Under the pieces are notes generated by a model. That model was not told the DNA's origin and made no database searches. It saw nothing but the letters and a program-made list of their open reading frames with translations. From the NCBI GenBank assembly GCA_903927755.1, contig CAIYOD010000042.1, positions 1 to 64,000 of the forward strand: DNA of 64,000 nucleotides. Reading direction: 5' to 3'. How positions within the stretch are numbered: position 1 is the stretch's first letter; each line of letters begins with the position of its first letter. The position numbers and the translations under genes were made by a program. Source of the DNA: an uncultured Thermoleophilia bacterium (GTDB lineage Bacteria > Actinomycetota > Thermoleophilia > UBA2241). This document shows, in pieces, positions 1-64,000 of this stretch.

Positions 1-74
1 CGCAGATACGCGGCGATGGCGAGGAGCCGCGAGCGCGTGGGGCCGAAGGCGTCTGCCGGTCTGGCGCGTGGCAT
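1..74 (-). CDS. oppB: Start of an oligopeptide ABC transporter permease (OppB/DppB-like), partial
   Basis: Only the first 24 codons are inside the window; the gene runs off the left edge. Reading leftward from the ATG at 74 gives MPRARPADAFGPTRSRLLAI and then AAYL, a short polar leader followed by the start of a hydrophobic helix, as expected for an OppB-type inner-membrane permease. A purine-rich AGGAAG lies about 10 nt upstream. The operon to the right supplies OppD, OppF, OppC and OppA but no second permease, so this position is where OppB should be. The identity rests mostly on context because no diagnostic motif is visible. Confidence 0.55.
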   Translation of the reverse strand, partial: MPRARPADAFGPTRSRLLAIAAYL

Positions 75-132
75 GGTCAGGCTTCCTGCTCCCCTTGGGC
101 CGAGCCACGATCGTGATCGCACGTCCCGCCCG

Positions 133-1812
133 TCACTTCTTCCAGTACAGCGTCGGGTCGATCTGGTACACCGGGTGCAGGTAGAAACCCCCGGTGGTCT
201 TGGTGCACATCGTCGTCTGGATGGGCTGGTAGCAGGGCACGTACGGCGCCTGGGTCGAGATGTAGTCCTGCATCTCAGAGAACTTGGCGATGCGCGCCTC
301 GGGATCGGTCATCGCCTGCGCTTCGGCGAACATCGTCTCGAGCTCGGGGCTCCACCAGAAGCTCGAGTTCATGCCGCCCTCGACCGCGCTCGCCTTGCTG
401 AACAGCGGCGCGATCCAGTCGCTCGGGTCGGGGAAGTCCATCCACCAGCCGAAGCTGCCGGCGGTGAGTGTGTTGGGCGTGCCCTGCTGCACGTAGAAGC
501 TGTTGTTGCTCATCGTCTTGAGCTGGGCCTTGACGCCCACCGCGGCGAGGTCAGCCTGCACCGACTGCCACAGCTTGGGGTTCGGGTCGACGTTGTCGGT
601 GTAGAGCATGGTCTCGAAGCCGTCGGGGTAGCCGGCGTCGGCGAGCAGCTGCTTGGCCTTGGCGGGATCGTACCCGTAGAAGACCTTGCCCTCCTCGTAG
701 CCCGGCATGCCCTTCGGGTAGAACTGCCAGAGGCTCATCGCCTGGCCGGCCTGGAGCTTGACCAGCTTGTCGCGGTTGATCGCCCAGCTGAGCGCCTGAC
801 GGACCTTGACGTCGTCGAAGGGCTTCATCTCCACGTTCATGAACATGTAGCTGATGGCGACCAGTGGCTGGGAGAACACCTGCTCCTTCCACTGCGGGTC
901 GGCCTGCACCCGTGGGATGTCGGCGACCGGGATGCCGTCGCCGAGCACGTCCACTTCGCCGCGCTCGAGCTTGAGCAGCGCGGTCGGCGGGTTGAAGGAG
1001 AGCTGATAGTCGATCGTGTCGAGGTACGGCTTGCCCTCTTCCCAGTAGTCCGGGTTGCGCGTGAGCACGATCTCGCGGCCCGGCGTCCACTTCTGGAACA
1101 CGAACGGGCCGGTGCCGAGCGGGTTGCGGTTGAACTGCTTGCCCCACTTCTCGACCCACTCCTTGGGGACGACGTCGCAGAACTCCATGGTCACCGCGTT
1201 GAGGAAGGAGAGGTCCGGGCTCGCGAGCGTGATCTCGACGGTGGTGGCGTCCACCGCCTTGTAGCCGGTGATCTCGTCGGCCTTGCCCTTCATGAACTTG
1301 TCGGCGCCGACGACGCCCATGTAGAAGGACGTTGCTGGGGCGCGGGGCTCGCTCATCATGCGCTCGAAGCTGTACTTGAAGTCGGCCGCCGTGACCTCGC
1401 GACTGACCGGCGGCTGGAACTTGACGCCCTCCCGCAGCTTGAACGTGTAGACCGTTCCATCGGCGGAGATGCCGCCGTTCTCGGTGCTCGGGACCTCGGT
1501 GGCGAGGCAGGGGACGAGCTCCGTGCCGGCCGCGCCCGGCTCGTGCGCGTACTGCAGGAGGCCCTGGTAGATGTCGTGCTCGATCTGCCAGTCGATCACG
1601 TTCCAGGCCACGGCGGGGTCGAGACTCGACGGCTCGGTGAGGTACGAGAGCGTGAGCGTCCCGCCCTGCTTGGGCGTGTCGGAGGATGACGGGCTGCTCG
1701 ATTCCTCGCTGGTGCCGCCGCCGCAGGCGGCGAGCCCCAGCGCAAGGAGCAGGGCGAGCCCGAGGACGACGGCTGCGGTGAGTGCTGCCGGCTTGTGTGA
1801 ACGACGCGTCAT
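133..1812 (-). CDS. oppA: Oligopeptide ABC transporter, extracellular solute-binding lipoprotein (family 5)
   Basis: 559-residue SBP_bac_5 protein. Residues 1-30 form a lipoprotein signal peptide: MTRR, a hydrophobic run, then the lipobox LAAC with Cys30 followed by a Gly/Ser-rich linker. The mature part shows family landmarks: a GGTLTLSY start of domain I, YTFKLREGVKF, NPLGTGPFVFQKW and VRQALSWAINRDKLV. It should capture peptides outside the membrane for the OppBC channel. I chose the ATG at 1812 because it gives a clean signal peptide; the frame stays open upstream only as readthrough of oppC. It is fourth in the leftward operon, 23 nt after oppC. Given the murein-active neighbours, cell-wall peptides are a plausible ligand (inference). 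Confidence 0.93.
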   Translation of the reverse strand: MTRRSHKPAALTAAVVLGLALLLALGLAACGGGTSEESSSPSSSDTPKQGGTLTLSYLTEPSSLDPAVAWNVIDWQIEHDIYQGLLQYAHEPGAAGTELVPCLATEVPSTENGGISADGTVYTFKLREGVKFQPPVSREVTAADFKYSFERMMSEPRAPATSFYMGVVGADKFMKGKADEITGYKAVDATTVEITLASPDLSFLNAVTMEFCDVVPKEWVEKWGKQFNRNPLGTGPFVFQKWTPGREIVLTRNPDYWEEGKPYLDTIDYQLSFNPPTALLKLERGEVDVLGDGIPVADIPRVQADPQWKEQVFSQPLVAISYMFMNVEMKPFDDVKVRQALSWAINRDKLVKLQAGQAMSLWQFYPKGMPGYEEGKVFYGYDPAKAKQLLADAGYPDGFETMLYTDNVDPNPKLWQSVQADLAAVGVKAQLKTMSNNSFYVQQGTPNTLTAGSFGWWMDFPDPSDWIAPLFSKASAVEGGMNSSFWWSPELETMFAEAQAMTDPEARIAKFSEMQDYISTQAPYVPCYQPIQTTMCTKTTGGFYLHPVYQIDPTLYWKK

Positions 1813-1835
1813 ACGTGCCTCCTGATCGTGAACTG

Positions 1836-2864
1836 CTACCGGCGGCGTTGCTGCGGGTCGAACGCATCGCGCAGCCCGTCGCCGACGAGGTTGAATGCGA
1901 GCACCGTGATCATGATCGCGAGACCGGGATAGATCACCAGGTGCGGAGCGGAGAGGTAGTAGGGCTGGCCCTCGCTGATCATCTGACCCCACGAGGGCGT
2001 GGGCGGCTGGACGCCGAGGCCGATGTAGCTGAGCGTCGCCTCGAAGAGGATCGTCGTGGCGAGGCCGAGGCTGGTGTACACGAGGATGACCGCCACCAGG
2101 TGCGGCAGGATGTGGCGGGAGAGGATGCGCCGGTTGGTGCATCCGGTGAGCCGCGCCGCGTCGACGAACTCCTTCTCGCGGATCGACAGCACCTCGCCGT
2201 GGATCACGCGCGTCATCGGCGTCCAGTACACGATGCCGATGACGAGGATCAGGATCCAGATGCTCGGTTTGAGCACACTCACCAGCGCCACGGCCAGCAG
2301 GATGATGGGGAAGGCCATCATCACATCCGTCATGCGCATCAGTAAGGTCTCGACCCCCCCGCGGAAGTAGCCGGCGGTGAGCCCGAAGATGACGCCGAGA
2401 ACCAGGGCGAAGCCGTTGGCGAGGACTCCGACGACGAGGCTGACGCGGGCGCCGTACATGAGGCGACTGAGCAGATCGCGGCCGAGGGTGTCGGTGCCGA
2501 GCGGGAACTCGGCGGAGGATCCGACCGGCATGCCCTGCATGGTGAGGCCCTCGTCGTACTGCTTGGTGGGATCGTGAGGAGCGATCCAGGGCGCGAAGAC
2601 CGCGACCAGGACCAGCAGGATGATGATGACGACGCCGCCCATGGCGAACTTGTCGCGGCGGAAGCGCCGCCAGATCTCACCCCACAGCGAGCGATGCTCG
2701 ATGAGCAGCGCGTCCGGGCTCCACATGCCGGCGGCGCCGACGGCGGTGGCGATCTCCGAGGCGCCGGACGAGCTCGAGCCGAGCCCGAGGTCGATCTCCG
2801 TCTCGGGCTCGAGGCCGTGGATGGTCTTGTGGCTGCCCGGGCCCTCCGGCGGAACGTAGCTCAC
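1836..2864 (-). CDS. oppC: Oligopeptide ABC transporter permease (OppC/DppC-like)
   Basis: 342-residue membrane permease. A polar N-terminal segment of about 75 residues is followed by a first membrane helix ([19 protein letters not shown]), the typical OppC segment [20 protein letters not shown], and then five further hydrophobic helices. The cytoplasmic EAA-type coupling loop is [20 protein letters not shown]. It forms half of the channel with OppB. The GTG start at 2864 overlaps the oppF stop as GTGA, giving translational coupling. The long N-terminal extension before the first helix carries an Ala/Ser-rich linker and is longer than in E. coli OppC. Confidence 0.93.
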
Positions 2865-3949
2865 GCGGCTGCACCACCTTCGGCGACGACCGCGAGGTCG
2901 TCCTCGCCGGCGCGGATGTGCGGGTAGTCGGCGCCCGTGATCAGGTGGCAGGCGGCCCAGTGGCCAGGGCGCACCTCGAGGAGCGGCGGGTCCTGCACGT
3001 CGCAGAGTCCGTCCTGCGCCGCCGGGCAGCGCGTGTGGAAGTGGCAGCCGCTCGGCGGCTCCACCGGGCTGGGCACGTCGCCGGTGAGCACCACCGGCCG
3101 GCGCAACTCCTCGGCCGCAGGGTCGGGGATCGGCACGGCCGAGAGCAGCGCCTGCGTGTATGGGTGCATCGGGTTCTCGTACAGGATCGCGTTCTCGGCC
3201 AGTTCGACGACCCGGCCCAGGTACATGACGGCCACCCGGTCGCTGATGTGCCGCACCACGCTGAGGTCGTGCGCGATGAACAGATAGGTGAGGCCGAAGT
3301 CCCGCTGCAGTTGCTGCAGCAGGTTGATGATCTGCGCCCTGATCGAGACGTCGAGGGCGCTGATCGGCTCGTCGCAGACGATGAAGTTCGGCTCCACCGC
3401 CAGCGCCCGGGCGATGCCGACCCGCTGGCGCTGGCCGCCGCTGAACTCGTGCGGGTAGCGGTTCAGCGTGTTGGGGTTGATGCCCACGGTCTCGAGGAGC
3501 TCGCGCACCTTGGCCTTGCGCTCCTTTGCGGAGCCCATCCTGTGGACCAGCAGGGGCTCCCCGATGATGTCGCCGATGGTCATGCGGCTGTTCAGGCTCG
3601 CGTAGGGGTCCTGGAAGATCATCTGCATGCGCTTGCGCTGCTCGCGCAGGCGGGTGCCCTTGAGGTGGGCGAGGTCGCCGCCCTCGTACAGGACGCGGCC
3701 GGTGGTGGGGCGGATGAGCTGCAGGATGGCGCGGCCGGTCGTGCTCTTGCCGCAGCCGCTCTCCCCGACCAGCCCCAGAGTCTCGCCGCGCAGGACGTCG
3801 AAGGTGAGCCCATCGACCGCGTGCACGGCGCCGATCTTGCGCTGGAAGACGATGCCGCTGGTGATGGGGAAGTGGACGCGCAGGTCCTCGACCCTGACCA
3901 GGGTGTCGCCGCCGAGGGTGCCGGTGGCGTCGACGGTCGCGCCGCTCAT
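2861..3949 (-). CDS. oppF: Oligopeptide ABC transporter ATP-binding protein (OppF/DppF-like)
   Basis: 362-residue ABC ATPase. Walker A is GESGCGKST, the ABC signature is [15 protein letters not shown], and Walker B is [12 protein letters not shown]. The C-terminal oligo_HPY extension with a Cys-containing segment ([15 protein letters not shown]) is present, as usual for peptide importers, where these cysteines can hold an Fe-S cluster. The ATG at 3949 overlaps the oppD stop by 4 bp (ATGA), so the two ATPases are coupled. It drives import together with OppD on the cytoplasmic face of OppBC. Confidence 0.93.
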
Positions 3950-5004
3950 GCCACCGCCTCCGTCTCGCCCGCCCGCAACTGATCGCGATGGAAGCAGGCC
4001 GACATGCGGCCCTCGTCGGTAGGCTCCAGCTCGGGCCCGGCCGCCCAGCACTCGTCGGTGGCGAGGAAACACCGCGGCGCGAAGGCACAGCCCGGCGGCA
4101 GATGCGCGAGGTCGGGGGGCAGGCCCATGATCGTCTGCAGCGAGTCGGCCCGCGGCTCGTTGAGGCGCGGCACGCTCTTCAGCAGCCCGATGGTGTAGGG
4201 ATGGTGCGGGCGCGCGAAGAGCGGTTTGGCGGGGCCGCTCTCGACGATGCGCCCCGCGTACATGACGAGGATGCGCTGGCACATGCCGGCCACGACGCCG
4301 AGGTCGTGGGTGATGACGATGACGGCCGCCTCGTGCTCCCGCGAGAGACTCTTGAGCAGCCGCAGGATCTGCGCCTGGATGGTCACGTCGAGGGCGGTGG
4401 TCGGCTCGTCGGCCAGCAGCAGCTTGGGGTTGCACGAGAGGGCGATGGCGATCATGACGCGCTGGCGCATGCCGCCGCTGAACTGGTGCGGATAGTCCTT
4501 GATGCGGTTTGCCGCCTTGGGGATGCCGACCTCGCCGAGCAGTTCGATGGAACGTTTGACGGCGTCGCCGTGGCTGAGGCCGAGATGCACTTCGAGGCCC
4601 TCGGTCATCAGGCGCTCGATGCTGAGCACCGGGTTCAGGCTGGTGACCGGGTCCTGGAAGATCATGCTGATGTCGCGGCCGCGGATGGCGCGCAGCTCGG
4701 GTTCGGGCAGCGTGAGCAGGTCCTTGCCGAGGAAGTCGATGGCGCCGCTCACGGCGGCGTTGGGCACCATGCCGGTGAGGCCGATGATGGCGTTCGCCGT
4801 CACCGACTTGCCGCAGCCCGATTCGCCGACGAGGCCGACCAGCTCGCCCGCCGCGACGTCGAAGCTGACGCGGTTCACGGCGTGGACAGTGCCTTCTTGT
4901 GAGGCGAAGTCGACGGTGAGCTCGGTCAGACGGAGAAGGGTGTTTCCGTCAACGCTCATACTCGCGGAGTCTATCGCCACGCCCGGCAACATGCGAGGCT
5001 CCAA
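3946..5004 (-). CDS. oppD: Oligopeptide ABC transporter ATP-binding protein (OppD/DppD-like), first gene of operon
   Basis: 352-residue ABC ATPase with Walker [10 protein letters not shown], signature [15 protein letters not shown], Walker [13 protein letters not shown], and the C-terminal oligo_HPY region ([17 protein letters not shown]). It pairs with OppF. The start is ambiguous. A TTG at 5004 has AAAGGAC about 8-14 nt upstream and gives the length used here. An ATG at 4959 (MSVDGNTLL) would give 337 residues, which fits family N-termini better, but has no clear ribosome-binding site. The divergent peptidase gene begins 48 bp away, so both promoters share a very short region. Confidence 0.92.
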
Positions 5005-5040
5005 GATGGCCTGTCCTTTGACTCGCGTACGGCAGGCTGG

Positions 5041-5046
5041 TAAGCA
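5041..5046 (+). promoter_or_regulatory. -10 box TAAGCA, likely leaderless transcript of the NlpC/P60 gene
   Basis: TAAGCA lies 6 nt before the ATG at 5053, placing the expected transcription start at or next to the start codon. No Shine-Dalgarno sequence is present in front of this ATG. The same arrangement recurs at other genes in the window. Confidence 0.45.
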
Positions 5047-5052
5047 TCCGTC

Positions 5053-6480
5053 ATGCGCAGCGATCCTCTCTCAGCCGCGGACGTCCTTCGCGCCCTCGAA
5101 CTCTTCGGCCCGCAGGCGCGTCCGTACAACTTCGACGACTGCTTCGACTGCTGGGGCCTGGTGCGGCGGGTCTTCGATCATCTGGACGACGGCTACGAGA
5201 TGGACGACGAGCTCGGGCCGCCGGGCGATCCGCGTGAGGCCGGCTGGGGTGCCTTCGCCGGGCCGGACGAGCTGGCGCCCGGCGACCTGTTGACGACGCA
5301 CCCGCACGCGGGCGAGGGCTTCCACACTGCGTTCTACTGCGGCCGCGTGGACGGCCTCGAGCTCGTGTACGACGCGTCGCCGCGAGCGCTCGTCCCGCTG
5401 TTCGAGCGGCGCGACGACGGCTGGCGTCACGCCGGCGACCGCGCGATCCACACGCGCTACGCGCGCGCGACCGAGTCCACCGATCGACTGCGCAACGACG
5501 GCGGAGCCTACCTGCGTCGCTGGGACGAGCGCCAGGCCTACTACCACCGCGGGCTGCACGCGCGGCTCCTCGCCGGGGGAGCGGGCGAGGCGGCCGGGCG
5601 CGACCTGGTCGCGCTGCGCCGCGCCGCCGGGCTTGCGGACCTGCCGTTCTACTGCATCCGGGGCCTTCCGCAAGACGCCGCGGATCGCGAGGTCTACGAC
5701 AACTTGGCCACTCGCCATCTCGACTACTACGTTCCCGACGGCGCGCCGGTCCCGGACGACGAGTACGAAGCCGTCGTGGAGAGAGGCGAGTCGCCGGGGC
5801 GGTCGCGCTCGCCGGCTCCTCGCCTCACCCGCGCGCCGCTCTGGGTCGTCAGGGCAGGACCGGTCGTCGTGGAGTGGGAGTACCCGGGTGCTCCCGCTTC
5901 CACCGTAGACGTCGACGGCTGCCGGATCGAGCTCTGGGAGGAGACCTGGGACTGCTGGAAGCACCGGCTGCTGCGCCGCGACCTCGACGAGCCGGTGACC
6001 CGGTTCACCGTGCCGGAAGAGCTGCTGCACGAGGACAGCCGGTTCACCGTCGTCGTGTGGGCGCGTGGGCCGGGCGGCTTCTCCGGAACGGCACTGGCGC
6101 CGTTCCTCTACCGCCCGGCCCGCGACAACCCGCTGCTGAAGTACGATCCCGTCCGGCCGCAGGACCTCGCGCCGGACGGCGGCGCGTTCCTCCCTGCCGG
6201 CGAACCCGTCGATCTGACCTGGTCGATCCGCCAGCCACTGGTCAGCCAGTCGAGCTGGCGTCTCGACGTCTTCGAGGATGCGTTTCTCCTCGACGGCGCC
6301 GCGCCGGTGTTCGCCGCGGACGCCAAGGGACCGGCGGCAAGAACGAGCAGGACCACCGTGCCCGGCGAGGTCCTCCGGCCCGGGCACACCTACGCCTGGT
6401 ACGTCACCGTCGGCGCCGCCGATCGGCGAACGGCCTTCGCCCCGGCCGAGGGCGTCTTCCGTGTCGCCCGGGAAGGATGA
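5053..6480 (+). CDS. NlpC/P60-family cysteine peptidase with C-terminal beta-sandwich region
   Basis: 475 residues without a signal peptide. Residues 27-110 carry an NlpC/P60-like catalytic core: DCFDCWGLV with the nucleophile candidate Cys33 (compare DCSGLV), DELAPGDLL, and GFHTAFYCG with His91. Residues from about 240 onward are rich in beta strands and resemble Ig/fibronectin-like modules. Cytosolic NlpC/P60 enzymes such as B. subtilis YkfC cut the gamma-D-Glu bond of recycled murein peptides. The next gene, an L-Ala-D/L-Glu epimerase overlapping by 4 bp, acts on exactly that product, and a peptide importer lies divergently. Function in murein-peptide salvage is therefore well supported by context; the exact bond cut is inferred. 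Confidence 0.75.
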   Translation: MRSDPLSAADVLRALELFGPQARPYNFDDCFDCWGLVRRVFDHLDDGYEMDDELGPPGDPREAGWGAFAGPDELAPGDLLTTHPHAGEGFHTAFYCGRVDGLELVYDASPRALVPLFERRDDGWRHAGDRAIHTRYARATESTDRLRNDGGAYLRRWDERQAYYHRGLHARLLAGGAGEAAGRDLVALRRAAGLADLPFYCIRGLPQDAADREVYDNLATRHLDYYVPDGAPVPDDEYEAVVERGESPGRSRSPAPRLTRAPLWVVRAGPVVVEWEYPGAPASTVDVDGCRIELWEETWDCWKHRLLRRDLDEPVTRFTVPEELLHEDSRFTVVVWARGPGGFSGTALAPFLYRPARDNPLLKYDPVRPQDLAPDGGAFLPAGEPVDLTWSIRQPLVSQSSWRLDVFEDAFLLDGAAPVFAADAKGPAARTSRTTVPGEVLRPGHTYAWYVTVGAADRRTAFAPAEGVFRVAREG

Positions 6481-7502
6481 GAGCCACGGCATTCGTCTCC
6501 ACACGCCCCTTCGACCTCCGCACCGCCGCTCCGTTCGGCATCTCCCGCTGGACGCACAGCGACTTCGAGCGTTTCGTGGTCGAACTGCGCGACGGCGACC
6601 TGGTGGGGCTGGGAGAGGCCGCGCCGAACGCTCGCTACGGCGAGGACCGCGCGCGCGACATGGACCTGCTGGCCGACCTCGCCCCCGACATCGCCGACCT
6701 CGAGGGTCCCGCCGGCGTCGAGATGTTCTGCGAAGGGCTGGCGGCGGCGGGAGTGCCGGCCCTGCGGGCCGGCCTCAGCGCCGCCGCGTGGGACCTCGCC
6801 GGCAAGCAGGCCGGCGAGCCCGTCTGGCGGATGCTCGGCCTCGCCCGACCGTCGGTCCGGACCTCGTACACCATCGCCATCGGCGCGCCTGAGGAGATGC
6901 TGGCTCAGGCGCGCGCCGCTTCCGCGTTCGGTACGCTCAAGGTCAAGCTCGGGTTCGACGGCGACCTCGATCTGGCGCGCCGTCTCAAGCTCGAACTGCC
7001 GGAGACCACGTTCCGGTACGACGCCAACGAAGGCTGGGACCGGGAGCGCGCGGCGTCGGCCCTGGCGGTCCTCGAGGATCTGGGCGCCGAGCTCGTCGAG
7101 CAGCCTCTGCCGGCGGCGGACGCCGAAGGCATGGCCTGGCTCAAGGAACGCACACTCATCCCGCTGCTCGCCGACGAGGCGGTGCTGACACTCGGCGACC
7201 TCGACGCCGTGGGCGACGCCTACGACGGCATCGTGGTCAAGCTGGCGAAGGCCGGGGGGATCGCGAGCGCCTTCGCCCTCATCTCCGCCTGCACCGAGCT
7301 CGGCCTGCGTGTGCTCATCGGCTGCATGGTCGAGTCGAGCCTCGGCATCGCCGCCGCGCTTCAGCTTGCCGGCCTGGCCGACTACGTGGACCTGGACGGC
7401 GCGCTGTTGCTGGCCGAGGACCCGTTCACCGGGATCGGGGTGGAGGGCGACCTGCTTGTTGCCTCCGAGGGGCCGGGGCTGGGAGTGCTGCCGGTCGGCT
7501 GA
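6477..7502 (+). CDS. ykfB: L-Ala-D/L-Glu epimerase (enolase superfamily)
   Basis: 341-residue enolase-superfamily enzyme of the muconate-lactonizing subgroup. Catalytic lysines of the KxK motif are K155 and K157 (LKVKLGF), metal ligands are D182 (YDANEGW), E208 (ELVEQPLP) and D233 (LLADEAV), and the opposite-face lysine is K255 (GIVVKLAKAGG). The specificity-loop region ends with GCMVESSLGI. In B. subtilis and E. coli this family epimerises L-Ala-D-Glu to L-Ala-L-Glu so that the dipeptide from murein can be degraded. The ATG overlaps the peptidase stop (ATGA). Other dipeptide specificities exist in the subgroup, so the substrate comes from the neighbours. Confidence 0.85.
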   Translation: MRATAFVSTRPFDLRTAAPFGISRWTHSDFERFVVELRDGDLVGLGEAAPNARYGEDRARDMDLLADLAPDIADLEGPAGVEMFCEGLAAAGVPALRAGLSAAAWDLAGKQAGEPVWRMLGLARPSVRTSYTIAIGAPEEMLAQARAASAFGTLKVKLGFDGDLDLARRLKLELPETTFRYDANEGWDRERAASALAVLEDLGAELVEQPLPAADAEGMAWLKERTLIPLLADEAVLTLGDLDAVGDAYDGIVVKLAKAGGIASAFALISACTELGLRVLIGCMVESSLGIAAALQLAGLADYVDLDGALLLAEDPFTGIGVEGDLLVASEGPGLGVLPVG

Positions 7503-7849
7503 CGGGCGATCGGCCGACCGGCGCCGGCGCCTGTATCCGTTCGCGGCCGGCCGACCGGCGGGCGCCCATGTCCGTTCGCGCCCAGGCCCGTGGGCGGTGT
7601 CGCTCGTAGCACCGCAGTCCTTGCGACTCTGCGCCGTCGGCACTGGCGCCGACAGTGAACGGGACATTCTCTCCGATCACCGGCGCCACGTGTGGAGATG
7701 CGATACCGAGCGCGGCACCGCCCGCGGATCTGCATCGAAACGCATACCCGTCCCGCCCAGGCACGCCGCTGCCGTGACGCGTGCGGACGCGCCATCTCTC
7801 GGTGGGCCGTGCCGGCTCGGGGCGTCTACGCGGAGCGGCCGCGCGGGCG
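7503..7849. other. 347-bp intergenic region between convergent genes
   Basis: No convincing gene on either strand. It contains an imperfect 37-bp tandem repeat (listed separately) and a short hairpin, GTCGGC/GCCGAC, around 7645-7665. No T-tract terminator is visible although the flanking genes converge here. Confidence 0.6.
7511..7583. repeat. Imperfect tandem repeat, two copies of about 37 bp
   Basis: Copy one starts at 7511 and copy two at 7548. Both begin with the identical 13-mer CGGCCGACCGGCG and both end with the shared core TCCGTTCGCG; the segment between differs by small gaps. It lies just after the epimerase stop codon. It could be a remnant repeat or part of a 3' structure; no further copies were noticed in the window. 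Confidence 0.6.
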
Positions 7850-8584
7850 CTACTCCGCGTCGTCGCCGAGCGCCGCGTAGAGCGCGGCCCCGGTACGCGC
7901 GACGGTCTCGAACCCGCCGGAGTCGCGTGTCATCACCACGAGTACGCTTCGCCGGTCGCCGGCGTGCACCAGCGCACAGTCGTGCGCGTAGCGGCTAACG
8001 GGCGAGTCGTCGCCGCACTTGCCCGCGTAGCACGCTTCGGGCGGCAGGTAGCGGGCGATGCCGTCGAGGTGTTCCTGCAGTTCCAGGGAGGCGAGGACGC
8101 GCTCGCCGACGAGCGGCTCCAGCGCTTTGCCCAGGCAGAGCTTCTCGAGCAGAAGGGCGAGATCGCCGGCCGAGGTGTAGTTGTCGCGGCCGGCCGCCAC
8201 CGCCTCCTGGTCCATCATCAGTCGCTGCATGCGGGTCTGCTCGAGCCCCAGTTCCTCAGCCAGCTCGTTGACGCGCCCGAGCCCGACGACCTCGGCGATG
8301 ACGTTGGTAGCGTCGTTGTCGCTCACCACGAGTGAGAGGTGCATGATGTCGGCGAGGCTGAGCTCGGCGGTGTGTCGCAGTCCGCGGAGCACGCCGCTCC
8401 CGCCTACACACGAGCCTGGCTCGAAGCGGTAGGGCTGCGCTTCGTCCAGCTCGCCGTCGGCCACCAGGCGCCAGAACGCGGCGGCGAGCAGCACCTTGAT
8501 GGTGGAGTAGGAGGGAAGCTGTACGTCCTCGTGGGCGCTGAGCGTCCTGCCGGTGCCGAGCTCCCTGGCGACGTACGCGATCAT
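7850..8584 (-). CDS. Class A beta-lactamase-fold serine hydrolase without signal peptide
   Basis: 244 residues. The serine beta-lactamase motifs are present: STIK (Ser27, Lys30), SDN in SLVVSDNDATN, an EA-x4-DN omega-loop-like segment, and KCG in place of the usual KTG/KSG. There is no signal peptide or lipobox, so the protein should be cytosolic. The ATG at 8584 is preferred over that at 8593 because a TAGGAT box sits exactly 7 nt upstream, suggesting a leaderless mRNA. True beta-lactamases are exported, so this may be an intracellular amidase or esterase of the same fold, perhaps linked to the nearby murein-peptide genes. Resistance activity should not be assumed. Confidence 0.75.
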   Translation of the reverse strand: MIAYVARELGTGRTLSAHEDVQLPSYSTIKVLLAAAFWRLVADGELDEAQPYRFEPGSCVGGSGVLRGLRHTAELSLADIMHLSLVVSDNDATNVIAEVVGLGRVNELAEELGLEQTRMQRLMMDQEAVAAGRDNYTSAGDLALLLEKLCLGKALEPLVGERVLASLELQEHLDGIARYLPPEACYAGKCGDDSPVSRYAHDCALVHAGDRRSVLVVMTRDSGGFETVARTGAALYAALGDDAE

Positions 8585-8591
8585 CCTCGGC

Positions 8592-8597
8592 ATCCTA
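8592..8597 (-). promoter_or_regulatory. -10 box TAGGAT for the beta-lactamase-fold gene
   Basis: TAGGAT on the minus strand ends 7 nt before the ATG at 8584, fitting a leaderless start. It overlaps the alternative upstream ATG at 8593, which argues against that codon being used. Confidence 0.45.
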
Positions 8598-8643
8598 TCG
8601 GATGAGCAGATTCGTAACCATCGGGTGACGCCCCGATGTCGGG

Positions 8644-9411
8644 TCAGATCGTCGCGTGCGCCCCCGCGTCCACGTGCACGACCTCGCCCGTGATCGCGCG
8701 GCTGAGGTCGCTGAGCAGGAACACGGTGGCGTCGGCGACCTCTTCGGTCGTGACGTTGCGGCGCAGCGGCGTGTGGCTCTCGAGGAGCTCGAGCATGCCG
8801 CTGAAGTCCTTGATCGTGCGCGCCGCCACGGTCGCGATGGGGCCTGCGGACACCGCGTTCACGCGGATCCCCTCCGGCCCCAGGTCCGCCGCCAGGTAGC
8901 GCACGGTGCTCTCGAGCGAGGCCTTGGCGGGCCCCATGACGTTGTAGTTGGGCACCACGCGCCACGAGCCCGCGTACGTCATGGTGACGATCGCTCCGCC
9001 GCCGGTCATGAGGCGGCGCGCCTCGCGGGCGGTCGCGATCAGCGAGTAGGAGCTGATGTCGTTGGCCTGGGCGAACCCGTCCCGGGTGGTCTCGACGAAG
9101 TTGCCCTGCAGGTCCTCCGCCGGCGCCCAAGCGATGCTGTGCACGAGGCCGTCGAGTACCGGCATCCGCTCCTGCAGCTCGTCGACCGCGCGCTTCACCG
9201 CCGCGTCGCTGCCCACGTCGAGCTCGATCATGGGTGCGCCGCCGAGTTCATCGGCGAGCTGCTCGACGCGCCGCTTCAGGCGCTCGGCCTGATACGTGAG
9301 AGCGACGGCGCCGCCGTGGCTCCTCACGGCCTTGGCCACCGCCCACGCGATGGAGCGCGAATTGGCGGCGCCGGTCACGAGGAAGTTCTTGCCGTCCAGC
9401 AGCTCGGTCAC
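8644..9411 (-). CDS. fabI: Enoyl-[acyl-carrier-protein] reductase (NADH), FabI type
   Basis: 255-residue short-chain dehydrogenase of the FabI group. The FabI-type cofactor motif GAANSRSIAWAVAKA is at residues 14-28, the catalytic pair is Tyr in SYSL and Tyr-x6-Lys in YNVMGPAKAS, and the protein ends in GEVVHVDAGAH. It catalyses the last reduction of the type II fatty-acid elongation cycle. The GTG start at 9411 overlaps the stop of the upstream methyltransferase gene (GTGA), so the two are co-translated; the reason for that pairing is not obvious. Not preceded by fabG. Confidence 0.88.
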   Translation of the reverse strand: MTELLDGKNFLVTGAANSRSIAWAVAKAVRSHGGAVALTYQAERLKRRVEQLADELGGAPMIELDVGSDAAVKRAVDELQERMPVLDGLVHSIAWAPAEDLQGNFVETTRDGFAQANDISSYSLIATAREARRLMTGGGAIVTMTYAGSWRVVPNYNVMGPAKASLESTVRYLAADLGPEGIRVNAVSAGPIATVAARTIKDFSGMLELLESHTPLRRNVTTEEVADATVFLLSDLSRAITGEVVHVDAGAHATI

Positions 9412-10091
9412 GGTGCCTCCTGAGGTCGGTCCGGCTTGACGGCGAGCAGCAGGAACTGCCTCGCCCAGTAGTCGCGGAAGACGTACAGCGAAAGCACGAG
9501 GCATGCGGCCCTGATCGCCCGGTAGCGCGTGAAGTACGGCTCGACGCGGAGCACGCGCAGGCCGGCGCCCTGCAGCAGCCGGACCATGTCCCGCTTGGCG
9601 AACCAGCGCACGTGCGTGCGGTCGAAGAGTCCAGACCCGCGCCGTGGCCACGTCTTGAGCAAGAGCTGCGAGAAGACGTAGACGTTGGAGACGTTGGGCA
9701 GCGAGATGACGACGGCGCCGCCCGGGCGCAGACGAGTGACCGCCCGGGCCAGCACTCCCTCGGCGTCGTAGAGGTGCTCCAGCACGTCGCTGGCGAGGAT
9801 GGCGTCGAAGAGCTCATCGCCCAGGTCCGCCGGGTCGAGCTTGGAGAGGTCGCACTGGACGACGCGATCGAGCCGCTTGCCGGCCTCCCGCGCCGCGCCG
9901 TGGTCGAGCTCGACACCCCAGACCTCGCGCGCGCCGGCGCTCTTGAGGAGCGCGCCGTTGTGGCCGCCGCCGCAGCCGAGGTCGAGCACGCGCAGGCCGC
10001 GCGGGTCGATCAGCTGCAGGAACGCCGGCTTGGCGTCGCGGAAGTAGCGCCGCGGCGGGGAAACGCCGGGGGAGGCGGGATCCTGATCCAT
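9408..10091 (-). CDS. Class I SAM-dependent methyltransferase
   Basis: 227 residues with the SAM-binding motif VLDLGCGGGHNGALL near residue 35, acidic motif II VWGVELD, and the post-motif segment LEHLYDAEGVLARAVTRLRPGG. It resembles UbiG/methyltransf_11 and glycan- or lipid-associated methyltransferases; the C-terminal region has a hydrophobic stretch (RAACLVLSLYVF) that could contact membrane. The substrate cannot be read from sequence. It is preceded by a TATGAT box at 6 nt and followed by fabI with a 4-bp overlap. Confidence 0.75.
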   Translation of the reverse strand: MDQDPASPGVSPPRRYFRDAKPAFLQLIDPRGLRVLDLGCGGGHNGALLKSAGAREVWGVELDHGAAREAGKRLDRVVQCDLSKLDPADLGDELFDAILASDVLEHLYDAEGVLARAVTRLRPGGAVVISLPNVSNVYVFSQLLLKTWPRRGSGLFDRTHVRWFAKRDMVRLLQGAGLRVLRVEPYFTRYRAIRAACLVLSLYVFRDYWARQFLLLAVKPDRPQEAP

Positions 10092-10097
10092 CGCCGC

Positions 10098-10103
10098 ATC
10101 ATA
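10098..10103 (-). promoter_or_regulatory. -10 box TATGAT, leaderless start of the methyltransferase-fabI pair
   Basis: TATGAT on the minus strand ends 6 nt before the ATG at 10091; no Shine-Dalgarno sequence lies between. It matches the consensus -10 at five of six positions. Confidence 0.55.
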
Positions 10104-10173
10104 CAGCCCTCTCAGCGGCGGCGATCAGTCGCCTGGCGCGCCCGCTGGCGGGCGGGGAGCATGCGATGACCGG

Positions 10174-11055
10174 TCAGGGGATCGGCAGGCTGACCGTGTC
10201 CGGGTCGGTGCCGGCGGCGAGCTCCCGCACCATGGTCGGCTCGCCGCCATAGGTGTAAGCGACGGTCAGCGGCTTGCCGGGCAGGCCCTGCGCGCTCTTT
10301 GTGGCGCCGAGCGATGGGATGGGCTCGGGCGATCCGTCCCCCACCTCCGTGGTGGCCGTTGGGTCGAGCATGAGCAGGTGCAGCCGGCCGCGGTCGGCGG
10401 GCTTGCCGTCCACCTCGAGCTCCACCACCTGGGGCGCATCGCCCTTGAAGATCCGGAGTACGGCGAAGCGCTGCAGGGCGCCGGTGGCCTGGCGCGCCCG
10501 GGCCAGGACGATGACGGCGAAGCGGTCGAGCTGGTCCGCGATGCGACCGCCGGCCGTCTTCTCGGCCGGGTCGTCCGTCGCGCTCGCGTCGAAGTCCTGG
10601 GCGGTCGCGGGCTGGGCGGAGTCGGCGGAGGAGCGCGCCACCTCCGCCGAGGAGCCAGTGTCCGACATCCCGCCTCGATCGACGGTGACGATGCCGACGG
10701 CCAGGGCGAGGACGAGCAGCGCCGTGATCGGAGCGACGACGCGCCACCAGCGGCGCTCGCGCCGAGGCTTCGCCACGCTCGCCGGAGGCTCGAAGAACTC
10801 GGAGAGGCCGCTCCAGCGCTCGCCGGACAGGTCCGCGTAGCTCTCGTCCGGCGCCGGCACGGCGGCGGCCACCTGGGCGTCGATCAGGGCGACGTCGGCG
10901 CGCATGGCAGCCAGCCGCTCGGCGAGCCCGGAGTCATTCCCGGCGGCAGCCAGCAGCTCCGGGTCGTCGTCGAGCCCGAGCGCCAGCGCCAGCAGACGGT
11001 CGTCGTCGAAGCCGCCGCCCGGCTGCGATCCGTTCTCGGTGCGTTCGTCAGTCAT
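10174..11055 (-). CDS. Putative anti-sigma factor, single-pass membrane protein
   Basis: 293 residues. The N-terminal ~100 residues are acidic and cytoplasmic-like, a single membrane helix (VVAPITALLVLALAVGIVTV) lies around residues 107-126, and the remainder is a Ser/Ala-rich linker followed by an extracytoplasmic region. It is encoded 20 nt after an ECF sigma gene, the classical arrangement for a membrane anti-sigma factor. No zinc-binding HxxxCxxC motif is present, so it is not a ZAS-type redox anti-sigma. The signal sensed is unknown. Confidence 0.7.
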   Translation of the reverse strand: MTDERTENGSQPGGGFDDDRLLALALGLDDDPELLAAAGNDSGLAERLAAMRADVALIDAQVAAAVPAPDESYADLSGERWSGLSEFFEPPASVAKPRRERRWWRVVAPITALLVLALAVGIVTVDRGGMSDTGSSAEVARSSADSAQPATAQDFDASATDDPAEKTAGGRIADQLDRFAVIVLARARQATGALQRFAVLRIFKGDAPQVVELEVDGKPADRGRLHLLMLDPTATTEVGDGSPEPIPSLGATKSAQGLPGKPLTVAYTYGGEPTMVRELAAGTDPDTVSLPIP

Positions 11056-11075
11056 CGTCCGTCGCCAGTCTCTTC

Positions 11076-11588
11076 TCAGCTCTCACGTACATAGCCGCTC
11101 TCGTCGAGGGCAAGCTTCAGCTTCTTCACGGCGCCGTGAAGGCGCGACTTCACCGTGCCCACGGGGATGTCCTGGGCTTTGGCGATCTCGTCCAGAGGGA
11201 GGTCGGCGAAGAACCGCAGCGCCACGCACTCGCGCAGCTCGTCCGGCAGGGTCGCCAGCGCGTCGCGCAGTGCCGGGTCGCCCGGCTCCGACGGCGGGTC
11301 GACCGTGGCCTCGGGCGCGATCTGCTGCAGCTTGTCCATCAGGCCGTACTTGGTCTTCCGTCGGCGGCCCTGGTCACGGCCGGTGTTGAGGATGACCCGG
11401 TAAAACCACGCGAGGAACACCTCTTCGCGCGGGACGTCGGCCCGGAATACCTTGATGAACACCTCTTGCACGGCGTCGTCGACCTCCTCACAGAACCCCT
11501 GGAGGTAGAGGATGCGCCGCACCTGGGGCGCGTACCGCCGGAAGAGCTCGGCGCGCGCCTCGGGCTGCCCCCTTCGCAAGCGGTCCAC
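11076..11588 (-). CDS. ECF-family RNA polymerase sigma factor
   Basis: 170 residues from the GTG at 11588. Region 2 (DDAVQEVFIKVFRA, preceded by ELFRRYAPQVRRIL) and region 4 (LPDELRECVALRFF, then IPVGTVKSRLHGAVKKLK) are both clear. The N-terminus looks too short: homologues usually have several residues before LVDRLRRGQ. A strong AGGAGG at 11619-11624 sits 6 nt in front of an in-frame ATA codon at 11610-11612, which would add eight residues (start, then EELPHGL). A rare ATA start is therefore possible. It is followed by its likely anti-sigma gene. Confidence 0.88.
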   Translation of the reverse strand: MDRLRRGQPEARAELFRRYAPQVRRILYLQGFCEEVDDAVQEVFIKVFRADVPREEVFLAWFYRVILNTGRDQGRRRKTKYGLMDKLQQIAPEATVDPPSEPGDPALRDALATLPDELRECVALRFFADLPLDEIAKAQDIPVGTVKSRLHGAVKKLKLALDESGYVRES

Positions 11589-11727
11589 GAGACCGTGCGG
11601 CAGTTCCTCTATTGCCTTCCTCCTGGGTGAGAGACGCTCGTGCCACCGAGCGGGTTCGCCCGCGCCGGACGCCAGAAGTATAGCGCGGCGGCCGGTCTCG
11701 AAGGCCGCTCGCGAGGAGACGCCGCCG

Positions 11728-12654
11728 TCAGGCGAAGCCGAGGCGGCGGACCTCCTCGGACAGCTCGTAGCCGCTCGTCTCGTGCACGCGGCGGACCACT
11801 TCCGCCGCGAGCGCCGTGATGTCCTCGGCCGTCGCGCCCGTCTCGGCGACGAGGAAGTTGGCGTGCTTCTCGCTCACGTGCGCGTGCCCGACTCGAAGGC
11901 CCTTGAGCCCGGCCTCCTCGATGAGCCGGGCGGCCGGCATCTCCCGTGACGGGTTCTTGAAGTAGCTGCCGCAGCTGGCGTACTCGAGAGGATGCCTGCT
12001 CTTGCGCAGGGCCGCGTCGTCGGCGATGCGCTCGAGAAGTTCGTGACGGTGACCGTGATGGAGCTGGAACGAGGCGGAGAGGACCACGATGTCGTGCCGC
12101 GACTTGAGCAGCGAGTTCCGGTAGCCGAAGTCCAGGCGGTCCGGCTCGACGACGTGCTCCTTGCCCTCCTCGAGGAGATGGACGTCGAGGAGGCAGTCGC
12201 TCACGGACTCGCCGTACGCGCCGGCGTTGCCGACGATCGCGCCGCCCACCGAGCCCGGGATGTTGGCCGCGAACGTGAGGCCGGCGAGCCCTTGGCCGGC
12301 GACATCGGCGACGAGGGCGGGCAGTTCCACGCCGGCTTCCGCACGCAGGATGTGGCCGTGCAGCGTGGTGCCCTCGTTGCGGGCGAGCACCGTCAGGCCG
12401 GCCACTCCGGCGTCGCCGACGAGGACGTTCGTGCAACGACCGAGAACGGTGACGGGAAGGCCGAGCTCGCGCGCGGTCAGGACGGCGTGGATGAGCACGC
12501 CGGTCGTCCCGGCGCGCACCAGGAACTCGGCCGGGCCGCCTACGCCGTAGGCGGTGAACGACGCGAGAGGAACGGCCTCTTCGAGGCCGGGCAGCTCGCG
12601 TCGCAGCGTCTCGCGCACCTGAGGGTCGGCAGCTCGATCGGCGGGCGTCGTCAT
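11728..12654 (-). CDS. murB: UDP-N-acetylenolpyruvoylglucosamine reductase
   Basis: 308 residues. FAD-linked oxidase fold with the FAD-binding segment VLGRCTNVLVGDAGV, the middle motif AANIPGSVGGAIVGNAGAYG, the Tyr motif FGYRNSLLK and the catalytic Ser segment SCGSYFKNP. It reduces UDP-GlcNAc-enolpyruvate to UDP-MurNAc in peptidoglycan synthesis. The ATG at 12654 is chosen over 12663 because TACGAT lies exactly 7 nt before it. The gene stands alone, not in a division-cell-wall cluster, but within reach of the murein-peptide genes. Confidence 0.93.
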   Translation of the reverse strand: MTTPADRAADPQVRETLRRELPGLEEAVPLASFTAYGVGGPAEFLVRAGTTGVLIHAVLTARELGLPVTVLGRCTNVLVGDAGVAGLTVLARNEGTTLHGHILRAEAGVELPALVADVAGQGLAGLTFAANIPGSVGGAIVGNAGAYGESVSDCLLDVHLLEEGKEHVVEPDRLDFGYRNSLLKSRHDIVVLSASFQLHHGHRHELLERIADDAALRKSRHPLEYASCGSYFKNPSREMPAARLIEEAGLKGLRVGHAHVSEKHANFLVAETGATAEDITALAAEVVRRVHETSGYELSEEVRRLGFA

Positions 12655-12661
12655 GCCGGCC

Positions 12662-12667
12662 ATCGTA
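12662..12667 (-). promoter_or_regulatory. -10 box TACGAT for murB (leaderless)
   Basis: TACGAT on the minus strand ends 7 nt before the murB ATG at 12654. No -35 of good quality is seen, as in the other leaderless promoters here. Confidence 0.5.
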
Positions 12668-12722
12668 GCAGGCGCGCCGGTGTGCCGCGTCCGGCGCCGG
12701 GGAACAACCGGTCGGCGGCACC

Positions 12723-12751
12723 TTGACAAGCAGCTGCCTCATTCATAAACT
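12723..12751 (+). promoter_or_regulatory. Consensus sigma-70-type promoter of the rrf2-met operon
   Basis: A perfect -35 TTGACA (12723-12728), a 17-bp spacer, and -10 TAAACT (12746-12751). The expected start is around 12758, inside the dyad listed next. This is the best consensus promoter in the window and precedes the Rrf2 regulator and the methionine genes. Confidence 0.8.
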
Positions 12752-12778
12752 CCTAATCCCTAGTGACAAGTAGGAATT
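12751..12778 (+). promoter_or_regulatory. Candidate Rrf2-family operator overlapping the transcription start
   Basis: A dyad TCCTA-N15-TAGGA (12751-12755 and 12771-12775) brackets the predicted transcription start, with the AT-rich end TAGGAATT. It is the only AT-rich stretch nearby. The GGAATT end recalls boxes bound by CymR, an Rrf2-family regulator of sulfur genes; this resemblance is from memory. Autoregulation of the operon by its first gene is the simplest reading. Confidence 0.5.
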
Positions 12779-12805
12779 CGGCAGATCCGACCTACCCGGA
12801 GCGAC

Positions 12806-14582
<1,777 letters not shown>

Positions 14583-14587
14583 CGAGC

Positions 14588-14660
14588 GCGCATCGCGGGC
14601 ACGGCCGCGGCGGGCGGGGGCGAAGGAGCCTTCGCCCCGCCGCGTTCGCCCGCGATGCGC
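14588..14660 (+). terminator. Long nested hairpin between metY and metX
   Basis: Outer arms of 13 bp pair perfectly (14588-14600 with 14648-14660). An inner stem, GCGAAGG/CCTTCGC, lies around 14620-14635. No T-run follows, so it may act as an intrinsic-like terminator, a processing site or an attenuating barrier separating metY from metX, which has its own -10 box 10 nt beyond. Confidence 0.55.
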
Positions 14661-14670
14661 CTGCGTTCGT

Positions 14671-14676
14671 TAGAAT
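14671..14676 (+). promoter_or_regulatory. -10 box TAGAAT for metX (near-leaderless)
   Basis: TAGAAT is followed after 10 nt by the metX ATG at 14687. No ribosome-binding site is visible in the gap, so transcription probably begins within a few bases of the ATG. Confidence 0.55.
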
Positions 14677-14686
14677 CATCGCAGCC

Positions 14687-15913
14687 ATGACCGAGAAGAG
14701 ACCCACAGCCCGCAAGGAGATCGGCGACGTCGCCATGGGGTACGACGACGACGCCGGCAACGCCGGCATCGTTCGCACCAGGAAGGTGACGTTCGACCAG
14801 CCCGGCCAGGAGCTCGCTCTCGAGGGCGGCGGCGTGCTGACCCCGTTCACGCTCGCTTACGAGACCTACGGCAAGCTCAGCGAGCGCAAGGACAACGCCG
14901 TCCTCGTCACGCACGCACTCTCCGGGGACGCCCATGTGGCCGGCCTGCACAGCGCCAACGACAAGCGCCCGGGCTGGTGGGACATGATGATCGGTCCCGG
15001 CAAGGGCCTCGACACCGACAAGTACTTCGTCATCTGCGCCAACGTCATCGGCGGCTGCAGCGGGAGTACCGGGCCGGCCTCGGAGAACCCCGCGACGGGC
15101 CGGCCCTACGGCACCGACTTTCCCATCATCACCATCAAGGACATGGTGAACGCGCAGATGCTGTTGCTGGACCACCTCGGGATCGGCAAGCTGCTGGCCG
15201 CCGTCGGCGGTTCGATGGGCGGCATGCAGGTCCTCGAGCTGGCGATCTCGCACCCGGACCGCACTCATCTCTGCGTGCCGCTGGCCACGGCGGCGCGTCA
15301 GCCCACGATGGCGATCGCCTTCAACGAGGTGGGCCGGCAGGCGATCATGGCCGACCCCAACTGGCACGGCGGCCACTACTACGGCGGCAAGTCGCCGGCC
15401 AAGGGACTGAGCGTGGCGCGCATGGTCGGGCACATCACGTATCTGAGCGACGAGGCGATGGAGGAGAAGTTCGGGCGTCGCCTCCAGGACATCCACGACT
15501 ACACGTTCACGTTCTCCGCCGACTTCGAGGTGGAGAGCTATCTGCGCCATCAGGGGCTGAGCTTCACCAACCGCTTCGACGCCAACACATTGCTCTACAT
15601 CACGCGGGCGCTGGACTACTTCGACCTCACGCGCCAGCACGGGACGCTGGTCAAGGCCTTCGCCGACGTCAAGGCACGGTTCCTGGTGATGGGCTTCAGC
15701 AGCGACTGGCTGCATCCGCCGTATCAGCTGAAGGAGATCGTGAGCGCACTGCGGGCGACGCACAAGCACGTGAGCTACTACGAGGTCGACAGCCACTACG
15801 GTCACGACGCCTTCCTGCTCGAGCGCGAGAAGATGGAGGGCATCATCGCCGCGTTCCTGGCGAGCGGCGCCCGGACCTACACGCCGCTCGCGCCTGCGGC
15901 CCCGGCCGGCTGA
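14687..15913 (+). CDS. metX: Homoserine O-acetyltransferase
   Basis: 408 residues, alpha/beta-hydrolase fold. The nucleophile elbow GGSMGGM has Ser176; the oxyanion and substrate segments THALSGDAH and NVIGGCSGSTGP are typical of MetX, and the C-terminal catalytic His sits in SHYGHDAFLLE. It acetylates homoserine with acetyl-CoA (some members use succinyl-CoA, which sequence alone does not settle). An N-terminal extension of about 30 residues precedes the usual start. Followed 21 nt later by metW, the common MetX-MetW pairing. Confidence 0.93.
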   Translation: MTEKRPTARKEIGDVAMGYDDDAGNAGIVRTRKVTFDQPGQELALEGGGVLTPFTLAYETYGKLSERKDNAVLVTHALSGDAHVAGLHSANDKRPGWWDMMIGPGKGLDTDKYFVICANVIGGCSGSTGPASENPATGRPYGTDFPIITIKDMVNAQMLLLDHLGIGKLLAAVGGSMGGMQVLELAISHPDRTHLCVPLATAARQPTMAIAFNEVGRQAIMADPNWHGGHYYGGKSPAKGLSVARMVGHITYLSDEAMEEKFGRRLQDIHDYTFTFSADFEVESYLRHQGLSFTNRFDANTLLYITRALDYFDLTRQHGTLVKAFADVKARFLVMGFSSDWLHPPYQLKEIVSALRATHKHVSYYEVDSHYGHDAFLLEREKMEGIIAAFLASGARTYTPLAPAAPAG

Positions 15914-15934
15914 CGGCGGACGGAGGAGCGAAGC

Positions 15935-16531
15935 ATGCGCCGCATCGACTACAAGCTGATCGAAGACCTCGTGCCCGACGGCTCGACGGTGCTGGACCTC
16001 GCCTGTGGTGACGGCGAGCTGCTCAGCGAGCTCATCATCGAGAAGCATGTTCACGGCAGCGGCGTGGAGATCGATCAGGCCGCGGTGGAGAAGTGCATCG
16101 GCCGCGGCCTCTCCGTGTTCCACGGCGACCTCGACGCCGGCCTCGCCGATTTCGACGACCAGTCGCACGACGTCGTGATCTTGAGCCTCAGCCTGCAGCA
16201 GCTGCGCCGGCCGCGGATGATCGTGCGGGAGATGGTCCGGGTCGGCCGGCTCGCCATCGTCAGCTTCCCGAACTTCGCCCACTGGGTGCCGCGCTCGCAG
16301 CTGGTCCTGCGCGGGCGCATGCCCGTCTCGCGCGACCTGCCGTATCAGTGGTGGGACACGCCGAACATCCACCTCTGCACGATCCAGGACTTCCGCGCGC
16401 TGTGCCGCGAGGAGGGCCTGTGCATCGAGCACGAGCAGTACCTGCGCTCCGTGGAGAAGCCTCCGCCGGCGCGGATCGTGGCGCCCAACCTGCTGGCGCG
16501 GATCGCCATCTTCGTCGTCACGCGCTGCTAG
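15935..16531 (+). CDS. metW: Methionine biosynthesis protein MetW
   Basis: 198 residues with a SAM-methyltransferase-like core: VLDLACGDGELL, VEIDQAAVEKCIGRGLSV, and the MetW-specific FPNFAHW and PYQWWDTPNIHLCTI. MetW proteins accompany MetX and are needed for or stimulate its acyltransferase activity in several bacteria; a methyl-transfer reaction has not been established. GGAGG lies 8-9 nt upstream of the ATG. A hairpin with a short T-run follows at 16555-16590. Confidence 0.9.
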   Translation: MRRIDYKLIEDLVPDGSTVLDLACGDGELLSELIIEKHVHGSGVEIDQAAVEKCIGRGLSVFHGDLDAGLADFDDQSHDVVILSLSLQQLRRPRMIVREMVRVGRLAIVSFPNFAHWVPRSQLVLRGRMPVSRDLPYQWWDTPNIHLCTIQDFRALCREEGLCIEHEQYLRSVEKPPPARIVAPNLLARIAIFVVTRC

Positions 16532-16554
16532 CTGAGGCGGTCCGCCGCGCTCGG

Positions 16555-16590
16555 CCGGGGCGCCGATCCGGTCTCACGGCGCCCGGCTTT
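16555..16590 (+). terminator. Probable terminator of the met operon
   Basis: Arms CCGGGGCGCCG (16555-16565) and CGGCGCCCGG (16577-16586) form about 10 bp with one bulge, followed by CTTT. Confidence 0.5.
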
Positions 16591-16610
16591 CGAGGGTCCG
16601 AAAACGCGGG

Positions 16611-16616
16611 TACACT
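16611..16616 (+). promoter_or_regulatory. -10 box TACACT of the cold-shock gene, with ~100-nt 5' leader
   Basis: TACACT is preceded at 17 nt by TTTCGA, a weak -35. The predicted leader to the GTG at 16725 is about 100 nt. Long leaders of cold-shock genes often act in temperature-dependent translation; no specific structure was demonstrated here. Confidence 0.5.
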
Positions 16617-16724
16617 ACCCTTACGCTCTGCGTCTCAGAGAACGGCGCGAGCGGCACAAGGAGCGCATCTCGTCACACCACCGAGCACCGGCGTGACGCG
16701 CTTCAAGACTAAAAGGAGAAACAA

Positions 16725-17102
16725 GTGCCTCAGGGTAAAGTCAAGTGGTTCTCGACAGAGAAGGCCTTCGGCTTCATCGAGCAGGAGAACGATAACGACA
16801 TCTTCGTGCACGTCACCGGCCTTGCCGACGGCGTCACCGCGATCGACAAGGACATGCTCGTCGAGTACGAGGTCGAGCAGGGCCGCAAGGGCCCGCAGGC
16901 CACCAACGTGCGGCCCGCGAGCGCGCCGGCCGCGACCGCCGCTCCTGCCGCCGAGGAGGCCGAGGTCGTCGAGGTCGTCGAGGAGGTCGAGGTCGTCGAG
17001 ATCGTCGAGATCGAGGACGAGGCCGGCGACGTCGAGATCGTGGAGATCGTGGAGATCGACGAAGAGGTAGTGGTCGAGGCTGAGGAAGAAGAAGAGGCCT
17101 GA
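16725..17102 (+). CDS. Cold-shock domain protein with long acidic Glu/Val/Ile tail
   Basis: 125 residues. Residues 1-66 are a CspA-type domain with RNP1-like KAFGFIEQ and RNP2-like DIFVHVTG, binding single-stranded nucleic acid. An Ala/Pro linker follows, then residues 76-125 are a low-complexity tail built of EVVEIVEI-like units ending in a run of Glu, with no basic residues. Ordinary CspA stops near residue 67. The GTG start is preceded by AAAAGGAG. Acidic tails can mimic nucleic acid and tune chaperone activity; that role here is inference. Confidence 0.9.
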   Translation: MPQGKVKWFSTEKAFGFIEQENDNDIFVHVTGLADGVTAIDKDMLVEYEVEQGRKGPQATNVRPASAPAATAAPAAEEAEVVEVVEEVEVVEIVEIEDEAGDVEIVEIVEIDEEVVVEAEEEEEA

Positions 17103-17119
17103 CCGGACTCTGAGCTGCT

Positions 17120-17175
17120 GACGGGCCGGCCGCCGGAGGATCGCTCGGGATCCGGCGGCCGGCCCGTCGTCTTTT
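17120..17175 (+). terminator. Rho-independent terminator after the cold-shock gene
   Basis: An 18-bp perfect stem pairs 17120-17137 with 17151-17168 around a 13-nt loop and is followed by GTCTTTTC. One of the clearest terminators in the window. Confidence 0.85.
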
Positions 17176-17225
17176 CGGCGCCGTCCGGGTAGAAGGGTGA
17201 AGGCGACCACCATGAGAGGCGGGCG

Positions 17226-17864
17226 ATGATCGACAACATCCACTGGCTCGGTCACGATTCGTTCCGCTTTGACGGCAGTGTGACCGTCTACATCGATCCC
17301 TGGAAGCTGCCGGCGGGCCAGCCGGCGGCCGGCCTGATCCTCGTCACGCATGACCACTTCGACCACCTCAGCCTGCCGGACATCGGGAAGATCGCCGGGC
17401 CGGAGACGGTGGTCGTAGGGCCGGTCTCGGTGACCGCGCAGATCGACGGTCCCGCCACCGTCACCCTTGCGGCCGGCGAGAGCGCGGAGGTGCGGGGCGT
17501 GCAGATCCTGGCTGTTCCGGCGTACAACATCGACAAGTTCCGGGCGCCCGGTCAGCCGTATCACCCGCGCGCAGCCGGGGGAGTGGGCTACGTGGTCGCC
17601 CTGGACGGCGTGCGCTACTACCACGCCGGCGACACCGATGCCGTGCCCGAGATGTCGGACATCCAGTGTGAAGTCGCCTTGCTGCCCGTGGGCGGCACGT
17701 TCACGATGACGGCCGAAGAGGCCGCGCAGGCGTGCGATCTGATCGACGCCGCGGCCGCCGTCCCCATGCACTACGGCGAGGTCATCGGCGACGTCCGTGA
17801 CGCCGAGCGCTTCCGCGATCACTGTCGCGTACCGGTCACCATCCTGCCGCTCGAGCGCGGTTGA
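17226..17864 (+). CDS. Metallo-beta-lactamase-fold hydrolase (UlaG-like)
   Basis: 212 residues. Zinc-binding THDHFDHL near residue 41 and downstream HAGDTD and VPMHYGE supply the expected ligands of a UPF0173/UlaG-type metal-dependent hydrolase. The enzyme is cytoplasmic with no signal peptide. The substrate is unknown; related proteins act on lactones or phosphodiesters. It stands alone after the terminator, with GGCGGGCG before the ATG. Confidence 0.8.
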   Translation: MIDNIHWLGHDSFRFDGSVTVYIDPWKLPAGQPAAGLILVTHDHFDHLSLPDIGKIAGPETVVVGPVSVTAQIDGPATVTLAAGESAEVRGVQILAVPAYNIDKFRAPGQPYHPRAAGGVGYVVALDGVRYYHAGDTDAVPEMSDIQCEVALLPVGGTFTMTAEEAAQACDLIDAAAAVPMHYGEVIGDVRDAERFRDHCRVPVTILPLERG

Positions 17865-17933
17865 GCCACAGACAAGAGCGCGGCGCCGCGCGCCGCGGCA
17901 ACCACGCGCGTCCGCGGACGCCGAGGAGGGGCC

Positions 17934-18278
17934 ATGAAAGTCGTCCGTGCCGTGCCGACCGAGACCATCTCGGAGAAGCTCAGCGTGCAGAGGCTCAGCG
18001 AGGCGCTCGGCGTCCGCCATCTGCGCGCCAACGTCTTCACCCTCGCCGAAGGCTCGATGTCGCGCCACATGCATCGCGAGCAGGAGGAGGTCTACCTGGT
18101 GCTGGACGGCCGGGCGATGATCGATGTGGACGGAGAGCAGTCGCTGGTCGGGGAGCGTGAGGCGCTCGCCGTCCCTGCGCGCGCCTGGCACCGCGTGGCG
18201 AACGTGGGGGTGGGGCCGCTCACCTTCTACGTGGTGGCGGCCCCTCCGGTTGAAGACGACGCCGAGGTCGCCGGCTGA
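17934..18278 (+). CDS. Small cupin-domain protein
   Basis: 114 residues forming a single conserved cupin barrel. Motif 1 is HMHREQEEVYLVLDGRAMID (two His and a Glu as metal ligands) and motif 2 is PARAWHRVANVG with the third His. Such small cupins are often sugar isomerases, dioxygenases or sensor proteins; nothing here decides between them. GAGGAGGGG lies just before the ATG. Confidence 0.82.
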   Translation: MKVVRAVPTETISEKLSVQRLSEALGVRHLRANVFTLAEGSMSRHMHREQEEVYLVLDGRAMIDVDGEQSLVGEREALAVPARAWHRVANVGVGPLTFYVVAAPPVEDDAEVAG

Positions 18279-18297
18279 GAGCAGCCGGCCGCTCGGC

Positions 18298-18510
18298 CTA
18301 CTCCTCCACCCACTCCAGGATCACGGCCTCCTCGGGGCAGGCCTCGTCGGCACGTAAGGCGGCGGCCCAGAGCGTCGCGTGGGGCTCCTCCTCGAGCACG
18401 TCCGGGAGGCCCTCGTCGTTCATGAAGAAGACCTCCGGGCAGACCTGCTCGCAGGCGCCGACGCCCGTACACTTGTCGTAGTCGACGCTGACTCTCAGCT
18501 TGCGTGGCAT
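18298..18510 (-). CDS. Small ferredoxin, probably [3Fe-4S]
   Basis: 70 residues. The cluster motif is C-x5-C-x3-CP (CTGVGACEQVCP) with a distal Cys in EACPEEA. The second Cys of the usual CxxCxxC motif is replaced by Val, as in [3Fe-4S] ferredoxins of actinobacteria that serve P450s and related oxygenases. No P450 is in the window. A TAGACT box lies 6 nt before the ATG, so it appears to be a single leaderless gene. It lies divergently next to the peroxiredoxin gene. Confidence 0.85.
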   Translation of the reverse strand: MPRKLRVSVDYDKCTGVGACEQVCPEVFFMNDEGLPDVLEEEPHATLWAAALRADEACPEEAVILEWVEE

Positions 18511-18516
18511 GCGCGG

Positions 18517-18522
18517 AGTCTA
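18517..18522 (-). promoter_or_regulatory. -10 box TAGACT of the ferredoxin gene (leaderless)
   Basis: TAGACT on the minus strand ends 6 nt before the ATG at 18510, with no ribosome-binding site between. Confidence 0.5.
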
Positions 18523-18665
18523 CCTCGCCGGAGCGTGCCCCGCGCCCGGATGCGTTGCCCTGCCGCACACCGTTTCGCCTTGGCGGCGCTGGGGGTAAGC
18601 ACCCTGCCGAAGGATGCGCGGCTCCCTGTGAGGGCTCCGCGCGCAGACCATCCGGGAGGGGCCGC

Positions 18666-19115
18666 ATGCTCAAGGAAGGCGACAAAGCGCCGGCAGTCAC
18701 TGGTGTCTCGTACGACGGTGCGAGCTTCGACCTCGGCGCGCCGGGCAAGCGCACCGCTCTCTTCTTCTATCCCAAAGCCAACACCGGGGGCTGAACGACC
18801 GAAGCCGTTGAGTTCAACGGCCTGCTGGACGAGTTCGCCGCCCTCGACGTGCAGGTGATCGGGGCGAGCGTGGACAAGCCGGGCGCGAACGAGCGCTGGG
18901 CGCAGAAGTACGACCTCAAAATGCCGCTGATCAGCGACCACGGCGACCACACGGTGGCGAGCGCGTTCGGTGTGGCGCGGCCGATGGTCGGGGTGGCCAA
19001 GCGCACGACCTGGCTCATCGATCCGGACGGTACTCTGCGCAAGGTGTACCCCGCCGTGAAGGCCAAGGGGCACGCGGCCGCGGTGCTGGCCGACTGCAGG
19101 GAGATCTCGGGCTAG
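18666..19115 (+). CDS. Selenocysteine-containing peroxiredoxin (Bcp/AhpC-TSA type), TGA read through at codon 43
   Basis: 149 residues if the TGA at 18792-18794 is read as selenocysteine. The N-terminal part ends FFYPKANTGG and the same frame resumes with TTEAVEFNGLLDEF, so Sec43 replaces the peroxidatic Cys of the family motif TPGCTTEA. The rest is intact: VIGASVDKPGANERW, PLISDHGDHTVASAFGV and TTWLIDPDGT. The only Cys is C144, with no resolving Cys at +5. GGGAGGGG precedes the ATG. Immediately after the TGA is a SECIS-like hairpin. A sequencing error or nonsense mutation is the alternative, but the stop falls exactly on the catalytic residue and the frame is otherwise unbroken. Confidence 0.9.
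18792..18821 (+). promoter_or_regulatory. UGA codon plus bacterial SECIS-like hairpin
   Basis: TGA at 18792-18794 is followed by a 7-bp perfect stem, GCCGTTG (18804-18810) with CAACGGC (18815-18821), closed by the tetraloop AGTT. The loop contains GU at 18812-18813, about 18 nt after the UGA. Bacterial SECIS elements lie directly downstream of the UGA inside the reading frame and carry a GU in the apical loop for SelB, matching this geometry. Confidence 0.75.
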
Positions 19116-19128
19116 CGAAAGACCCCTG

Positions 19129-20130
19129 CTACTCCTCGGTCGGCTCGTCCCGCGAGCCGAAGTAGGCCGGCGCGTCGATCATGAAGATGCGGTTGGACCA
19201 GCGTTCGCCGGCGGCCGTGGCGGCCTCGGCGTCGTCGATCGCGCCGATGCGGGCGGTCATGTCGTCGCAGTAGTGGACGATGATCGCCTCCCGGGTCTGC
19301 GGCACGACCGGGCTGCCCTTCTCGCGCATGCCGTGATGCGCCACGATGATGTGGCGGAGTCGCTTGGCGGCCTCGGGCGGGAAGTCCGCGTCCTCCTCGA
19401 TGAGCTCGCGCACCATGTCGTGGCCCATGACGATCTCGCCGTGCAGGCGCCCCTCGTCGGTCATCTGCGGCGCGAGGCCGCCACTGGTGTACGCGAGGGT
19501 CTTGCCGATGTCGTGCAGCAGGGCGCCGGCGACGACGAGGTCGCGGTCGACGGAGTGGAACCGCGACGCCACGCCGGCCGCCGCCTCGGTGACGATGAGC
19601 GAGTGCTCGAGCAGGCCGTGCCGGTAGGCATGATGGTTGCGCACGGCGGCCGGCGCGACGGCGAACGTGGCGCCGGGCTCACGTGAGCCGTCGAAGGCGC
19701 GCTCGAGGAGCGCCCGCACGTGCGGCTCCTCGACCGAGTCGATGAGGGCGTGCAGCCGTTCGGCGAGCTCGGCGGTGCCCACCGGCGACACCTGCACGAG
19801 GTCGCCGGCGTCGTATTCCTCGTCCTCGGCGGTGCGCAGACGGCGGACCTGGATCTGTGCGCCGTACTGGGGATGGACGCTGTACGTGCCGCCGACGCAG
19901 ACGACGTCGCCGGCGGCGATGCCCAGCGCGTCGTCGGATGGATCGAAGTGGATGGCGGCCACCTCGCCGCTGGCGTCGCGCAGCTTGAGTCGCAGGTACG
20001 CCTTGCCATTGCGGTCGGTGGCGGCGGTGAGCTCGGAGCAGGCGAAGACGCTGTCGACGGTCTGCCCGCTCTGGAGGTCGGTGATGGCGATGCGCGCGGT
20101 CGCGCCCGGGATGCTGGCCTGGTCGTTCAT
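19129..20130 (-). CDS. OB-fold/HD-domain 3'-5' exoribonuclease, YhaM-like
   Basis: 333 residues. Residues 15-110 form an OB-fold nucleic-acid-binding domain (KAYLRLKLRDASGEVAAIHF). Residues 160-310 form an HD phosphohydrolase domain with HGLLEHS, LLHDIGK and HHGMREK as metal ligands. This order matches B. subtilis YhaM/CbfA, a 3'-5' exonuclease acting on RNA and single-stranded DNA. AAGGAGA precedes the ATG. Confidence 0.82.
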   Translation of the reverse strand: MNDQASIPGATARIAITDLQSGQTVDSVFACSELTAATDRNGKAYLRLKLRDASGEVAAIHFDPSDDALGIAAGDVVCVGGTYSVHPQYGAQIQVRRLRTAEDEEYDAGDLVQVSPVGTAELAERLHALIDSVEEPHVRALLERAFDGSREPGATFAVAPAAVRNHHAYRHGLLEHSLIVTEAAAGVASRFHSVDRDLVVAGALLHDIGKTLAYTSGGLAPQMTDEGRLHGEIVMGHDMVRELIEEDADFPPEAAKRLRHIIVAHHGMREKGSPVVPQTREAIIVHYCDDMTARIGAIDDAEAATAAGERWSNRIFMIDAPAYFGSRDEPTEE

Positions 20131-20222
20131 GGGGTCTCCTTGGTCCCCGCCAGAGTACCAGACGGCCCGGACGCGGGCCCCCGCGGGGACGGTTCACGTT
20201 GGCCGGCCCCCGCCGGAGCGCT

Positions 20223-20942
20223 TCAGGAGCCGGCGGGGCGGTTCTTGCCGGCCGGGCGCGGTCCGCGCGGCGGCCGCGTCGACTTCTTGGGCGTGGCGCC
20301 GGCTTTCGCGGCGGACTTCTTCGGCGTCGCCTTGACGGCGGCCTTCGCGGCCGGCGGCTTCTTCGCGGCCGGCGCTTTCTTGGTGGCCGCCGCCGGCTTG
20401 GCCGTGGTCTTGCGCGTCGCGGGCTTCCTGGCCGGCTTCTTGACGATGGCCGGCTCGGGCGCCGGCTCGACGGCCGCGCCGGCCTCCATCGCAGCCTCCG
20501 CCGCGGCCGCGGCCATGACCGCCGAAGAGGCGACAGTGACGGGTCCGGCGGCCGTCTCGACCGTCGCTGCGGCCTCATCTGCGGCCGGGGCGCTTGCCTC
20601 CGCAGTGACGGGCGGCGCCTCAGGCGCCGGAGTCGCCGAGGCCGCGGCCACCGGCGTCTCCGCCGGCGCGGCTTCGCCGCGCAGCGTCGCGATCTCCGCT
20701 TCCTTGCTCCTGACCTCACCCGTCGTCGCGCGCAGCCGCTCGACGGCGTGCGCGAGGTCGGGATGGTCCAGCTCGCCGCGCTCGGCCAGGGCGAATGCGG
20801 TGTGACCGAGCTCACGCTCCGCCTTCTTGAGATCGTTCTGCAGCACGACCAGGCGGGCCTGGGCCGCGGTCACCTTGCCGGCGCGCTGGGTGTCGGCCGC
20901 AAGGGCTCCGGCCTTGTCCTTGACTGCGTCGAAGAACCCCAT
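20223..20942 (-). CDS. Coiled-coil protein with histone H1-like Lys/Ala/Pro tail
   Basis: 239 residues. Residues 1-90 are predicted helical with heptads (LVVLQNDLKKAERELG, then VERLRATTGEVRSKEAEIATL). Residues 90-165 are Ala/Pro/Glu-rich. Residues 165-239 are a basic tail of KKPA, KTTAKPA and KKAPAAKK repeats like the C-termini of actinobacterial HupB and eukaryotic H1. It probably binds DNA through the tail; the name is descriptive because no characterised homologue is recognised. AAGGAGG precedes the ATG. Confidence 0.75.
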   Translation of the reverse strand: MGFFDAVKDKAGALAADTQRAGKVTAAQARLVVLQNDLKKAERELGHTAFALAERGELDHPDLAHAVERLRATTGEVRSKEAEIATLRGEAAPAETPVAAASATPAPEAPPVTAEASAPAADEAAATVETAAGPVTVASSAVMAAAAAEAAMEAGAAVEPAPEPAIVKKPARKPATRKTTAKPAAATKKAPAAKKPPAAKAAVKATPKKSAAKAGATPKKSTRPPRGPRPAGKNRPAGS

Positions 20943-20990
20943 CTCGCCCTCCTTGGCCGTGCTCCGGCGGGGCGCCGGCTCATCACCTCG

Positions 20991-22172
20991 TCAGTGTCTC
21001 GCCTGTGCGGCTTCGCGTCCAGACCCAGACCGCTTCGAGGCGGGCCTCCGCCACGAGGCGAGCAACGCCGCGAGCAGCGCCGCGGCAACGGCGATCACGA
21101 AGACGAACGGCAGCGAAGAGGCGGTGCTGTACAGAAGACCCCCGAGCACCGCGCCGCCCGCCATGGGCAGCCCCATGAAGGTGTCGAAGATCGCGTAGCC
21201 CCAGGCGAGAGGCATACCTGTGAAGGAGTTGCCGACGATGCCCGTGGCGACGAAGCGCAGGGCGTCGTAGGAGCCGCAGGCGAGCATCGCTATCCCCCAG
21301 AGTACCGCGTTCCCGCCGACGAGGAACAGGATGGTGCCGGCGAGGAGGAACACGAGCACGCCGGCGATCCCGGCGCGCGGGCCGTACAGATCCGTCACGC
21401 GCCCCATCGCCGGCGTCATCACCGCGGCCCCGAGCGCGGCGAGGGAGCCGTAGGCCCCGAGCGCCCAGAACCCCTGGTCGTGCACCTGCGCGAGATACGG
21501 GGAGAGGAACGCCTGACCCACGTAGACGGCGAGGTAGCCGGCGAGGAAGAACCACACGTAGCGGTGGAAGCGCCGGTTGCGCCGCAGGGCACCCAGGCTG
21601 AGCGGCGCGTCGGCGCCGTGGTACGGCGTGTCGCGGATCATGGTCGCCGTGGTCGCCGACACGATGTAGATCGCGAGACTGAGCAGGAAGACGGTCTGCA
21701 TGCCGAAGCGCTCCGCGAGATAGCCGCCGAGCAGCGGCGAGACGACCAGGCCGAGCGGGTAGGTGCCGAAGACGATGGTCAGGTTGCGCGCGACCCGGGA
21801 CGGCTCGGACCGCAGGTACACGTAGGACTTGAAGGCGGGGTTGTTGGCCATGTAGAGGCCTGAGATCACGAGTCCCGGGATGAGCCACGGCCAGCTCGGC
21901 GCGAGGTAGAAGGAGATCGCCGCCGGCACGGTCAGCCACCACACCGCGACGATGACCGGCTTGAGCCGGAAGCGGCGCGCCGCCCAGGCGCCGGGGATGT
22001 TCCCGAGGGCGATCATCGCCAGCATGATCCCGTTCAGGATACCGATGGTGGAGCCCGACGCACCGAGTTCGATCGCATAGACGAAGAGCAGCGGCAGGTA
22101 CAGGCCCACGCCCAGCGCGAAGAGCAGGTTGGCGAGGGCGAGCAGCCTCAAGTCACGATCGAGATGGCGCAA
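20991..22172 (-). CDS. Major facilitator superfamily transporter
   Basis: 393 residues with about 12 hydrophobic helices in two halves. The loop 2-3 region reads NIPGAWAARRFRLKP, equivalent to the MFS GxxxDRxGRR motif, and the second half starts near ALRRNRRFHRY. The substrate is not predictable. The start is a TTG at 22172 with GGAG 6 nt upstream; the ORF has no earlier start. Confidence 0.8.
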   Translation of the reverse strand: MRHLDRDLRLLALANLLFALGVGLYLPLLFVYAIELGASGSTIGILNGIMLAMIALGNIPGAWAARRFRLKPVIVAVWWLTVPAAISFYLAPSWPWLIPGLVISGLYMANNPAFKSYVYLRSEPSRVARNLTIVFGTYPLGLVVSPLLGGYLAERFGMQTVFLLSLAIYIVSATTATMIRDTPYHGADAPLSLGALRRNRRFHRYVWFFLAGYLAVYVGQAFLSPYLAQVHDQGFWALGAYGSLAALGAAVMTPAMGRVTDLYGPRAGIAGVLVFLLAGTILFLVGGNAVLWGIAMLACGSYDALRFVATGIVGNSFTGMPLAWGYAIFDTFMGLPMAGGAVLGGLLYSTASSLPFVFVIAVAAALLAALLASWRRPASKRSGSGREAAQARH

Positions 22173-22349
22173 GGGGGACTCCGGACGGACGCGGGTGGGC
22201 CGGCCCGAATTCTACGTTCCGGCGCTGCTTCGCCGCATCCGGCCGGCGTGCCGGGTTGAGGAAGGAGAGCGGTTCCGCCAGTCTTGGGGAACACTTGACG
22301 GATGGCGCGGGCGCCACCCCGCACGCGTGACCCGCTTCCTGAGGAGACG

Positions 22350-23147
22350 ATGACGATGCAGCTTGGCGGCATGGCCTTGAGAGATGGAGTCCTCCTGCAG
22401 AGCGACGGCTACTGGGCTGCCGCCGTGCGCGAGGAGGACGGCGGCGTCAAGGTCGTCTCGGGGGCGAAGCCCCAGCTGCCGGCGCGTGAGACGCTTCGTC
22501 AGGTGCCGGTCGTCCGCGGCCTGGTCAGGCTCGGCGAGGCCATGGCGGTGCTTCCGGCCGTACGCCGCAAGACGGGCCGGCCCGTCTTGCCGCAGGAGGA
22601 CCCGCGCATGCTCGCGGCGACGGCCGCCAGCGCGGTCGCGACGGTCGCGCTGCGCGCCTCGCGGCGAGGCTCACCGCTCGTGAGAGAGCTGGCGGCTGCC
22701 GGCATCGGCCTTGCCCCGGTGCTGCTCGTGCTGCGGGACTCGCGGCTTTCGCGCTATCACGGCGCGGAGCACAAGAGCGTCGCCGCCTACGAGAGCGGCG
22801 GAGACGCCGCCGCAGAGCACAAGGAACACGCCCGCTGCGGCTCCAACCTGGTCGCGCCCATGGTCGTCACCAGCCTGGCCGCGAATCTGGTGCTGCGCGC
22901 CGCGGGCAAGGAGCGCCAGCCGCTGGCGACGTTCCTCGCCGGGCTCGTCAGCATCGGCACGGCGATGGAGTTGTTCTCGTGGATGTCGCGCCACCAGGAC
23001 CACCCGCTGGCGCGGACGCTCGGCAAGCCCGGCATCGAGATGCAGCGCCTGTTCACGACCAGCGAGCCTACGACGGATCAGCTGGACGTGGCGGACATGG
23101 CGCTGAAGGAGCTGCTGCGGCTGGAGGGCGCGGCGCCGGCCGCCTGA
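22350..23147 (+). CDS. DUF1385 family membrane protein (YqhQ-like)
   Basis: 265 residues. Family signatures are GGMALRDGVLLQS, PVVRGLVRLGEAM, YHGAEHKSVAAYE, RCGSNLVAPMVV, and the C-terminal PGIEMQRLFTTSEPT. At least three hydrophobic segments (about residues 90-130, 170-185, 195-210) suggest an integral membrane protein. The conserved HGAEHK and RCG motifs suggest a metal site, but no function is established for the family. GAGGAG lies 6 nt before the ATG at 22350. Confidence 0.88.
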   Translation: MTMQLGGMALRDGVLLQSDGYWAAAVREEDGGVKVVSGAKPQLPARETLRQVPVVRGLVRLGEAMAVLPAVRRKTGRPVLPQEDPRMLAATAASAVATVALRASRRGSPLVRELAAAGIGLAPVLLVLRDSRLSRYHGAEHKSVAAYESGGDAAAEHKEHARCGSNLVAPMVVTSLAANLVLRAAGKERQPLATFLAGLVSIGTAMELFSWMSRHQDHPLARTLGKPGIEMQRLFTTSEPTTDQLDVADMALKELLRLEGAAPAA

Positions 23148-23207
23148 CGCGGCAGCCTGCGGCCCGTACCGCGTGGCCGCGGGCGGAAGCGCCTGTGCCG
23201 CGGCGCG

Positions 23208-23687
23208 TCAGTCTGCCGGTTCGCGCTCGGCGAGGCGCTTGCGCCGCCGCTCCTGCGCCTCGGTGAACCATTCCTTCTGCTGGTCGGTCTGCGGTACCAG
23301 CTTCGGTACCGGGATCGGCTTGCCGCTGTCGCTGAGCGCCACGAACACCAGATACGCGGAGTTGGTGTGGGTGGTGATCCCCGTCATCAGGTCCTCGGCC
23401 TCTACCCGCACGCCGACCTCGACCGACTTGGTGCCCGCGAAGTTGACGTTGGCCATGAACCGCACGAGGTTGCCTACCCGCACCGGATGGTGGAAGTCGA
23501 TTCGGTCGATCGCCGCCGTGACGATGGTCGTGCGGCAGAAGCGGAACGCGCAGGCGCCCGCCGCCTCATCGATCAGCTTCATGATGATGCCGCCGTGGAT
23601 GTTGCCCATGTAGTTGGCGTCGGCGGGTTGGGTGAGGTGGGTGAGGACGAGACTGGTCTCGCTGCCGCGCGGCAGTGGTTCGTTCAT
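23208..23687 (-). CDS. Acyl-CoA thioesterase, hotdog fold (YciA/ACOT-like)
   Basis: 159 residues with the hotdog signature NIHGGIIMKLIDEAAG (catalytic Asp within) and FHHPVRVGNLVRFMANV. The family hydrolyses acyl-CoAs in the cytosol. The C-terminal 25 residues are charged (EWFTEAQERRRKRLAERE), often a helix in this group. The ATG at 23687 overlaps nothing and begins right after the small gene to its right ends. Confidence 0.88.
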   Translation of the reverse strand: MNEPLPRGSETSLVLTHLTQPADANYMGNIHGGIIMKLIDEAAGACAFRFCRTTIVTAAIDRIDFHHPVRVGNLVRFMANVNFAGTKSVEVGVRVEAEDLMTGITTHTNSAYLVFVALSDSGKPIPVPKLVPQTDQQKEWFTEAQERRRKRLAEREPAD

Positions 23688-23709
23688 GGGGTCACCGTGA
23701 CGGGAGGGG

Positions 23710-23907
23710 TCAGATGTCGAACGAGCCGGGAGCGCGCCGGCGGCGCCGGTCGCGGGTCTGGCGAGCGCCGCCGGCGGAACGGTCGGTGCGCCGCTCGCCG
23801 TGGCGACGGTCCATGATGACCTTGACGTTCGGGTTGTCCCGGTAGTGCTCCACGAGGCGCCGGTATGCGTCTTCGCCGAGCTCCGGGGGTACCACACAGT
23901 AGATCAC
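23710..23907 (-). CDS. Small Arg-rich protein of unknown function
   Basis: 65 residues starting at a GTG with TTGGAGG 5 nt upstream. The first half (IYCVVPPELGEDAYRRLVEHY) looks like a compact alpha/beta start. The second half (VKVIMDRRHGERR, then RDRRRRR) is strongly basic. I recall similar short proteins with a DRRxGxRR segment in other high-GC bacteria, but I know no function. It is followed 22 nt later by the thioesterase gene. Confidence 0.65.
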   Translation of the reverse strand: MIYCVVPPELGEDAYRRLVEHYRDNPNVKVIMDRRHGERRTDRSAGGARQTRDRRRRRAPGSFDI

Positions 23908-24025
23908 GGCGCCTCCAAGGCTTGAGACAACGCTAGCACATGGCTGCCGTCCGGGGCCAGAGTCGGCGGCCGTCGCCGGGGTCGCAGTCGAGGACAGGCG
24001 TTGCCGGTCGAGACGGCGCGGACGG

Positions 24026-24064
24026 AGAAAAGGGCCGGACCGGCGAACGGCGCCGGTCCGGCCC
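24026..24064 (-). terminator. Leftward intrinsic terminator without an obvious upstream gene
   Basis: A 14-bp perfect stem, 24032-24045 with 24051-24064, has a 5-nt loop and on the minus strand is followed by TTTTCT. It would end transcripts moving left, yet only about 125 bp separates it from the rightward peptidase gene. It could close a small RNA, attenuate the 65-residue gene at 23710-23907, or stop antisense transcription. Confidence 0.6.
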
Positions 24065-24144
24065 TCTGAAGGGGGTACCACTGTCTCTATCGGCAGTCGT
24101 AAGGGGACCTTGAGCGATCACCGTTGCGGCCCACACCCGTCTGG

Positions 24145-24150
24145 TAAGCT
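24145..24150 (+). promoter_or_regulatory. Possible -10 box TAAGCT of the peptidase/GGDEF operon
   Basis: TAAGCT lies 39 nt before the GTG at 24190, with TTGCGG 15 nt upstream of it as a poor -35. Sequence between contains GTGGAGGCGG. Weak evidence; no c-di-GMP riboswitch motif was recognised in the leader. Confidence 0.3.
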
Positions 24151-24189
24151 ACGGCCACACGTGGAGGCGGCGTCGACTGGGGGGTCAGC

Positions 24190-25581
24190 GTGTTCCCGTG
24201 TCTCGGCGAGATCGTGGAGGGGGTTCCGGCCCTCGAGCGCTACCTGACCCTGGGCGAGCTCGAGCAGTCCACCGACCGTCTGGCCGCATCGCATCCCGAG
24301 ATGGAAGTGTGGTCCCCCGGCGTGTCGCGCTCCGGTCGTCCGCTGCGCTGTCTCGAGATCCCGGGTGGTCCGCTGCAAGCGCTCCTCGTCGCCCTGCCTC
24401 ATCCCGAGGAGCCTGTGGGCACGCTGGCGCTCGAGTACCTGCTTCCCCTGTTGGCCGACGGCCTCGCCGCCGAGCTGGGCTTCAACTTCTCCGTGATCAA
24501 GGCCGCCGACCCGGATGGGACCCTGCTCAACGAGCCCTGGTTCGGCGATCCCCACGACCTCACCGGCTTCTTGTCGCGCGTCTACCGGCCGCCGCTGCAC
24601 GACCAGTTCGAGTGGACGTTCCCGGTGAGCTACAAGCGCTACGCGTTCACGCGGCCGCTGCCCGAGGCGGCGGCCGTCATGAAGGTCATCGGCCGCCGGC
24701 CCCTCGATTTCTACATGCCGCTGCACAACTCCACCTTCAGCGGCGCGTATTACTACCTCTCGGCCGAGGACGCCCGGCTCCAGCATGAGCTCGCCGCCGT
24801 GATGGCGGCGAGCGGACTGCCGCCGCACTGCGGCGAGCCGGAGGTGCCGTATCTGCAGACCCTGGCCCCGGGCATCTTCCGCGCCTTCAGCCTCGCTCAG
24901 GACTACGAGTTCTACGAGGCCTACGGCGCCGACCCGGCCGTTGTCCTCACCTGCGGGACTTCGAGCGACGCCTACGCGGAGGCGATGTGGGACTGCTTCA
25001 CGCTGGTCAGCGAGGTGCCGTGCTTCACGAGCGCGCGCATCGCCGACCAGAGCCCGGCTGGCCTCACTCGCCGCGAGGCCAAGCTCCGCGGACTCGAGGT
25101 CCAGGAGCAGCTGGCGCTGTGGCTGCACCAGCGCTACGTGAAGGCCGCCTCCCGGCTCACCGCCGAGACGCCGTGGCAGCGCACGGTCCACGCCTATCTC
25201 TCCGAGATCAAGGACGACATCCGCGCCGAGCGCGTGCAGGCCGAGACTGAGCCTGAGTTCGCGCGGGAGGCGACGGTGGCCCAGCTCTTCGACCAGCTCT
25301 ACCTGCGAGAGCTCGACACCCTCGCCCGCGTGGGCCAGTTCGCGGCGATGATCGCCGCCGAGGCCCAGCAGGACGACGTGCTGCGCGCCCTGCACGACGA
25401 GGCCGTTCTGGAGGTGCGGACGCGCGCGGAGCGTCTCGCGGCCGCGGGCGGCATCGAGGCGCCGCCTATCCGCGCGCTCGTCCAGTGCCAGGTCGCGTCC
25501 CTCCTCTGCGCGCTCGTGGCGACGCGTGACCGCTACCGTCCGGCCCGCCCGCGTCCCGCCGAGCCCCGGATGGTGAGGTGA
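24190..25581 (+). CDS. M14-family zinc carboxypeptidase-like protein
   Basis: 463 residues. M14 zinc ligands are readable as His71 and Glu74 (LPHPEE) and His179 (MPLHNST), with a candidate catalytic Glu275 (LVSEVP). It has no signal peptide, so it is likely cytosolic; the C-terminal ~150 residues are helical and unassigned. M14 enzymes remove C-terminal residues from peptides or deacylate amino acids. It begins with GTG and its stop overlaps the first GGDEF gene by 4 bp (GTGA), so it is co-translated with four signalling proteins, an unusual context for a peptidase. Confidence 0.75.
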   Translation: MFPCLGEIVEGVPALERYLTLGELEQSTDRLAASHPEMEVWSPGVSRSGRPLRCLEIPGGPLQALLVALPHPEEPVGTLALEYLLPLLADGLAAELGFNFSVIKAADPDGTLLNEPWFGDPHDLTGFLSRVYRPPLHDQFEWTFPVSYKRYAFTRPLPEAAAVMKVIGRRPLDFYMPLHNSTFSGAYYYLSAEDARLQHELAAVMAASGLPPHCGEPEVPYLQTLAPGIFRAFSLAQDYEFYEAYGADPAVVLTCGTSSDAYAEAMWDCFTLVSEVPCFTSARIADQSPAGLTRREAKLRGLEVQEQLALWLHQRYVKAASRLTAETPWQRTVHAYLSEIKDDIRAERVQAETEPEFAREATVAQLFDQLYLRELDTLARVGQFAAMIAAEAQQDDVLRALHDEAVLEVRTRAERLAAAGGIEAPPIRALVQCQVASLLCALVATRDRYRPARPRPAEPRMVR

Positions 25582-27657
25582 AGCCGGCCAGCGAGAGCGA
25601 GCGCTTCAGACTGGCCGTCGAGGCCGGGGCGGAGATCACCCAGGCGCTGGTGCGCGAAGACGCGCCGACCGTCATCGCCCGGCGCGTCGCCGAGGCGCTC
25701 GACGCCTGGGAGTGCAACCTCTACGAGTACGATCCGCAGACGCGCACGCTCACGTCGGCCGCCATCTGGGCGCGCGAGCTCAGCGAGCGGGACGTCGCGT
25801 GGGTGGGGACGGCCATGAGTCTGGACGACCGGCCCGGCTACGTGCCGATCATCCAGGGCGGCGCGTGCGTCCTTTCGAGCGTCGACGACCCCGATCTGGA
25901 CGCCGCCGACCGGGCGGCCATGCTCGAGTGGGGCGAGGTCGCCACGCTGGCAGTACCGTTGAACTTCCGCGACAAAGGCATCGTGGGCTGCCTCACGCTC
26001 ATCGAGAAGCGGGAGGGCCGCCGGTTCACCGACGAGGACTGCGAGCTCGTCACCCTGCTCGCCGGGCCGGTGGCGGTCGCCGTCCGCAACGCTCGCCTCT
26101 TCCGCCTGCAGCAGGAGCAGAACCGCTTCCTCGGGTCCATGGTCGACACCGCGCGTGCGATCACGTCCGCCGTGACGCTCGAGGATTCCCTGACGCACAT
26201 CTGCCGCACCGCCGCGGAGGCGCTCGAGACCGGGGAGTGCGTGGCCTACGAGTACGACGCCACGCACGACTCCATCGCCTTCCGCGCGTTCCATGGCCGG
26301 GACGGCCGGCCGTCCCAGCTGGACGAAGCCGGCGTCTACTCGCTGGACGACTACCCCAGCGACCGCGAGGTCCTGCGCAGCGGCGACGTCTCTCAGGAGA
26401 CGCTGTCTGACCAGAAGCTGCCGCCCGACGTGCGCGACTCCATGGAGCGGTGGGGTGAGAAGGCGTGCCTGAACGTGCCTTTGGTGGTCGAGGGCGAGCC
26501 GCTGGGGATCCTCGTGCTCATCGAGACGGCGCGCGAGCGGGTCTTCAGCTCCGCTGAAGTGGAGCTCGCGCGCGCCCTGGGGGAGCAGGCCGCGACGGCG
26601 ATCCGGCACGCGCGGCTGTACCGGCGCGGCGACCGTCAGAACCGGCGGCTCGCGGCGCTGCTCGAGACGAGTCGCGTTCTCGCGTCGTCGCTCGACGCGG
26701 GAGCCGTGCTCGCCGAGGTGCGGCGCGAGGTCTCGGGCCTGTTCGACGTCCACGGCGACGCGGTCACCCTGCTGCTCCGCCGCGGTGAGGCGTTCGTGCG
26801 CTTCGAGCCAGGCCCCGTCGCGGCGGTCACCGGCGACGAACCGGCGGTGGAGCTCGACGACGTCCGCCGCCGGGCGGTCGCCGGCCTGGCGCCCGCGATC
26901 GCGAGCGACGACGGCGGCTCGCGGCTGGTCGTCCCCTTCGTCTCCGGCGACTGCGCCGAGGGTCTGCTCGAGGTCCGCGCCGCCGCCGGGCACGAGACGG
27001 GCGACGACGAGATCGAGCTTCTGCAGATCCTCGCCAGTCAGGCCGCGGCTGCTCTGGCGAACGCGGCGCTGTACCGCACGCTCGAGCGCCAGGCGATCAC
27101 CGATGGCCTCACGGGGCTGTACAACCACCGCTACTTCTACGAGCGCCTCAACCAGGAGATCGCCAGGGCGCAGCGCTACGGTCTCCCGCTCTCGCTGCTC
27201 ATGATCGACATCGACGACTTCAAGCACTTCAACGATCGCTTCGGCCACCCGGCGGGGGACCTGGTCCTCAAGGAGGTCGGTCATATCCTGGGCTCGAACC
27301 TCCGCGCCGGCATCGACATCGCTGCGCGCTACGGCGGCGAGGAGTTCACCATCGTGCTGCCCAACACCGCCCGCGACGGCGCCCAGGTGGTCGGGACGCG
27401 TCTCGCTCACCAGCTCTCATCACTGCCCGGCGCTCCGCCGCTCAATGACGAGGGCGCCGTGAGCGTCAGCGAGCGCATCCGGGTCTCGGTGGCCGCGTCA
27501 TCACTGCCCGGCGTGGACCACGCCACCAGGATCACGGTGAGCATCGGCGTCGCCTGCTTCCCGGGCGCCGCCGGCGGTCCCGGCGAGCTGGTGCGCAACG
27601 CCGACAAGGCTCTGTACCTCGCGAAGCGTCTCGGCAAGAACCGCGTGGAGGTGTTCG

Positions 27658-27665
<8 letters not shown>
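25578..27665 (+). CDS. Diguanylate cyclase with three GAF domains (paralogue 1 of 4)
   Basis: 695 residues, no membrane segment. GAF1 spans about 10-180 (WECNLYEYDPQTRT), GAF2 about 185-355 (TGECVAYEYDATHDS), and GAF3 about 358-500 is shorter and more divergent. The GGDEF domain covers about 505-695 with LTGLYNHRYFYERL, MIDIDDFKHFND and an intact RYGGEEF (GGEEF at 586-590). It should make c-di-GMP from two GTP. The usual RxxD inhibitory site is replaced by R-x3-D (RAGID). GAF ligands are unknown. Overlaps its neighbours by 4 and 8 bp. Confidence 0.9.
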
Positions 27666-29725
<2,060 letters not shown>

Positions 29726-29736
<11 letters not shown>

Positions 29737-31903
29737 GCGCCCGGGCGACGACGCCTTCTCCCTGGCGTCCGACGTCAGCAGGGCCATCGCGGTGAGCTCC
29801 GACCTGGACGAGATGCTCTCGGCCATCGCGCGCCGGGTCGCGGAGGCGCTCGACGTCTGGGAGTGCAACATCTACGAGTACCGGCCGGAGACCGACTCCC
29901 TCGTCGCCACGGCGCTCTGGGCGAGTGAGATCACCGAGGACGACCGGTCCTGGCTCGGCACCGTGTACCCCATCACTGATCGGCCCAGCTATCAGCACCT
30001 GCTCGCCGAACGCACCGTACGCGAGCGCCAGGCGGACGATCCGCACGTGCCCGCCGCCGACAAGGCGATCATGGAGCACTGGGGCGAACGCAGCGTCCTC
30101 TCGGTCCCTCTCGTCTTCCAGGATGAGGTGATCGGCGCGCTCACCCTGGTCGAGAAGCGCACGCCCCGTCGCTTCACCCCGGACGACCTGCGCCTGCTGG
30201 AGCTCATGGCCGTGCCCGCGGCGGTGGCCGTGCACACGGCGCGGATGTTCCGGCGCGAGGCCGAGCAGACACGCCGGCTGGGCGCGCTGCTCACCGCCAG
30301 CCGGGCGATGTCCGCGACCATCGACCTCGACGAGTTGCTCGCGACCATCACGCACGAGGCGCGCGAGGCGCTTGGTACCGCCGAGTGTTCCATCAACACG
30401 TACGACCCCGACACGGAGACGATGACGGTGGTCGCGTTCGAGCAGCGGCATCCGGAGCCGGGCTGGGAGCGCTGGGTGGGGCGGGTGTACTCGTTCGACG
30501 AGTTCTCGTTCGACCGGCAGATCCTCTTCGGCGGCGAGATCGTCGAGGAGCGCGTCTCCGATCCCGACATGGACGACAGGAATCGCGCCGACATGCTCGA
30601 GAACGGCGAGAAAAGCTTTCTGAACGTGCCGCTCGTCTACGAAGAGCGGCCCATCGGGTTCCTGGTGTTCATCGAGACCGAGGTCGAGCGGCACTTCACG
30701 GGCGAGGAGAGGCAGGTGGCCGCCGCCCTGGGGGAGCAAGCGGCGGCGGCCATCCACCACGTGCAGCTGCTGCGCCAGACCGAGGCCCAGAACCGGCAGC
30801 TCGGCCTGCTTCTCGAGTCCACCCGCGCGATCAGCTCGAGCGTGGACCTGGACGACGTGCTCAACACCGTCGCGCGCACGGCGGCGGAGTTGCTCGGCAG
30901 CCAGGAGTGCCAGATCCAGGAGTACGACGCCGTCGCCAACACGGTGACGCCGGTGACCCTCTGGGAGCGGGACCTTTACGACGGCGCCCGGGACAGCATC
31001 GGGCAGGTGTTCTCGCTGAACGAGGATCCCGAGGAGCGCGCCTTCCTCGAGGCGGGCGAGGTGCTGGAGCAGCGCTCCTCGGACCCGGACCTGCCCGAGT
31101 CGACGCGCCGATCGTTCGACAAGTACGGGGACCGCGCCTATCTGAACGTGCCGCTCCTGTTCAACGGCGGTCCCGTGGGCGTGCTCGTCCTGGTCGAGAG
31201 GACGCGGGAGCGCCACTGGACGCCGGACGAGGTGACGCTGGCGACGGCGCTGGCGGAGCAGGCCGCCGTCGCCATCGAGCACGCCCGCCTGTACAAGCGC
31301 GTCCAGGACCAGGCGGTGACCGACGGCCTCACCGGCCTCTACAACCACCGCCACTTCTACGAGCGCCTGGAGCACGAGATCGCCCGCGCCCGGCGCTACG
31401 GCACCCCGGTCTCCCTTCTGATGATCGACCTCGACGACTTCAAGGCGTTCAACGACCACAACGGCCACCTGGCTGGAGACGCCGTGCTGCGCGGCATGGC
31501 CGCGGTGCTCCAGTCCGAGCTGCGTCAGAGTCTGGACGTGGCGGCGCGTTACGGCGGTGAGGAGTTCGCCGTGATCCTGCCGAACACGCCCATGGCCGCT
31601 CCGGAGACGCAGCTGGAGATGGACCTCGCCGGTCGCCTGCTCGCGCTGCGAGGGGGCGAGGAACCGCCGCCGCCAGGGCACAGAGAAGGAGCCGAGCACG
31701 TGGCCGAGCGGATCCGCTCGCGAGTGGCGGGCACCCGGTTCCTGGGGGCCGACGGCTCGATGTTGCCGGCGCTCACCGTGAGCATCGGGGTCGCCATGTT
31801 CCCGGTCCGGACCTCGTCCCCCGAAGATCTGGTGGGGCACGCCGACGCCGCACTCTATGCGGCCAAGCGCGCCGGCAAGGACCGGGTGGAGACCTATGGA
31901 TGA
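29726..31903 (+). CDS. Diguanylate cyclase with three full GAF domains (paralogue 3 of 4)
   Basis: 725 residues from the GTG at 29726, preferred because AGGGTGG lies 7 nt upstream; a GTG at 29708 would add six residues. Three complete GAF domains carry WECNIYEYRPETD, AECSINTYDPDTET and QECQIQEYDAVANT, showing they arose by duplication. The GGDEF domain has LTGLYNHRHFYERL, MIDLDDFKAFND and intact RYGGEEF (610-614). It is the largest and best preserved of the four. It overlaps the next gene by 8 bp. Confidence 0.9.
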
Positions 31904-33401
31904 GCCGCGCCCCAGGGCATTGGCGGCGCGCGACGTCGACGGCCTTCTGCATGCAGTGGTCGCCGACGTCGGGGAGTCGCTGGACCTCTGGTCCGTCGAC
32001 CTCTGGGCCTTCAGCGGCGACGCGGATACGCTGGAGTGCCGCGCGTACTGGTGCCGGGATGCGGCGGCCGCGCTCTCCGGGGACTGCATGGGCGCTGTGA
32101 TCGGCCTGGACCAGAGCCACGACCTGCGCCGTCTGGTGTTGACTGCGGAGGTCGTGGAGCGGCACCTCGGCGACGACCTCTCTCCGGCCGACACCGCGGC
32201 GCTGACGCAGGCCGGCTTCACGAGCAGGATGGACGTGCCCCTGCTCGCCGGCGCCGAGGTGCTCGGCGTCCTCAGTCTCGCGGAGAAGCGCGCGGTGCGC
32301 CGATTCTCAGCGGACGAGCGCGCTCGCCTCGAGACGCTCGCGCGCCTGGCCGGCGCGGTGCTGCGCGCCACACGCCTGTACGAGGCCGAGAGCGACCGGG
32401 CGGAGCGGCTGACCGAGCTGCTCGTCGCCGGGCATGGCCTCTCGTCGTCGCTCTCGGCGCAGGAGATCGTCGTCGCGGTGCGCGAGGAAGCGGCGCGGCT
32501 GATAGGCGGCGTCGTCTGCGCCGCCGACGTCGTGCTGCGCCAGGACGACGGGGCGTTCGCGCGAGTGGAGCCCGTCGGCGAGGCCGCCGCGGTCTGGCGC
32601 GCCGATGCGGTGGCGCGGCAGGCGGCCGACCTCGGACGCCCGGAGCAGGGCCGGACCGCCGATGGGCTGGCCCGGCTGGTGGTGCCGCTCTCCGCCGACG
32701 GACGCCCGATCGGCTACCTGGAGCTCACGGCGCCACTGCAACGGCGGTTCCGGGAGGCCGAGGTACAGCTCGCCTCGTTGCTCGCTGGTCAGACCGCCGC
32801 CGTGCTCGACCGGGCGCGTGCGTTCCGGGCGCTGCAGAGCCGCTCGGCCACGGACACGCTCACCGGGCTCTACAGCCGCTGGTACTTCTACGAGCGGCTG
32901 TATGCGGAGGCCGCACGCGCCCGGCGCTATCGGCAGCCTCTGGCGCTGGTCATGGGCGAACTGGACGGCGGGGAGGAGCTTGCCCGGTCGCGCGGCACTG
33001 CGTTCCGCGACGCGGTGCTGGTCGCCATGGCTCGCCTGCTGCAGACAAGCCTGCGCGACAGGGTGGACATCGCCTGCCGTCTCGGCGGCGGGCGGTTCGC
33101 GCTTCTGCTGCCGAACACGCTGCCCGGTCCCGATGCCGCTGGTCTCGTCGCCGAGCGCATCCGCGCGCGTGTGGCGGCGACGCGTCTCTCGGACGATGAA
33201 GTGGGCGAGCTCGGCCGGTTCACCATGAGCCTCGGCGTCGCGGGCTTCCCCGATGTGGCGGAGGATGCCGACGAGCTGGCGGGTGTGGCCGGCGAGCGGC
33301 TTGCCGCGGCGAGCGCCGCCGGCGGCGACCGCGTGGAGCCGCCGCCGCCCGAGCCCGACGAAGACGAGGGGGACGAGGCGCCGGAGGACGAGCCTGCCTG
33401 A
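31896..33401 (+). CDS. GAF protein with degenerate GGDEF domain (paralogue 4 of 4)
   Basis: 501 residues: one clear GAF (about 5-165, LWSVDLWAFSGDADT), a shorter second GAF-like region (about 175-310), and a GGDEF domain whose catalytic residues are lost. The active-site loop reads RLGGGRF (397-401) instead of GGEEF, and the metal-binding IDLDDFK is replaced by GELDGGEE. It should not synthesise c-di-GMP; it may bind GTP or dimerise with its active paralogues. The tail is very acidic (PEPDEDEGDEAPEDEPA). ATG start, 8-bp overlap. Confidence 0.88.
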   Translation: MDEPRPRALAARDVDGLLHAVVADVGESLDLWSVDLWAFSGDADTLECRAYWCRDAAAALSGDCMGAVIGLDQSHDLRRLVLTAEVVERHLGDDLSPADTAALTQAGFTSRMDVPLLAGAEVLGVLSLAEKRAVRRFSADERARLETLARLAGAVLRATRLYEAESDRAERLTELLVAGHGLSSSLSAQEIVVAVREEAARLIGGVVCAADVVLRQDDGAFARVEPVGEAAAVWRADAVARQAADLGRPEQGRTADGLARLVVPLSADGRPIGYLELTAPLQRRFREAEVQLASLLAGQTAAVLDRARAFRALQSRSATDTLTGLYSRWYFYERLYAEAARARRYRQPLALVMGELDGGEELARSRGTAFRDAVLVAMARLLQTSLRDRVDIACRLGGGRFALLLPNTLPGPDAAGLVAERIRARVAATRLSDDEVGELGRFTMSLGVAGFPDVAEDADELAGVAGERLAAASAAGGDRVEPPPPEPDEDEGDEAPEDEPA

Positions 33402-33432
33402 CGGCCGGCGCCGTCGGCGCGCCCCGTACGGC

Positions 33433-33471
33433 GGACCGGCCGGCCGGGCTCGAGGCCCGGCCGGCCGGTCC
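33433..33471. terminator. Bidirectional terminator between convergent genes
   Basis: A 17-bp perfect stem (33433-33449 with 33455-33471) with a 5-nt loop sits between the end of the GGDEF operon and the leftward exported-protein gene. T-tracts are weak (CGTCTCCGTCC on the plus strand), but the stem is exceptionally stable. Confidence 0.65.
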
Positions 33472-33553
33472 GTCTCCGTCCCCGAGCCGGCCGCATCCGC
33501 GCGGCGCCCTGCGGGGCGGCCATGCGGAGGGCGCTCGGAGCGCCTGACCTCGA

Positions 33554-33955
33554 TCAGTCGATCTCGATGCTCAGCATGTTGCTGTGGCTCGTCCCCTCAG
33601 GGTGCATCCAGGCGGCACGGTACTTGGCGATGCCCATCGCCGACGCCTGCGCCTTGACCCAGAACGCCACCATGCCCGTCTTGCCACCGTTGGACCAGGT
33701 GATGGCCTTGCTGCCGATGCGCTTCAGGTTTCCGTCCTTGTTCTGCAGGATCAGGGCGACGCGGTTGCCGTCGGCCTTCATCGGGTTGCTGATCTTGCAG
33801 GTGATCTTGACCATCGCCCCGTTGGCGGCCGAGCTCGGCCCTGTCAGCTTCATCTTGACGTCGGCGCTGGTCGCACCGAGCGCCGCCGGCGCCACCACGG
33901 CGACCACGAGCGCCGCGATCACGAGGAGAAGAACGAACGACTTGAACTTCATCAT
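33554..33955 (-). CDS. Small secreted protein of unknown function
   Basis: 133 residues. A signal peptide is clear: MMKFKS, a hydrophobic core VLLLVIAALVVAVVAPA, and an AxxA-like site near APAALGA. The mature ~105 residues are beta-rich and resemble an Ig-like fold (VKITCKISNP, NRVALILQNKDG, MLSIEID). No characterised homologue recognised. GGAGG lies 4-7 nt before the two adjacent ATGs at 33955 and 33952. An inverted repeat upstream at 34003-34018 may regulate it. Confidence 0.75.
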   Translation of the reverse strand: MMKFKSFVLLLVIAALVVAVVAPAALGATSADVKMKLTGPSSAANGAMVKITCKISNPMKADGNRVALILQNKDGNLKRIGSKAITWSNGGKTGMVAFWVKAQASAMGIAKYRAAWMHPEGTSHSNMLSIEID

Positions 33956-34500
33956 CCCACCTCCGTCAGGGGACAGTGGACACACTCACAGACGCTCGTC
34001 CGACAGACGTATGTCTGTTGTAGTACGTTCTCGGCACTGACCCCATCAGCACTACACTCTCCGATTTGAATCCGTCGCGGAGCGAGACCGCGAGGTACAT
34101 CCCGGGACCGTTTGGACGGCCCCGTCCTGCCTCGTCTCCAGGGAATCACCTCCACGCGCCGTGCCCCGTGCCGCCGCGCGTGGCGCCCCAGCCTGGCGCG
34201 GCGGCTCCCATGACCTGCAGCGGCATCGTGCCCGCGGGCGCGCTGGTTCACGCCGTTTGGAGCCTGGCGCGCGTGGCTGGGCAGGCGCGGCCGGGCCGAC
34301 GCGCGCGGCCGGACAGGTAGTACGGCGGCGCGTGACACGCTTCTCTGTACGACCAAGAACACGTAAGTGCTGATGGGCGTGTCCTTGGGCGTGCCAGTCG
34401 CCACGCGCACACTCCCGCCGCCGTCAAGCTTGCAGCATCCGGTGCGGCGCGTGGAGGGCCGGCCGCCCGGGCCGGAGGCGAGGGCGGCCGAGTCGGTCTC
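33956..34500. other. 545-bp intergenic region
   Basis: No credible gene on either strand. It holds the inverted repeat at 34003-34018 and a hairpin with 10-bp arms, 34170-34179 with 34196-34205. The segment 33990-34080 is less GC-rich than the surroundings, as expected for a promoter region of the leftward secreted-protein gene. The part near 34440-34500 is the downstream flank of the acyl-CoA dehydrogenase gene; no T-run terminator was found. Confidence 0.55.
34003..34018. promoter_or_regulatory. Inverted repeat ACAGAC-GTAT-GTCTGT, candidate operator
   Basis: Six-base perfect arms with a 4-nt spacer, 48-63 bp upstream of the secreted-protein start. The geometry suits a dimeric repressor such as a TetR-family protein. 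No regulator gene lies adjacent, so the binding protein is unknown. Confidence 0.4.
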
Positions 34501-36255
34501 TCAGCCGGACGCGAGCGTGGTGAGCGCGTCCAGCAGCGACGGGTCGCCGCCCAGGACCTGGGCGGCGGCGCCCTCGACGCGCGCCGAGGCGGCGGCGACG
34601 AAGTACTCCGCCGCCAGCAGGCGGCGCGCGTCGGTCTGCGCCGCGCGCAGCATGAGGTAGGCGCAGTTCACGTCGATCGCCATCTCGGTGAGGCGGCGGG
34701 CGTGGAAGTCACGGAAGCGCACGTCGCCCGCATCGCGCACGCGGGCCGTCGCCTCCGCCAGGCGCGCGCGGGCGTGCCGCACGCGCGCCAGCAGCTCCAG
34801 CGTGGCCGAGAAGTCCTCGGCGTCGTACTGGTCCAGACGGCCGGCGAGCGTGCCGCCGAGGACGCCGCCGATGGCGGCCACGACCTGCAGCTGCGTCGTG
34901 CCCTCGTAGATGTTGGTGATGCGCGCGTCGCGGGCGTAGCGCTCCACGGCGAAGTCACGCATGTAGCCCGAGCCACCGTGGACCTGCAACGAGTCGTAGG
35001 CGACCTGGTTGGCCATCTCGGTGCAGCAGGCCTTGGCCAGCGGCGTGTACAGCGCGGCGAGCCGGGTGTACGTCTTGAGCTCGCCGCGCAGCGTCTTGAT
35101 GTCCGTGTCCGGGCCGGCCGGCGGAGCCTCGCCGGCCTTCTCGGCCGCCTGCAACTGCGCGATGCGGTGCTCGAGCACCTCTTTGGTGTCGACGATGAGC
35201 GCGGTCTCGTAGAGCAGAGCCCGCGCCGCCTCGATGCCGACCCGCATGTCGGCGAGCAGGCCCTTGACGGCCGTGAGGTCGCCGATGGGCGCCCCGAACT
35301 GGATGCGCTCGGCCGCATATTTCGCGGCCGCGCGGAAGGCTGCCTCGGCGATGCCTTGCGCCTGCGCCGCGATGGCGATGCGGGCGCCGTTCATGAGGCT
35401 CATGACGTACGTCGTGAGGCCGCGCCGGCGATCGCCGATGAGCAGCGCCGGCGCGTCGTCGAACTGCAGTTCGCAGGTCGGCGAGCCGTGGATGCCGAGC
35501 TTGTCCTCGAGGCGGCGGATGCGCATGTGCTCGTCGCGTTCGTAGAGGAACATGCTGAGGCCGCGGGCGTCGGTGGTGCCCTCCTCCGAACGCGCGAGGA
35601 CGAGGCTGATGCGCCCGTTGCCGTTGGTGATGAACCGCTTCACGCCGTTCAGGCGCCAGGTGCCGTCCGGCTGCTCAGTCGCCTTGAGCTGCACGTTCTG
35701 CAGATCGGAACCGGCCTCGGGCTCGGTGAGCGCCATGCTGCCGGTGACCTCGCCGCTGGCGAAGCGCGGCAGGTACGCCGCCTTCATCTCGTCGTCGGCG
35801 AACTTGTTGACGGTCTCGCTGATGTCCTGGAGGCCGAAGATGTTCATGAGTGCCGGGTCGGCGCGGCTGACCATCTCGACGATCATCACGCTCACGGAGA
35901 CGGGGAAGTTGAGGCCGCCGTACTTGCGCGGCAGCGTGATACCCATGAGGTCGGCCTGGGTGAGGCGCTCGAGGCTTTCGACGATGCCGGGAGCGTACAC
36001 GACCTCGCCTTCAACCAGCTCGGCGCCTGCGCGATCGACGTCTTCCGCGCGCGGCTCGACGAACTCGCCGGCGATGTCGCCGACGATCTCGAGCGTGCGC
36101 GTGTAGGAGTCGAGCGCGTCGTCGAAGTCCCCGGGCGCGTAGGCGAAGTCGCGGGCCTGGGCGTAGCCGTCCTCGCGCAGGCGCACGACGCGCGCGAGGT
36201 CGAGGCTGCGCAGGGTCTGCCGGAGGTCTGCGTTGTCGGTGAAGAAGTTGCTCAC
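34501..36255 (-). CDS. Acyl-CoA dehydrogenase, long form with C-terminal extension
   Basis: 584 residues, longer than the usual ~380. Conserved segments include ALTEPEAGSDLQNVQLKA, KRFITNGNG, KLGIHGSPTCELQFDD, RIQFGAPIGDL, and VHGGSGYMRDFAVERYARDARITNIYEGT, with the typical flavin-binding loop. An insertion around residues 360-400 (TKEVLEHRIAQLQAAEKAGE) and a helical C-terminal extension place it with the long AcdA/DmdC/FadE5-like group. It oxidises an acyl-CoA and passes electrons to ETF, encoded directly upstream. The GTG start overlaps the etfA stop by 4 bp. Confidence 0.9.
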   Translation of the reverse strand: MSNFFTDNADLRQTLRSLDLARVVRLREDGYAQARDFAYAPGDFDDALDSYTRTLEIVGDIAGEFVEPRAEDVDRAGAELVEGEVVYAPGIVESLERLTQADLMGITLPRKYGGLNFPVSVSVMIVEMVSRADPALMNIFGLQDISETVNKFADDEMKAAYLPRFASGEVTGSMALTEPEAGSDLQNVQLKATEQPDGTWRLNGVKRFITNGNGRISLVLARSEEGTTDARGLSMFLYERDEHMRIRRLEDKLGIHGSPTCELQFDDAPALLIGDRRRGLTTYVMSLMNGARIAIAAQAQGIAEAAFRAAAKYAAERIQFGAPIGDLTAVKGLLADMRVGIEAARALLYETALIVDTKEVLEHRIAQLQAAEKAGEAPPAGPDTDIKTLRGELKTYTRLAALYTPLAKACCTEMANQVAYDSLQVHGGSGYMRDFAVERYARDARITNIYEGTTQLQVVAAIGGVLGGTLAGRLDQYDAEDFSATLELLARVRHARARLAEATARVRDAGDVRFRDFHARRLTEMAIDVNCAYLMLRAAQTDARRLLAAEYFVAAASARVEGAAAQVLGGDPSLLDALTTLASG

Positions 36256-37358
36256 GACGCACCTCCGTCGGCCGCGGCGGGCGCGGGAGCGGCTGCGCCG
36301 CCCGCGCCCTTCGTCTTGTACGCCTGGATCAGCAGCGGGATGACCTTGTGCAGGTCGCCGACCACGCCGTAGTGGGCGACGCTGAAGATCGGCGCCAGCG
36401 GGTCGTCGTTGATGGCGAGGATGCGCGCGCTCTGGTCCATGCCGGCGCGATGCTGCACGCTGCCGCTGATGCCGCAGGCGATGTAGAGCTTGGGACGCAC
36501 GGTCGTGCCGGTCTGGCCGACCTGGTGGTCGTGAGCGATCCAGCCCGCATCCACGGCGGCGCGGCTGGCGCCGACGACGCCGCCGACCGTGCGGGCCAGC
36601 TCCTCGACCAGCGCGAAGCCGTCGCGGGAGCCGACGCCGACGCCGCCGGAGACGACGATGCGCGCGCCCTTGAGGTCGACGCGCTTCTCCTCCTGCACGC
36701 GCTTGATCAGCTTGACCACGAAGTCGGCGTCGCTGAGGGCGACGCCCTCGCGCACCTTGATCGGCTCGGGCGTGCGCGTGACGGGCACCGCGATGATGCG
36801 TCCGTCGCGGCGCCTGTCCTCCTCCGGCATGACCATGACGCCCTCGCGGACGGTGGCCATCTGCGGGCGGTGCAGCGGGCTGATGATGGTGGCGATGATG
36901 TTGCCGCCGAACGCCGGGCGGATCTGGTAGAGCAGGTCCTTGTACTCCTCGCCCTTGAGCGAGTGGTCGCCGATGCGCAGGTCGGTGCAGTCGGCGGTCA
37001 GGCCGGTGCGCAGGGCGCTGGCCACGCGCGGCGCGAGGTCGCGGCCGGTGGTGGTGGCGCCGTAGAGGACGATCTGCGGCTCGTGCTCGCGGATCAGGCC
37101 GGCGACCACCTGCGTGTACGGTTGCGCCAGGTAGTGCGCGAGGTCGCTGTGGGCGACGAAGAAGACCGTGTCGGCGCCGCGGGCGACGAGCGCCGTCGCG
37201 ATGTCCTTGAGGGCTGAGCCGGCGCCGATGAGCACGGCGCCGACCTGTACGCCGAGCTGGTCGGCGAGCTCGCGGGCGCGGCCGAGCAGCTCGAGGCTGA
37301 CCTCGGCCGCCACGCCGTCGTGCTGCTCGACGACGACCCAGACGTCGTTGCGCTTCAC
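36252..37358 (-). CDS. etfA: Electron transfer flavoprotein, alpha subunit
   Basis: 368 residues. N-terminal domain WVVVEQHDGVAAEVSLELL and C-terminal FAD domain with RIVVSGGVGVGS, VGASRAAVDAGWI, GQTGTTVRPKLYIACGISG and AINDDPLAPIF, all diagnostic of EtfA. It carries FAD and accepts electrons from the dehydrogenase encoded next. The GTG at 37358 (VKRNDVWV) is preferred; a TTG at 37385 overlapping the etfB stop would add nine residues. Confidence 0.93.
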   Translation of the reverse strand: MKRNDVWVVVEQHDGVAAEVSLELLGRARELADQLGVQVGAVLIGAGSALKDIATALVARGADTVFFVAHSDLAHYLAQPYTQVVAGLIREHEPQIVLYGATTTGRDLAPRVASALRTGLTADCTDLRIGDHSLKGEEYKDLLYQIRPAFGGNIIATIISPLHRPQMATVREGVMVMPEEDRRRDGRIIAVPVTRTPEPIKVREGVALSDADFVVKLIKRVQEEKRVDLKGARIVVSGGVGVGSRDGFALVEELARTVGGVVGASRAAVDAGWIAHDHQVGQTGTTVRPKLYIACGISGSVQHRAGMDQSARILAINDDPLAPIFSVAHYGVVGDLHKVIPLLIQAYKTKGAGGAAAPAPAAADGGAS

Positions 37359-37377
37359 GGGAGCGCCACCCGATGTC

Positions 37378-38310
37378 TCAACCAAGGATGTGCTCCTCGA
37401 TCAGCTCGTGGACGAGCTCGGCGATGCCGGCCTCGTCCGGAGTCACCATGCGCGCCTCGCTCTGGGCGAGGACGACGCTCTCGATTTCCTTGACGCGCGT
37501 CGGCGAGCCGCGCAGGCCGAGAGCCTCGCGGTCGGCGACCAGCGCCTCGTGGTCCCATTGGACGACCTTGGCGCGGCAGACGGGCTTGCCGTCGCGACCG
37601 AGCATGCACACCTCGGCGTCGTCGCTCTCCGGGTTCAGGTAGCTGTCGTCGTACTCGGGCATGGCCTCTGCGGCGATGCCCTTGTAGGTCATGACCATCT
37701 TCACGCTCGCCGGCCGCGGGTCGTTGGCCTCACCGGTGACGGTGAGCAGGCACGGCAACGGGCTGGTCAGCGTCTCGAAGCCGCCCTCGATGCTGCGTGT
37801 GGCGGTGATCGCGCCGGAGCCGGCTTCGCCGTCCGCCGGCGCGCTCAGCTCGTCGATCCGGCTCACGCAGGTGATCTGCGGATAGCCGAGCTTCTCGGCG
37901 GTCTGCGGGCCCACCTGCGCCGTGTCGCCGTCGATCGCCTGGCGGCCGCAGAGCACGAGGTCCGCGCCGCCGAGTTTGCGGACGGCGAGCGAGAGTGCGT
38001 AGCTGGTCGCCAGCGTGTCCGCGCCGGCGAACGCCCTGTCGGTGAGCAGGATGACCTCGTCGGCCCCGCGGTAGAGCGAGTCGCGCAGCACCTGCACGGC
38101 GGCCGGCGGGCCCATGGTCATCACGGTCACGCGAGCGTCGTGGCGGTCCTTGAGCTTGAGCGCCTCTTCCAGCGCGTTCAGGTCTTCGGGGTTGAACACG
38201 GCCGGCAGCGCCGCCCGGTTGATGGTGCCGTCCTCTTTCATGGCCTCACCGGTCACGTTGGCCGTGTCCGGGACCTGCTTGACGAGGACGACGATGCGCA
38301 GTTGCGGCAT
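37378..38310 (-). CDS. etfB: Electron transfer flavoprotein, beta subunit
   Basis: 310 residues. The start IVVLVKQVPDTANV and the motifs FNPEDLNALEEALKLKD, GADEVILLTD and LCGRQAIDGDTAQVGPQTAE are typical of EtfB. It binds AMP in the two-subunit ETF, or a second FAD in bifurcating ETFs; the sequence alone does not settle which applies here. First gene of the etfB-etfA-acyl-CoA dehydrogenase operon. Confidence 0.93.
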   Translation of the reverse strand: MPQLRIVVLVKQVPDTANVTGEAMKEDGTINRAALPAVFNPEDLNALEEALKLKDRHDARVTVMTMGPPAAVQVLRDSLYRGADEVILLTDRAFAGADTLATSYALSLAVRKLGGADLVLCGRQAIDGDTAQVGPQTAEKLGYPQITCVSRIDELSAPADGEAGSGAITATRSIEGGFETLTSPLPCLLTVTGEANDPRPASVKMVMTYKGIAAEAMPEYDDSYLNPESDDAEVCMLGRDGKPVCRAKVVQWDHEALVADREALGLRGSPTRVKEIESVVLAQSEARMVTPDEAGIAELVHELIEEHILG

Positions 38311-38468
38311 GTCAGGCGTCCAGGGTCGGGGGATTGGGAGTGATTCGAACCTCATTCACGAAGCCGGAAGGTTACCAGATGGCCCTCGCGCGCGCACGCT
38401 CCGACCGATGGGACGGCCGCACCGGGCCGGGTAACGCCCGTGAGTCGACCCGCACGGCGGCCCCGTGC

Positions 38469-38474
38469 GACAAT
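38469..38474 (+). promoter_or_regulatory. -10-like GACAAT before the secreted metalloprotease
   Basis: GACAAT ends 6 nt before the ATG at 38481, the same spacing as the other leaderless boxes, with no ribosome-binding site. Confidence 0.4.
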
Positions 38475-38480
38475 CGTCGC

Positions 38481-40199
38481 ATGACACGGGGCCATCATCA
38501 CTTCACCATCACGCTCGCCATCCTCGGCGCGCTCGCATGCGCGCTGCTGGGCGCGAGCCCCGCATTGCCGGCGGCCGCAAGCGCGGCCGGCGGCCTTGAC
38601 CTCACCGCCGGCGGACCCGTCCAGCCGGCGCCGCCGGTGCTCGACGACCTCATGGGGCGCGCAGCCGGCGCGGCCGCTCTCGACCTCCCTATCGGACTCG
38701 GCGCGCTCCCGGGCGCCCGCGAGACCGCCGCGTTCGCCGCCGGCCGTACCGCCGTCGGCGTCGTCTTCCTCGAGAGCGACGGCAGCAGGATGACGAGCAC
38801 CGAGGACTGGTCCGGAGCACGCAAGGACGCCGTTCTCATGAAGATCCAGAACGCCCTCGACTGGTGGAACGCCCAGTCGCCGGACGGCTCGCTCGAGCTC
38901 TTCATGCCGGCGGCGGGCTCCTACGGCGCGCCGCGAACCGTCCAGATCGGCTACGAGCCGATCAGGATGGACGTCAAGTACGGCTGGGCCGGTCGCCGCG
39001 TGCTCTCAGACGCCGCCTGGCGCTGGCCCGCGATGAGGACGCTCGGCTTCGGCCCCGGCACGAAGAACGACAAGCCGCATCCCGAGACGCTCTACGCCGA
39101 CAGGATCCGCCGGCAGAACGACGCCGATTGGGCCTTCGTCCTGTATGTGGTCGACAGCCGGCAGGACGCGGACGGCATGTTCCGCAACAAGGTGGTCGCG
39201 TACACCGCCGACCTCTTCGGCCCGTACTGCATGCTGACGTACGACAACGACGGCTACGGCTTCGCCAACTTCGACGCCGTGCTCGCGCATGAGATGGGCC
39301 ACGTCTTCGGGGCCCTCGACGAGTACAAGCCGCCGGCGGCGGGCTACCCGAGCACGGGCGACCTGACCTCCGGCTACCTCGGCGTGCGCAACAGCAACGC
39401 CGTGATCGGCGGCACCACCGACCTGCCGTGCATCATGCTGGGATCCAACGACACGCTCAGCGCTTTCGCCGGGAATCAGTTGTGCCCCTCGACCATCGGC
39501 CAGACTGGGCTGCGGGACGGCGACGGCGACTCGCGGCCGGATGTCGTGGACACGCGTCCGGCGTTCTCGACCCAGCTGGAATCCTCGTCCGGGAGCGGCG
39601 CCGTGACCCTGCGGGGCACGGTGGCCGAGCGGCCCCGGCGCCACGGCCGCATCAGCGGCGGCGTGTACTTCCGCCACGACCTGAGCATCAAGGTGCCGCA
39701 CGAGGCGCGCTACCGTGTGGACGATGGGGCTTGGCAGCCGCTGACGGCGGCCGACGGCGCCTTCGACGAGCCGTCCGAGGGCTGGTCGCTCACGACCGAG
39801 CCGCTGACCGTGGGCCACCACACGCTGGAGCTGGAGGCGACGACCGGCGAACCGGCCGGCCAGTCCAGAGACCTGTGGGCCGGCTCCACGCCGATCACGC
39901 TCGAACTGGCCACCAACGCCGCCTTCACGAAGAAGGCACTGACGGTGGCCGCCGGCTCCACGGCGCGGCTCTACGTGCGCAGCACGAGCGCCGGCCTGCC
40001 CGTGTCGCGCCTGGCGCCCGTCCGGCTCGTGCGCCTGGCCGACGGCACCACGCTCGCGAAGGTCACGACCGGCGAGAACGGCGTCTGGGCCGGGACGATC
40101 AAGCCGGTGCGGAGCGGCGTCTACGAGGTGCACTTCGCCGGCGCCGGCCAGTTCCTTGGCCCGGCTGCCTCCGGCCGCGTGACCGTCACCGTCAAGTAG
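38481..40199 (+). CDS. Secreted zinc metalloprotease-like protein with C-terminal Ig-like domains
   Basis: 572 residues. A signal peptide covers about residues 1-37 (ITLAILGALACALLGASPA). The protease domain (about 80-350) has the zinc motif HEMGHVFGALDEY, two His plus the catalytic Glu, reminiscent of M64/metzincin-type enzymes with HExxHxxxxxxDEY. The segment VFLESDGSRMTSTEDW resembles the M64 N-terminal region. Residues 360-572 are beta-rich repeats, probably two Ig-like modules for wall or substrate binding. No sorting signal is seen, so it is likely released. Confidence 0.78.
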   Translation: MTRGHHHFTITLAILGALACALLGASPALPAAASAAGGLDLTAGGPVQPAPPVLDDLMGRAAGAAALDLPIGLGALPGARETAAFAAGRTAVGVVFLESDGSRMTSTEDWSGARKDAVLMKIQNALDWWNAQSPDGSLELFMPAAGSYGAPRTVQIGYEPIRMDVKYGWAGRRVLSDAAWRWPAMRTLGFGPGTKNDKPHPETLYADRIRRQNDADWAFVLYVVDSRQDADGMFRNKVVAYTADLFGPYCMLTYDNDGYGFANFDAVLAHEMGHVFGALDEYKPPAAGYPSTGDLTSGYLGVRNSNAVIGGTTDLPCIMLGSNDTLSAFAGNQLCPSTIGQTGLRDGDGDSRPDVVDTRPAFSTQLESSSGSGAVTLRGTVAERPRRHGRISGGVYFRHDLSIKVPHEARYRVDDGAWQPLTAADGAFDEPSEGWSLTTEPLTVGHHTLELEATTGEPAGQSRDLWAGSTPITLELATNAAFTKKALTVAAGSTARLYVRSTSAGLPVSRLAPVRLVRLADGTTLAKVTTGENGVWAGTIKPVRSGVYEVHFAGAGQFLGPAASGRVTVTVK

Positions 40200-40268
40200 G
40201 CCGCCGGGCGGCGCGACGGGTGCGGTGCGGCGGCGGGCGGCGCGGCCTGCGGCCGCCGTGCCTCCGCC

Positions 40269-40649
40269 TCAGCTCTGCTGGGCGGGCTCTACGGGTACGA
40301 CCGACGAGCTGGGCACCCAGCCGGACATGCCGGACTTCGTGCGGCAGAGGTACCAGCCGCCGACCTCGTCCAGGACGTCGAGGATCTCCTTGCGGCCCAC
40401 GGAGAGCTCGGTGGAGTCGTAGTCGCGCAGCGCCGTGGACTGGTGTCCGTCGGGGCTGATCTCCAGGTACTCCTCGGGGACCCAGCCTGAGCGTCCCGCC
40501 GCGTCGGTGCCCCACACATAGGCCGTCCAGACCTGGTCGTGGTGCCCCACGCCGACGGTGTCGCCGGCGCGGAAGCGCACGGGGTTCGGATCGCTGGTGA
40601 CGTGTGACTCGATGACGCGGACTTGTTGCGGCCGTTCCTGCTCGGTCAT
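40269..40649 (-). CDS. Double SH3-like domain protein (paralogue 3 in operon order)
   Basis: 126 residues without signal peptide or membrane segment. Two SH3-like barrels follow each other, each ending in a GWVP element: GRSGWVPEEYLEI near residue 62 and GMSGWVPSSSV near 110, with a linker ALRDYDSTELSV. It is clearly homologous to the two genes upstream. The ATG overlaps the preceding stop by 4 bp. Last gene of the three-gene leftward operon. Cytosolic tandem SH3 proteins of this size have no function known to me. Confidence 0.8.
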   Translation of the reverse strand: MTEQERPQQVRVIESHVTSDPNPVRFRAGDTVGVGHHDQVWTAYVWGTDAAGRSGWVPEEYLEISPDGHQSTALRDYDSTELSVGRKEILDVLDEVGGWYLCRTKSGMSGWVPSSSVVPVEPAQQS

Positions 40650-41020
40650 GGTCCCTCCACGATGTCCTCGACGCACGACTCGGGCACCCAGCCCACCACG
40701 CTCGCGGAGTTGCGGCACAGGAGGTAGTCGCCGACCTGCTCGCCCACGTCCAGGGTCTCGTCCTCGGAGACCGTGAGGTGCGTTGAGTCGTAGTCGCGCC
40801 GGGCCACCGCATCGCGGCCCTTCACGATCTCGATGTAGTCCTCCGGCACCCAGCCGTGATGCCCGTCCTCGGTGGCGCTCCACACGAAGGCGGGATGCTG
40901 CTGGTTGCGGTGCCCGACGGAGAGACTGTCACCCGCGTGGATGCGGATCTCCTGCACCTGCTCGCGCGTGCATGAGGTCGCGACACGGACGCGCCGTGGC
41001 TGTGGCTCGGTGGTCATCAC
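40646..41020 (-). CDS. Double SH3-like domain protein (paralogue 2 in operon order)
   Basis: 124 residues, cytosolic. Two SH3-like units end in HHGWVPEDYIEI and VVGWVPESCVEDI, linked by ARRDYDSTHLTVSEDETLDV. The fingerprint RDYDS-x-LTV-x-EDE-x-LDV is shared with the other two copies. It is 7 nt downstream of the first copy and overlaps the third by 4 bp. Confidence 0.8.
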   Translation of the reverse strand: MMTTEPQPRRVRVATSCTREQVQEIRIHAGDSLSVGHRNQQHPAFVWSATEDGHHGWVPEDYIEIVKGRDAVARRDYDSTHLTVSEDETLDVGEQVGDYLLCRNSASVVGWVPESCVEDIVEGP

Positions 41021-41027
41021 GTCGCCC

Positions 41028-41396
41028 TCAGGAATCGCCCGGACTGACGTCCTCGAGGATGCGCCGGGGGACCCAGCCCTGGATACCGCGGTCGTTGCGG
41101 CAGAGCAGCCAGTCGCCGACCTCGTCGACCACGTCGAGCTGCTCGTCCTCGAAGACCGTGAGCTGCGAGGCGTCGTAATCGCGCTTGACGACGGCCTCCG
41201 TGGGGCTGGTGTACTCGAAGTAGGACTCTGCCATCCAGCCGGAGTGGCCGCGCTCGGGCGTGCACCAGCGCATCTCCGGGAACTGCTGATTGCGGTGCCC
41301 GACGCCGATCACGTCGCCGACGTGCACGCTGAGGTTTCGGACGTGGTCGCGGGGCCGCGACTCGACGACGCGTACTCTGTTCACTTTTGTGTCCAT
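41028..41396 (-). CDS. Double SH3-like domain protein (paralogue 1, first in operon)
   Basis: 122 residues, cytosolic. The first barrel ends in HSGWMAESYFEY and the second in IQGWVPRRILEDV, with the linker KRDYDASQLTVFEDEQLDV. All three paralogues keep WLLCRN or a close variant (YLLCRN, WYLCRT), suggesting a conserved surface. TACAAT lies 6 nt before the ATG, back to back with the gltX promoter. Confidence 0.82.
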   Translation of the reverse strand: MDTKVNRVRVVESRPRDHVRNLSVHVGDVIGVGHRNQQFPEMRWCTPERGHSGWMAESYFEYTSPTEAVVKRDYDASQLTVFEDEQLDVVDEVGDWLLCRNDRGIQGWVPRRILEDVSPGDS

Positions 41397-41402
41397 CCGG
41401 CC

Positions 41403-41408
41403 ATTGTA
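41403..41408 (-). promoter_or_regulatory. -10 box TACAAT of the SH3 operon (leaderless)
   Basis: TACAAT on the minus strand ends 6 nt before the ATG at 41396. The divergent gltX box lies only 57 bp away. Confidence 0.55.
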
Positions 41409-41464
41409 GTCCTGTTCCGCGATGCGGAAAACCCGCCTCCGGCGGCCCGGCGCAGCGGATGCGG

Positions 41465-41470
41465 TATGAT
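41465..41470 (+). promoter_or_regulatory. -10 box TATGAT of gltX (near-leaderless)
   Basis: TATGAT is followed after 9 nt by the gltX ATG at 41480; no Shine-Dalgarno sequence is seen in the gap. Confidence 0.55.
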
Positions 41471-41479
41471 GAGCGGCCT

Positions 41480-43033
41480 ATGGTCGAGACCTCTCATCCT
41501 CGCGTCCGCTTCGCTCCGTCGCCGACCGGGTACCTGCACCTGGGCAGCGCACGGACCGGACTCTACAACTTCATCTTCGCCCGTCAACATGAGGGGACGT
41601 TCGTCCTCCGTATTGAGGATACGGACCTCAGCCGTAGTACGGACCAGGCCATCGTGCAGATCCTCGCGTCGATGAAGGAGATGGGCCTGCAGTGGGACGA
41701 GGGTCCCGGCGTGCCGGGACCCCACGGCCCGTACCGGCAGACCGAGCGCGACAGTATCTACCACGAGCACGTCGCGCGCCTGCTGGAGACCGGTCACCTC
41801 TACCCGTGCTTCTGCACCGCCGAGGAGCTCGAAGCCGAGCGCACGGCGGCGCAGGCAGATGGCCGCGACTCCGTGTACTCGGGCAAATGCCGGGCGCTGG
41901 CCGCGGAAGAGGTCCAGCGCCGCCAGACGGCCGGCGAGCCGTACACGCTGCGCGTGCGCGTGCCCGAGGGCCGCACCGTGTTCCACGACATCCTGCGCGG
42001 CGACGTCGCCTTCGAGAACGACACCATCGGCGACTTCATCGTGCAGCGCTCGGACGGTACCGTCACGTACAACCTCGCCGTGGTCGTCGACGACGTCACC
42101 ATGGAGATCACCCACGTCATCCGCGGCGACGACCACATCAGCAACACGCCCAAGCAGGTGGTCATCTACGAGGCGCTGGGCGCCGGGGTGCCGGAGTTCC
42201 TGCACATGCCGCTGCTGTTCGGCACCGACAGGAAGAAGCTCAGCAAGCGGCACGGCGCGACCAAGCTCGAACAGCTCACCGCCGAGGGATTCCTGGTCGA
42301 TGTGGTGCGCAACTACCTGTGCTTCCTCAGCGCCGAGTTCGACGAGAGCATGATCACCTGGACGCTCGACGACCTGGTCCGGAGCTTCGACGTGACCAAG
42401 CTGGGCACGAGCCCGAGCATCTTCGACCCGGAGAAGCTCCGCTGGATGAACGGCCGCTACGTGCGCGCGATGACGGACGAGTGGCTCGGCGGCCGCCTCG
42501 TCGAGTACCTCACGCGAGTGGGGTTCTACGGCGACCCGGTCGGCGTCGGCGAGCTGGCTGCCCAAGGCTCCCAGGTCCTCGCCGCCGTCGTCGAGGATGC
42601 CGAGAGCGAGCGCCTGCCGCCGACGGTGCCCGACGAAGAGCACGAGGCGCTCACGCGCGAGATCGCTCCGCTGGTGCACGAAAAGGTCGAGGTGCTCGCC
42701 GACTTCATCCCCATGGCCGGCTGGTTCTTCCGGCCGCTCGAGTTCACGCCGGAGGCCCTCGAGCGGCTCCAGGCCACGGCGGGCGCGGCGGCGACGCTCG
42801 CGACCGCCGCCGCCGGTCTCCGCGATCTGCCGGAGTGGGACGTGCCGGCCATCGAGACGCTGGTGCGCGAGCTGCCGCCCACGCTCGAGCTCAAGCCCAA
42901 AGCCGTGTTCGCCGCTCTCCGTCTCGGCATGAGCGGCCAGACCGTCACGCCCGGCCTCTTCGAGAGCCTCTGGGTGCTCGGCCGCGACCAGGCCGTCGCC
43001 CGGCTCGAGCAGGCAGCCGCGCGGCTCGTCTGA
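41480..43033 (+). CDS. gltX: Glutamate-tRNA ligase
   Basis: 517 residues, class I synthetase. The HIGH-equivalent SPTGYLHLGSAR is at residues 13-24, the KMSKS-equivalent is KKLSKRHG, and a Cys-rich zinc-knuckle-like segment (PCFCTAEEL and SGKCR) is present. IRGDDHISNTPKQ is a family hallmark. It charges tRNA-Glu; in organisms without glnS it may also mischarge tRNA-Gln for GatCAB, which cannot be judged here. Upstream in-frame starts are ignored because of the -10 box 9 nt before this ATG. Confidence 0.95.
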   Translation: MVETSHPRVRFAPSPTGYLHLGSARTGLYNFIFARQHEGTFVLRIEDTDLSRSTDQAIVQILASMKEMGLQWDEGPGVPGPHGPYRQTERDSIYHEHVARLLETGHLYPCFCTAEELEAERTAAQADGRDSVYSGKCRALAAEEVQRRQTAGEPYTLRVRVPEGRTVFHDILRGDVAFENDTIGDFIVQRSDGTVTYNLAVVVDDVTMEITHVIRGDDHISNTPKQVVIYEALGAGVPEFLHMPLLFGTDRKKLSKRHGATKLEQLTAEGFLVDVVRNYLCFLSAEFDESMITWTLDDLVRSFDVTKLGTSPSIFDPEKLRWMNGRYVRAMTDEWLGGRLVEYLTRVGFYGDPVGVGELAAQGSQVLAAVVEDAESERLPPTVPDEEHEALTREIAPLVHEKVEVLADFIPMAGWFFRPLEFTPEALERLQATAGAAATLATAAAGLRDLPEWDVPAIETLVRELPPTLELKPKAVFAALRLGMSGQTVTPGLFESLWVLGRDQAVARLEQAAARLV

Positions 43034-43151
43034 CCGTGGGCGGCCGTGTTGTCGGCCGCCGACCGGCGCGCAACGACCCAACGCCCCCACTCTCACGGTT
43101 TGCGGGAACAACTCCCGTAACGGAAGCGGTTCCCGTGAGCGAGGAAGCAGG

Positions 43152-44036
43152 GTGAGGGTCATGCCAACCACGACAGGCCCGGTGTACGTCGTCGGCGCCG
43201 CCGGGCACCAGGGCGGCTCGGCGTTCCGGCATCTGCGCGCACTCGGCGTGGAGACCCACGCGCTCTTCGACGCGAGAGACGGGCGCCGGCTTCGCGACGA
43301 GCGCTGGGCCGGAGCTGCCACCCGGCTCGTGCGCTTCGACGATCCTGGCTCGATCGAGGGCGCCCTGCGTGGCGCCGGCGCCCTCATCCTCGTCCTCGAA
43401 GATCCGGACACCGGGCCGGCGGAGCGGCTGCGCCACGGCCAGAACATCCTCGACGCGACCGCGCGCGCCGGCGTCGGCCACATCGTCTTCGCCGCCGCCA
43501 CAGGCCCGGACTACCACCGGCTGTCGTGCGACGTCAGTTCCGAGACCGAGCGCTACCTGCGCACACTGGACCTGCCGGCCACGGCGCTTCGCCCGGCCAC
43601 CTTCATGGAGGAGGTGCCCTGGTACTGGCTCAGCCGTTTCGGGCGCGATCTGACGCTGGCGACTCCATTTCCGGCCTCGGCGCACCTGCCGCTGGTGGCG
43701 CTCGACGACGTCGGCGCGTTGGCTGCACTTGCGGCGACGCGTCCCGGTGAGTTCGCCGGCCGCACGCTCGACGTCGCCGGCGACACACTGACACCGCTCG
43801 ACATCGCGACTCAGCTTGCCGCCGCTCTGGGCGAGCCGGTGCAGTACGAGGAGGTCCAGGTGGAGGGCGTGTTCGTCTACCAGGAGGCCTCCACCCAGGT
43901 CCACGACGGGGAGTGGCTGCGCGGCGTCTACCCGCAGCTGCGCACCTTCGCGAGCTGGCTCGAGGAAGGCGGCGGGCTCGAGCTCTGCCGCCACCACGTG
44001 GGGGCGAGCGGACCCGGCGTGCCGCAGGCGGCCTGA
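43152..44036 (+). CDS. NmrA-like NAD(P)-binding oxidoreductase/sensor
   Basis: 294 residues. Rossmann motif VVGAAGHQGGSAFRHL at the N-terminus, then ALILVLEDPDTG and VGHIVFAAATGPDYHRL; the catalytic Tyr-x3-Lys of short-chain dehydrogenases is absent, as in NmrA/HSCARG proteins that sense NADP(H). GAGGAA lies 6 nt before the GTG at 43152; an ATG at 43161 is the alternative. Function unknown. Confidence 0.8.
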   Translation: MRVMPTTTGPVYVVGAAGHQGGSAFRHLRALGVETHALFDARDGRRLRDERWAGAATRLVRFDDPGSIEGALRGAGALILVLEDPDTGPAERLRHGQNILDATARAGVGHIVFAAATGPDYHRLSCDVSSETERYLRTLDLPATALRPATFMEEVPWYWLSRFGRDLTLATPFPASAHLPLVALDDVGALAALAATRPGEFAGRTLDVAGDTLTPLDIATQLAAALGEPVQYEEVQVEGVFVYQEASTQVHDGEWLRGVYPQLRTFASWLEEGGGLELCRHHVGASGPGVPQAA

Positions 44037-44037
44037 G

Positions 44038-44577
44038 TCAGTCGACCAGGACGAGGGCGAAGAAGCGGTACTCGTCGCCCTCGTCCCACACGACATCGAT
44101 CGTCCGCCCGGCGTTGCGAACTGTCGCGAAGACGTCGATGCCGCAGCCTTCCATCGAGGGCCGCGCCTTCTTGGGCGTCGGGCACTCGCGGCCTTTCGCG
44201 CATGAGTCGCAGATGTCGCACGGCCCGGCGCCCATCATCCACGCCTTGTGGTGACCGGCGAGGAAGAGGTCCCGTTCGAGCGCGAGCGCGGCGTCGTTGA
44301 GGCGGCGCGACTCCGGGTCGCTGTTCTCCTCGCCCACGATAGGTCCGACCTCGAGAAGCACCCCCCGGCGGTACTCCGCCAGCAGCGTCTGGGTGACGGC
44401 GACCGGCGGCAGGTTGGGTGGGCAGGTCTTGTGGATGCCCGGCTCGTCGCAGCCGAAGAGGCACTTCATGCGCACCCATTCGGCGGCCACCACGGAGTCG
44501 GCGTCGACCGGCGTCGCGGCGTCCACGCCGAGCTGCAGTGCGCGGTGACACCACTCGTCGGGATGAGAAAGGTCCAC
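44038..44577 (-). CDS. DUF2284 predicted metal-binding protein
   Basis: 179 residues. The family Cys pattern is present: MKCLFGCDEPGIHKTCPPNLP, then GPCDICDSCAKGRECPTP and SMEGCGIDVF. This resembles a ferredoxin-like or zinc-binding arrangement. Function unknown; such proteins are common in anaerobes. GTG start with GGGAGG 8 nt upstream, 2 nt after the PAP2-HAD gene. Confidence 0.85.
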   Translation of the reverse strand: MDLSHPDEWCHRALQLGVDAATPVDADSVVAAEWVRMKCLFGCDEPGIHKTCPPNLPPVAVTQTLLAEYRRGVLLEVGPIVGEENSDPESRRLNDAALALERDLFLAGHHKAWMMGAGPCDICDSCAKGRECPTPKKARPSMEGCGIDVFATVRNAGRTIDVVWDEGDEYRFFALVLVD

Positions 44578-44579
44578 GA

Positions 44580-46085
44580 CTACCTCCCGTCCGGGGGTCC
44601 GGCCGGCGCGCCATCGAGCGTGTCGGGCGCCGGCGTACTTGTGAGTGCGTGTGCGGCCGGCTCCGTCGGCACGTTCGCGTGATCCTCGCCGGGGATGGCC
44701 GCCGCCGCTGAAGCCGCGGAATCCTCGGCGGCCGTCTCGGCGCGCAGCGCCTTGGACGCCGCCGCGGCAGCCGCGGCGGCCTCCGCATCGGCCTTGCGCT
44801 GCCTGCGCGATCGCTTCTCCGGCTCGACGCCGGCGAGACGATCCACGACCGCCGGTAGTTCGGAGAGCTTGCGGATCACCGCGTCCGGCGGCTGTGGACC
44901 CTCCGGGAACCGGCGCTTGGTCGGGTTGTACCAGATCGTCCGGATGCCGGCGCGCTGCGCGCCGGCGATGTCGTTGGTGGTGCCGTCGCCGACCATCACG
45001 GCCCGCCGCGGGTCGAGCGGCAGACCGCGGACGCCCTCGTGCAGCAGTGCGGCGCGGAAGAAGGCGTAGTTGGGTTTGTGGTCGCCGACGTCCGCGGACG
45101 AGACGATGTCGTCCACGTACTCATCGAGGCCCACGCGCGCGAGGGCGAGGCGCACGTCGGCGGCGGGAGAGTCGGCGGCGTTGGTGGCGACGACGAGGCG
45201 GTAGCGGGCGCGCAGGCGAAGCAGCGCCTCCTGCGCGCCGGCCTCCGCCTCGACCTTCTGCCAGTCCTTCATGGGTCCCTCGCGCATCCCGTTGTCGACC
45301 ATGAGCGTGTTGCCCCAGTCGAGGAAGACGACGTCGATGACGGGCGCGTCGCCCGCAACCGTGGCGATGGCCGTCGTGGATGCCGCGACGCCGCGCCGGG
45401 CTGCGCCCGGCGCGGCCTCCTCGTCCTCGGCCTGCACGGCCGCGACCTCCTCGGGCGACGGCCACGGCACCACCGCGCGAACGGCCATGGCGATGGTGAA
45501 CCCCAGCGCCCATCCCCCGAGGACGTCTGAGGTCCAGTGCACCGCCAGGTACACGCGCGAGACGCCCATGGCGAGGGAGAACACGGCGGTCGCGGCGACC
45601 ACGGGCCAGCGCCACCGAGTGGGCCAGGCGATGACCGCCAGCGCCGTCGCCGCGGCGGTCGCCGTCGTCGTGTGCCCGCTGGGGAACGCATAGACGGCCG
45701 CCTGCACGACGGAGTCGCCGGGCGGCTGTCGCTGGAACGCGATCTTGAGGAGCGGGTTGAGGATCAGAGCCGCAGCAATGCTGACGCCGAGGTACACGGC
45801 CTGCACCATCCGTCCCGACCACCACAGGCCGCCGATGAGTGCGGCGATGAGGGGGATGAGCAGCCACCAGGTGTCGAGCTTGTCCAGCGTCTTGGCAATC
45901 GCATCGAACGGTTGACGATGATGGTGGGCCGCGAAGAAGTCGGCGATCCGGCCATCGAGGCCGTCGAGGACACCCGTGCGCATGAGGACCGCCACGAGTA
46001 CGAAGGTCGCCAGCCCGGCCGCGGCCGCGATCAGGAACAGCCGGCGCTGCCGGCTCAGGTGGGATGTCTCGTCAGCAGCCGGCAC
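44580..46085 (-). CDS. Fusion of PAP2 membrane phosphatase and HAD-family hydrolase
   Basis: 501 residues. Residues 1-215 form a PAP2 domain with about five membrane helices and the three motifs KIAFQRQPP, PSGH and SRVYLAVHWTSD. After a linker, residues 250-425 form a HAD hydrolase: motif I FLDWGNTL, motif II VVATNAAD, then DHKPNYAFF and motif IV MVGDGTTNDIAGA. In motif I the second Asp is Gly, so the general acid is missing and activity may differ. The last 75 residues are Ala/Glu-rich low complexity. GTG start overlaps the upstream HAD gene by 14 bp. The fusion could couple lipid-phosphate and soluble-phosphate hydrolysis (inference). Confidence 0.85.
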   Translation of the reverse strand: MPAADETSHLSRQRRLFLIAAAAGLATFVLVAVLMRTGVLDGLDGRIADFFAAHHHRQPFDAIAKTLDKLDTWWLLIPLIAALIGGLWWSGRMVQAVYLGVSIAAALILNPLLKIAFQRQPPGDSVVQAAVYAFPSGHTTTATAAATALAVIAWPTRWRWPVVAATAVFSLAMGVSRVYLAVHWTSDVLGGWALGFTIAMAVRAVVPWPSPEEVAAVQAEDEEAAPGAARRGVAASTTAIATVAGDAPVIDVVFLDWGNTLMVDNGMREGPMKDWQKVEAEAGAQEALLRLRARYRLVVATNAADSPAADVRLALARVGLDEYVDDIVSSADVGDHKPNYAFFRAALLHEGVRGLPLDPRRAVMVGDGTTNDIAGAQRAGIRTIWYNPTKRRFPEGPQPPDAVIRKLSELPAVVDRLAGVEPEKRSRRQRKADAEAAAAAAAASKALRAETAAEDSAASAAAAIPGEDHANVPTEPAAHALTSTPAPDTLDGAPAGPPDGR

Positions 46086-46806
46086 AGATGAGGCTGCTCA
46101 GCGCCTGTGGCAGCTCTTCGAAGTGGCTGACGATGGCGTCCCCCGTGGAGTGCGGGACGTCGGCGTTGTTGGCGCCCACGAAGTGGATGGCCGACATCCC
46201 GGCGGCCTGCGCCCCGGCGACGTCGGTGCGCTGGATGTCGCCGACATGGGCCGCTTCGCCGGGGCGCACGTCCAGTTCCTCCAGAACGTGCAGGAAGACG
46301 CGCGCGTCCGGCTTGCTCATCCCGTGCTCGTTGGAGAAGTAGGCGTACGCGAAGTGGCCGAGAAGGTCGTGGTGGTCCAGCAGTTCGCGCAGCACCGCTC
46401 CGGGGGAGTAGCCAGTGTCGCAGATGATCGCGAGCCGGTAGCGAGCCGCGAGCTGCGGCATGGTGTAGACGGCTCCCGGCATGGGCTCGGGAGGGATGTC
46501 CAGGACGAGGCGTTCGAAGCGGTCCACCAGGCCCTCCAGGAGCTGCGGCGGCAGTTGTGCGCCGAGTGACCCGAGGATGGCGTCGACGAGCTCCCCGCAC
46601 AGCGGCGTGCGGTGCTCGTTGAGCCACACGGCGTCGAAGTAGTCCCAGCTGGCGCGCAAGGAGTCGGCCAGCGCCTGCTCCGTCGCCTGCAGACCCGCGG
46701 CGCTCAGCGTGTCCGCGAGGACGCCGGCGCGCAGTGCTTCGCGCTCGCGGCCACGTGTGTCCACGAACAGGGTGCTCCAGAAGTCGAACGTGACGGCCCT
46801 CAGCAT
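46072..46806 (-). CDS. HAD-superfamily phosphatase
   Basis: 244 residues of HAD subfamily IA. Motif I is TFDFWSTLF (second Asp replaced by Trp-Ser, as in several family members), motif II LAIICDTGYSP, motif III KPDARVF, and motif IV HVGDIQRTDVAGAQAAGM. The alpha-helical cap lies between residues 15 and 95. The phosphorylated substrate is unknown. TACCCT lies 6 nt before the ATG. The gene overlaps the PAP2-HAD gene, whose HAD half belongs to the same superfamily. Confidence 0.85.
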   Translation of the reverse strand: MLRAVTFDFWSTLFVDTRGREREALRAGVLADTLSAAGLQATEQALADSLRASWDYFDAVWLNEHRTPLCGELVDAILGSLGAQLPPQLLEGLVDRFERLVLDIPPEPMPGAVYTMPQLAARYRLAIICDTGYSPGAVLRELLDHHDLLGHFAYAYFSNEHGMSKPDARVFLHVLEELDVRPGEAAHVGDIQRTDVAGAQAAGMSAIHFVGANNADVPHSTGDAIVSHFEELPQALSSLICAGC

Positions 46807-46812
46807 GAGCCT

Positions 46813-46818
46813 AGGGTA
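46813..46818 (-). promoter_or_regulatory. -10-like TACCCT of the HAD operon (leaderless)
   Basis: TACCCT on the minus strand ends 6 nt before the ATG at 46806. Confidence 0.4.
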
Positions 46819-46886
46819 CCAGACGGGATACGACGGGAATCGCCCCCCGCCCGGGCACGGGCGAGGGGCGGTCCCGTCGAGCGCCG

Positions 46887-47105
46887 TTACGAGGCCGCTG
46901 TCTCGCTGCGCGTCCGCCAGTCCTCGGCGGCCGCTCCCTCACGAGCGGTCCAGACGGCCGAAGCCGGCCGCTCTGTGCTCGTGAGGTTGAGGTCGATGCT
47001 TCCGCACGCGGGACACATGAGCGACCGCGTGTCATGCGGCGCCCCTTCCGGGGTGCGGAAGCGGTGGCGGCACTCGCCACACTGATACTCACTGCTGCCA
47101 GGCAC
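46887..47105 (-). CDS. Small zinc-ribbon protein
   Basis: 72 residues with two CxxC knuckles, YQCGECRHRF and LMCPACGS, separated by about 20 residues, as in FmdB-type regulatory zinc ribbons. The C-terminal half is polar and disordered-looking. GAAGGGAG lies 7 nt before the GTG start. Role unknown; possibly nucleic-acid or protein binding. Confidence 0.7.
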   Translation of the reverse strand: MPGSSEYQCGECRHRFRTPEGAPHDTRSLMCPACGSIDLNLTSTERPASAVWTAREGAAAEDWRTRSETAAS

Positions 47106-47198
47106 GTGGTACTCCCTTCAAGAAGCCACATCTCATTCTTACCCATTCAGCGCCGTTTCGTAAGTCGGGTGAATACCCGGTCCCCCGTGCGCGTGCAG

Positions 47199-47204
47199 TA
47201 GACT
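47199..47204 (+). promoter_or_regulatory. -10 box TAGACT of the CDF transporter gene (leaderless)
   Basis: TAGACT ends 7 nt before the ATG at 47212, with no ribosome-binding site between. Confidence 0.55.
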
Positions 47205-47211
47205 TCGTCCC

Positions 47212-48210
47212 ATGGCTCAGGAATCCAAGAAGGCGGTCGTCGCCGCGATCATCGGCAACCTCGCGATCGCGGTCATCAAGTTCATCGCGGGCGCCATCAC
47301 CGGCAGTTCCGCGATGATCAGCGAGGGCATCCACTCCGTGGTCGACACGGGCAACGGCGGCCTTCTGTTCTACGGTCTCAAGCGAGGCGCCCGACCCGCC
47401 GACGAGCACCACCCCTTCGGGCACGGCATGGAGATCTACTTCTGGAGTCTCATCGTCGCCGTGAGCATCTTCGGCATCGGCGGCGGCATGTCCATCTACG
47501 AGGGCATCACCCACATCCAGCACCCGGCGCCGCTCGAGAACCCGACGATCAATTACATCGTGCTCGCACTCGCCGCCGTCTTCGAGAGCCTCTCCTTCAG
47601 CGTCGCCTGGCGCGCGTTCCGGGGGTCGCGGTCGCGGCGCGGGCGCAACACCCTCGCCGCGATCCACCACGGCAAGGACCCGAGCCTGTTCACCGTGCTC
47701 TTCGAGGACACGGCGGCGCTGATGGGCCTGGCGGTGGCGTTCATCGGCGTCTTTCTCAGCCACCAGCTGAACGCGCCGTGGCTGGACGGCACCGCGTCCA
47801 TCGTCATCGGCGGCATCCTCGTGGTCGCGGCGCTCTGGCTCGCCTACGAGAGCCGGAGCCTGCTCGTCGGGGAGGCGGCGGACCCGGAGATGGTCGACGA
47901 GATCCGCCGCATCGTGCTGGGAGACCCGGTGGTCACCGGCCTCGGCGTGGTGCTCACGATGCACCTCGGCCCGGACGACGTGCTGCTCAACATCGAGGTC
48001 GAGTTCACGCCGGGCCTCTCGGCCGAGGACATCCACGCCGCCGTGCACCGCATCGAGGATCGGATCACCGAGCCGTTCCCCGAGGTCAGCCGCATCTTCA
48101 TCGAGGTCGAGGCGCTCGCCGACGCACTGGGCGCGGTGTCGCCCGCCGGGAGGACCGTGCCGCTGCAGGCCCGCGAAGCCCGCGATGCCGGGAAGGCAGA
48201 GCGCGACTAG
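47212..48210 (+). CDS. Cation diffusion facilitator family transporter
   Basis: 332 residues with six membrane helices in the first 210 residues. The metal site is formed by HSVVDT in helix 2 and FEDTAAL in helix 5, and DEHHPFGHGMEIYFWSL is the conserved CDF loop. A cytoplasmic C-terminal domain of about 120 residues (VLTMHLGPDDVLLNIEVEF) follows. It should export Zn2+, Fe2+, Mn2+ or similar ions against protons; the ion is not resolved. No metal-responsive regulator is adjacent. Confidence 0.9.
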   Translation: MAQESKKAVVAAIIGNLAIAVIKFIAGAITGSSAMISEGIHSVVDTGNGGLLFYGLKRGARPADEHHPFGHGMEIYFWSLIVAVSIFGIGGGMSIYEGITHIQHPAPLENPTINYIVLALAAVFESLSFSVAWRAFRGSRSRRGRNTLAAIHHGKDPSLFTVLFEDTAALMGLAVAFIGVFLSHQLNAPWLDGTASIVIGGILVVAALWLAYESRSLLVGEAADPEMVDEIRRIVLGDPVVTGLGVVLTMHLGPDDVLLNIEVEFTPGLSAEDIHAAVHRIEDRITEPFPEVSRIFIEVEALADALGAVSPAGRTVPLQAREARDAGKAERD

Positions 48211-48677
48211 GAACCCGCGTCGCGGCCCCTGTGTCGTCCGGTCGGGACACGCCTTCCGCTTGAGGTGCCGGCCGTTCCGGCCGATTCCTGGCGGCATACG
48301 GAGTCGCGGCGCCGGATCGTGGAGCTGAAGGGGATCCGCCGGCTGGCCTTCGTCCTGCTGGTCGCACCGGCCTTGAGCGGCGCGGGGGCGGCCCTGGCGG
48401 GCCCCGCCCGCCGCGGCTCCGTCCTCTTGTCTGCGCAGCGGCTGGCCGGAGTCCTGAAGCGGAGCTCCGGCCCGCCGCCACTGGCCGATCGTCAGGCCGC
48501 GGCCTTGGCCGGAGCCTCCACGCCGAACCTCTCGAGTGCGGACGCGCCCTCGTCGAACTGGACGAGCACCGTAGGGGCCGGGCGCATCCCCCTGTCGCGA
48601 CTGCGGCCGCGCGAGTACGATGCCGCCATGGCGACCAATGTGGAGGCGTCCGGTACTACGAATGAAAGATGGGGGTC
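48211..48677. other. 467-bp region without a convincing gene
   Basis: An open frame from 48265 (about 138 codons, plus strand) has a hydrophobic patch (LAFVLLVAPALSGAGAALAG) but overlaps the next gene, has no ribosome-binding site and ends in low-complexity sequence, so I do not call it. No terminator, repeat or RNA gene was recognised. Confidence 0.5.
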
Positions 48678-49055
48678 ATGAAGCATCTGGTGCCGCTGGT
48701 CATCGGCTGCGTGCTCGTGGGCGTCGCAGCGATCGTGGTCGCGATCGTCGGGTGGAGCTGGAACTGGTTCGCTGTCGCAAACGGCGCGCTCGCCGTCCTG
48801 TTGCTGGTGCTGTTCCGCGGGTCCGTGACGGGCGCTGACCCGGACCGGCCGCCCGGCGTGGCTCGCGTCTCCGCCGCGCGCTGGGCCGGGCCGTTCGACC
48901 CGGACACCCTGGCGGCGCGGGAACAGGCGCTCGAGCCCGACCACGATGCGGCGGCCGAGGCCAGGGCCGAGGACCTGGACACCGGCTTCGCCTTCTTGTG
49001 GACCGCCGCCGCGCCTGCGGCCGCGACGGTCATCGCGATCGTCTTCTACCTGTGA
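48678..49055 (+). CDS. Small membrane protein of unknown function
   Basis: 125 residues with three hydrophobic helices: two at residues 4-50 (VPLVIGCVLVGVAAIVVAIV and LAVLLLVLF) and one at the C-terminus (AAAPAAATVIAIVFYL). A polar, acidic loop of about 50 residues with DPDTLAAREQALEPDHD connects them. GGGGG lies 4 nt before the ATG at 48678; an ATG at 48669 is possible. Not recognised. Confidence 0.65.
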   Translation: MKHLVPLVIGCVLVGVAAIVVAIVGWSWNWFAVANGALAVLLLVLFRGSVTGADPDRPPGVARVSAARWAGPFDPDTLAAREQALEPDHDAAAEARAEDLDTGFAFLWTAAAPAAATVIAIVFYL

Positions 49056-49103
49056 GTCACGCGCCGGGTCGCAGTGCCTGCGGAGGGGTACCTTGAGGGC
49101 GGG

Positions 49104-49244
49104 ATGAACTCATTCGCCGTCGTCATCGCGCTCGCCGCCGTGGCCGCCGCCGGCTGGCTGCTCACGGCCGGAGCCCGGCGCGTCCTTCGCCGCCACGGGG
49201 TGCGCACGGACGAGCGCCCACCGGACGACGCCGGCAAGCCCTGA
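49104..49244 (+). CDS. 46-residue single-pass membrane protein
   Basis: Starts MNSFAVVIALAAVAAAGWLL, one membrane helix, then a basic RRVLRRHG and a polar tail ending DDAGKP. GAGGGCGGG precedes the ATG. It follows another small membrane-protein gene by 48 nt in the same direction. A short but well-formed gene with positive-inside topology; function unknown. Confidence 0.55.
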   Translation: MNSFAVVIALAAVAAAGWLLTAGARRVLRRHGVRTDERPPDDAGKP

Positions 49245-49263
49245 CGCTCCCAGCCGGCGAGCA

Positions 49264-50028
49264 CTACCTTCCGGGCGGAGCGAGCCGCTTGCTCACGACG
49301 CGCTTCTTGCAGGCATCGCAGAGGTCGCGCTCGTCCTCCTTGTGGCCGATCCCGGGGTCGATCGTCTCCCGGTGCGCTTTCGTCGTGATCGCGCGGCCGC
49401 ACCGCTCACAGGTGAGCAGGTCGAGAGTGCGACCCCAGATCCTGCGCGTGGTGGCCGTGTCCTCCATCGCGATGCAGCTGGTGGGACAGGCCTCGACGCA
49501 GGATGCGCAGCCGACGCAGTCTTCGGCGGCCGCGCGGCCGAAGGCGGGACCGACGTACTTGCCGGATCCGCGGCCGCTCACCGCCAGGGCGTCGTATCCC
49601 GCCGCCGAGCACACACGCACGCACAGCTCGCAGAGGATGCAGTCTGGCAGTGGCGCGTCGGTGACGGGAGCGAACAGCGGCTCGGTCACGCCCAGCCGCT
49701 CCGCGATCGCCCACAGCACCGGGGCCTCGGGAGCGCGCCGCAGCAGGAGTCGCAGGTTCATGGCACGTAGCTCCCGGATGCGCGGTGAGTCCGTGACGAC
49801 GGTGAGCCCGGCCGACACGGGGTAGTCGCACGAGGTGGTGAGCTGCGTCCAGTCGCGGCCGGGCCGGCGGATTTCGACCTGGCAGAGACGGCAGCTGGCG
49901 TTAGCCGGTACGGCGTCGTGGTGGCACAGGCCGGGGACGTTCCGCCCGGCGGCACGCGCCGCCGTAAGGAGGCTCGACCCCTCCGGGGCGACGACCGGCT
50001 CGCCGTCGATGATGAGTTCGACGTCCAT
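49264..50028 (-). CDS. Fe-S subunit similar to the N-terminus of NuoG/HydA/HoxU (diaphorase-type electron transfer)
   Basis: 254 residues. An N-terminal [2Fe-2S] ferredoxin domain (GLCHHDAVPANASCRLCQVEI and a later SCDYP) is followed by CILCELCVRVCSAAGYDAL and CVGCASCVEACPTSCIAM, two [4Fe-4S]-type motifs, and a C-terminal CERC/CDAC zinc-ribbon-like tail. No hydrogenase or NuoG catalytic domain follows. It matches the small subunit of Hyd/Bfu-type modules that pairs with the next two gene products. AGGAGG lies 5 nt before the ATG. Last gene of the aldehyde oxidoreductase operon. Confidence 0.85.
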   Translation of the reverse strand: MDVELIIDGEPVVAPEGSSLLTAARAAGRNVPGLCHHDAVPANASCRLCQVEIRRPGRDWTQLTTSCDYPVSAGLTVVTDSPRIRELRAMNLRLLLRRAPEAPVLWAIAERLGVTEPLFAPVTDAPLPDCILCELCVRVCSAAGYDALAVSGRGSGKYVGPAFGRAAAEDCVGCASCVEACPTSCIAMEDTATTRRIWGRTLDLLTCERCGRAITTKAHRETIDPGIGHKEDERDLCDACKKRVVSKRLAPPGR

Positions 50029-50037
50029 CACGGCCTC

Positions 50038-51882
50038 CTACTGCACCAGCACGGCGTCGAACCTGCAGACGTCCCTGCAGATGCCGCACTTGATGCACAG
50101 CTCCGGGTCGATGGTGTGCAACTGCTTCTTCTCGCCGCTGATGCACTCTTGCGGGCACTTGAGGGCGCACGCCCGGCAGCCGGTGCAGCGCTCCTCGATG
50201 ATGCTGAAGGTGATGAGCGCCTTGCAGACCCCGGCGGGGCAGCGCTTCTCGTTGACGTGAGCGGCATACTCATCGCGGAAGTAGCGCAGCGTGGACAGCA
50301 CCGGGTTCACGCCGCTGGTGCCGAGCGCGCAGAGCGAGGTGGACTCCACGGTGTCGGCGAGCTTCTCGATGAGGATGATGGTCTCGTGAGTGCCGCGTCC
50401 CTCGCTGATGTCCTCGAGCAGGTCGTGCAGGCAGGCGAGGCCTTCGCGGCACGAGGTGCAGTTGCCGCACGACTCGGCGGCGAGGAACCGCAGGAAGTAC
50501 TTGGCGACGTCGATCATGCAGGTGTCCTCGTCCATCACGATCATGCCGCCCGAGCCCATCATGGAGCCCTCGTCGACGAGCGTGTCGAAGTCCACGGGGA
50601 CGTCGAGCTTGGAGGCCGGCAGACAGCCGCCGGACGGTCCGCCTGTCTGGACGGCCTTGAACCTCTTCCCTGCGGGGATGCCGCCGCCGGCGCCGAAGAC
50701 GATGTCCCGCAGGGTCGTGCCCATCGGGACCTCGACCAGGCCGGTGTTGATGACCTTGCCGACCAGCGAGAAGATCTTCGTGCCCGTCGAGCCCTCGGTG
50801 CCGATGGCGCGGAACCAGTCGGCGCCGTTCAGGATGATCTGCGGTACGTTGGCCCAGGTCTCGACGTTGTTGAGGTTCGTGGGCCGGCCCCAGAGGCCGC
50901 GCTCGGAGAGGTGGATGAGGCGCCGGCACGGCACACCGCGGCGGCCCTCGAGCGAGGCCATCATCGCGCTGGCCTCGCCGCAGACGAACGCGCCGCCGCC
51001 GCGGCTGATCTGCAGGTCGAACGAGTGGTCGCTGCCGAGGATGCGCGCGCCGAGCAGACCCGCCTCACGCGCCTGCTCGATGGCGCGCGTGATGCGCTCC
51101 ACGGCGACCGGGTACTCCTGGCGCACGTACACGTGACCCTCACGTGCGCCCATCGCGTACGCGCCGATGATCATGCCCTCGAGCACGCTGTGCGGGTTGC
51201 CCTCGAGCAGGGCGTCGTCCATGAACGCGCCGGGGTCGCCCTCGTCCGCGTTGCAGACCACGTACTTGAGGTCGCCCTCGGCCTTGCGGCACGCCTCCCA
51301 CTTGCGGCCGGTCGGGAAGCCGGCGCCGCCGCGCCCGCGCAGGCCCGAGCGCTTGACCTCGTCGAGGACAGCCTCGGGCCCGATCTCCAGCGCTCGGACG
51401 AGCGCCGCGTAGCCGCCCAGCGCGATGTAGTCGTCGATCGACGTCGGGTCGAGCAGGCCGCTCGCGCCCAGCAGCAGGCGCTGCTGGCCGCGGTAGAACG
51501 GGATCTCGCGCTCCGTGTTGCAGGCGCCGTCCGCGTCGATGCAGAGGAGGCGATCGACGAGGTCGCCGCGCGCGGTGCTGTGGACGATCTCGGCGGCGTC
51601 GTCGACGCCCACGTGCTGGAACACGACGCCGTCGGGCAGCAGCATGACAAGGGGGCTGGCCTGGCAGAACCCGAGGCAGCCGGTGGCGCGGACCTCGATC
51701 TCTTCGGCCGCTCCGTGCGCCAGGACCTCGGCGCGGAGCGCGTCGACCACCTGCAGCGCTCCCTGCGCGCGGCAGCCGGTGCCGGCGCACACCGCGAGCA
51801 CCTTGCGTTCGGGGTCGCGGCTGCCCGCGAGTGCTGCACGTCGGCGCGCGAGTGCGGGCGCGTCGGCGAGTCGCGTGCTCAC
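50038..51882 (-). CDS. NuoF/HydB-like NADH-binding flavoprotein subunit with extra Fe-S domains
   Basis: 614 residues. A thioredoxin-like [2Fe-2S] domain at the N-terminus (CAGTGCRAQGA, then CLGFC) is followed by the NuoF core: NADH/FMN-binding GLRGRGGAGFPTGRKW and CNADEGDPGAFMDD, then the [4Fe-4S] ligands ESCGNCTSCREG. A C-terminal two-cluster ferredoxin has CTGCRACALKCP and CIKCGICRDVC. This architecture is that of HydB/HndC and BfuB of electron-bifurcating enzymes rather than complex I NuoF, which lacks both extra domains. The GTG start overlaps the NuoE-like stop (GTGA). Confidence 0.9.
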   Translation of the reverse strand: MSTRLADAPALARRRAALAGSRDPERKVLAVCAGTGCRAQGALQVVDALRAEVLAHGAAEEIEVRATGCLGFCQASPLVMLLPDGVVFQHVGVDDAAEIVHSTARGDLVDRLLCIDADGACNTEREIPFYRGQQRLLLGASGLLDPTSIDDYIALGGYAALVRALEIGPEAVLDEVKRSGLRGRGGAGFPTGRKWEACRKAEGDLKYVVCNADEGDPGAFMDDALLEGNPHSVLEGMIIGAYAMGAREGHVYVRQEYPVAVERITRAIEQAREAGLLGARILGSDHSFDLQISRGGGAFVCGEASAMMASLEGRRGVPCRRLIHLSERGLWGRPTNLNNVETWANVPQIILNGADWFRAIGTEGSTGTKIFSLVGKVINTGLVEVPMGTTLRDIVFGAGGGIPAGKRFKAVQTGGPSGGCLPASKLDVPVDFDTLVDEGSMMGSGGMIVMDEDTCMIDVAKYFLRFLAAESCGNCTSCREGLACLHDLLEDISEGRGTHETIILIEKLADTVESTSLCALGTSGVNPVLSTLRYFRDEYAAHVNEKRCPAGVCKALITFSIIEERCTGCRACALKCPQECISGEKKQLHTIDPELCIKCGICRDVCRFDAVLVQ

Positions 51883-52370
51883 GATCCCTCCTCTGCTGCG
51901 AGGGCCTTCTTCATCAACCGGGACAGCCGCTCCGGCGTCATGTCGCCGTGGTACTCGCCGTCCATCAGCACCAGCGGCCCAAGGGCGCAGGCGCCGACGC
52001 AGCCCACCTCTTCCACGCTCAGCGAGAGGTCGGGGGTCGTCCCACCGGCGCCGATGCCGGTGTCGCGCTCGACCTGCTCGAGCAGACGCGCCGCGCCGCG
52101 CACGTGGCAGGCAGTGCCCACGCACACCGTGCAGGTGTGCTCGCCGCGGGGCGCGGTGTGGAACCCGTGATAGAAGGTGGCGACGCCGTACACCTGGGTC
52201 GGCGCCAGTCCGAGGTGCGACGCGGTCTCGCGGAGCGCCTCCTCGGGCAGGTAGCGGAACTCGGCCTGCAGGTCGTGCAGGATGTTCACGAGATCGCCCG
52301 GGTCGCGCCGGGGGTATCGCGCCAGCACAGCCGCCGCGCGGATGGTGTCGATGGCCTCTGTGTCGCTCAC
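51879..52370 (-). CDS. NuoE/HydC-like [2Fe-2S] subunit
   Basis: 163 residues. N-terminal helical bundle and a thioredoxin-like [2Fe-2S] domain with ligands CVGTAC and CVGAC (VCVGTACHVRGA; VGCVGACALGP). It should pass electrons between the NuoF-like flavin and other clusters. GTG start with AGGTGA upstream; it follows the MoaD-like gene by 20 nt. Confidence 0.9.
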   Translation of the reverse strand: MSDTEAIDTIRAAAVLARYPRRDPGDLVNILHDLQAEFRYLPEEALRETASHLGLAPTQVYGVATFYHGFHTAPRGEHTCTVCVGTACHVRGAARLLEQVERDTGIGAGGTTPDLSLSVEEVGCVGACALGPLVLMDGEYHGDMTPERLSRLMKKALAAEEGS

Positions 52371-52390
52371 CTGCTCACCTCTCCTCGTGG

Positions 52391-52663
52391 TCAGCCGCCG
52401 GCGATCATCGGGAAGATCGCGACCTCGTCGTCGTCCTCGAGAGGCGTGTCGAGCAGCTGGAGGTGCCGCACGTTGCGCCCGTTGACGAAGACGATGATCT
52501 CCCGGTGCAGGTCGTCGCCGTCGAACACGGCGCGCCGGAACGGCCGGCCGTAGCGCTCCGCGAGCTGCGTGAGCAGCTCGCGGAGGTCGCCCGGCCGGCC
52601 GTCGATCCGCCGTTCCGTCTCCCGCGTCAGGTCGCGGATGGTGGCGAAGTACTTGACCGTCAT
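52391..52663 (-). CDS. MoaD/ThiS-like sulfur carrier protein
   Basis: 90 residues, ubiquitin-like fold, ending in the required Gly-Gly (PMIAGG). EIIVFVNGRNV and DDDEVAIFPM are typical of MoaD. It supplies sulfur for the dithiolene of the pyranopterin cofactor. Location 2 nt after the AOR gene indicates a dedicated tungstopterin cofactor-assembly role. The MoaE partner is not in the window. Confidence 0.88.
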   Translation of the reverse strand: MTVKYFATIRDLTRETERRIDGRPGDLRELLTQLAERYGRPFRRAVFDGDDLHREIIVFVNGRNVRHLQLLDTPLEDDDEVAIFPMIAGG

Positions 52664-52665
52664 GC

Positions 52666-54468
52666 TCAGAGCGAGAGCTCCTTGAGCTTCGCCTTGGTCG
52701 GCACGCCCTTCTCGTCGTAGCCGCGCAGGGCGTAGTACTCGGGCAGCATCTCACCGAGCCTGCTGACGTGGCCCTTGGACGCGCCGCTCTTGAGCGGTTC
52801 TTCGAGCAGCCGCTTGGGCAGCGTGTCGTCGGCCGCAGTGAAGCCGGCGTCGATGTTCCAGAGCCGCTCCTGGGTCCAGATGCGATCGCCGACCTGCAGG
52901 AACTCCTCCAGGGTGTAGTCGTACCCGGTCAGTGTGGCCAGCGTCTTGACCAACTGGTCCCCGGTGAGCCCGAAGGTGGCGAACAGGCAGCTGCCGGTGG
53001 CGTCGAGCGCCGCCGTGAGGTTCTGGAACACGATGTCCAGGCCGGCCTTGCCTTCGGTGACGTGCGGGTCCATACTGCCGCCGCTGCCGAGCACCTCCTG
53101 CGAGATGGTGTAGCCGCGCACGTGGCAGCCGCCGCGGTTGCTGGTGGCGTAGTTGAGGCCTATGCCCTGGATGGCGCGGCCGTCGTAGGCCGGCATCTCC
53201 TGCTTCTTGGTGGTCATGGAATACTCGGCGTGGCCGTAGCCGTCGGCGAGGCGGTACGAACCCTGCGCCAGCTTGACGCCGAACCCGTCGCCCTCACCCA
53301 TCTTGCGTGTCATCTCGACGATGGCCTCGGCGTTGCCCCAGGAGAGGTCCACGCCGTCGGTGTCCTTGGTCGTGATGATGCCGCGCTGGAAGAGCTCCAT
53401 GGCGCAGGCGATCGAGGAGCCCGACGCGATGGTGTCCATGCCGTACTCGTTGCACAGGTAGTTGGCCTTGGTGATCGCGTCCAGGTTGTCGATGCCGCAG
53501 TCGGCGCCGTAGGCCCAGGCGGTCTCGTACTCGGGGCCTTCGCCCATGCCCTCGAAGCCGGGGGCGTCGACCTTGGTGACGCGGCCGCACGACATGATGC
53601 AGCTGAAGCAGCCCTTCTTGCGGACCAGTTGCTTGGCGGCCAGCGCCTCTCCGCCGGTCTTGTCGGCGGTCGGGAAGTAGCCGTCCTGCCAGTTGCGCGT
53701 GGGCAGTCCGCCAACCGTGTTCAGGATGTTGACCAGCACCTCGGTGCCGTAGGCGGGCAATCCGGTACCGCCGACGGGGTCGTCGAAGATCATCTGCCGC
53801 CCCTTGAGCACCTCGGCGAGGAAGGCATCGGGATCGGCCACTTCGACCGCGCCGCTGCCGACCACGGCCACGGCCTTGAGGTTCTTGGAGCCCATCACTG
53901 CGCCGACGCCGGTGCGCCCTGCGGCCCGGTGCATGTCGTTCATGATGTTGGCGACCAGCGCCATGTGCTCGCCGGCCGGTCCGATGCAGGCCACCTTGGC
54001 CTCGTCGTCGGTCGCGGCGCGGACCATGTCCGTGGTGTCGGGCACAGTATGGCCCCAGATCTCACCGGCGTCGCGGATCTCGACCGCGTCGTCCTTGATC
54101 CAGAGGTAGACCGGCTTCTTGGCCTTGCCCTCGACGATCAGCGCGTCGTAGCCGGCGTACTTGAGCTCTGGGCCGAACACGCCGCCGGAGTTGGAGGCTG
54201 CGAGACACTCGTTCAGCGGGCTCTTGGTGACGACGTTGTAGCGCCCGGCCGACGGCGCGAAGGTGCCGGTGAGCGGACCGGCTGCGAAGACGAGCTTGTT
54301 GGCCGGCGAGAGGGCGTCGGTCTTGGGATCGACCTCGGAGCGGACGATGTAGCCGCCGAGGCCGCGTGCGCCGATGTACTCGCGGGCGACCCGCGGGTCG
54401 AGGGCCTCACGGCTCACCTTGCCCGAGCTGAGGTCGACGCGGAGGATCGTGCCTGTCCAGCCGTACAT
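52666..54468 (-). CDS. aor: Aldehyde:ferredoxin oxidoreductase, tungsten-dependent (AOR family), catalytic subunit
   Basis: 600 residues, full AOR length (about 600-620). The N-terminal domain has GARGLGGYIV and AAGPLTGTFAPSAGRYNVVTK, and the pterin region has NDMHRAAGRTGVGAVMGSKN. The [4Fe-4S] ligands are C287, C290 and C294 (GCFSCIMSC) and C494 (GSCLFATFG). It oxidises aldehydes to carboxylic acids at a bis-pterin tungsten centre, or reduces acids in reverse. The ferredoxin-like subunit is 1 nt upstream and MoaD 2 nt downstream. Specificity within the family is not decided by sequence. Confidence 0.92.
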   Translation of the reverse strand: MYGWTGTILRVDLSSGKVSREALDPRVAREYIGARGLGGYIVRSEVDPKTDALSPANKLVFAAGPLTGTFAPSAGRYNVVTKSPLNECLAASNSGGVFGPELKYAGYDALIVEGKAKKPVYLWIKDDAVEIRDAGEIWGHTVPDTTDMVRAATDDEAKVACIGPAGEHMALVANIMNDMHRAAGRTGVGAVMGSKNLKAVAVVGSGAVEVADPDAFLAEVLKGRQMIFDDPVGGTGLPAYGTEVLVNILNTVGGLPTRNWQDGYFPTADKTGGEALAAKQLVRKKGCFSCIMSCGRVTKVDAPGFEGMGEGPEYETAWAYGADCGIDNLDAITKANYLCNEYGMDTIASGSSIACAMELFQRGIITTKDTDGVDLSWGNAEAIVEMTRKMGEGDGFGVKLAQGSYRLADGYGHAEYSMTTKKQEMPAYDGRAIQGIGLNYATSNRGGCHVRGYTISQEVLGSGGSMDPHVTEGKAGLDIVFQNLTAALDATGSCLFATFGLTGDQLVKTLATLTGYDYTLEEFLQVGDRIWTQERLWNIDAGFTAADDTLPKRLLEEPLKSGASKGHVSRLGEMLPEYYALRGYDEKGVPTKAKLKELSL

Positions 54469-54469
54469 C

Positions 54470-54952
54470 TCAGCTCACCTCCTGGAAGGCGTCCTTGAAC
54501 TTGGCCGCGTAGGCCTTCTTGCGCGCCTTGATCTGGTCGGTGTCGTCCACGTACTCGAGCGCCTTGGTGGGGCAGAAGGCGGCGCACTGCGGCGAGCCGT
54601 CGCAGTTGTCGCACTTGAAGATGCTGCTGGTGGCCGCGTCGTAGCGGGCGTTGCCGAACGGGCAGGCGATCACGCACATGCGGCAGCGGATGCACTTGTC
54701 GGCGTCCCAGTCGATCATCGCCTGGGTGGTCGTGCTGTTGTGCATGGCGCCCGTGGGGCAGACGGTGACGCACGCGGCGTCGTCGCACTGCTGGCACATC
54801 ATCGGCACCGAGATGCCTTCACGTTCCCACGTGAAGGCCTGGACCCGGGATGCAGCCGGGCGGAACCGCCGCTCGTGCTCGAACGAGCACGCCAGCTCGC
54901 AGTTCCGGCACCCGGTGCACTTGTCCGGGTGGATCATCAGCACTTTCGCCAT
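54470..54952 (-). CDS. Four-cluster ferredoxin-like electron-transfer subunit (HycB/AorA type)
   Basis: 160 residues with four Cys groups: CTGCRNCELAC, CQQCDDAACVTVCP, CIRCRMCVIACP and CDNCDGSPQCAAFCP, enough for four [4Fe-4S] clusters. Such small subunits sit on AOR/WOR enzymes, formate dehydrogenase and DMSO reductase and carry electrons away. First gene of the operon; AGGAGG lies right before the ATG. No Tat signal, so the complex is cytoplasmic. Confidence 0.9.
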   Translation of the reverse strand: MAKVLMIHPDKCTGCRNCELACSFEHERRFRPAASRVQAFTWEREGISVPMMCQQCDDAACVTVCPTGAMHNSTTTQAMIDWDADKCIRCRMCVIACPFGNARYDAATSSIFKCDNCDGSPQCAAFCPTKALEYVDDTDQIKARKKAYAAKFKDAFQEVS

Positions 54953-55122
54953 GGCCTCCTCCTTCTGGGAGCGGGGCCGCGAGCACGGTCGCCCGTCCGC
55001 GGCTCGTCGCGGGTACAGGAGGAGCATGGGGCGGACCGTCGTCGGGGTCGATTCGCTGCGTGACTACTCTTTGCGCGAAAAGGCAGGGCGCGTGCACACC
55101 CGCCCGGGGCGGGGCGGCCAGG

Positions 55123-56616
55123 TCAGTCCGGCTGCTGGCCCAGAAGGACCGCCGCCTGCAGGCCGAGGCGGACGTCGACGATGTCGTCGAGCTCGCTGAG
55201 GTCGATGCCGAGCAGCTCCTCCACGTGCGCCGACCGCTTCTGCAGCGTGTTGCGGTGGATGTGCAGTTCGTCCGCGGTCTGCTGCACGGCGAGGTGATTC
55301 TCGAAGAGCGTGTACAGCGTCTTGTAGAGGCTGGTGCGGTGTGCGGCGTCGTACTTGAGGAGGGGCCCGAACGTGCGCTGGACGATGTCGGACAGCGCCT
55401 TCTGGTCGAGTCCGTCGAGCAGGATGAGGTGGCCGCTGAGCTCGTCGAAGACCGCGCCTGTGCCCGACTCCGACGAGCGCCGGGCGGCCATGCACGCGGC
55501 GCGCGCCTGCTGCAGGCAGCGCGGCGCGCTCTCGACGCCGGCGAGCGGAGCGGAACAGCCGGCGACGAGTCGCTCCGGGGTGGCCGCCGCCGCGGCCGCC
55601 GCGGCCCGCAGGTCGTCGAGCAGGTCCCTGGCGGACGCGGTCTCGGGGTCGGGCAGCGCCGTCAGCACCACCACGGAGGGCCCGTTGGACAGGCTCAGGA
55701 AGGGGATGCGGCGCCGGCTGAGCCAGGCGTCGAGGGCGCGCAGCACCCCGCCGGTGGACTTGTCCGCGGTCTTGCCGGCAAGTGCGCCGGCGGACGACGG
55801 GCGAAGCGCCGCAGGCTCGATCACCGCCAGGCGCAGCACGCTGGTCGCGCTGAAGCCCTGCTCCTCCAGCCGGATCCGCAGGTCCCGGGAGGGGCTGCGG
55901 CCTGCGAGGATGTCGCGGAGCAGGCCGCGCCGCACCCGCCGCCGCATCTTCAGCTCGTCGCGCTTGCGCAGCAGCTCTAGCGTGACGAGCTGCTGCAGGT
56001 ACAGCAGCGACGCGGCGGCGAAGTCGCTCGGCTCCCGCCGCGAGACCACGGCCGCGAGGACCCGCTCGACGCGGTCCATGATGAAGACCTCGCGGAAGTA
56101 CACGCGGTCGTCTGCGCGATCGACGACGGCGTGCGGACCGGGCAGGCCGCGCAGGCGCTCGTAAGCCTCCCATGCGCCGTGGACGAGGCCGTCGTCCGTC
56201 GAGGCTCGGCCCGAGACGCAGACCACCTGCCCCTGCGTGTCGAAGAGGACGATGGGGACCTCGAGGATCGAGGCGACCCGGTCGACCAGCTCGCCGACGT
56301 CCTTCTCCTGCACGACGAGCTCCAGCAGCTGGATCTGGAGCGCGGCGGTCCGCCGCAGCGTCTGCATGTCACGTGCCGCGGACGCATCGGGTTCCCCGGC
56401 GCCGGCGTCGTGCTCGCGCAGCGCCGCCTCGAGCTCCTCGGTGTGGCGGCGCACCTGGTCCTGCAGTCTGACCGTGGTCTGGAACAGCCCAAAGTCCGAC
56501 TCCCGGACGTCCACCCCGGCCTCCGAGCGGTCCATCAATGCGCTGACGATCTTGTTGAGCCGCGCGACCTCCGCCTGCAGGGCCGCGACGTCCCGGGTGT
56601 CGGGCGCGTCAGCCAC
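55123..56616 (-). CDS. PucR-family transcriptional regulator
   Basis: 497 residues. An N-terminal coiled coil (residues 8-75) leads into a sensor region (about 90-230, VEKD-like LELVVQEKDVGELVDRVASI), a GGDEF-like remnant typical of CdaR/PucR proteins, and the C-terminal HTH_30 domain (HLAVQQTADELHIHRNTLQ). These regulators control amino-acid, purine or aldehyde-related catabolism. It lies between the FIST gene and the AOR operon, all in the same direction, with a 170-bp gap before the AOR operon. Control of that operon is the natural hypothesis. Confidence 0.85.
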   Translation of the reverse strand: MADAPDTRDVAALQAEVARLNKIVSALMDRSEAGVDVRESDFGLFQTTVRLQDQVRRHTEELEAALREHDAGAGEPDASAARDMQTLRRTAALQIQLLELVVQEKDVGELVDRVASILEVPIVLFDTQGQVVCVSGRASTDDGLVHGAWEAYERLRGLPGPHAVVDRADDRVYFREVFIMDRVERVLAAVVSRREPSDFAAASLLYLQQLVTLELLRKRDELKMRRRVRRGLLRDILAGRSPSRDLRIRLEEQGFSATSVLRLAVIEPAALRPSSAGALAGKTADKSTGGVLRALDAWLSRRRIPFLSLSNGPSVVVLTALPDPETASARDLLDDLRAAAAAAAATPERLVAGCSAPLAGVESAPRCLQQARAACMAARRSSESGTGAVFDELSGHLILLDGLDQKALSDIVQRTFGPLLKYDAAHRTSLYKTLYTLFENHLAVQQTADELHIHRNTLQKRSAHVEELLGIDLSELDDIVDVRLGLQAAVLLGQQPD

Positions 56617-57775
56617 TGCGCGCGCCTCCGGCCGCCCGGCTCGATCCGATCGCGACGGCGGTCAACGTCTGGTTCATGTGGAGACCGCAGTACTGCTCGC
56701 CGTAGGTGTTGAACCCGACGGCGTTGTTGGCCCTGAGGAGGTCGGCGACGGGCTGCTCCACCCCCGTCTGAGAGATCTCGAGTCTGCGCAGGATGCAGTC
56801 GAAGGCGAGCACGACCTGCGGCGGGCCGATGCGGGCGCGCACCTGCGCGAGTGCCGTCTCGAGGTTGCGCACGAGGTCGACGCCCTTGGCGCCGCGCAGC
56901 ACGACGCCGCGCTCGATCGCGCAGTAGAACTTGAGGCTGCCGTCGGGGTTCACCTTCTGGATCGAGCGCACGTAGTTGCCGCCGTCGATGAGGACGACGA
57001 CGGGCGACGCGGCGAAGTGTTCGGGGCCGAGGTCGCGCGGATCCACGCCGAGCATCCGCGCGTACTCCTCAGCCGCCGGCAGGCCGTCGATCTCGCTGAC
57101 CACGCGTTCCGCGGGGTCGGCCTCGGTCACCACGAGCCGTTCGTCTGTGGGCTCGAAGTGCTGTGTCTTGAACTCGATGAACGGAAGCGGCGTAGTGACC
57201 AGGACGAGGGCGGCGGAGCCGCTCACGAAGTCGCCGTCGCGGTAGATGTACGTGCTCGCGAAGCTCATGCTGTCGCCGGCCGACCCTCCGACCAGCGGGA
57301 TCTCCCCCAGGCCCTCCTGCAGGGCGTGCGCCAGCTGCTCCTCGTGCCCGAAGAGCCCGTCCACCAGCAGCAACGCAAAGGTGTTGTGCGCGTCCGCCTG
57401 TGGCACCTCGTCCTCGAGCCGCCCTCGCAGGCCGCGCGCGAACGCGACACCTTCGGCGATGCTGAACCCCTGGAGACCGTCGAGATGCCCCATGACCACG
57501 GTGCCGGCCGATGGGGCGAAGCTCACGCCCGTGAGGCTACGGTCGCGGCACCCCAGCGGTCCGATCTCGCCGGCGGTGGTGCACCCCACCACGGGCGTGC
57601 GGCCGAAACGCGTGCGCAGCTCCTCCGCGAGCGCCTCGCGGTCGTAGTCGCTCGAGCAGAAGAACAGCACGAGCGACAGCTCGGGTTGCGCCAGGCCGGC
57701 GTGCAGCTCCTGAACGGCCACTCGAGGCTCTGCGGCACATGACTGCGCGATGCGGATGGTGGGTTCGTCGCCCAT
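56609..57775 (-). CDS. FIST-domain sensor protein
   Basis: 388 residues. FIST_N (about 25-230) carries VVGCTTAGEI, and GHEEQLAHALQEGLGEIPLVGGSAGD is the family hallmark; FIST_C (about 235-375) includes VDPRDLGPEHFAASP and VLAFDCILRR and ends with GFNTYGEQYCGLHMNQT. FIST proteins are proposed small-ligand sensors, often next to signalling genes. The gene overlaps the PucR start by 8 bp, suggesting the two work together. No signal peptide. Confidence 0.88.
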   Translation of the reverse strand: MGDEPTIRIAQSCAAEPRVAVQELHAGLAQPELSLVLFFCSSDYDREALAEELRTRFGRTPVVGCTTAGEIGPLGCRDRSLTGVSFAPSAGTVVMGHLDGLQGFSIAEGVAFARGLRGRLEDEVPQADAHNTFALLLVDGLFGHEEQLAHALQEGLGEIPLVGGSAGDSMSFASTYIYRDGDFVSGSAALVLVTTPLPFIEFKTQHFEPTDERLVVTEADPAERVVSEIDGLPAAEEYARMLGVDPRDLGPEHFAASPVVVLIDGGNYVRSIQKVNPDGSLKFYCAIERGVVLRGAKGVDLVRNLETALAQVRARIGPPQVVLAFDCILRRLEISQTGVEQPVADLLRANNAVGFNTYGEQYCGLHMNQTLTAVAIGSSRAAGGARSG

Positions 57776-57937
57776 CTGCTGCCCTCGTCGTCCGGCGCAC
57801 GGCGTGTGGTCCCGCGCACACCTCTGCGTCCATGATACTGCCGCGGCGCTTGCGGGTGAGTGTGCGCGTGCACGCACACGACCTCCCCAAGCCTGTCCGC
57901 GCACGAGGACGCGGGCGACGCAGCCGTTCCGTGCGTG

Positions 57938-57943
57938 TACACT
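57938..57943 (+). promoter_or_regulatory. -10 box TACACT of typA with ~105-nt leader
   Basis: TACACT lies about 105 nt before the GTG start at 58049. The leader contains a hairpin GCCCGGC/GCCGGGC around 57954-57980. The same hexamer precedes the cold-shock gene at 16611, also with a long leader. Confidence 0.5.
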
Positions 57944-58048
57944 AGAGAGGTCCGCCCGGCCGGCGCAGCCCTGCCGGGCGTTCGGGCGTCAGGCAGCAGC
58001 CGCTGACCTCGCCGCCATCACCAGCCACCCCGACAGAGAGAATACCCC

Positions 58049-60004
58049 GTGCACGCCGCCTCCCAGATCCGCAACCTCGCCATCATCGCCCACATCGACC
58101 ACGGCAAGACGACGCTGATCGACAGCATCTTCCGCGCCGCGCACGTGTTCCGCGAGAACGCGCACGTCGACGAGCGCGTGATGGACAGCAACGACCTCGA
58201 GCGCGAGCGCGGCATCACCATCCGCTCCAAGCACTGCACCGTGGAGTGGAAGGACTACCTCATCAACATCATCGACACGCCCGGTCACGCGGACTTCAGC
58301 GGCGAGGTCGAGCGGGTGCTGAGCATGGTGAACTCCGTGCTGCTGCTGGTGGACGCCAACGAGGGCCCGATGCCCCAGACGCGCTACGTGCTCATGCGGG
58401 CGCTCAGCTTCGGGCTGCGGCCGATCGTCATCGTCAACAAGGCGGACCGGCCCAACGCCGATCCGTCCGGCGCACTGGACAAGACCTTCGACCTCTTCGT
58501 CGAGCTGGGCGCGAACAACGAGCAGCTGGACTTCCCCGTGCTCTACGGCTCTGGTCTCGAGGGCTGGATCGTCAGCGATCTGGACGAGTACCAGAAGGAA
58601 GAGCGCGAGCGCGAGGAGCACCTGGCTGACGGCGGGACGCTCTCGCCGGCGCTGCTCAAGGAGCTGGCCGACGCCGCCATGAACGATCTCTTCGAGACCA
58701 TCATCGCCAGCGTCCCCGCGCCGCAGGTCGACCAGGATGCACCGTTCCTCATGCAGGTGAGCACGCTCGCCTGGAGCGACTACATCGGCCGCATCGGGTG
58801 CGGGCGCGTGCTCGCCGGCGCGCTCAAGGTCGGCGACGAGGTGCAGCGCATCACGACGCGCCACCTCGAGATCGGCGACCCGGACGCCGGCTGGGAGTTC
58901 ACCGGCGCGTCGTCCGCGCGGGTGACGCACCTTTGGGTGACTCACGGCCTCGAGAATCGTGAGGTCGAAGAGGCGTCCGCCGGCGACATCGTCTGGCTCG
59001 CCGGCCCCGACGACATCACGCTCGGTGACACGCTCGCCTCCCCCGAGCTGGAGGCGGCCGACGTCGCGCTGTCGCCGCTCGAGATCGAGGAGCCGACGGT
59101 CAGCATGTTCTTCCTCGTCAACAACGGCCCGTTCGCCGGCCAGGACGGCCGTCCGGCGACTCTGCGTCAGATCAAGGACAGGCTCGAGCGCGAACTGCGC
59201 GTCAACGTCGCGCTCCGCGTCGAGGATCTCGGCCGGCCGGACGGCGTCAAGGTCTCTGGTCGTGGCGAACTGCACCTCGCGATCCTCATCGAGGAGATGC
59301 GCCGCGAGGGCCTCGAGCTCTGCGTCTCGCGCCCTGAGGTCATCACCCACCGCGACTCCAAGGGCAAGCTGCTGGAGCCGATGGAGCAACTGATCATCGA
59401 CGTCCCCGAGGAATACCAGGGCACCGTGATCCAGGAGCTCAGCCTGCGTAAGGGCGAGCTGATCGGCGTCGAGGCGACGGGCACCGGCCTCGTGCGTCTC
59501 GAGTTCACGATCTCGACGCGCGGCCTGATCGGCTACCGCAACGACTTCCTCACCGAGACCCGCGGCCTCGGCGTCATGAGCTCGCGGTTCACGGGCTACG
59601 GCCCGTGGAAGGGCGACCTCCCCGGCCGCGAGCGCGGCTCGCTGGTCAGCCAGACCGGCGGCGAGGCCGCCGGCTACTCGCTCGAGAACCTCCAGAACCG
59701 CGCCGTCCTGTTCGTCGGCAACATGACCCCTGTCTACGAAGGGATGATCGTCGGCGAGAACTCACGCAGCGACGACATGCTCTGCAACCCCACCAAGCGC
59801 AAGGCGCTGGGCAACTACCGGCAGTCGACGAAGGAGATCGACACGGGGCTCAAGGTCCCGCGGGAGATCACCCTCGAGAGCGCGCTGGAGTGGATCGCCG
59901 ACGACGAGCTGGTCGAGGTCACGCCCAAGATCGTGCGCGTGCGCAAGCACATCCTCAGCACCGAGCAGCGCAAGAAGTTCGAGAAGCGCGGCGCGGACGC
60001 CTGA
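58049..60004 (+). CDS. typA: Ribosome-associated GTPase TypA/BipA
   Basis: 651 residues, translational GTPase. G1 is [10 protein letters not shown]3 DTPGH, G4 NKADRP. EF-G-like domains II, III and V follow, and the BipA-specific C-terminal domain includes [16 protein letters not shown] and [17 protein letters not shown]. It binds the ribosome under cold and other stress and helps 50S assembly. GTG start with GAGAG about 9 nt upstream. Long leader and stress role parallel the cold-shock gene. Confidence 0.95.
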
Positions 60005-60052
60005 CGTCCGCGCGCCCTGCGCGTTGTATCGGTAGAGCGCGGGCGCGGTAGC

Positions 60053-60271
60053 ATGGTCGCTGCAGAATGGGCAACCGAGATCTTCCCGCTCCTCATCCTC
60101 GTGGTCGTCGCGCTCGTCGTTGCGGTGTGGCTGGTGCTCACGCGAGTCTTCAAGAACACGCGCGCCGGCCGGCATGCGTCCCACTTCCTCGACGTGGGCG
60201 GCGCGGACATGTCGCCTGAGGACCGGGTCAACTACACCAACCAGCATCCCGGCGCCGGCGGCAACGGCTGA
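60053..60271 (+). CDS. Small single-pass membrane protein
   Basis: 72 residues. One membrane helix (IFPLLILVVVALVVAVWLVL) at residues 10-29 and a basic juxtamembrane stretch. The cytoplasmic tail has the order-breaking segment MSPEDRVNYTNQHPGAGGNG. It is 49 nt downstream of typA in the same direction and might be co-transcribed. Not recognised. Confidence 0.6.
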   Translation: MVAAEWATEIFPLLILVVVALVVAVWLVLTRVFKNTRAGRHASHFLDVGGADMSPEDRVNYTNQHPGAGGNG

Positions 60272-60331
60272 CGCTCCGGCGCGGGCGAGGTGAGTACGAC
60301 GCCGGCCGTGCGTGTGGCGGGCACCTTGGTG

Positions 60332-61186
60332 TCAGACCGACAGCAGCACGATCCCCGCGAACACCGCCGCGAACCCGGCCCACTGTCGCGGCGCCAGCCG
60401 CTCGTGCAGCAGCGCTTGGGCGTAGATCGTGACCACCACCGGCGAGAGGGACCCCAGGATGCTGGTCACGCTGAGATAGCCGATGCCGGTTGCGGCGATG
60501 AAGAGGAAGTTCGCCACGGCGAGCAGGACGCCGATGGCGGCGAGAACCGGGACGTTCTGGCCCTTGAGCGACAGACCGCGCCCGGTGAGCAGCACGTAGC
60601 CGGCGAGGACCACCGCGGACGTCAGCCTCGTGTCGAACACGGCCCAGACCGGCGCGCCCTTGCCGACCGTGCCGTAGATGAGCAGCATGAAGCCCCAGGC
60701 GACGGCGGTGAGGACGGCGAGGATCACCGCCGTGCGCGCGGCGCGGTGGTGTTCCGCGCTGCGACCCCGCTTTTCCTTGCGCGGCGTCCGTGAGATCAGC
60801 ACCACGCCGCACACGGTCACGGCCATCCCGGCGTAGGCGTGCAGGCCGGGACGCTCGCCGAGCAGGATCCCGGCCGACACCGGGATGAGCACCTCGGCGG
60901 CGATGATCGGTGCGACCACGCTCATCGTGCCGATCGCGAGAGCCTTGTAGAACATGACGAGCCCGGCCGCCGTGGCGACCCCGGTGAGGATCAGGAGGAA
61001 GAGGTCCCATCCGCCGGGCGGCGCCTGCCGCACGGTGACCAGCGCGACCGCGGCGGCCGCGGCGGCGGCGATCTGGCTGAGCGCGGTGACGTGCCAGACG
61101 GAGCGCGTCCGGCTCTCGACGCCGGCGAGGAAGTTGGAGGTCCCCCAGGTGAGGCTGGCCGCCAGGGCGAGGAGAGCGGCGAGCAT
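60332..61186 (-). CDS. EamA/DMT-family transporter
   Basis: 284 residues with ten hydrophobic helices in two homologous EamA halves. The first half starts LALAASLTWGTSNFLAG; the second starts AVLTAVAWGFMLLIYG and ends with a glutamate-containing helix loop LLHERLAPRQWAGFAAVF, a family hallmark. Substrates of this family include amino acids, nucleobases and drugs; none is indicated here. A short charged loop (RTPRKEKRGRSAEHH) joins the halves. Confidence 0.85.
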   Translation of the reverse strand: MLAALLALAASLTWGTSNFLAGVESRTRSVWHVTALSQIAAAAAAAVALVTVRQAPPGGWDLFLLILTGVATAAGLVMFYKALAIGTMSVVAPIIAAEVLIPVSAGILLGERPGLHAYAGMAVTVCGVVLISRTPRKEKRGRSAEHHRAARTAVILAVLTAVAWGFMLLIYGTVGKGAPVWAVFDTRLTSAVVLAGYVLLTGRGLSLKGQNVPVLAAIGVLLAVANFLFIAATGIGYLSVTSILGSLSPVVVTIYAQALLHERLAPRQWAGFAAVFAGIVLLSV

Positions 61187-61255
61187 CTATCGTTCCGTGC
61201 GATGCATGACGGCAAGCGTATCGCAATAGTCGGTGAGCCTGCGGCGCACCGCCGG

Positions 61256-61285
61256 TTGACCCATCTTCAGCGGTCAATGGACTAT
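61256..61285 (+). promoter_or_regulatory. Possible promoter TTGACC-N18-GACTAT for the GYD/ALDH pair
   Basis: -35 TTGACC at 61256-61261 and -10 GACTAT at 61280-61285, 54 nt before the ATG at 61340. Confidence 0.4.
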
Positions 61286-61339
61286 CGTGGGTGACGGGTG
61301 GATAGTATGCGCACGCTTGGCCATGAGGAGGAGGGTGTC

Positions 61340-61660
61340 ATGCCGAAGTACATGATCGTCGCCACCTACAACGCCGAGGGCATGAAGGGCGTACTGCGGG
61401 AAGGCGGCAGCGAGCGGCGCAAGATGATCGCCGACATGGCGAAGAACCTCGGCGGCGAGCTGGAGTCGTTCTACTACGCGTTCGGCGCGCACGACGTCTA
61501 CAGCGTGGTCGACCTCCCCGACAACGTGACCGCGGCCGCGATGGGATCGCACATCACGGCGGGCGGTATGGTGCGCTGCGAGATCACCGTGCTGGTCACG
61601 CCGGAGGAGATGGACAAGGCCGCCCGCACGAAGATGTTCTACCGCCCGCCGGGTGACTGA
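61340..61660 (+). CDS. GYD-domain protein
   Basis: 106 residues, ferredoxin-like fold typical of GYD family: MPKYMIVATYNAEGMKGVLREGG, ESFYYAFGAHDVYSVVDLPDN and AITAGG-like THITAGG region (SHITAGGMVRCEITVLVTP). The family has no firm function; members often sit beside dehydrogenases. GAGGAGGAGGG lies just before the ATG. It precedes the aldehyde dehydrogenase by 29 nt. Confidence 0.85.
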   Translation: MPKYMIVATYNAEGMKGVLREGGSERRKMIADMAKNLGGELESFYYAFGAHDVYSVVDLPDNVTAAAMGSHITAGGMVRCEITVLVTPEEMDKAARTKMFYRPPGD

Positions 61661-61689
61661 ACGCGGCGGGCCGACGAGTTGGAGGCTGC

Positions 61690-63126
61690 GTGACTGACGG
61701 AGGCAAGTTCTACATCGACGGGCAGTGGGTCGAGCCGGCCCAGCCCGGAAACGAGATCGTCGTCGTGAATCCGGCGACCGAAGAGGAGGCGGCGCGAGTG
61801 GCGGCCGCCTCTTCCGCCGACGTGGAGTCGGCGGTGCTGGCGGCCCACCGCGCCTTCCCGAGCTGGTCGCAGACGAGCCGCGAGGAGCGCATCGAACTGC
61901 TCACCGCGCTGCGCGAGGCGTACAAGAAGCGCATCCCCGAGATCGCGGCCGCGATGACGACCGAGGTCGGCATCCCCAAGGGGCTCGCCGAGGGCGGCCA
62001 GGTCCTTGCCGGCGCGCGGCACCTCAAGGTCGCCATCGACGCGCTCAGGGACTACCCGCTGGAGCAGGACTGGGGCACCACACGCATCCGGCGCGAGCCC
62101 GTTGGCGTGTGCGCCCTTCTCGCGCCGTGGAACTGGCCGATGAACCAGGTGACCTGCAAGGTCGGCCCGGCGCTCGCCGCCGGCTGCACCATGGTCCTCA
62201 AGCCGAGCCAGCTCTCGCCACTCTCCGCGCTCGTGTTCGCCGACGCGGTGGACGAGGCGGGCTTCCCCGCCGGGGTGTTCAACATGATCAACGGCGCCGG
62301 CGCGGCTCTCGGGGACGCGTTCGCCACGCACCCGCTCGTCGACATGGTCTCCCTCACGGGATCGACCGTGGTCGGCGGCGTGGTCGGCGCCGCCGCCGCC
62401 CCCTCCATCAAGCGTGTCTCGCTGGAGCTGGGCGGCAAGTCAGCCAACATCGTCTTCGGCGACGTGAACGTCGAGAAGGTCGTCCGCTCCGGCACGTTCG
62501 GCGTGATGCACAACTCCGGCCAGACCTGCAACGCCCCGACGCGGATGCTGGTCGCGCAGGAGGTCTACGACGAGGCGGTCGAGGTCGCGGCGCGCGCGGC
62601 TGACGATGTCGCGGTTGGCGACCCGACGGACGCAGCGACGTTCATGGGTCCCGTGGCCGGGCGCAAGCAGTACGACACCGTGCGCGGCCACATCCGGGTC
62701 GGCATCGATGAGGGCGCCCGGCTGGTCGCCGGCGGCCTCGAGCGGCCGGATGGGCTCGGCAAGGGCTTCTTCGTCCGGCCCACCGTGTTCGCCGACGTCA
62801 CCGCGGACATGCGCGTCTTCCAGGACGAGATCTTCGGCCCCGTGCTGTGCATGACGCCGTTCAAGGACGAGGCGCACGCCATCGAGTTGGCCAACGCCAC
62901 CGAGTACGGTCTCTCCGGCTACGTGCAGTCGAGGGACGTGGAGCGCGCGCGCCGTGTCGCGAGCCGCATGCGCACCGGCATGGTGCACCTCAACGGCGCG
63001 CCGACCGACGCCGGCGCTCCGTTCGGCGGCTACCGCAAGTCGGGCAACGGTCGCGAGTGGGGCGTGTTCGGTCTCGAGGATTACCTGGAGGTCAAGGCCG
63101 TGATGGGGTGGTCCGCCCCGAGCTGA
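61690..63126 (+). CDS. NAD(P)-dependent aldehyde dehydrogenase
   Basis: 478 residues. Catalytic Cys280 lies in NSGQTCNAPTR and the general base Glu246 in SLELGGKSANIVF. The cofactor segments PWNWPMNQVTCKVGPAL and LTGSTVVGG, and the C-terminal FGGYRKSGNGREWG, are typical. It oxidises a soluble aldehyde to the acid; the substrate cannot be assigned. It is the second aldehyde-oxidising system in the window besides the tungsten enzyme. Confidence 0.92.
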   Translation: MTDGGKFYIDGQWVEPAQPGNEIVVVNPATEEEAARVAAASSADVESAVLAAHRAFPSWSQTSREERIELLTALREAYKKRIPEIAAAMTTEVGIPKGLAEGGQVLAGARHLKVAIDALRDYPLEQDWGTTRIRREPVGVCALLAPWNWPMNQVTCKVGPALAAGCTMVLKPSQLSPLSALVFADAVDEAGFPAGVFNMINGAGAALGDAFATHPLVDMVSLTGSTVVGGVVGAAAAPSIKRVSLELGGKSANIVFGDVNVEKVVRSGTFGVMHNSGQTCNAPTRMLVAQEVYDEAVEVAARAADDVAVGDPTDAATFMGPVAGRKQYDTVRGHIRVGIDEGARLVAGGLERPDGLGKGFFVRPTVFADVTADMRVFQDEIFGPVLCMTPFKDEAHAIELANATEYGLSGYVQSRDVERARRVASRMRTGMVHLNGAPTDAGAPFGGYRKSGNGREWGVFGLEDYLEVKAVMGWSAPS

Positions 63127-63135
63127 GCGCAGTCG

Positions 63136-64000
63136 TCAGGCGAGGTCCGCGAGCACCAGGTCAACGTCCTCGCGTGTCGTCAGCGGGTTGACGAAGCAGA
63201 GGCGGAGCACGGTCTCGCCGGCGTGCCTGGTCGGCATGACGACGGTCACGCCGCGCGCCATCGCGTCCGCGCTCCACGCTGCATAGTCGTCCGCCGTCCA
63301 TCCGACGCGGCGGACGACGAGCACGGTGAACGAGGGTTCGAGCACCAGCTCGAGCGCCGGAGACGCCTCGACCCGTGAGGCGGCGTAGGCGGCTCTGTCC
63401 ACGCAGTGGTCCACCGCGGCGGCGTACACGTCGGTGCCATAGGCCAGGACCGACGCCCACAGCGGTACGCCGCGCGCGCGGCGCGTGAGGTGGATCGCGA
63501 GATCTGACGGGTTCGGGTCCTCGCCGTCGCAGACGGCGAGGTAGTCGGCTGTCTGCGTCAGCGCACAGCTGGCCGCGACGCGGTCGCGGTAGACCAGGGC
63601 GGCGCAGTCGAACGTCGAGTACAGCATCTTGTGCGGGTCGACGATGAACGAGTCCGCCCGCTCGATGCCGTCGAGCAGCGGGCGGGTGCGCGGCGAGAGC
63701 AGCGCCGCGCCGCCGTAAGCGCCGTCAACGTGCAGGCGCAGCCCGTGGGCTGCGCACGCATCCGCGACGCCGGCGAGGTCGTCGAAAGCGCCGGTATTGG
63801 TGGCGCCGGCCGTCGCGACCACGGCGACCACCTCGTCTGGGTCGAGCGTGGCCAGCGCCTCCTCGAGCACGCGCCGGTCCAGACGGCCGTGCGCGTCGGC
63901 CGCGGGCGCCGTCACCAATTCGCAGCCCATGATGTGCGCGGCGGCGGCCATGGAGGAGTGCGCCGAGGCGCCGACGACGATCACGCGGCGGCGGTGAGCC
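63136..64000 (-). CDS. Group II PLP-dependent decarboxylase, C-terminal part (cut by right edge)
   Basis: At least 288 residues of an aromatic-L-amino-acid/glutamate decarboxylase-like enzyme; the N-terminus lies beyond 64000. The PLP site is readable: SAHSSMAAAA (His stacking), VATAGATNTGAFDD, LHVDGAYGGAALLS and the Schiff-base lysine in DPHKMLYS. The C-terminal small domain ends EDVDLVLADLA. Substrate unknown. It converges with the aldehyde dehydrogenase gene, leaving only 9 bp between stop codons. Confidence 0.88.
   Translation of the reverse strand, partial: AHRRRVIVVGASAHSSMAAAAHIMGCELVTAPAADAHGRLDRRVLEEALATLDPDEVVAVVATAGATNTGAFDDLAGVADACAAHGLRLHVDGAYGGAALLSPRTRPLLDGIERADSFIVDPHKMLYSTFDCAALVYRDRVAASCALTQTADYLAVCDGEDPNPSDLAIHLTRRARGVPLWASVLAYGTDVYAAAVDHCVDRAAYAASRVEASPALELVLEPSFTVLVVRRVGWTADDYAAWSADAMARGVTVVMPTRHAGETVLRLCFVNPLTTREDVDLVLADLA

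Follow-up and report, generated by a model that had tools for sequence, protein, structure and literature searches.

Peroxiredoxins (Prx) of the Bcp type (COG1225) in which selenocysteine (Sec) stands within a TxxU motif are listed among the selenoprotein families of prokaryotes (PMC9312934, PMC13188914, PMC1794560), in agreement with the statement in an earlier note on this DNA that Sec-containing peroxiredoxins exist in some bacteria; the extended motif of the family is PxxxTxxU (PMC13188914), and such proteins are abundant in Sargasso Sea data (PMC1088965). PrxU of Eubacterium acidaminophilum is a biochemically characterised Sec-peroxiredoxin, according to the citation of Sohling et al. 2001 in PMC13188914. 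Our literature search placed no Sec-peroxiredoxin or other selenoprotein in the Thermoleophilia. Here we analyse a gene in a 64,000-nucleotide stretch of DNA (the window) from an uncultured member of this class, and conclude, with a probability of roughly 0.96, that its product is a Sec-containing PrxQ/Bcp peroxiredoxin in which UGA codon 43 is recoded by means of SelB and an mRNA hairpin, an external reductant being the likeliest partner.

The gene lies on the plus strand at 18666-19115, with an ATG start and a TAG stop (19113-19115), and encodes 149 amino acids when TGA is read as Sec; a Shine-Dalgarno-like GGGAGGGG (18654-18661, plus strand), read straight off the sequence, ends 4 nt 5' of the ATG. 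The earlier note had claimed that an in-frame TGA splits a peroxiredoxin at its peroxidatic Cys and that the frame then runs on without error to 19115, and both observations hold: the single frame is interrupted only by the TGA at 18792-18794, and PrxQ proteins of known crystal structure align with a Cys exactly at this codon, with homology on both sides. The read-through protein has an AhpC/TSA domain (PF00578, Pfam E=1.7e-29) and carries the putative U43 within PKANTGGUTTEAVEF, so that P36-KAN-T40-GG-U43 matches the PxxxTxxU motif. One might instead suppose that two products are made without Sec, a short peptide ending at the UGA and a C-terminal fragment re-initiated at GTG 18849; an open reading frame at 18849-19115 does exist mechanically, but neither half would be a complete Prx fold, the joined protein is modelled by AlphaFold2 as a confident Prx fold (pLDDT 96.1), and TGA and hairpin are conserved throughout the family, so we give this reading next to no weight. 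A small ferredoxin gene (Fer4_15, single 4Fe-4S cluster) lies at about 18300-18510 of the window on the minus strand, divergent from the Prx gene; such a gene was detected beside the Prx gene in some relatives only.

The aligned homologues, which the earlier note had proposed to compare at codon 43, show TGA at this position in 13 of 13 full-length family orthologues (this genome and 12 others, 62-87% identity), a count that leaves out one relative whose partial match misses the codon and one relative without a match. Most matches from another family of the class (f4) also have TGA there, as do some members of the Nitrospinota, Nitrospirota, Planctomycetota, Anaeromyxobacter and Acidobacteriota; other PrxQ homologues have Cys. 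These data bear on whether a TGC was misread or misassembled as TGA, or the gene is a pseudogene decaying after a nonsense mutation. The draft is indeed fragmented (188 contigs, 86.9% complete) and ordinary PrxQ proteins have Cys at the site, but the same TGA recurs in the 12 other family genomes, in further families of this class, and in other phyla, and it is the single internal stop in each of the 13 family orthologues. No further stops or frameshifts are seen, so the decay of the C-terminal part in relatives that the earlier note had named as telling against its reading did not appear, and the protein is conserved together with the hairpin codons described below. The universal TGA, the invariant hairpin codons and the covarying stem together rule out error and pseudogene, at about one chance in a hundred.

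The neighbourhood metX-metW-csp-MBL-cupin-Prx-HD, in which csp is a cold-shock gene, MBL encodes a beta-lactamase-fold protein and HD an HD protein, is largely common to the family and, with the occurrence of the TGA across it, points to the Sec-peroxiredoxin being an old chromosomal gene and not a fresh mutation. In the tree the family Sec forms make up one clade (98/90), and on the tree of this sample Cys and Sec are exchanged at least six times, in one direction or the other. Two Cys PrxQ proteins from f4 (L032 in G057 and L038 in G047), which have no Cys five residues after the peroxidatic position (+5), are nested among Sec forms; these are candidates for reversion from Sec to Cys, judged by their placement.

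Downstream of the TGA is a hairpin of the SECIS type (18804-18821, plus strand), with a 7-bp stem (18804-18810 paired with 18815-18821) and an AGUU loop (18811-18814). The earlier note had put this hairpin directly after the TGA, with the loop GU about 18 nt away; stem, loop and spacing are as described (the loop G is 18 nt past the last base of the TGA), but the hairpin begins 9 nt past the TGA. Folding of the RNA, which the note had also suggested, yields the hairpin with an energy that on its own is mildly unusual (z -2.0 to -2.2). Of the synonymous recodings within the family, 13-43% fold equally well, and the energy is unremarkable among them because the protein sequence itself favours the hairpin. 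Mean hairpin energy in this stretch is -9.1 kcal/mol for Sec genes versus -1.9 for Cys genes, a gap to which amino-acid sequence and G+C content contribute. Three more distant Sec forms (L059, L064 and L117) fold poorly into this particular hairpin. Folding energy was therefore set aside as sole evidence for a SECIS element, being too weak for that purpose, and, since it is only moderately unusual, the hairpin was tested comparatively.

All 13 family sequences share the same six codons, GAA GCC GTT GAG TTC AAC, at positions +3 to +8 relative to the TGA; by contrast with the hairpin Val, which is GTT, the fully conserved Val at +21 is encoded by GTG or GTC and never by GTT, and at the majority of the remaining Val and Ala positions that are fully conserved two or three codons occur. 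Across 17 distinct sequences at the level of the class, 93.3% of stem cells are paired, both sides have changed at three of the seven stem pairs, with C-G replaced by G-C in five sequences, and a compensated stem, GCCAUCG-AGUU-CGAUGGC, occurs. The covariation score of these 17 sequences is equalled by none of 500 shuffles, and pairing falls to 18-59% in slid controls in which the partners are moved by 1-3 columns. Bacterial Sec stem-loops have been described as following the UGA immediately and as having a small apical loop in which a G is present (PMC1088965), and the AGUU loop, 7-bp stem and covariation conform to this description. The strong case for a SECIS-type function is thus comparative, resting on the TGA in all 13 orthologues, the invariant hairpin codons and the covariation, and the element is predicted on that basis.

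An in-frame TGA does not by itself identify the residue inserted, and UGA might be read as something other than Sec, through reassignment to Trp or Gly or through near-cognate readthrough. TGA is, however, the stop codon of ten of the 12 further genes of the window that were checked, which indicates that UGA is not generally reassigned. The genome (a draft of 3.54 Mb, examined by profile searches) moreover has a dedicated tRNA-Sec gene (selC; 65.9 bits, UCA anticodon, 8-bp acceptor stem, long variable arm, GCCA end) and a fragment of selB, the last 186 codons of which run from base 2 of contig C188, the rest being cut off by the contig end; the 186-aa ORF has a SelB-wing_3 domain and is 60-77% identical to SelB of relatives. 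TGA is also found at catalytic, Cys-homologous sites of this Prx, of a formate dehydrogenase and of SelD in relatives, and a residue other than Sec at codon 43 is accordingly very improbable, at perhaps one chance in fifty. The formate dehydrogenase alpha subunit, FdhA (L181, G000:C13:19869-21860, minus strand; 831 bits), has one in-frame TGA in CARTUHAPTVAGL, which we take to be the classical FdhA Sec site, and fdhA is on this evidence a predicted second selenoprotein gene of the same genome.

The complement of sel genes, which the earlier note had proposed to search, was recovered in part: tRNA-Sec and the selB fragment are present, so the genome is not devoid of all sel genes, as the note would have taken against Sec, but profile searches of the 86.9%-complete draft found neither selA nor selD. 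In relatives the order is selD-selA-selB followed by a convergent gene, and C188 is collinear with it and broken inside selB; because selA and selD there sit just upstream of the break point, a contig break is most likely the cause of the gap and the most economical reading of it. Across 15 genomes (relatives and this one), selA was found in 11, tRNA-Sec in 12, SelD in 10 and the SelB wing in 14. That the organism decodes UGA as Sec, as the note proposed, is borne out by tRNA-Sec, the selB fragment, fdhA with its TGA and the TGA in all 13 orthologues. Two kinds of match were discarded: a selD-profile match on C170 (91.6 bits) that scores higher for HypE and belongs to a HAD-AIR-synthase fusion, and selB-profile matches other than C188, which fall mostly in the N-terminal GTPase region, below the cut-off, and occur in every control genome. 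The C170 gene (L007:793-2514, G000) encodes a fusion of a HAD hydrolase with an AIR-synthase/HypE-like domain, which scores weakly on SelD models. The SelD frames of relatives (L151-L160) are interrupted once by an in-frame TGA, which falls within the N-terminal active site in the context SG-TGA-AAK, and SelD is there predicted to be a Sec protein itself.

The closest structures in the PDB to the AlphaFold2 model are Bcp/PrxQ proteins, and the best NCBIfam match is PRK09437, at 79.8 bits, under its 140-bit cut-off. A Gly before the peroxidatic Cys is typical of PrxQ (PMC5302317), and Gly precedes U43; the protein is of the PrxQ/Bcp subfamily and not of another Prx type. P36, T40 and R113 are invariant in a 30-sequence alignment and make up, with U43, the standard Prx active site.

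At +5, the usual PrxQ resolving site, there is no Cys but Val in all 13 family orthologues. A Cys at +5 occurs in none of 27 distinct Sec sequences versus 58 of 70 Cys homologues, a Flavobacteria-rich sample whose rate is given without phylogenetic correction. The earlier note had C144 (codon 19095-19097, plus strand) as the sole other Cys, correctly for this copy, and had resolution proceed through C144 or an external thiol. C144 could indeed pair with Sec43 in a selenylsulfide, within one molecule or between two subunits, and it is also present in three relatives (G004, G010 and G005), but nine of the 13 orthologues have Ala or Val at position 144, and six of these nine lack Cys altogether. 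We rejected C144 as a conserved resolver, retained as it is in 4 of 13, and consider a selenylsulfide through it improbable, though less so than the alternatives weighed above. No conserved internal resolver was found among the 13 family orthologues, which thereby depart from an atypical 2-Cys PrxQ, and since there is none, an external thiol is the likeliest resolver, the second of the note's two options fitting better than the first.

Most of the Sec proteins examined have no Cys whatever. We tentatively propose, as somewhat short of an even chance, that in PrxQ a peroxidatic Sec accompanies loss of the internal resolver and defines a class of one-chalcogen peroxidases with a reductant of their own, which in some genomes might involve a tandem Prx paralogue. 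In two relatives an AhpC/TSA paralogue lies directly upstream of the Sec-peroxiredoxin (L021:994-1443 in G009 and L027:1001-1444 in G005); it has neither Cys nor Sec at the peroxidatic position and two other Cys, and may be a non-catalytic partner of the Sec-peroxiredoxin. In the window, no tandem Prx paralogue was found beside the Sec-peroxiredoxin gene.

We infer Sec insertion, peroxidase activity and reductant as follows. SelB carrying Sec-tRNA-Sec would bind the mRNA hairpin just 3' of UGA codon 43, and Sec would be put in there in place of termination. The selenolate of residue 43 (PxxxTGGU) would attack H2O2 or an organic hydroperoxide and become a selenenic acid, which, as no resolving Cys is conserved in the protein, would most likely be reduced from outside, for example by thioredoxin or by a thiol of low molecular weight, in a '1-Sec' cycle. 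An uncultured Thermoleophilia family is indicated to decode UGA as selenocysteine and to retain Sec family-wide in a peroxide-detoxifying enzyme, and in this genome Sec appears to be used in formate dehydrogenase as well. Gene calling with table 11 truncates such genes, which makes them easy to mis-annotate in metagenome-assembled genomes, and the Cys-free Sec forms make the reductant of a one-chalcogen PrxQ directly testable.

Set against known systems, the protein resembles PrxU in being a predicted Sec-containing peroxiredoxin, but it reaches 43.5 bits on the PrxU model (NF040737) against a cut-off of 270 bits, and is of the shorter PrxQ/Bcp type without a conserved second Cys. With the PrxQ/Bcp thiol peroxidases (PRK09437; Xanthomonas PrxQ, 5iiz; Sulfolobus Bcp1, 3drn) it shares the fold and the TxGC(T)xE context, at TM-scores of 0.8-0.9, and differs from them in having Sec for Cys and in lacking a resolving Cys at +5. 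The 1-Cys peroxiredoxins, such as AhpE of M. tuberculosis (1xxu), offer a mechanistic analogy, with a single reactive chalcogen and an external reductant; here the chalcogen would be selenium and not sulphur, and the match in fold and sequence is weaker than to PrxQ. It is with the COG1225/Bcp Sec-peroxiredoxins that the agreement is closest, in domain family, PxxxTxxU motif, Sec for the peroxidatic Cys and a downstream SECIS of bacterial type; by all these features of sequence we judge the protein to be a genuine selenoprotein of this already known class, from which it differs in host lineage only, here an actinobacterial family of the Thermoleophilia type.
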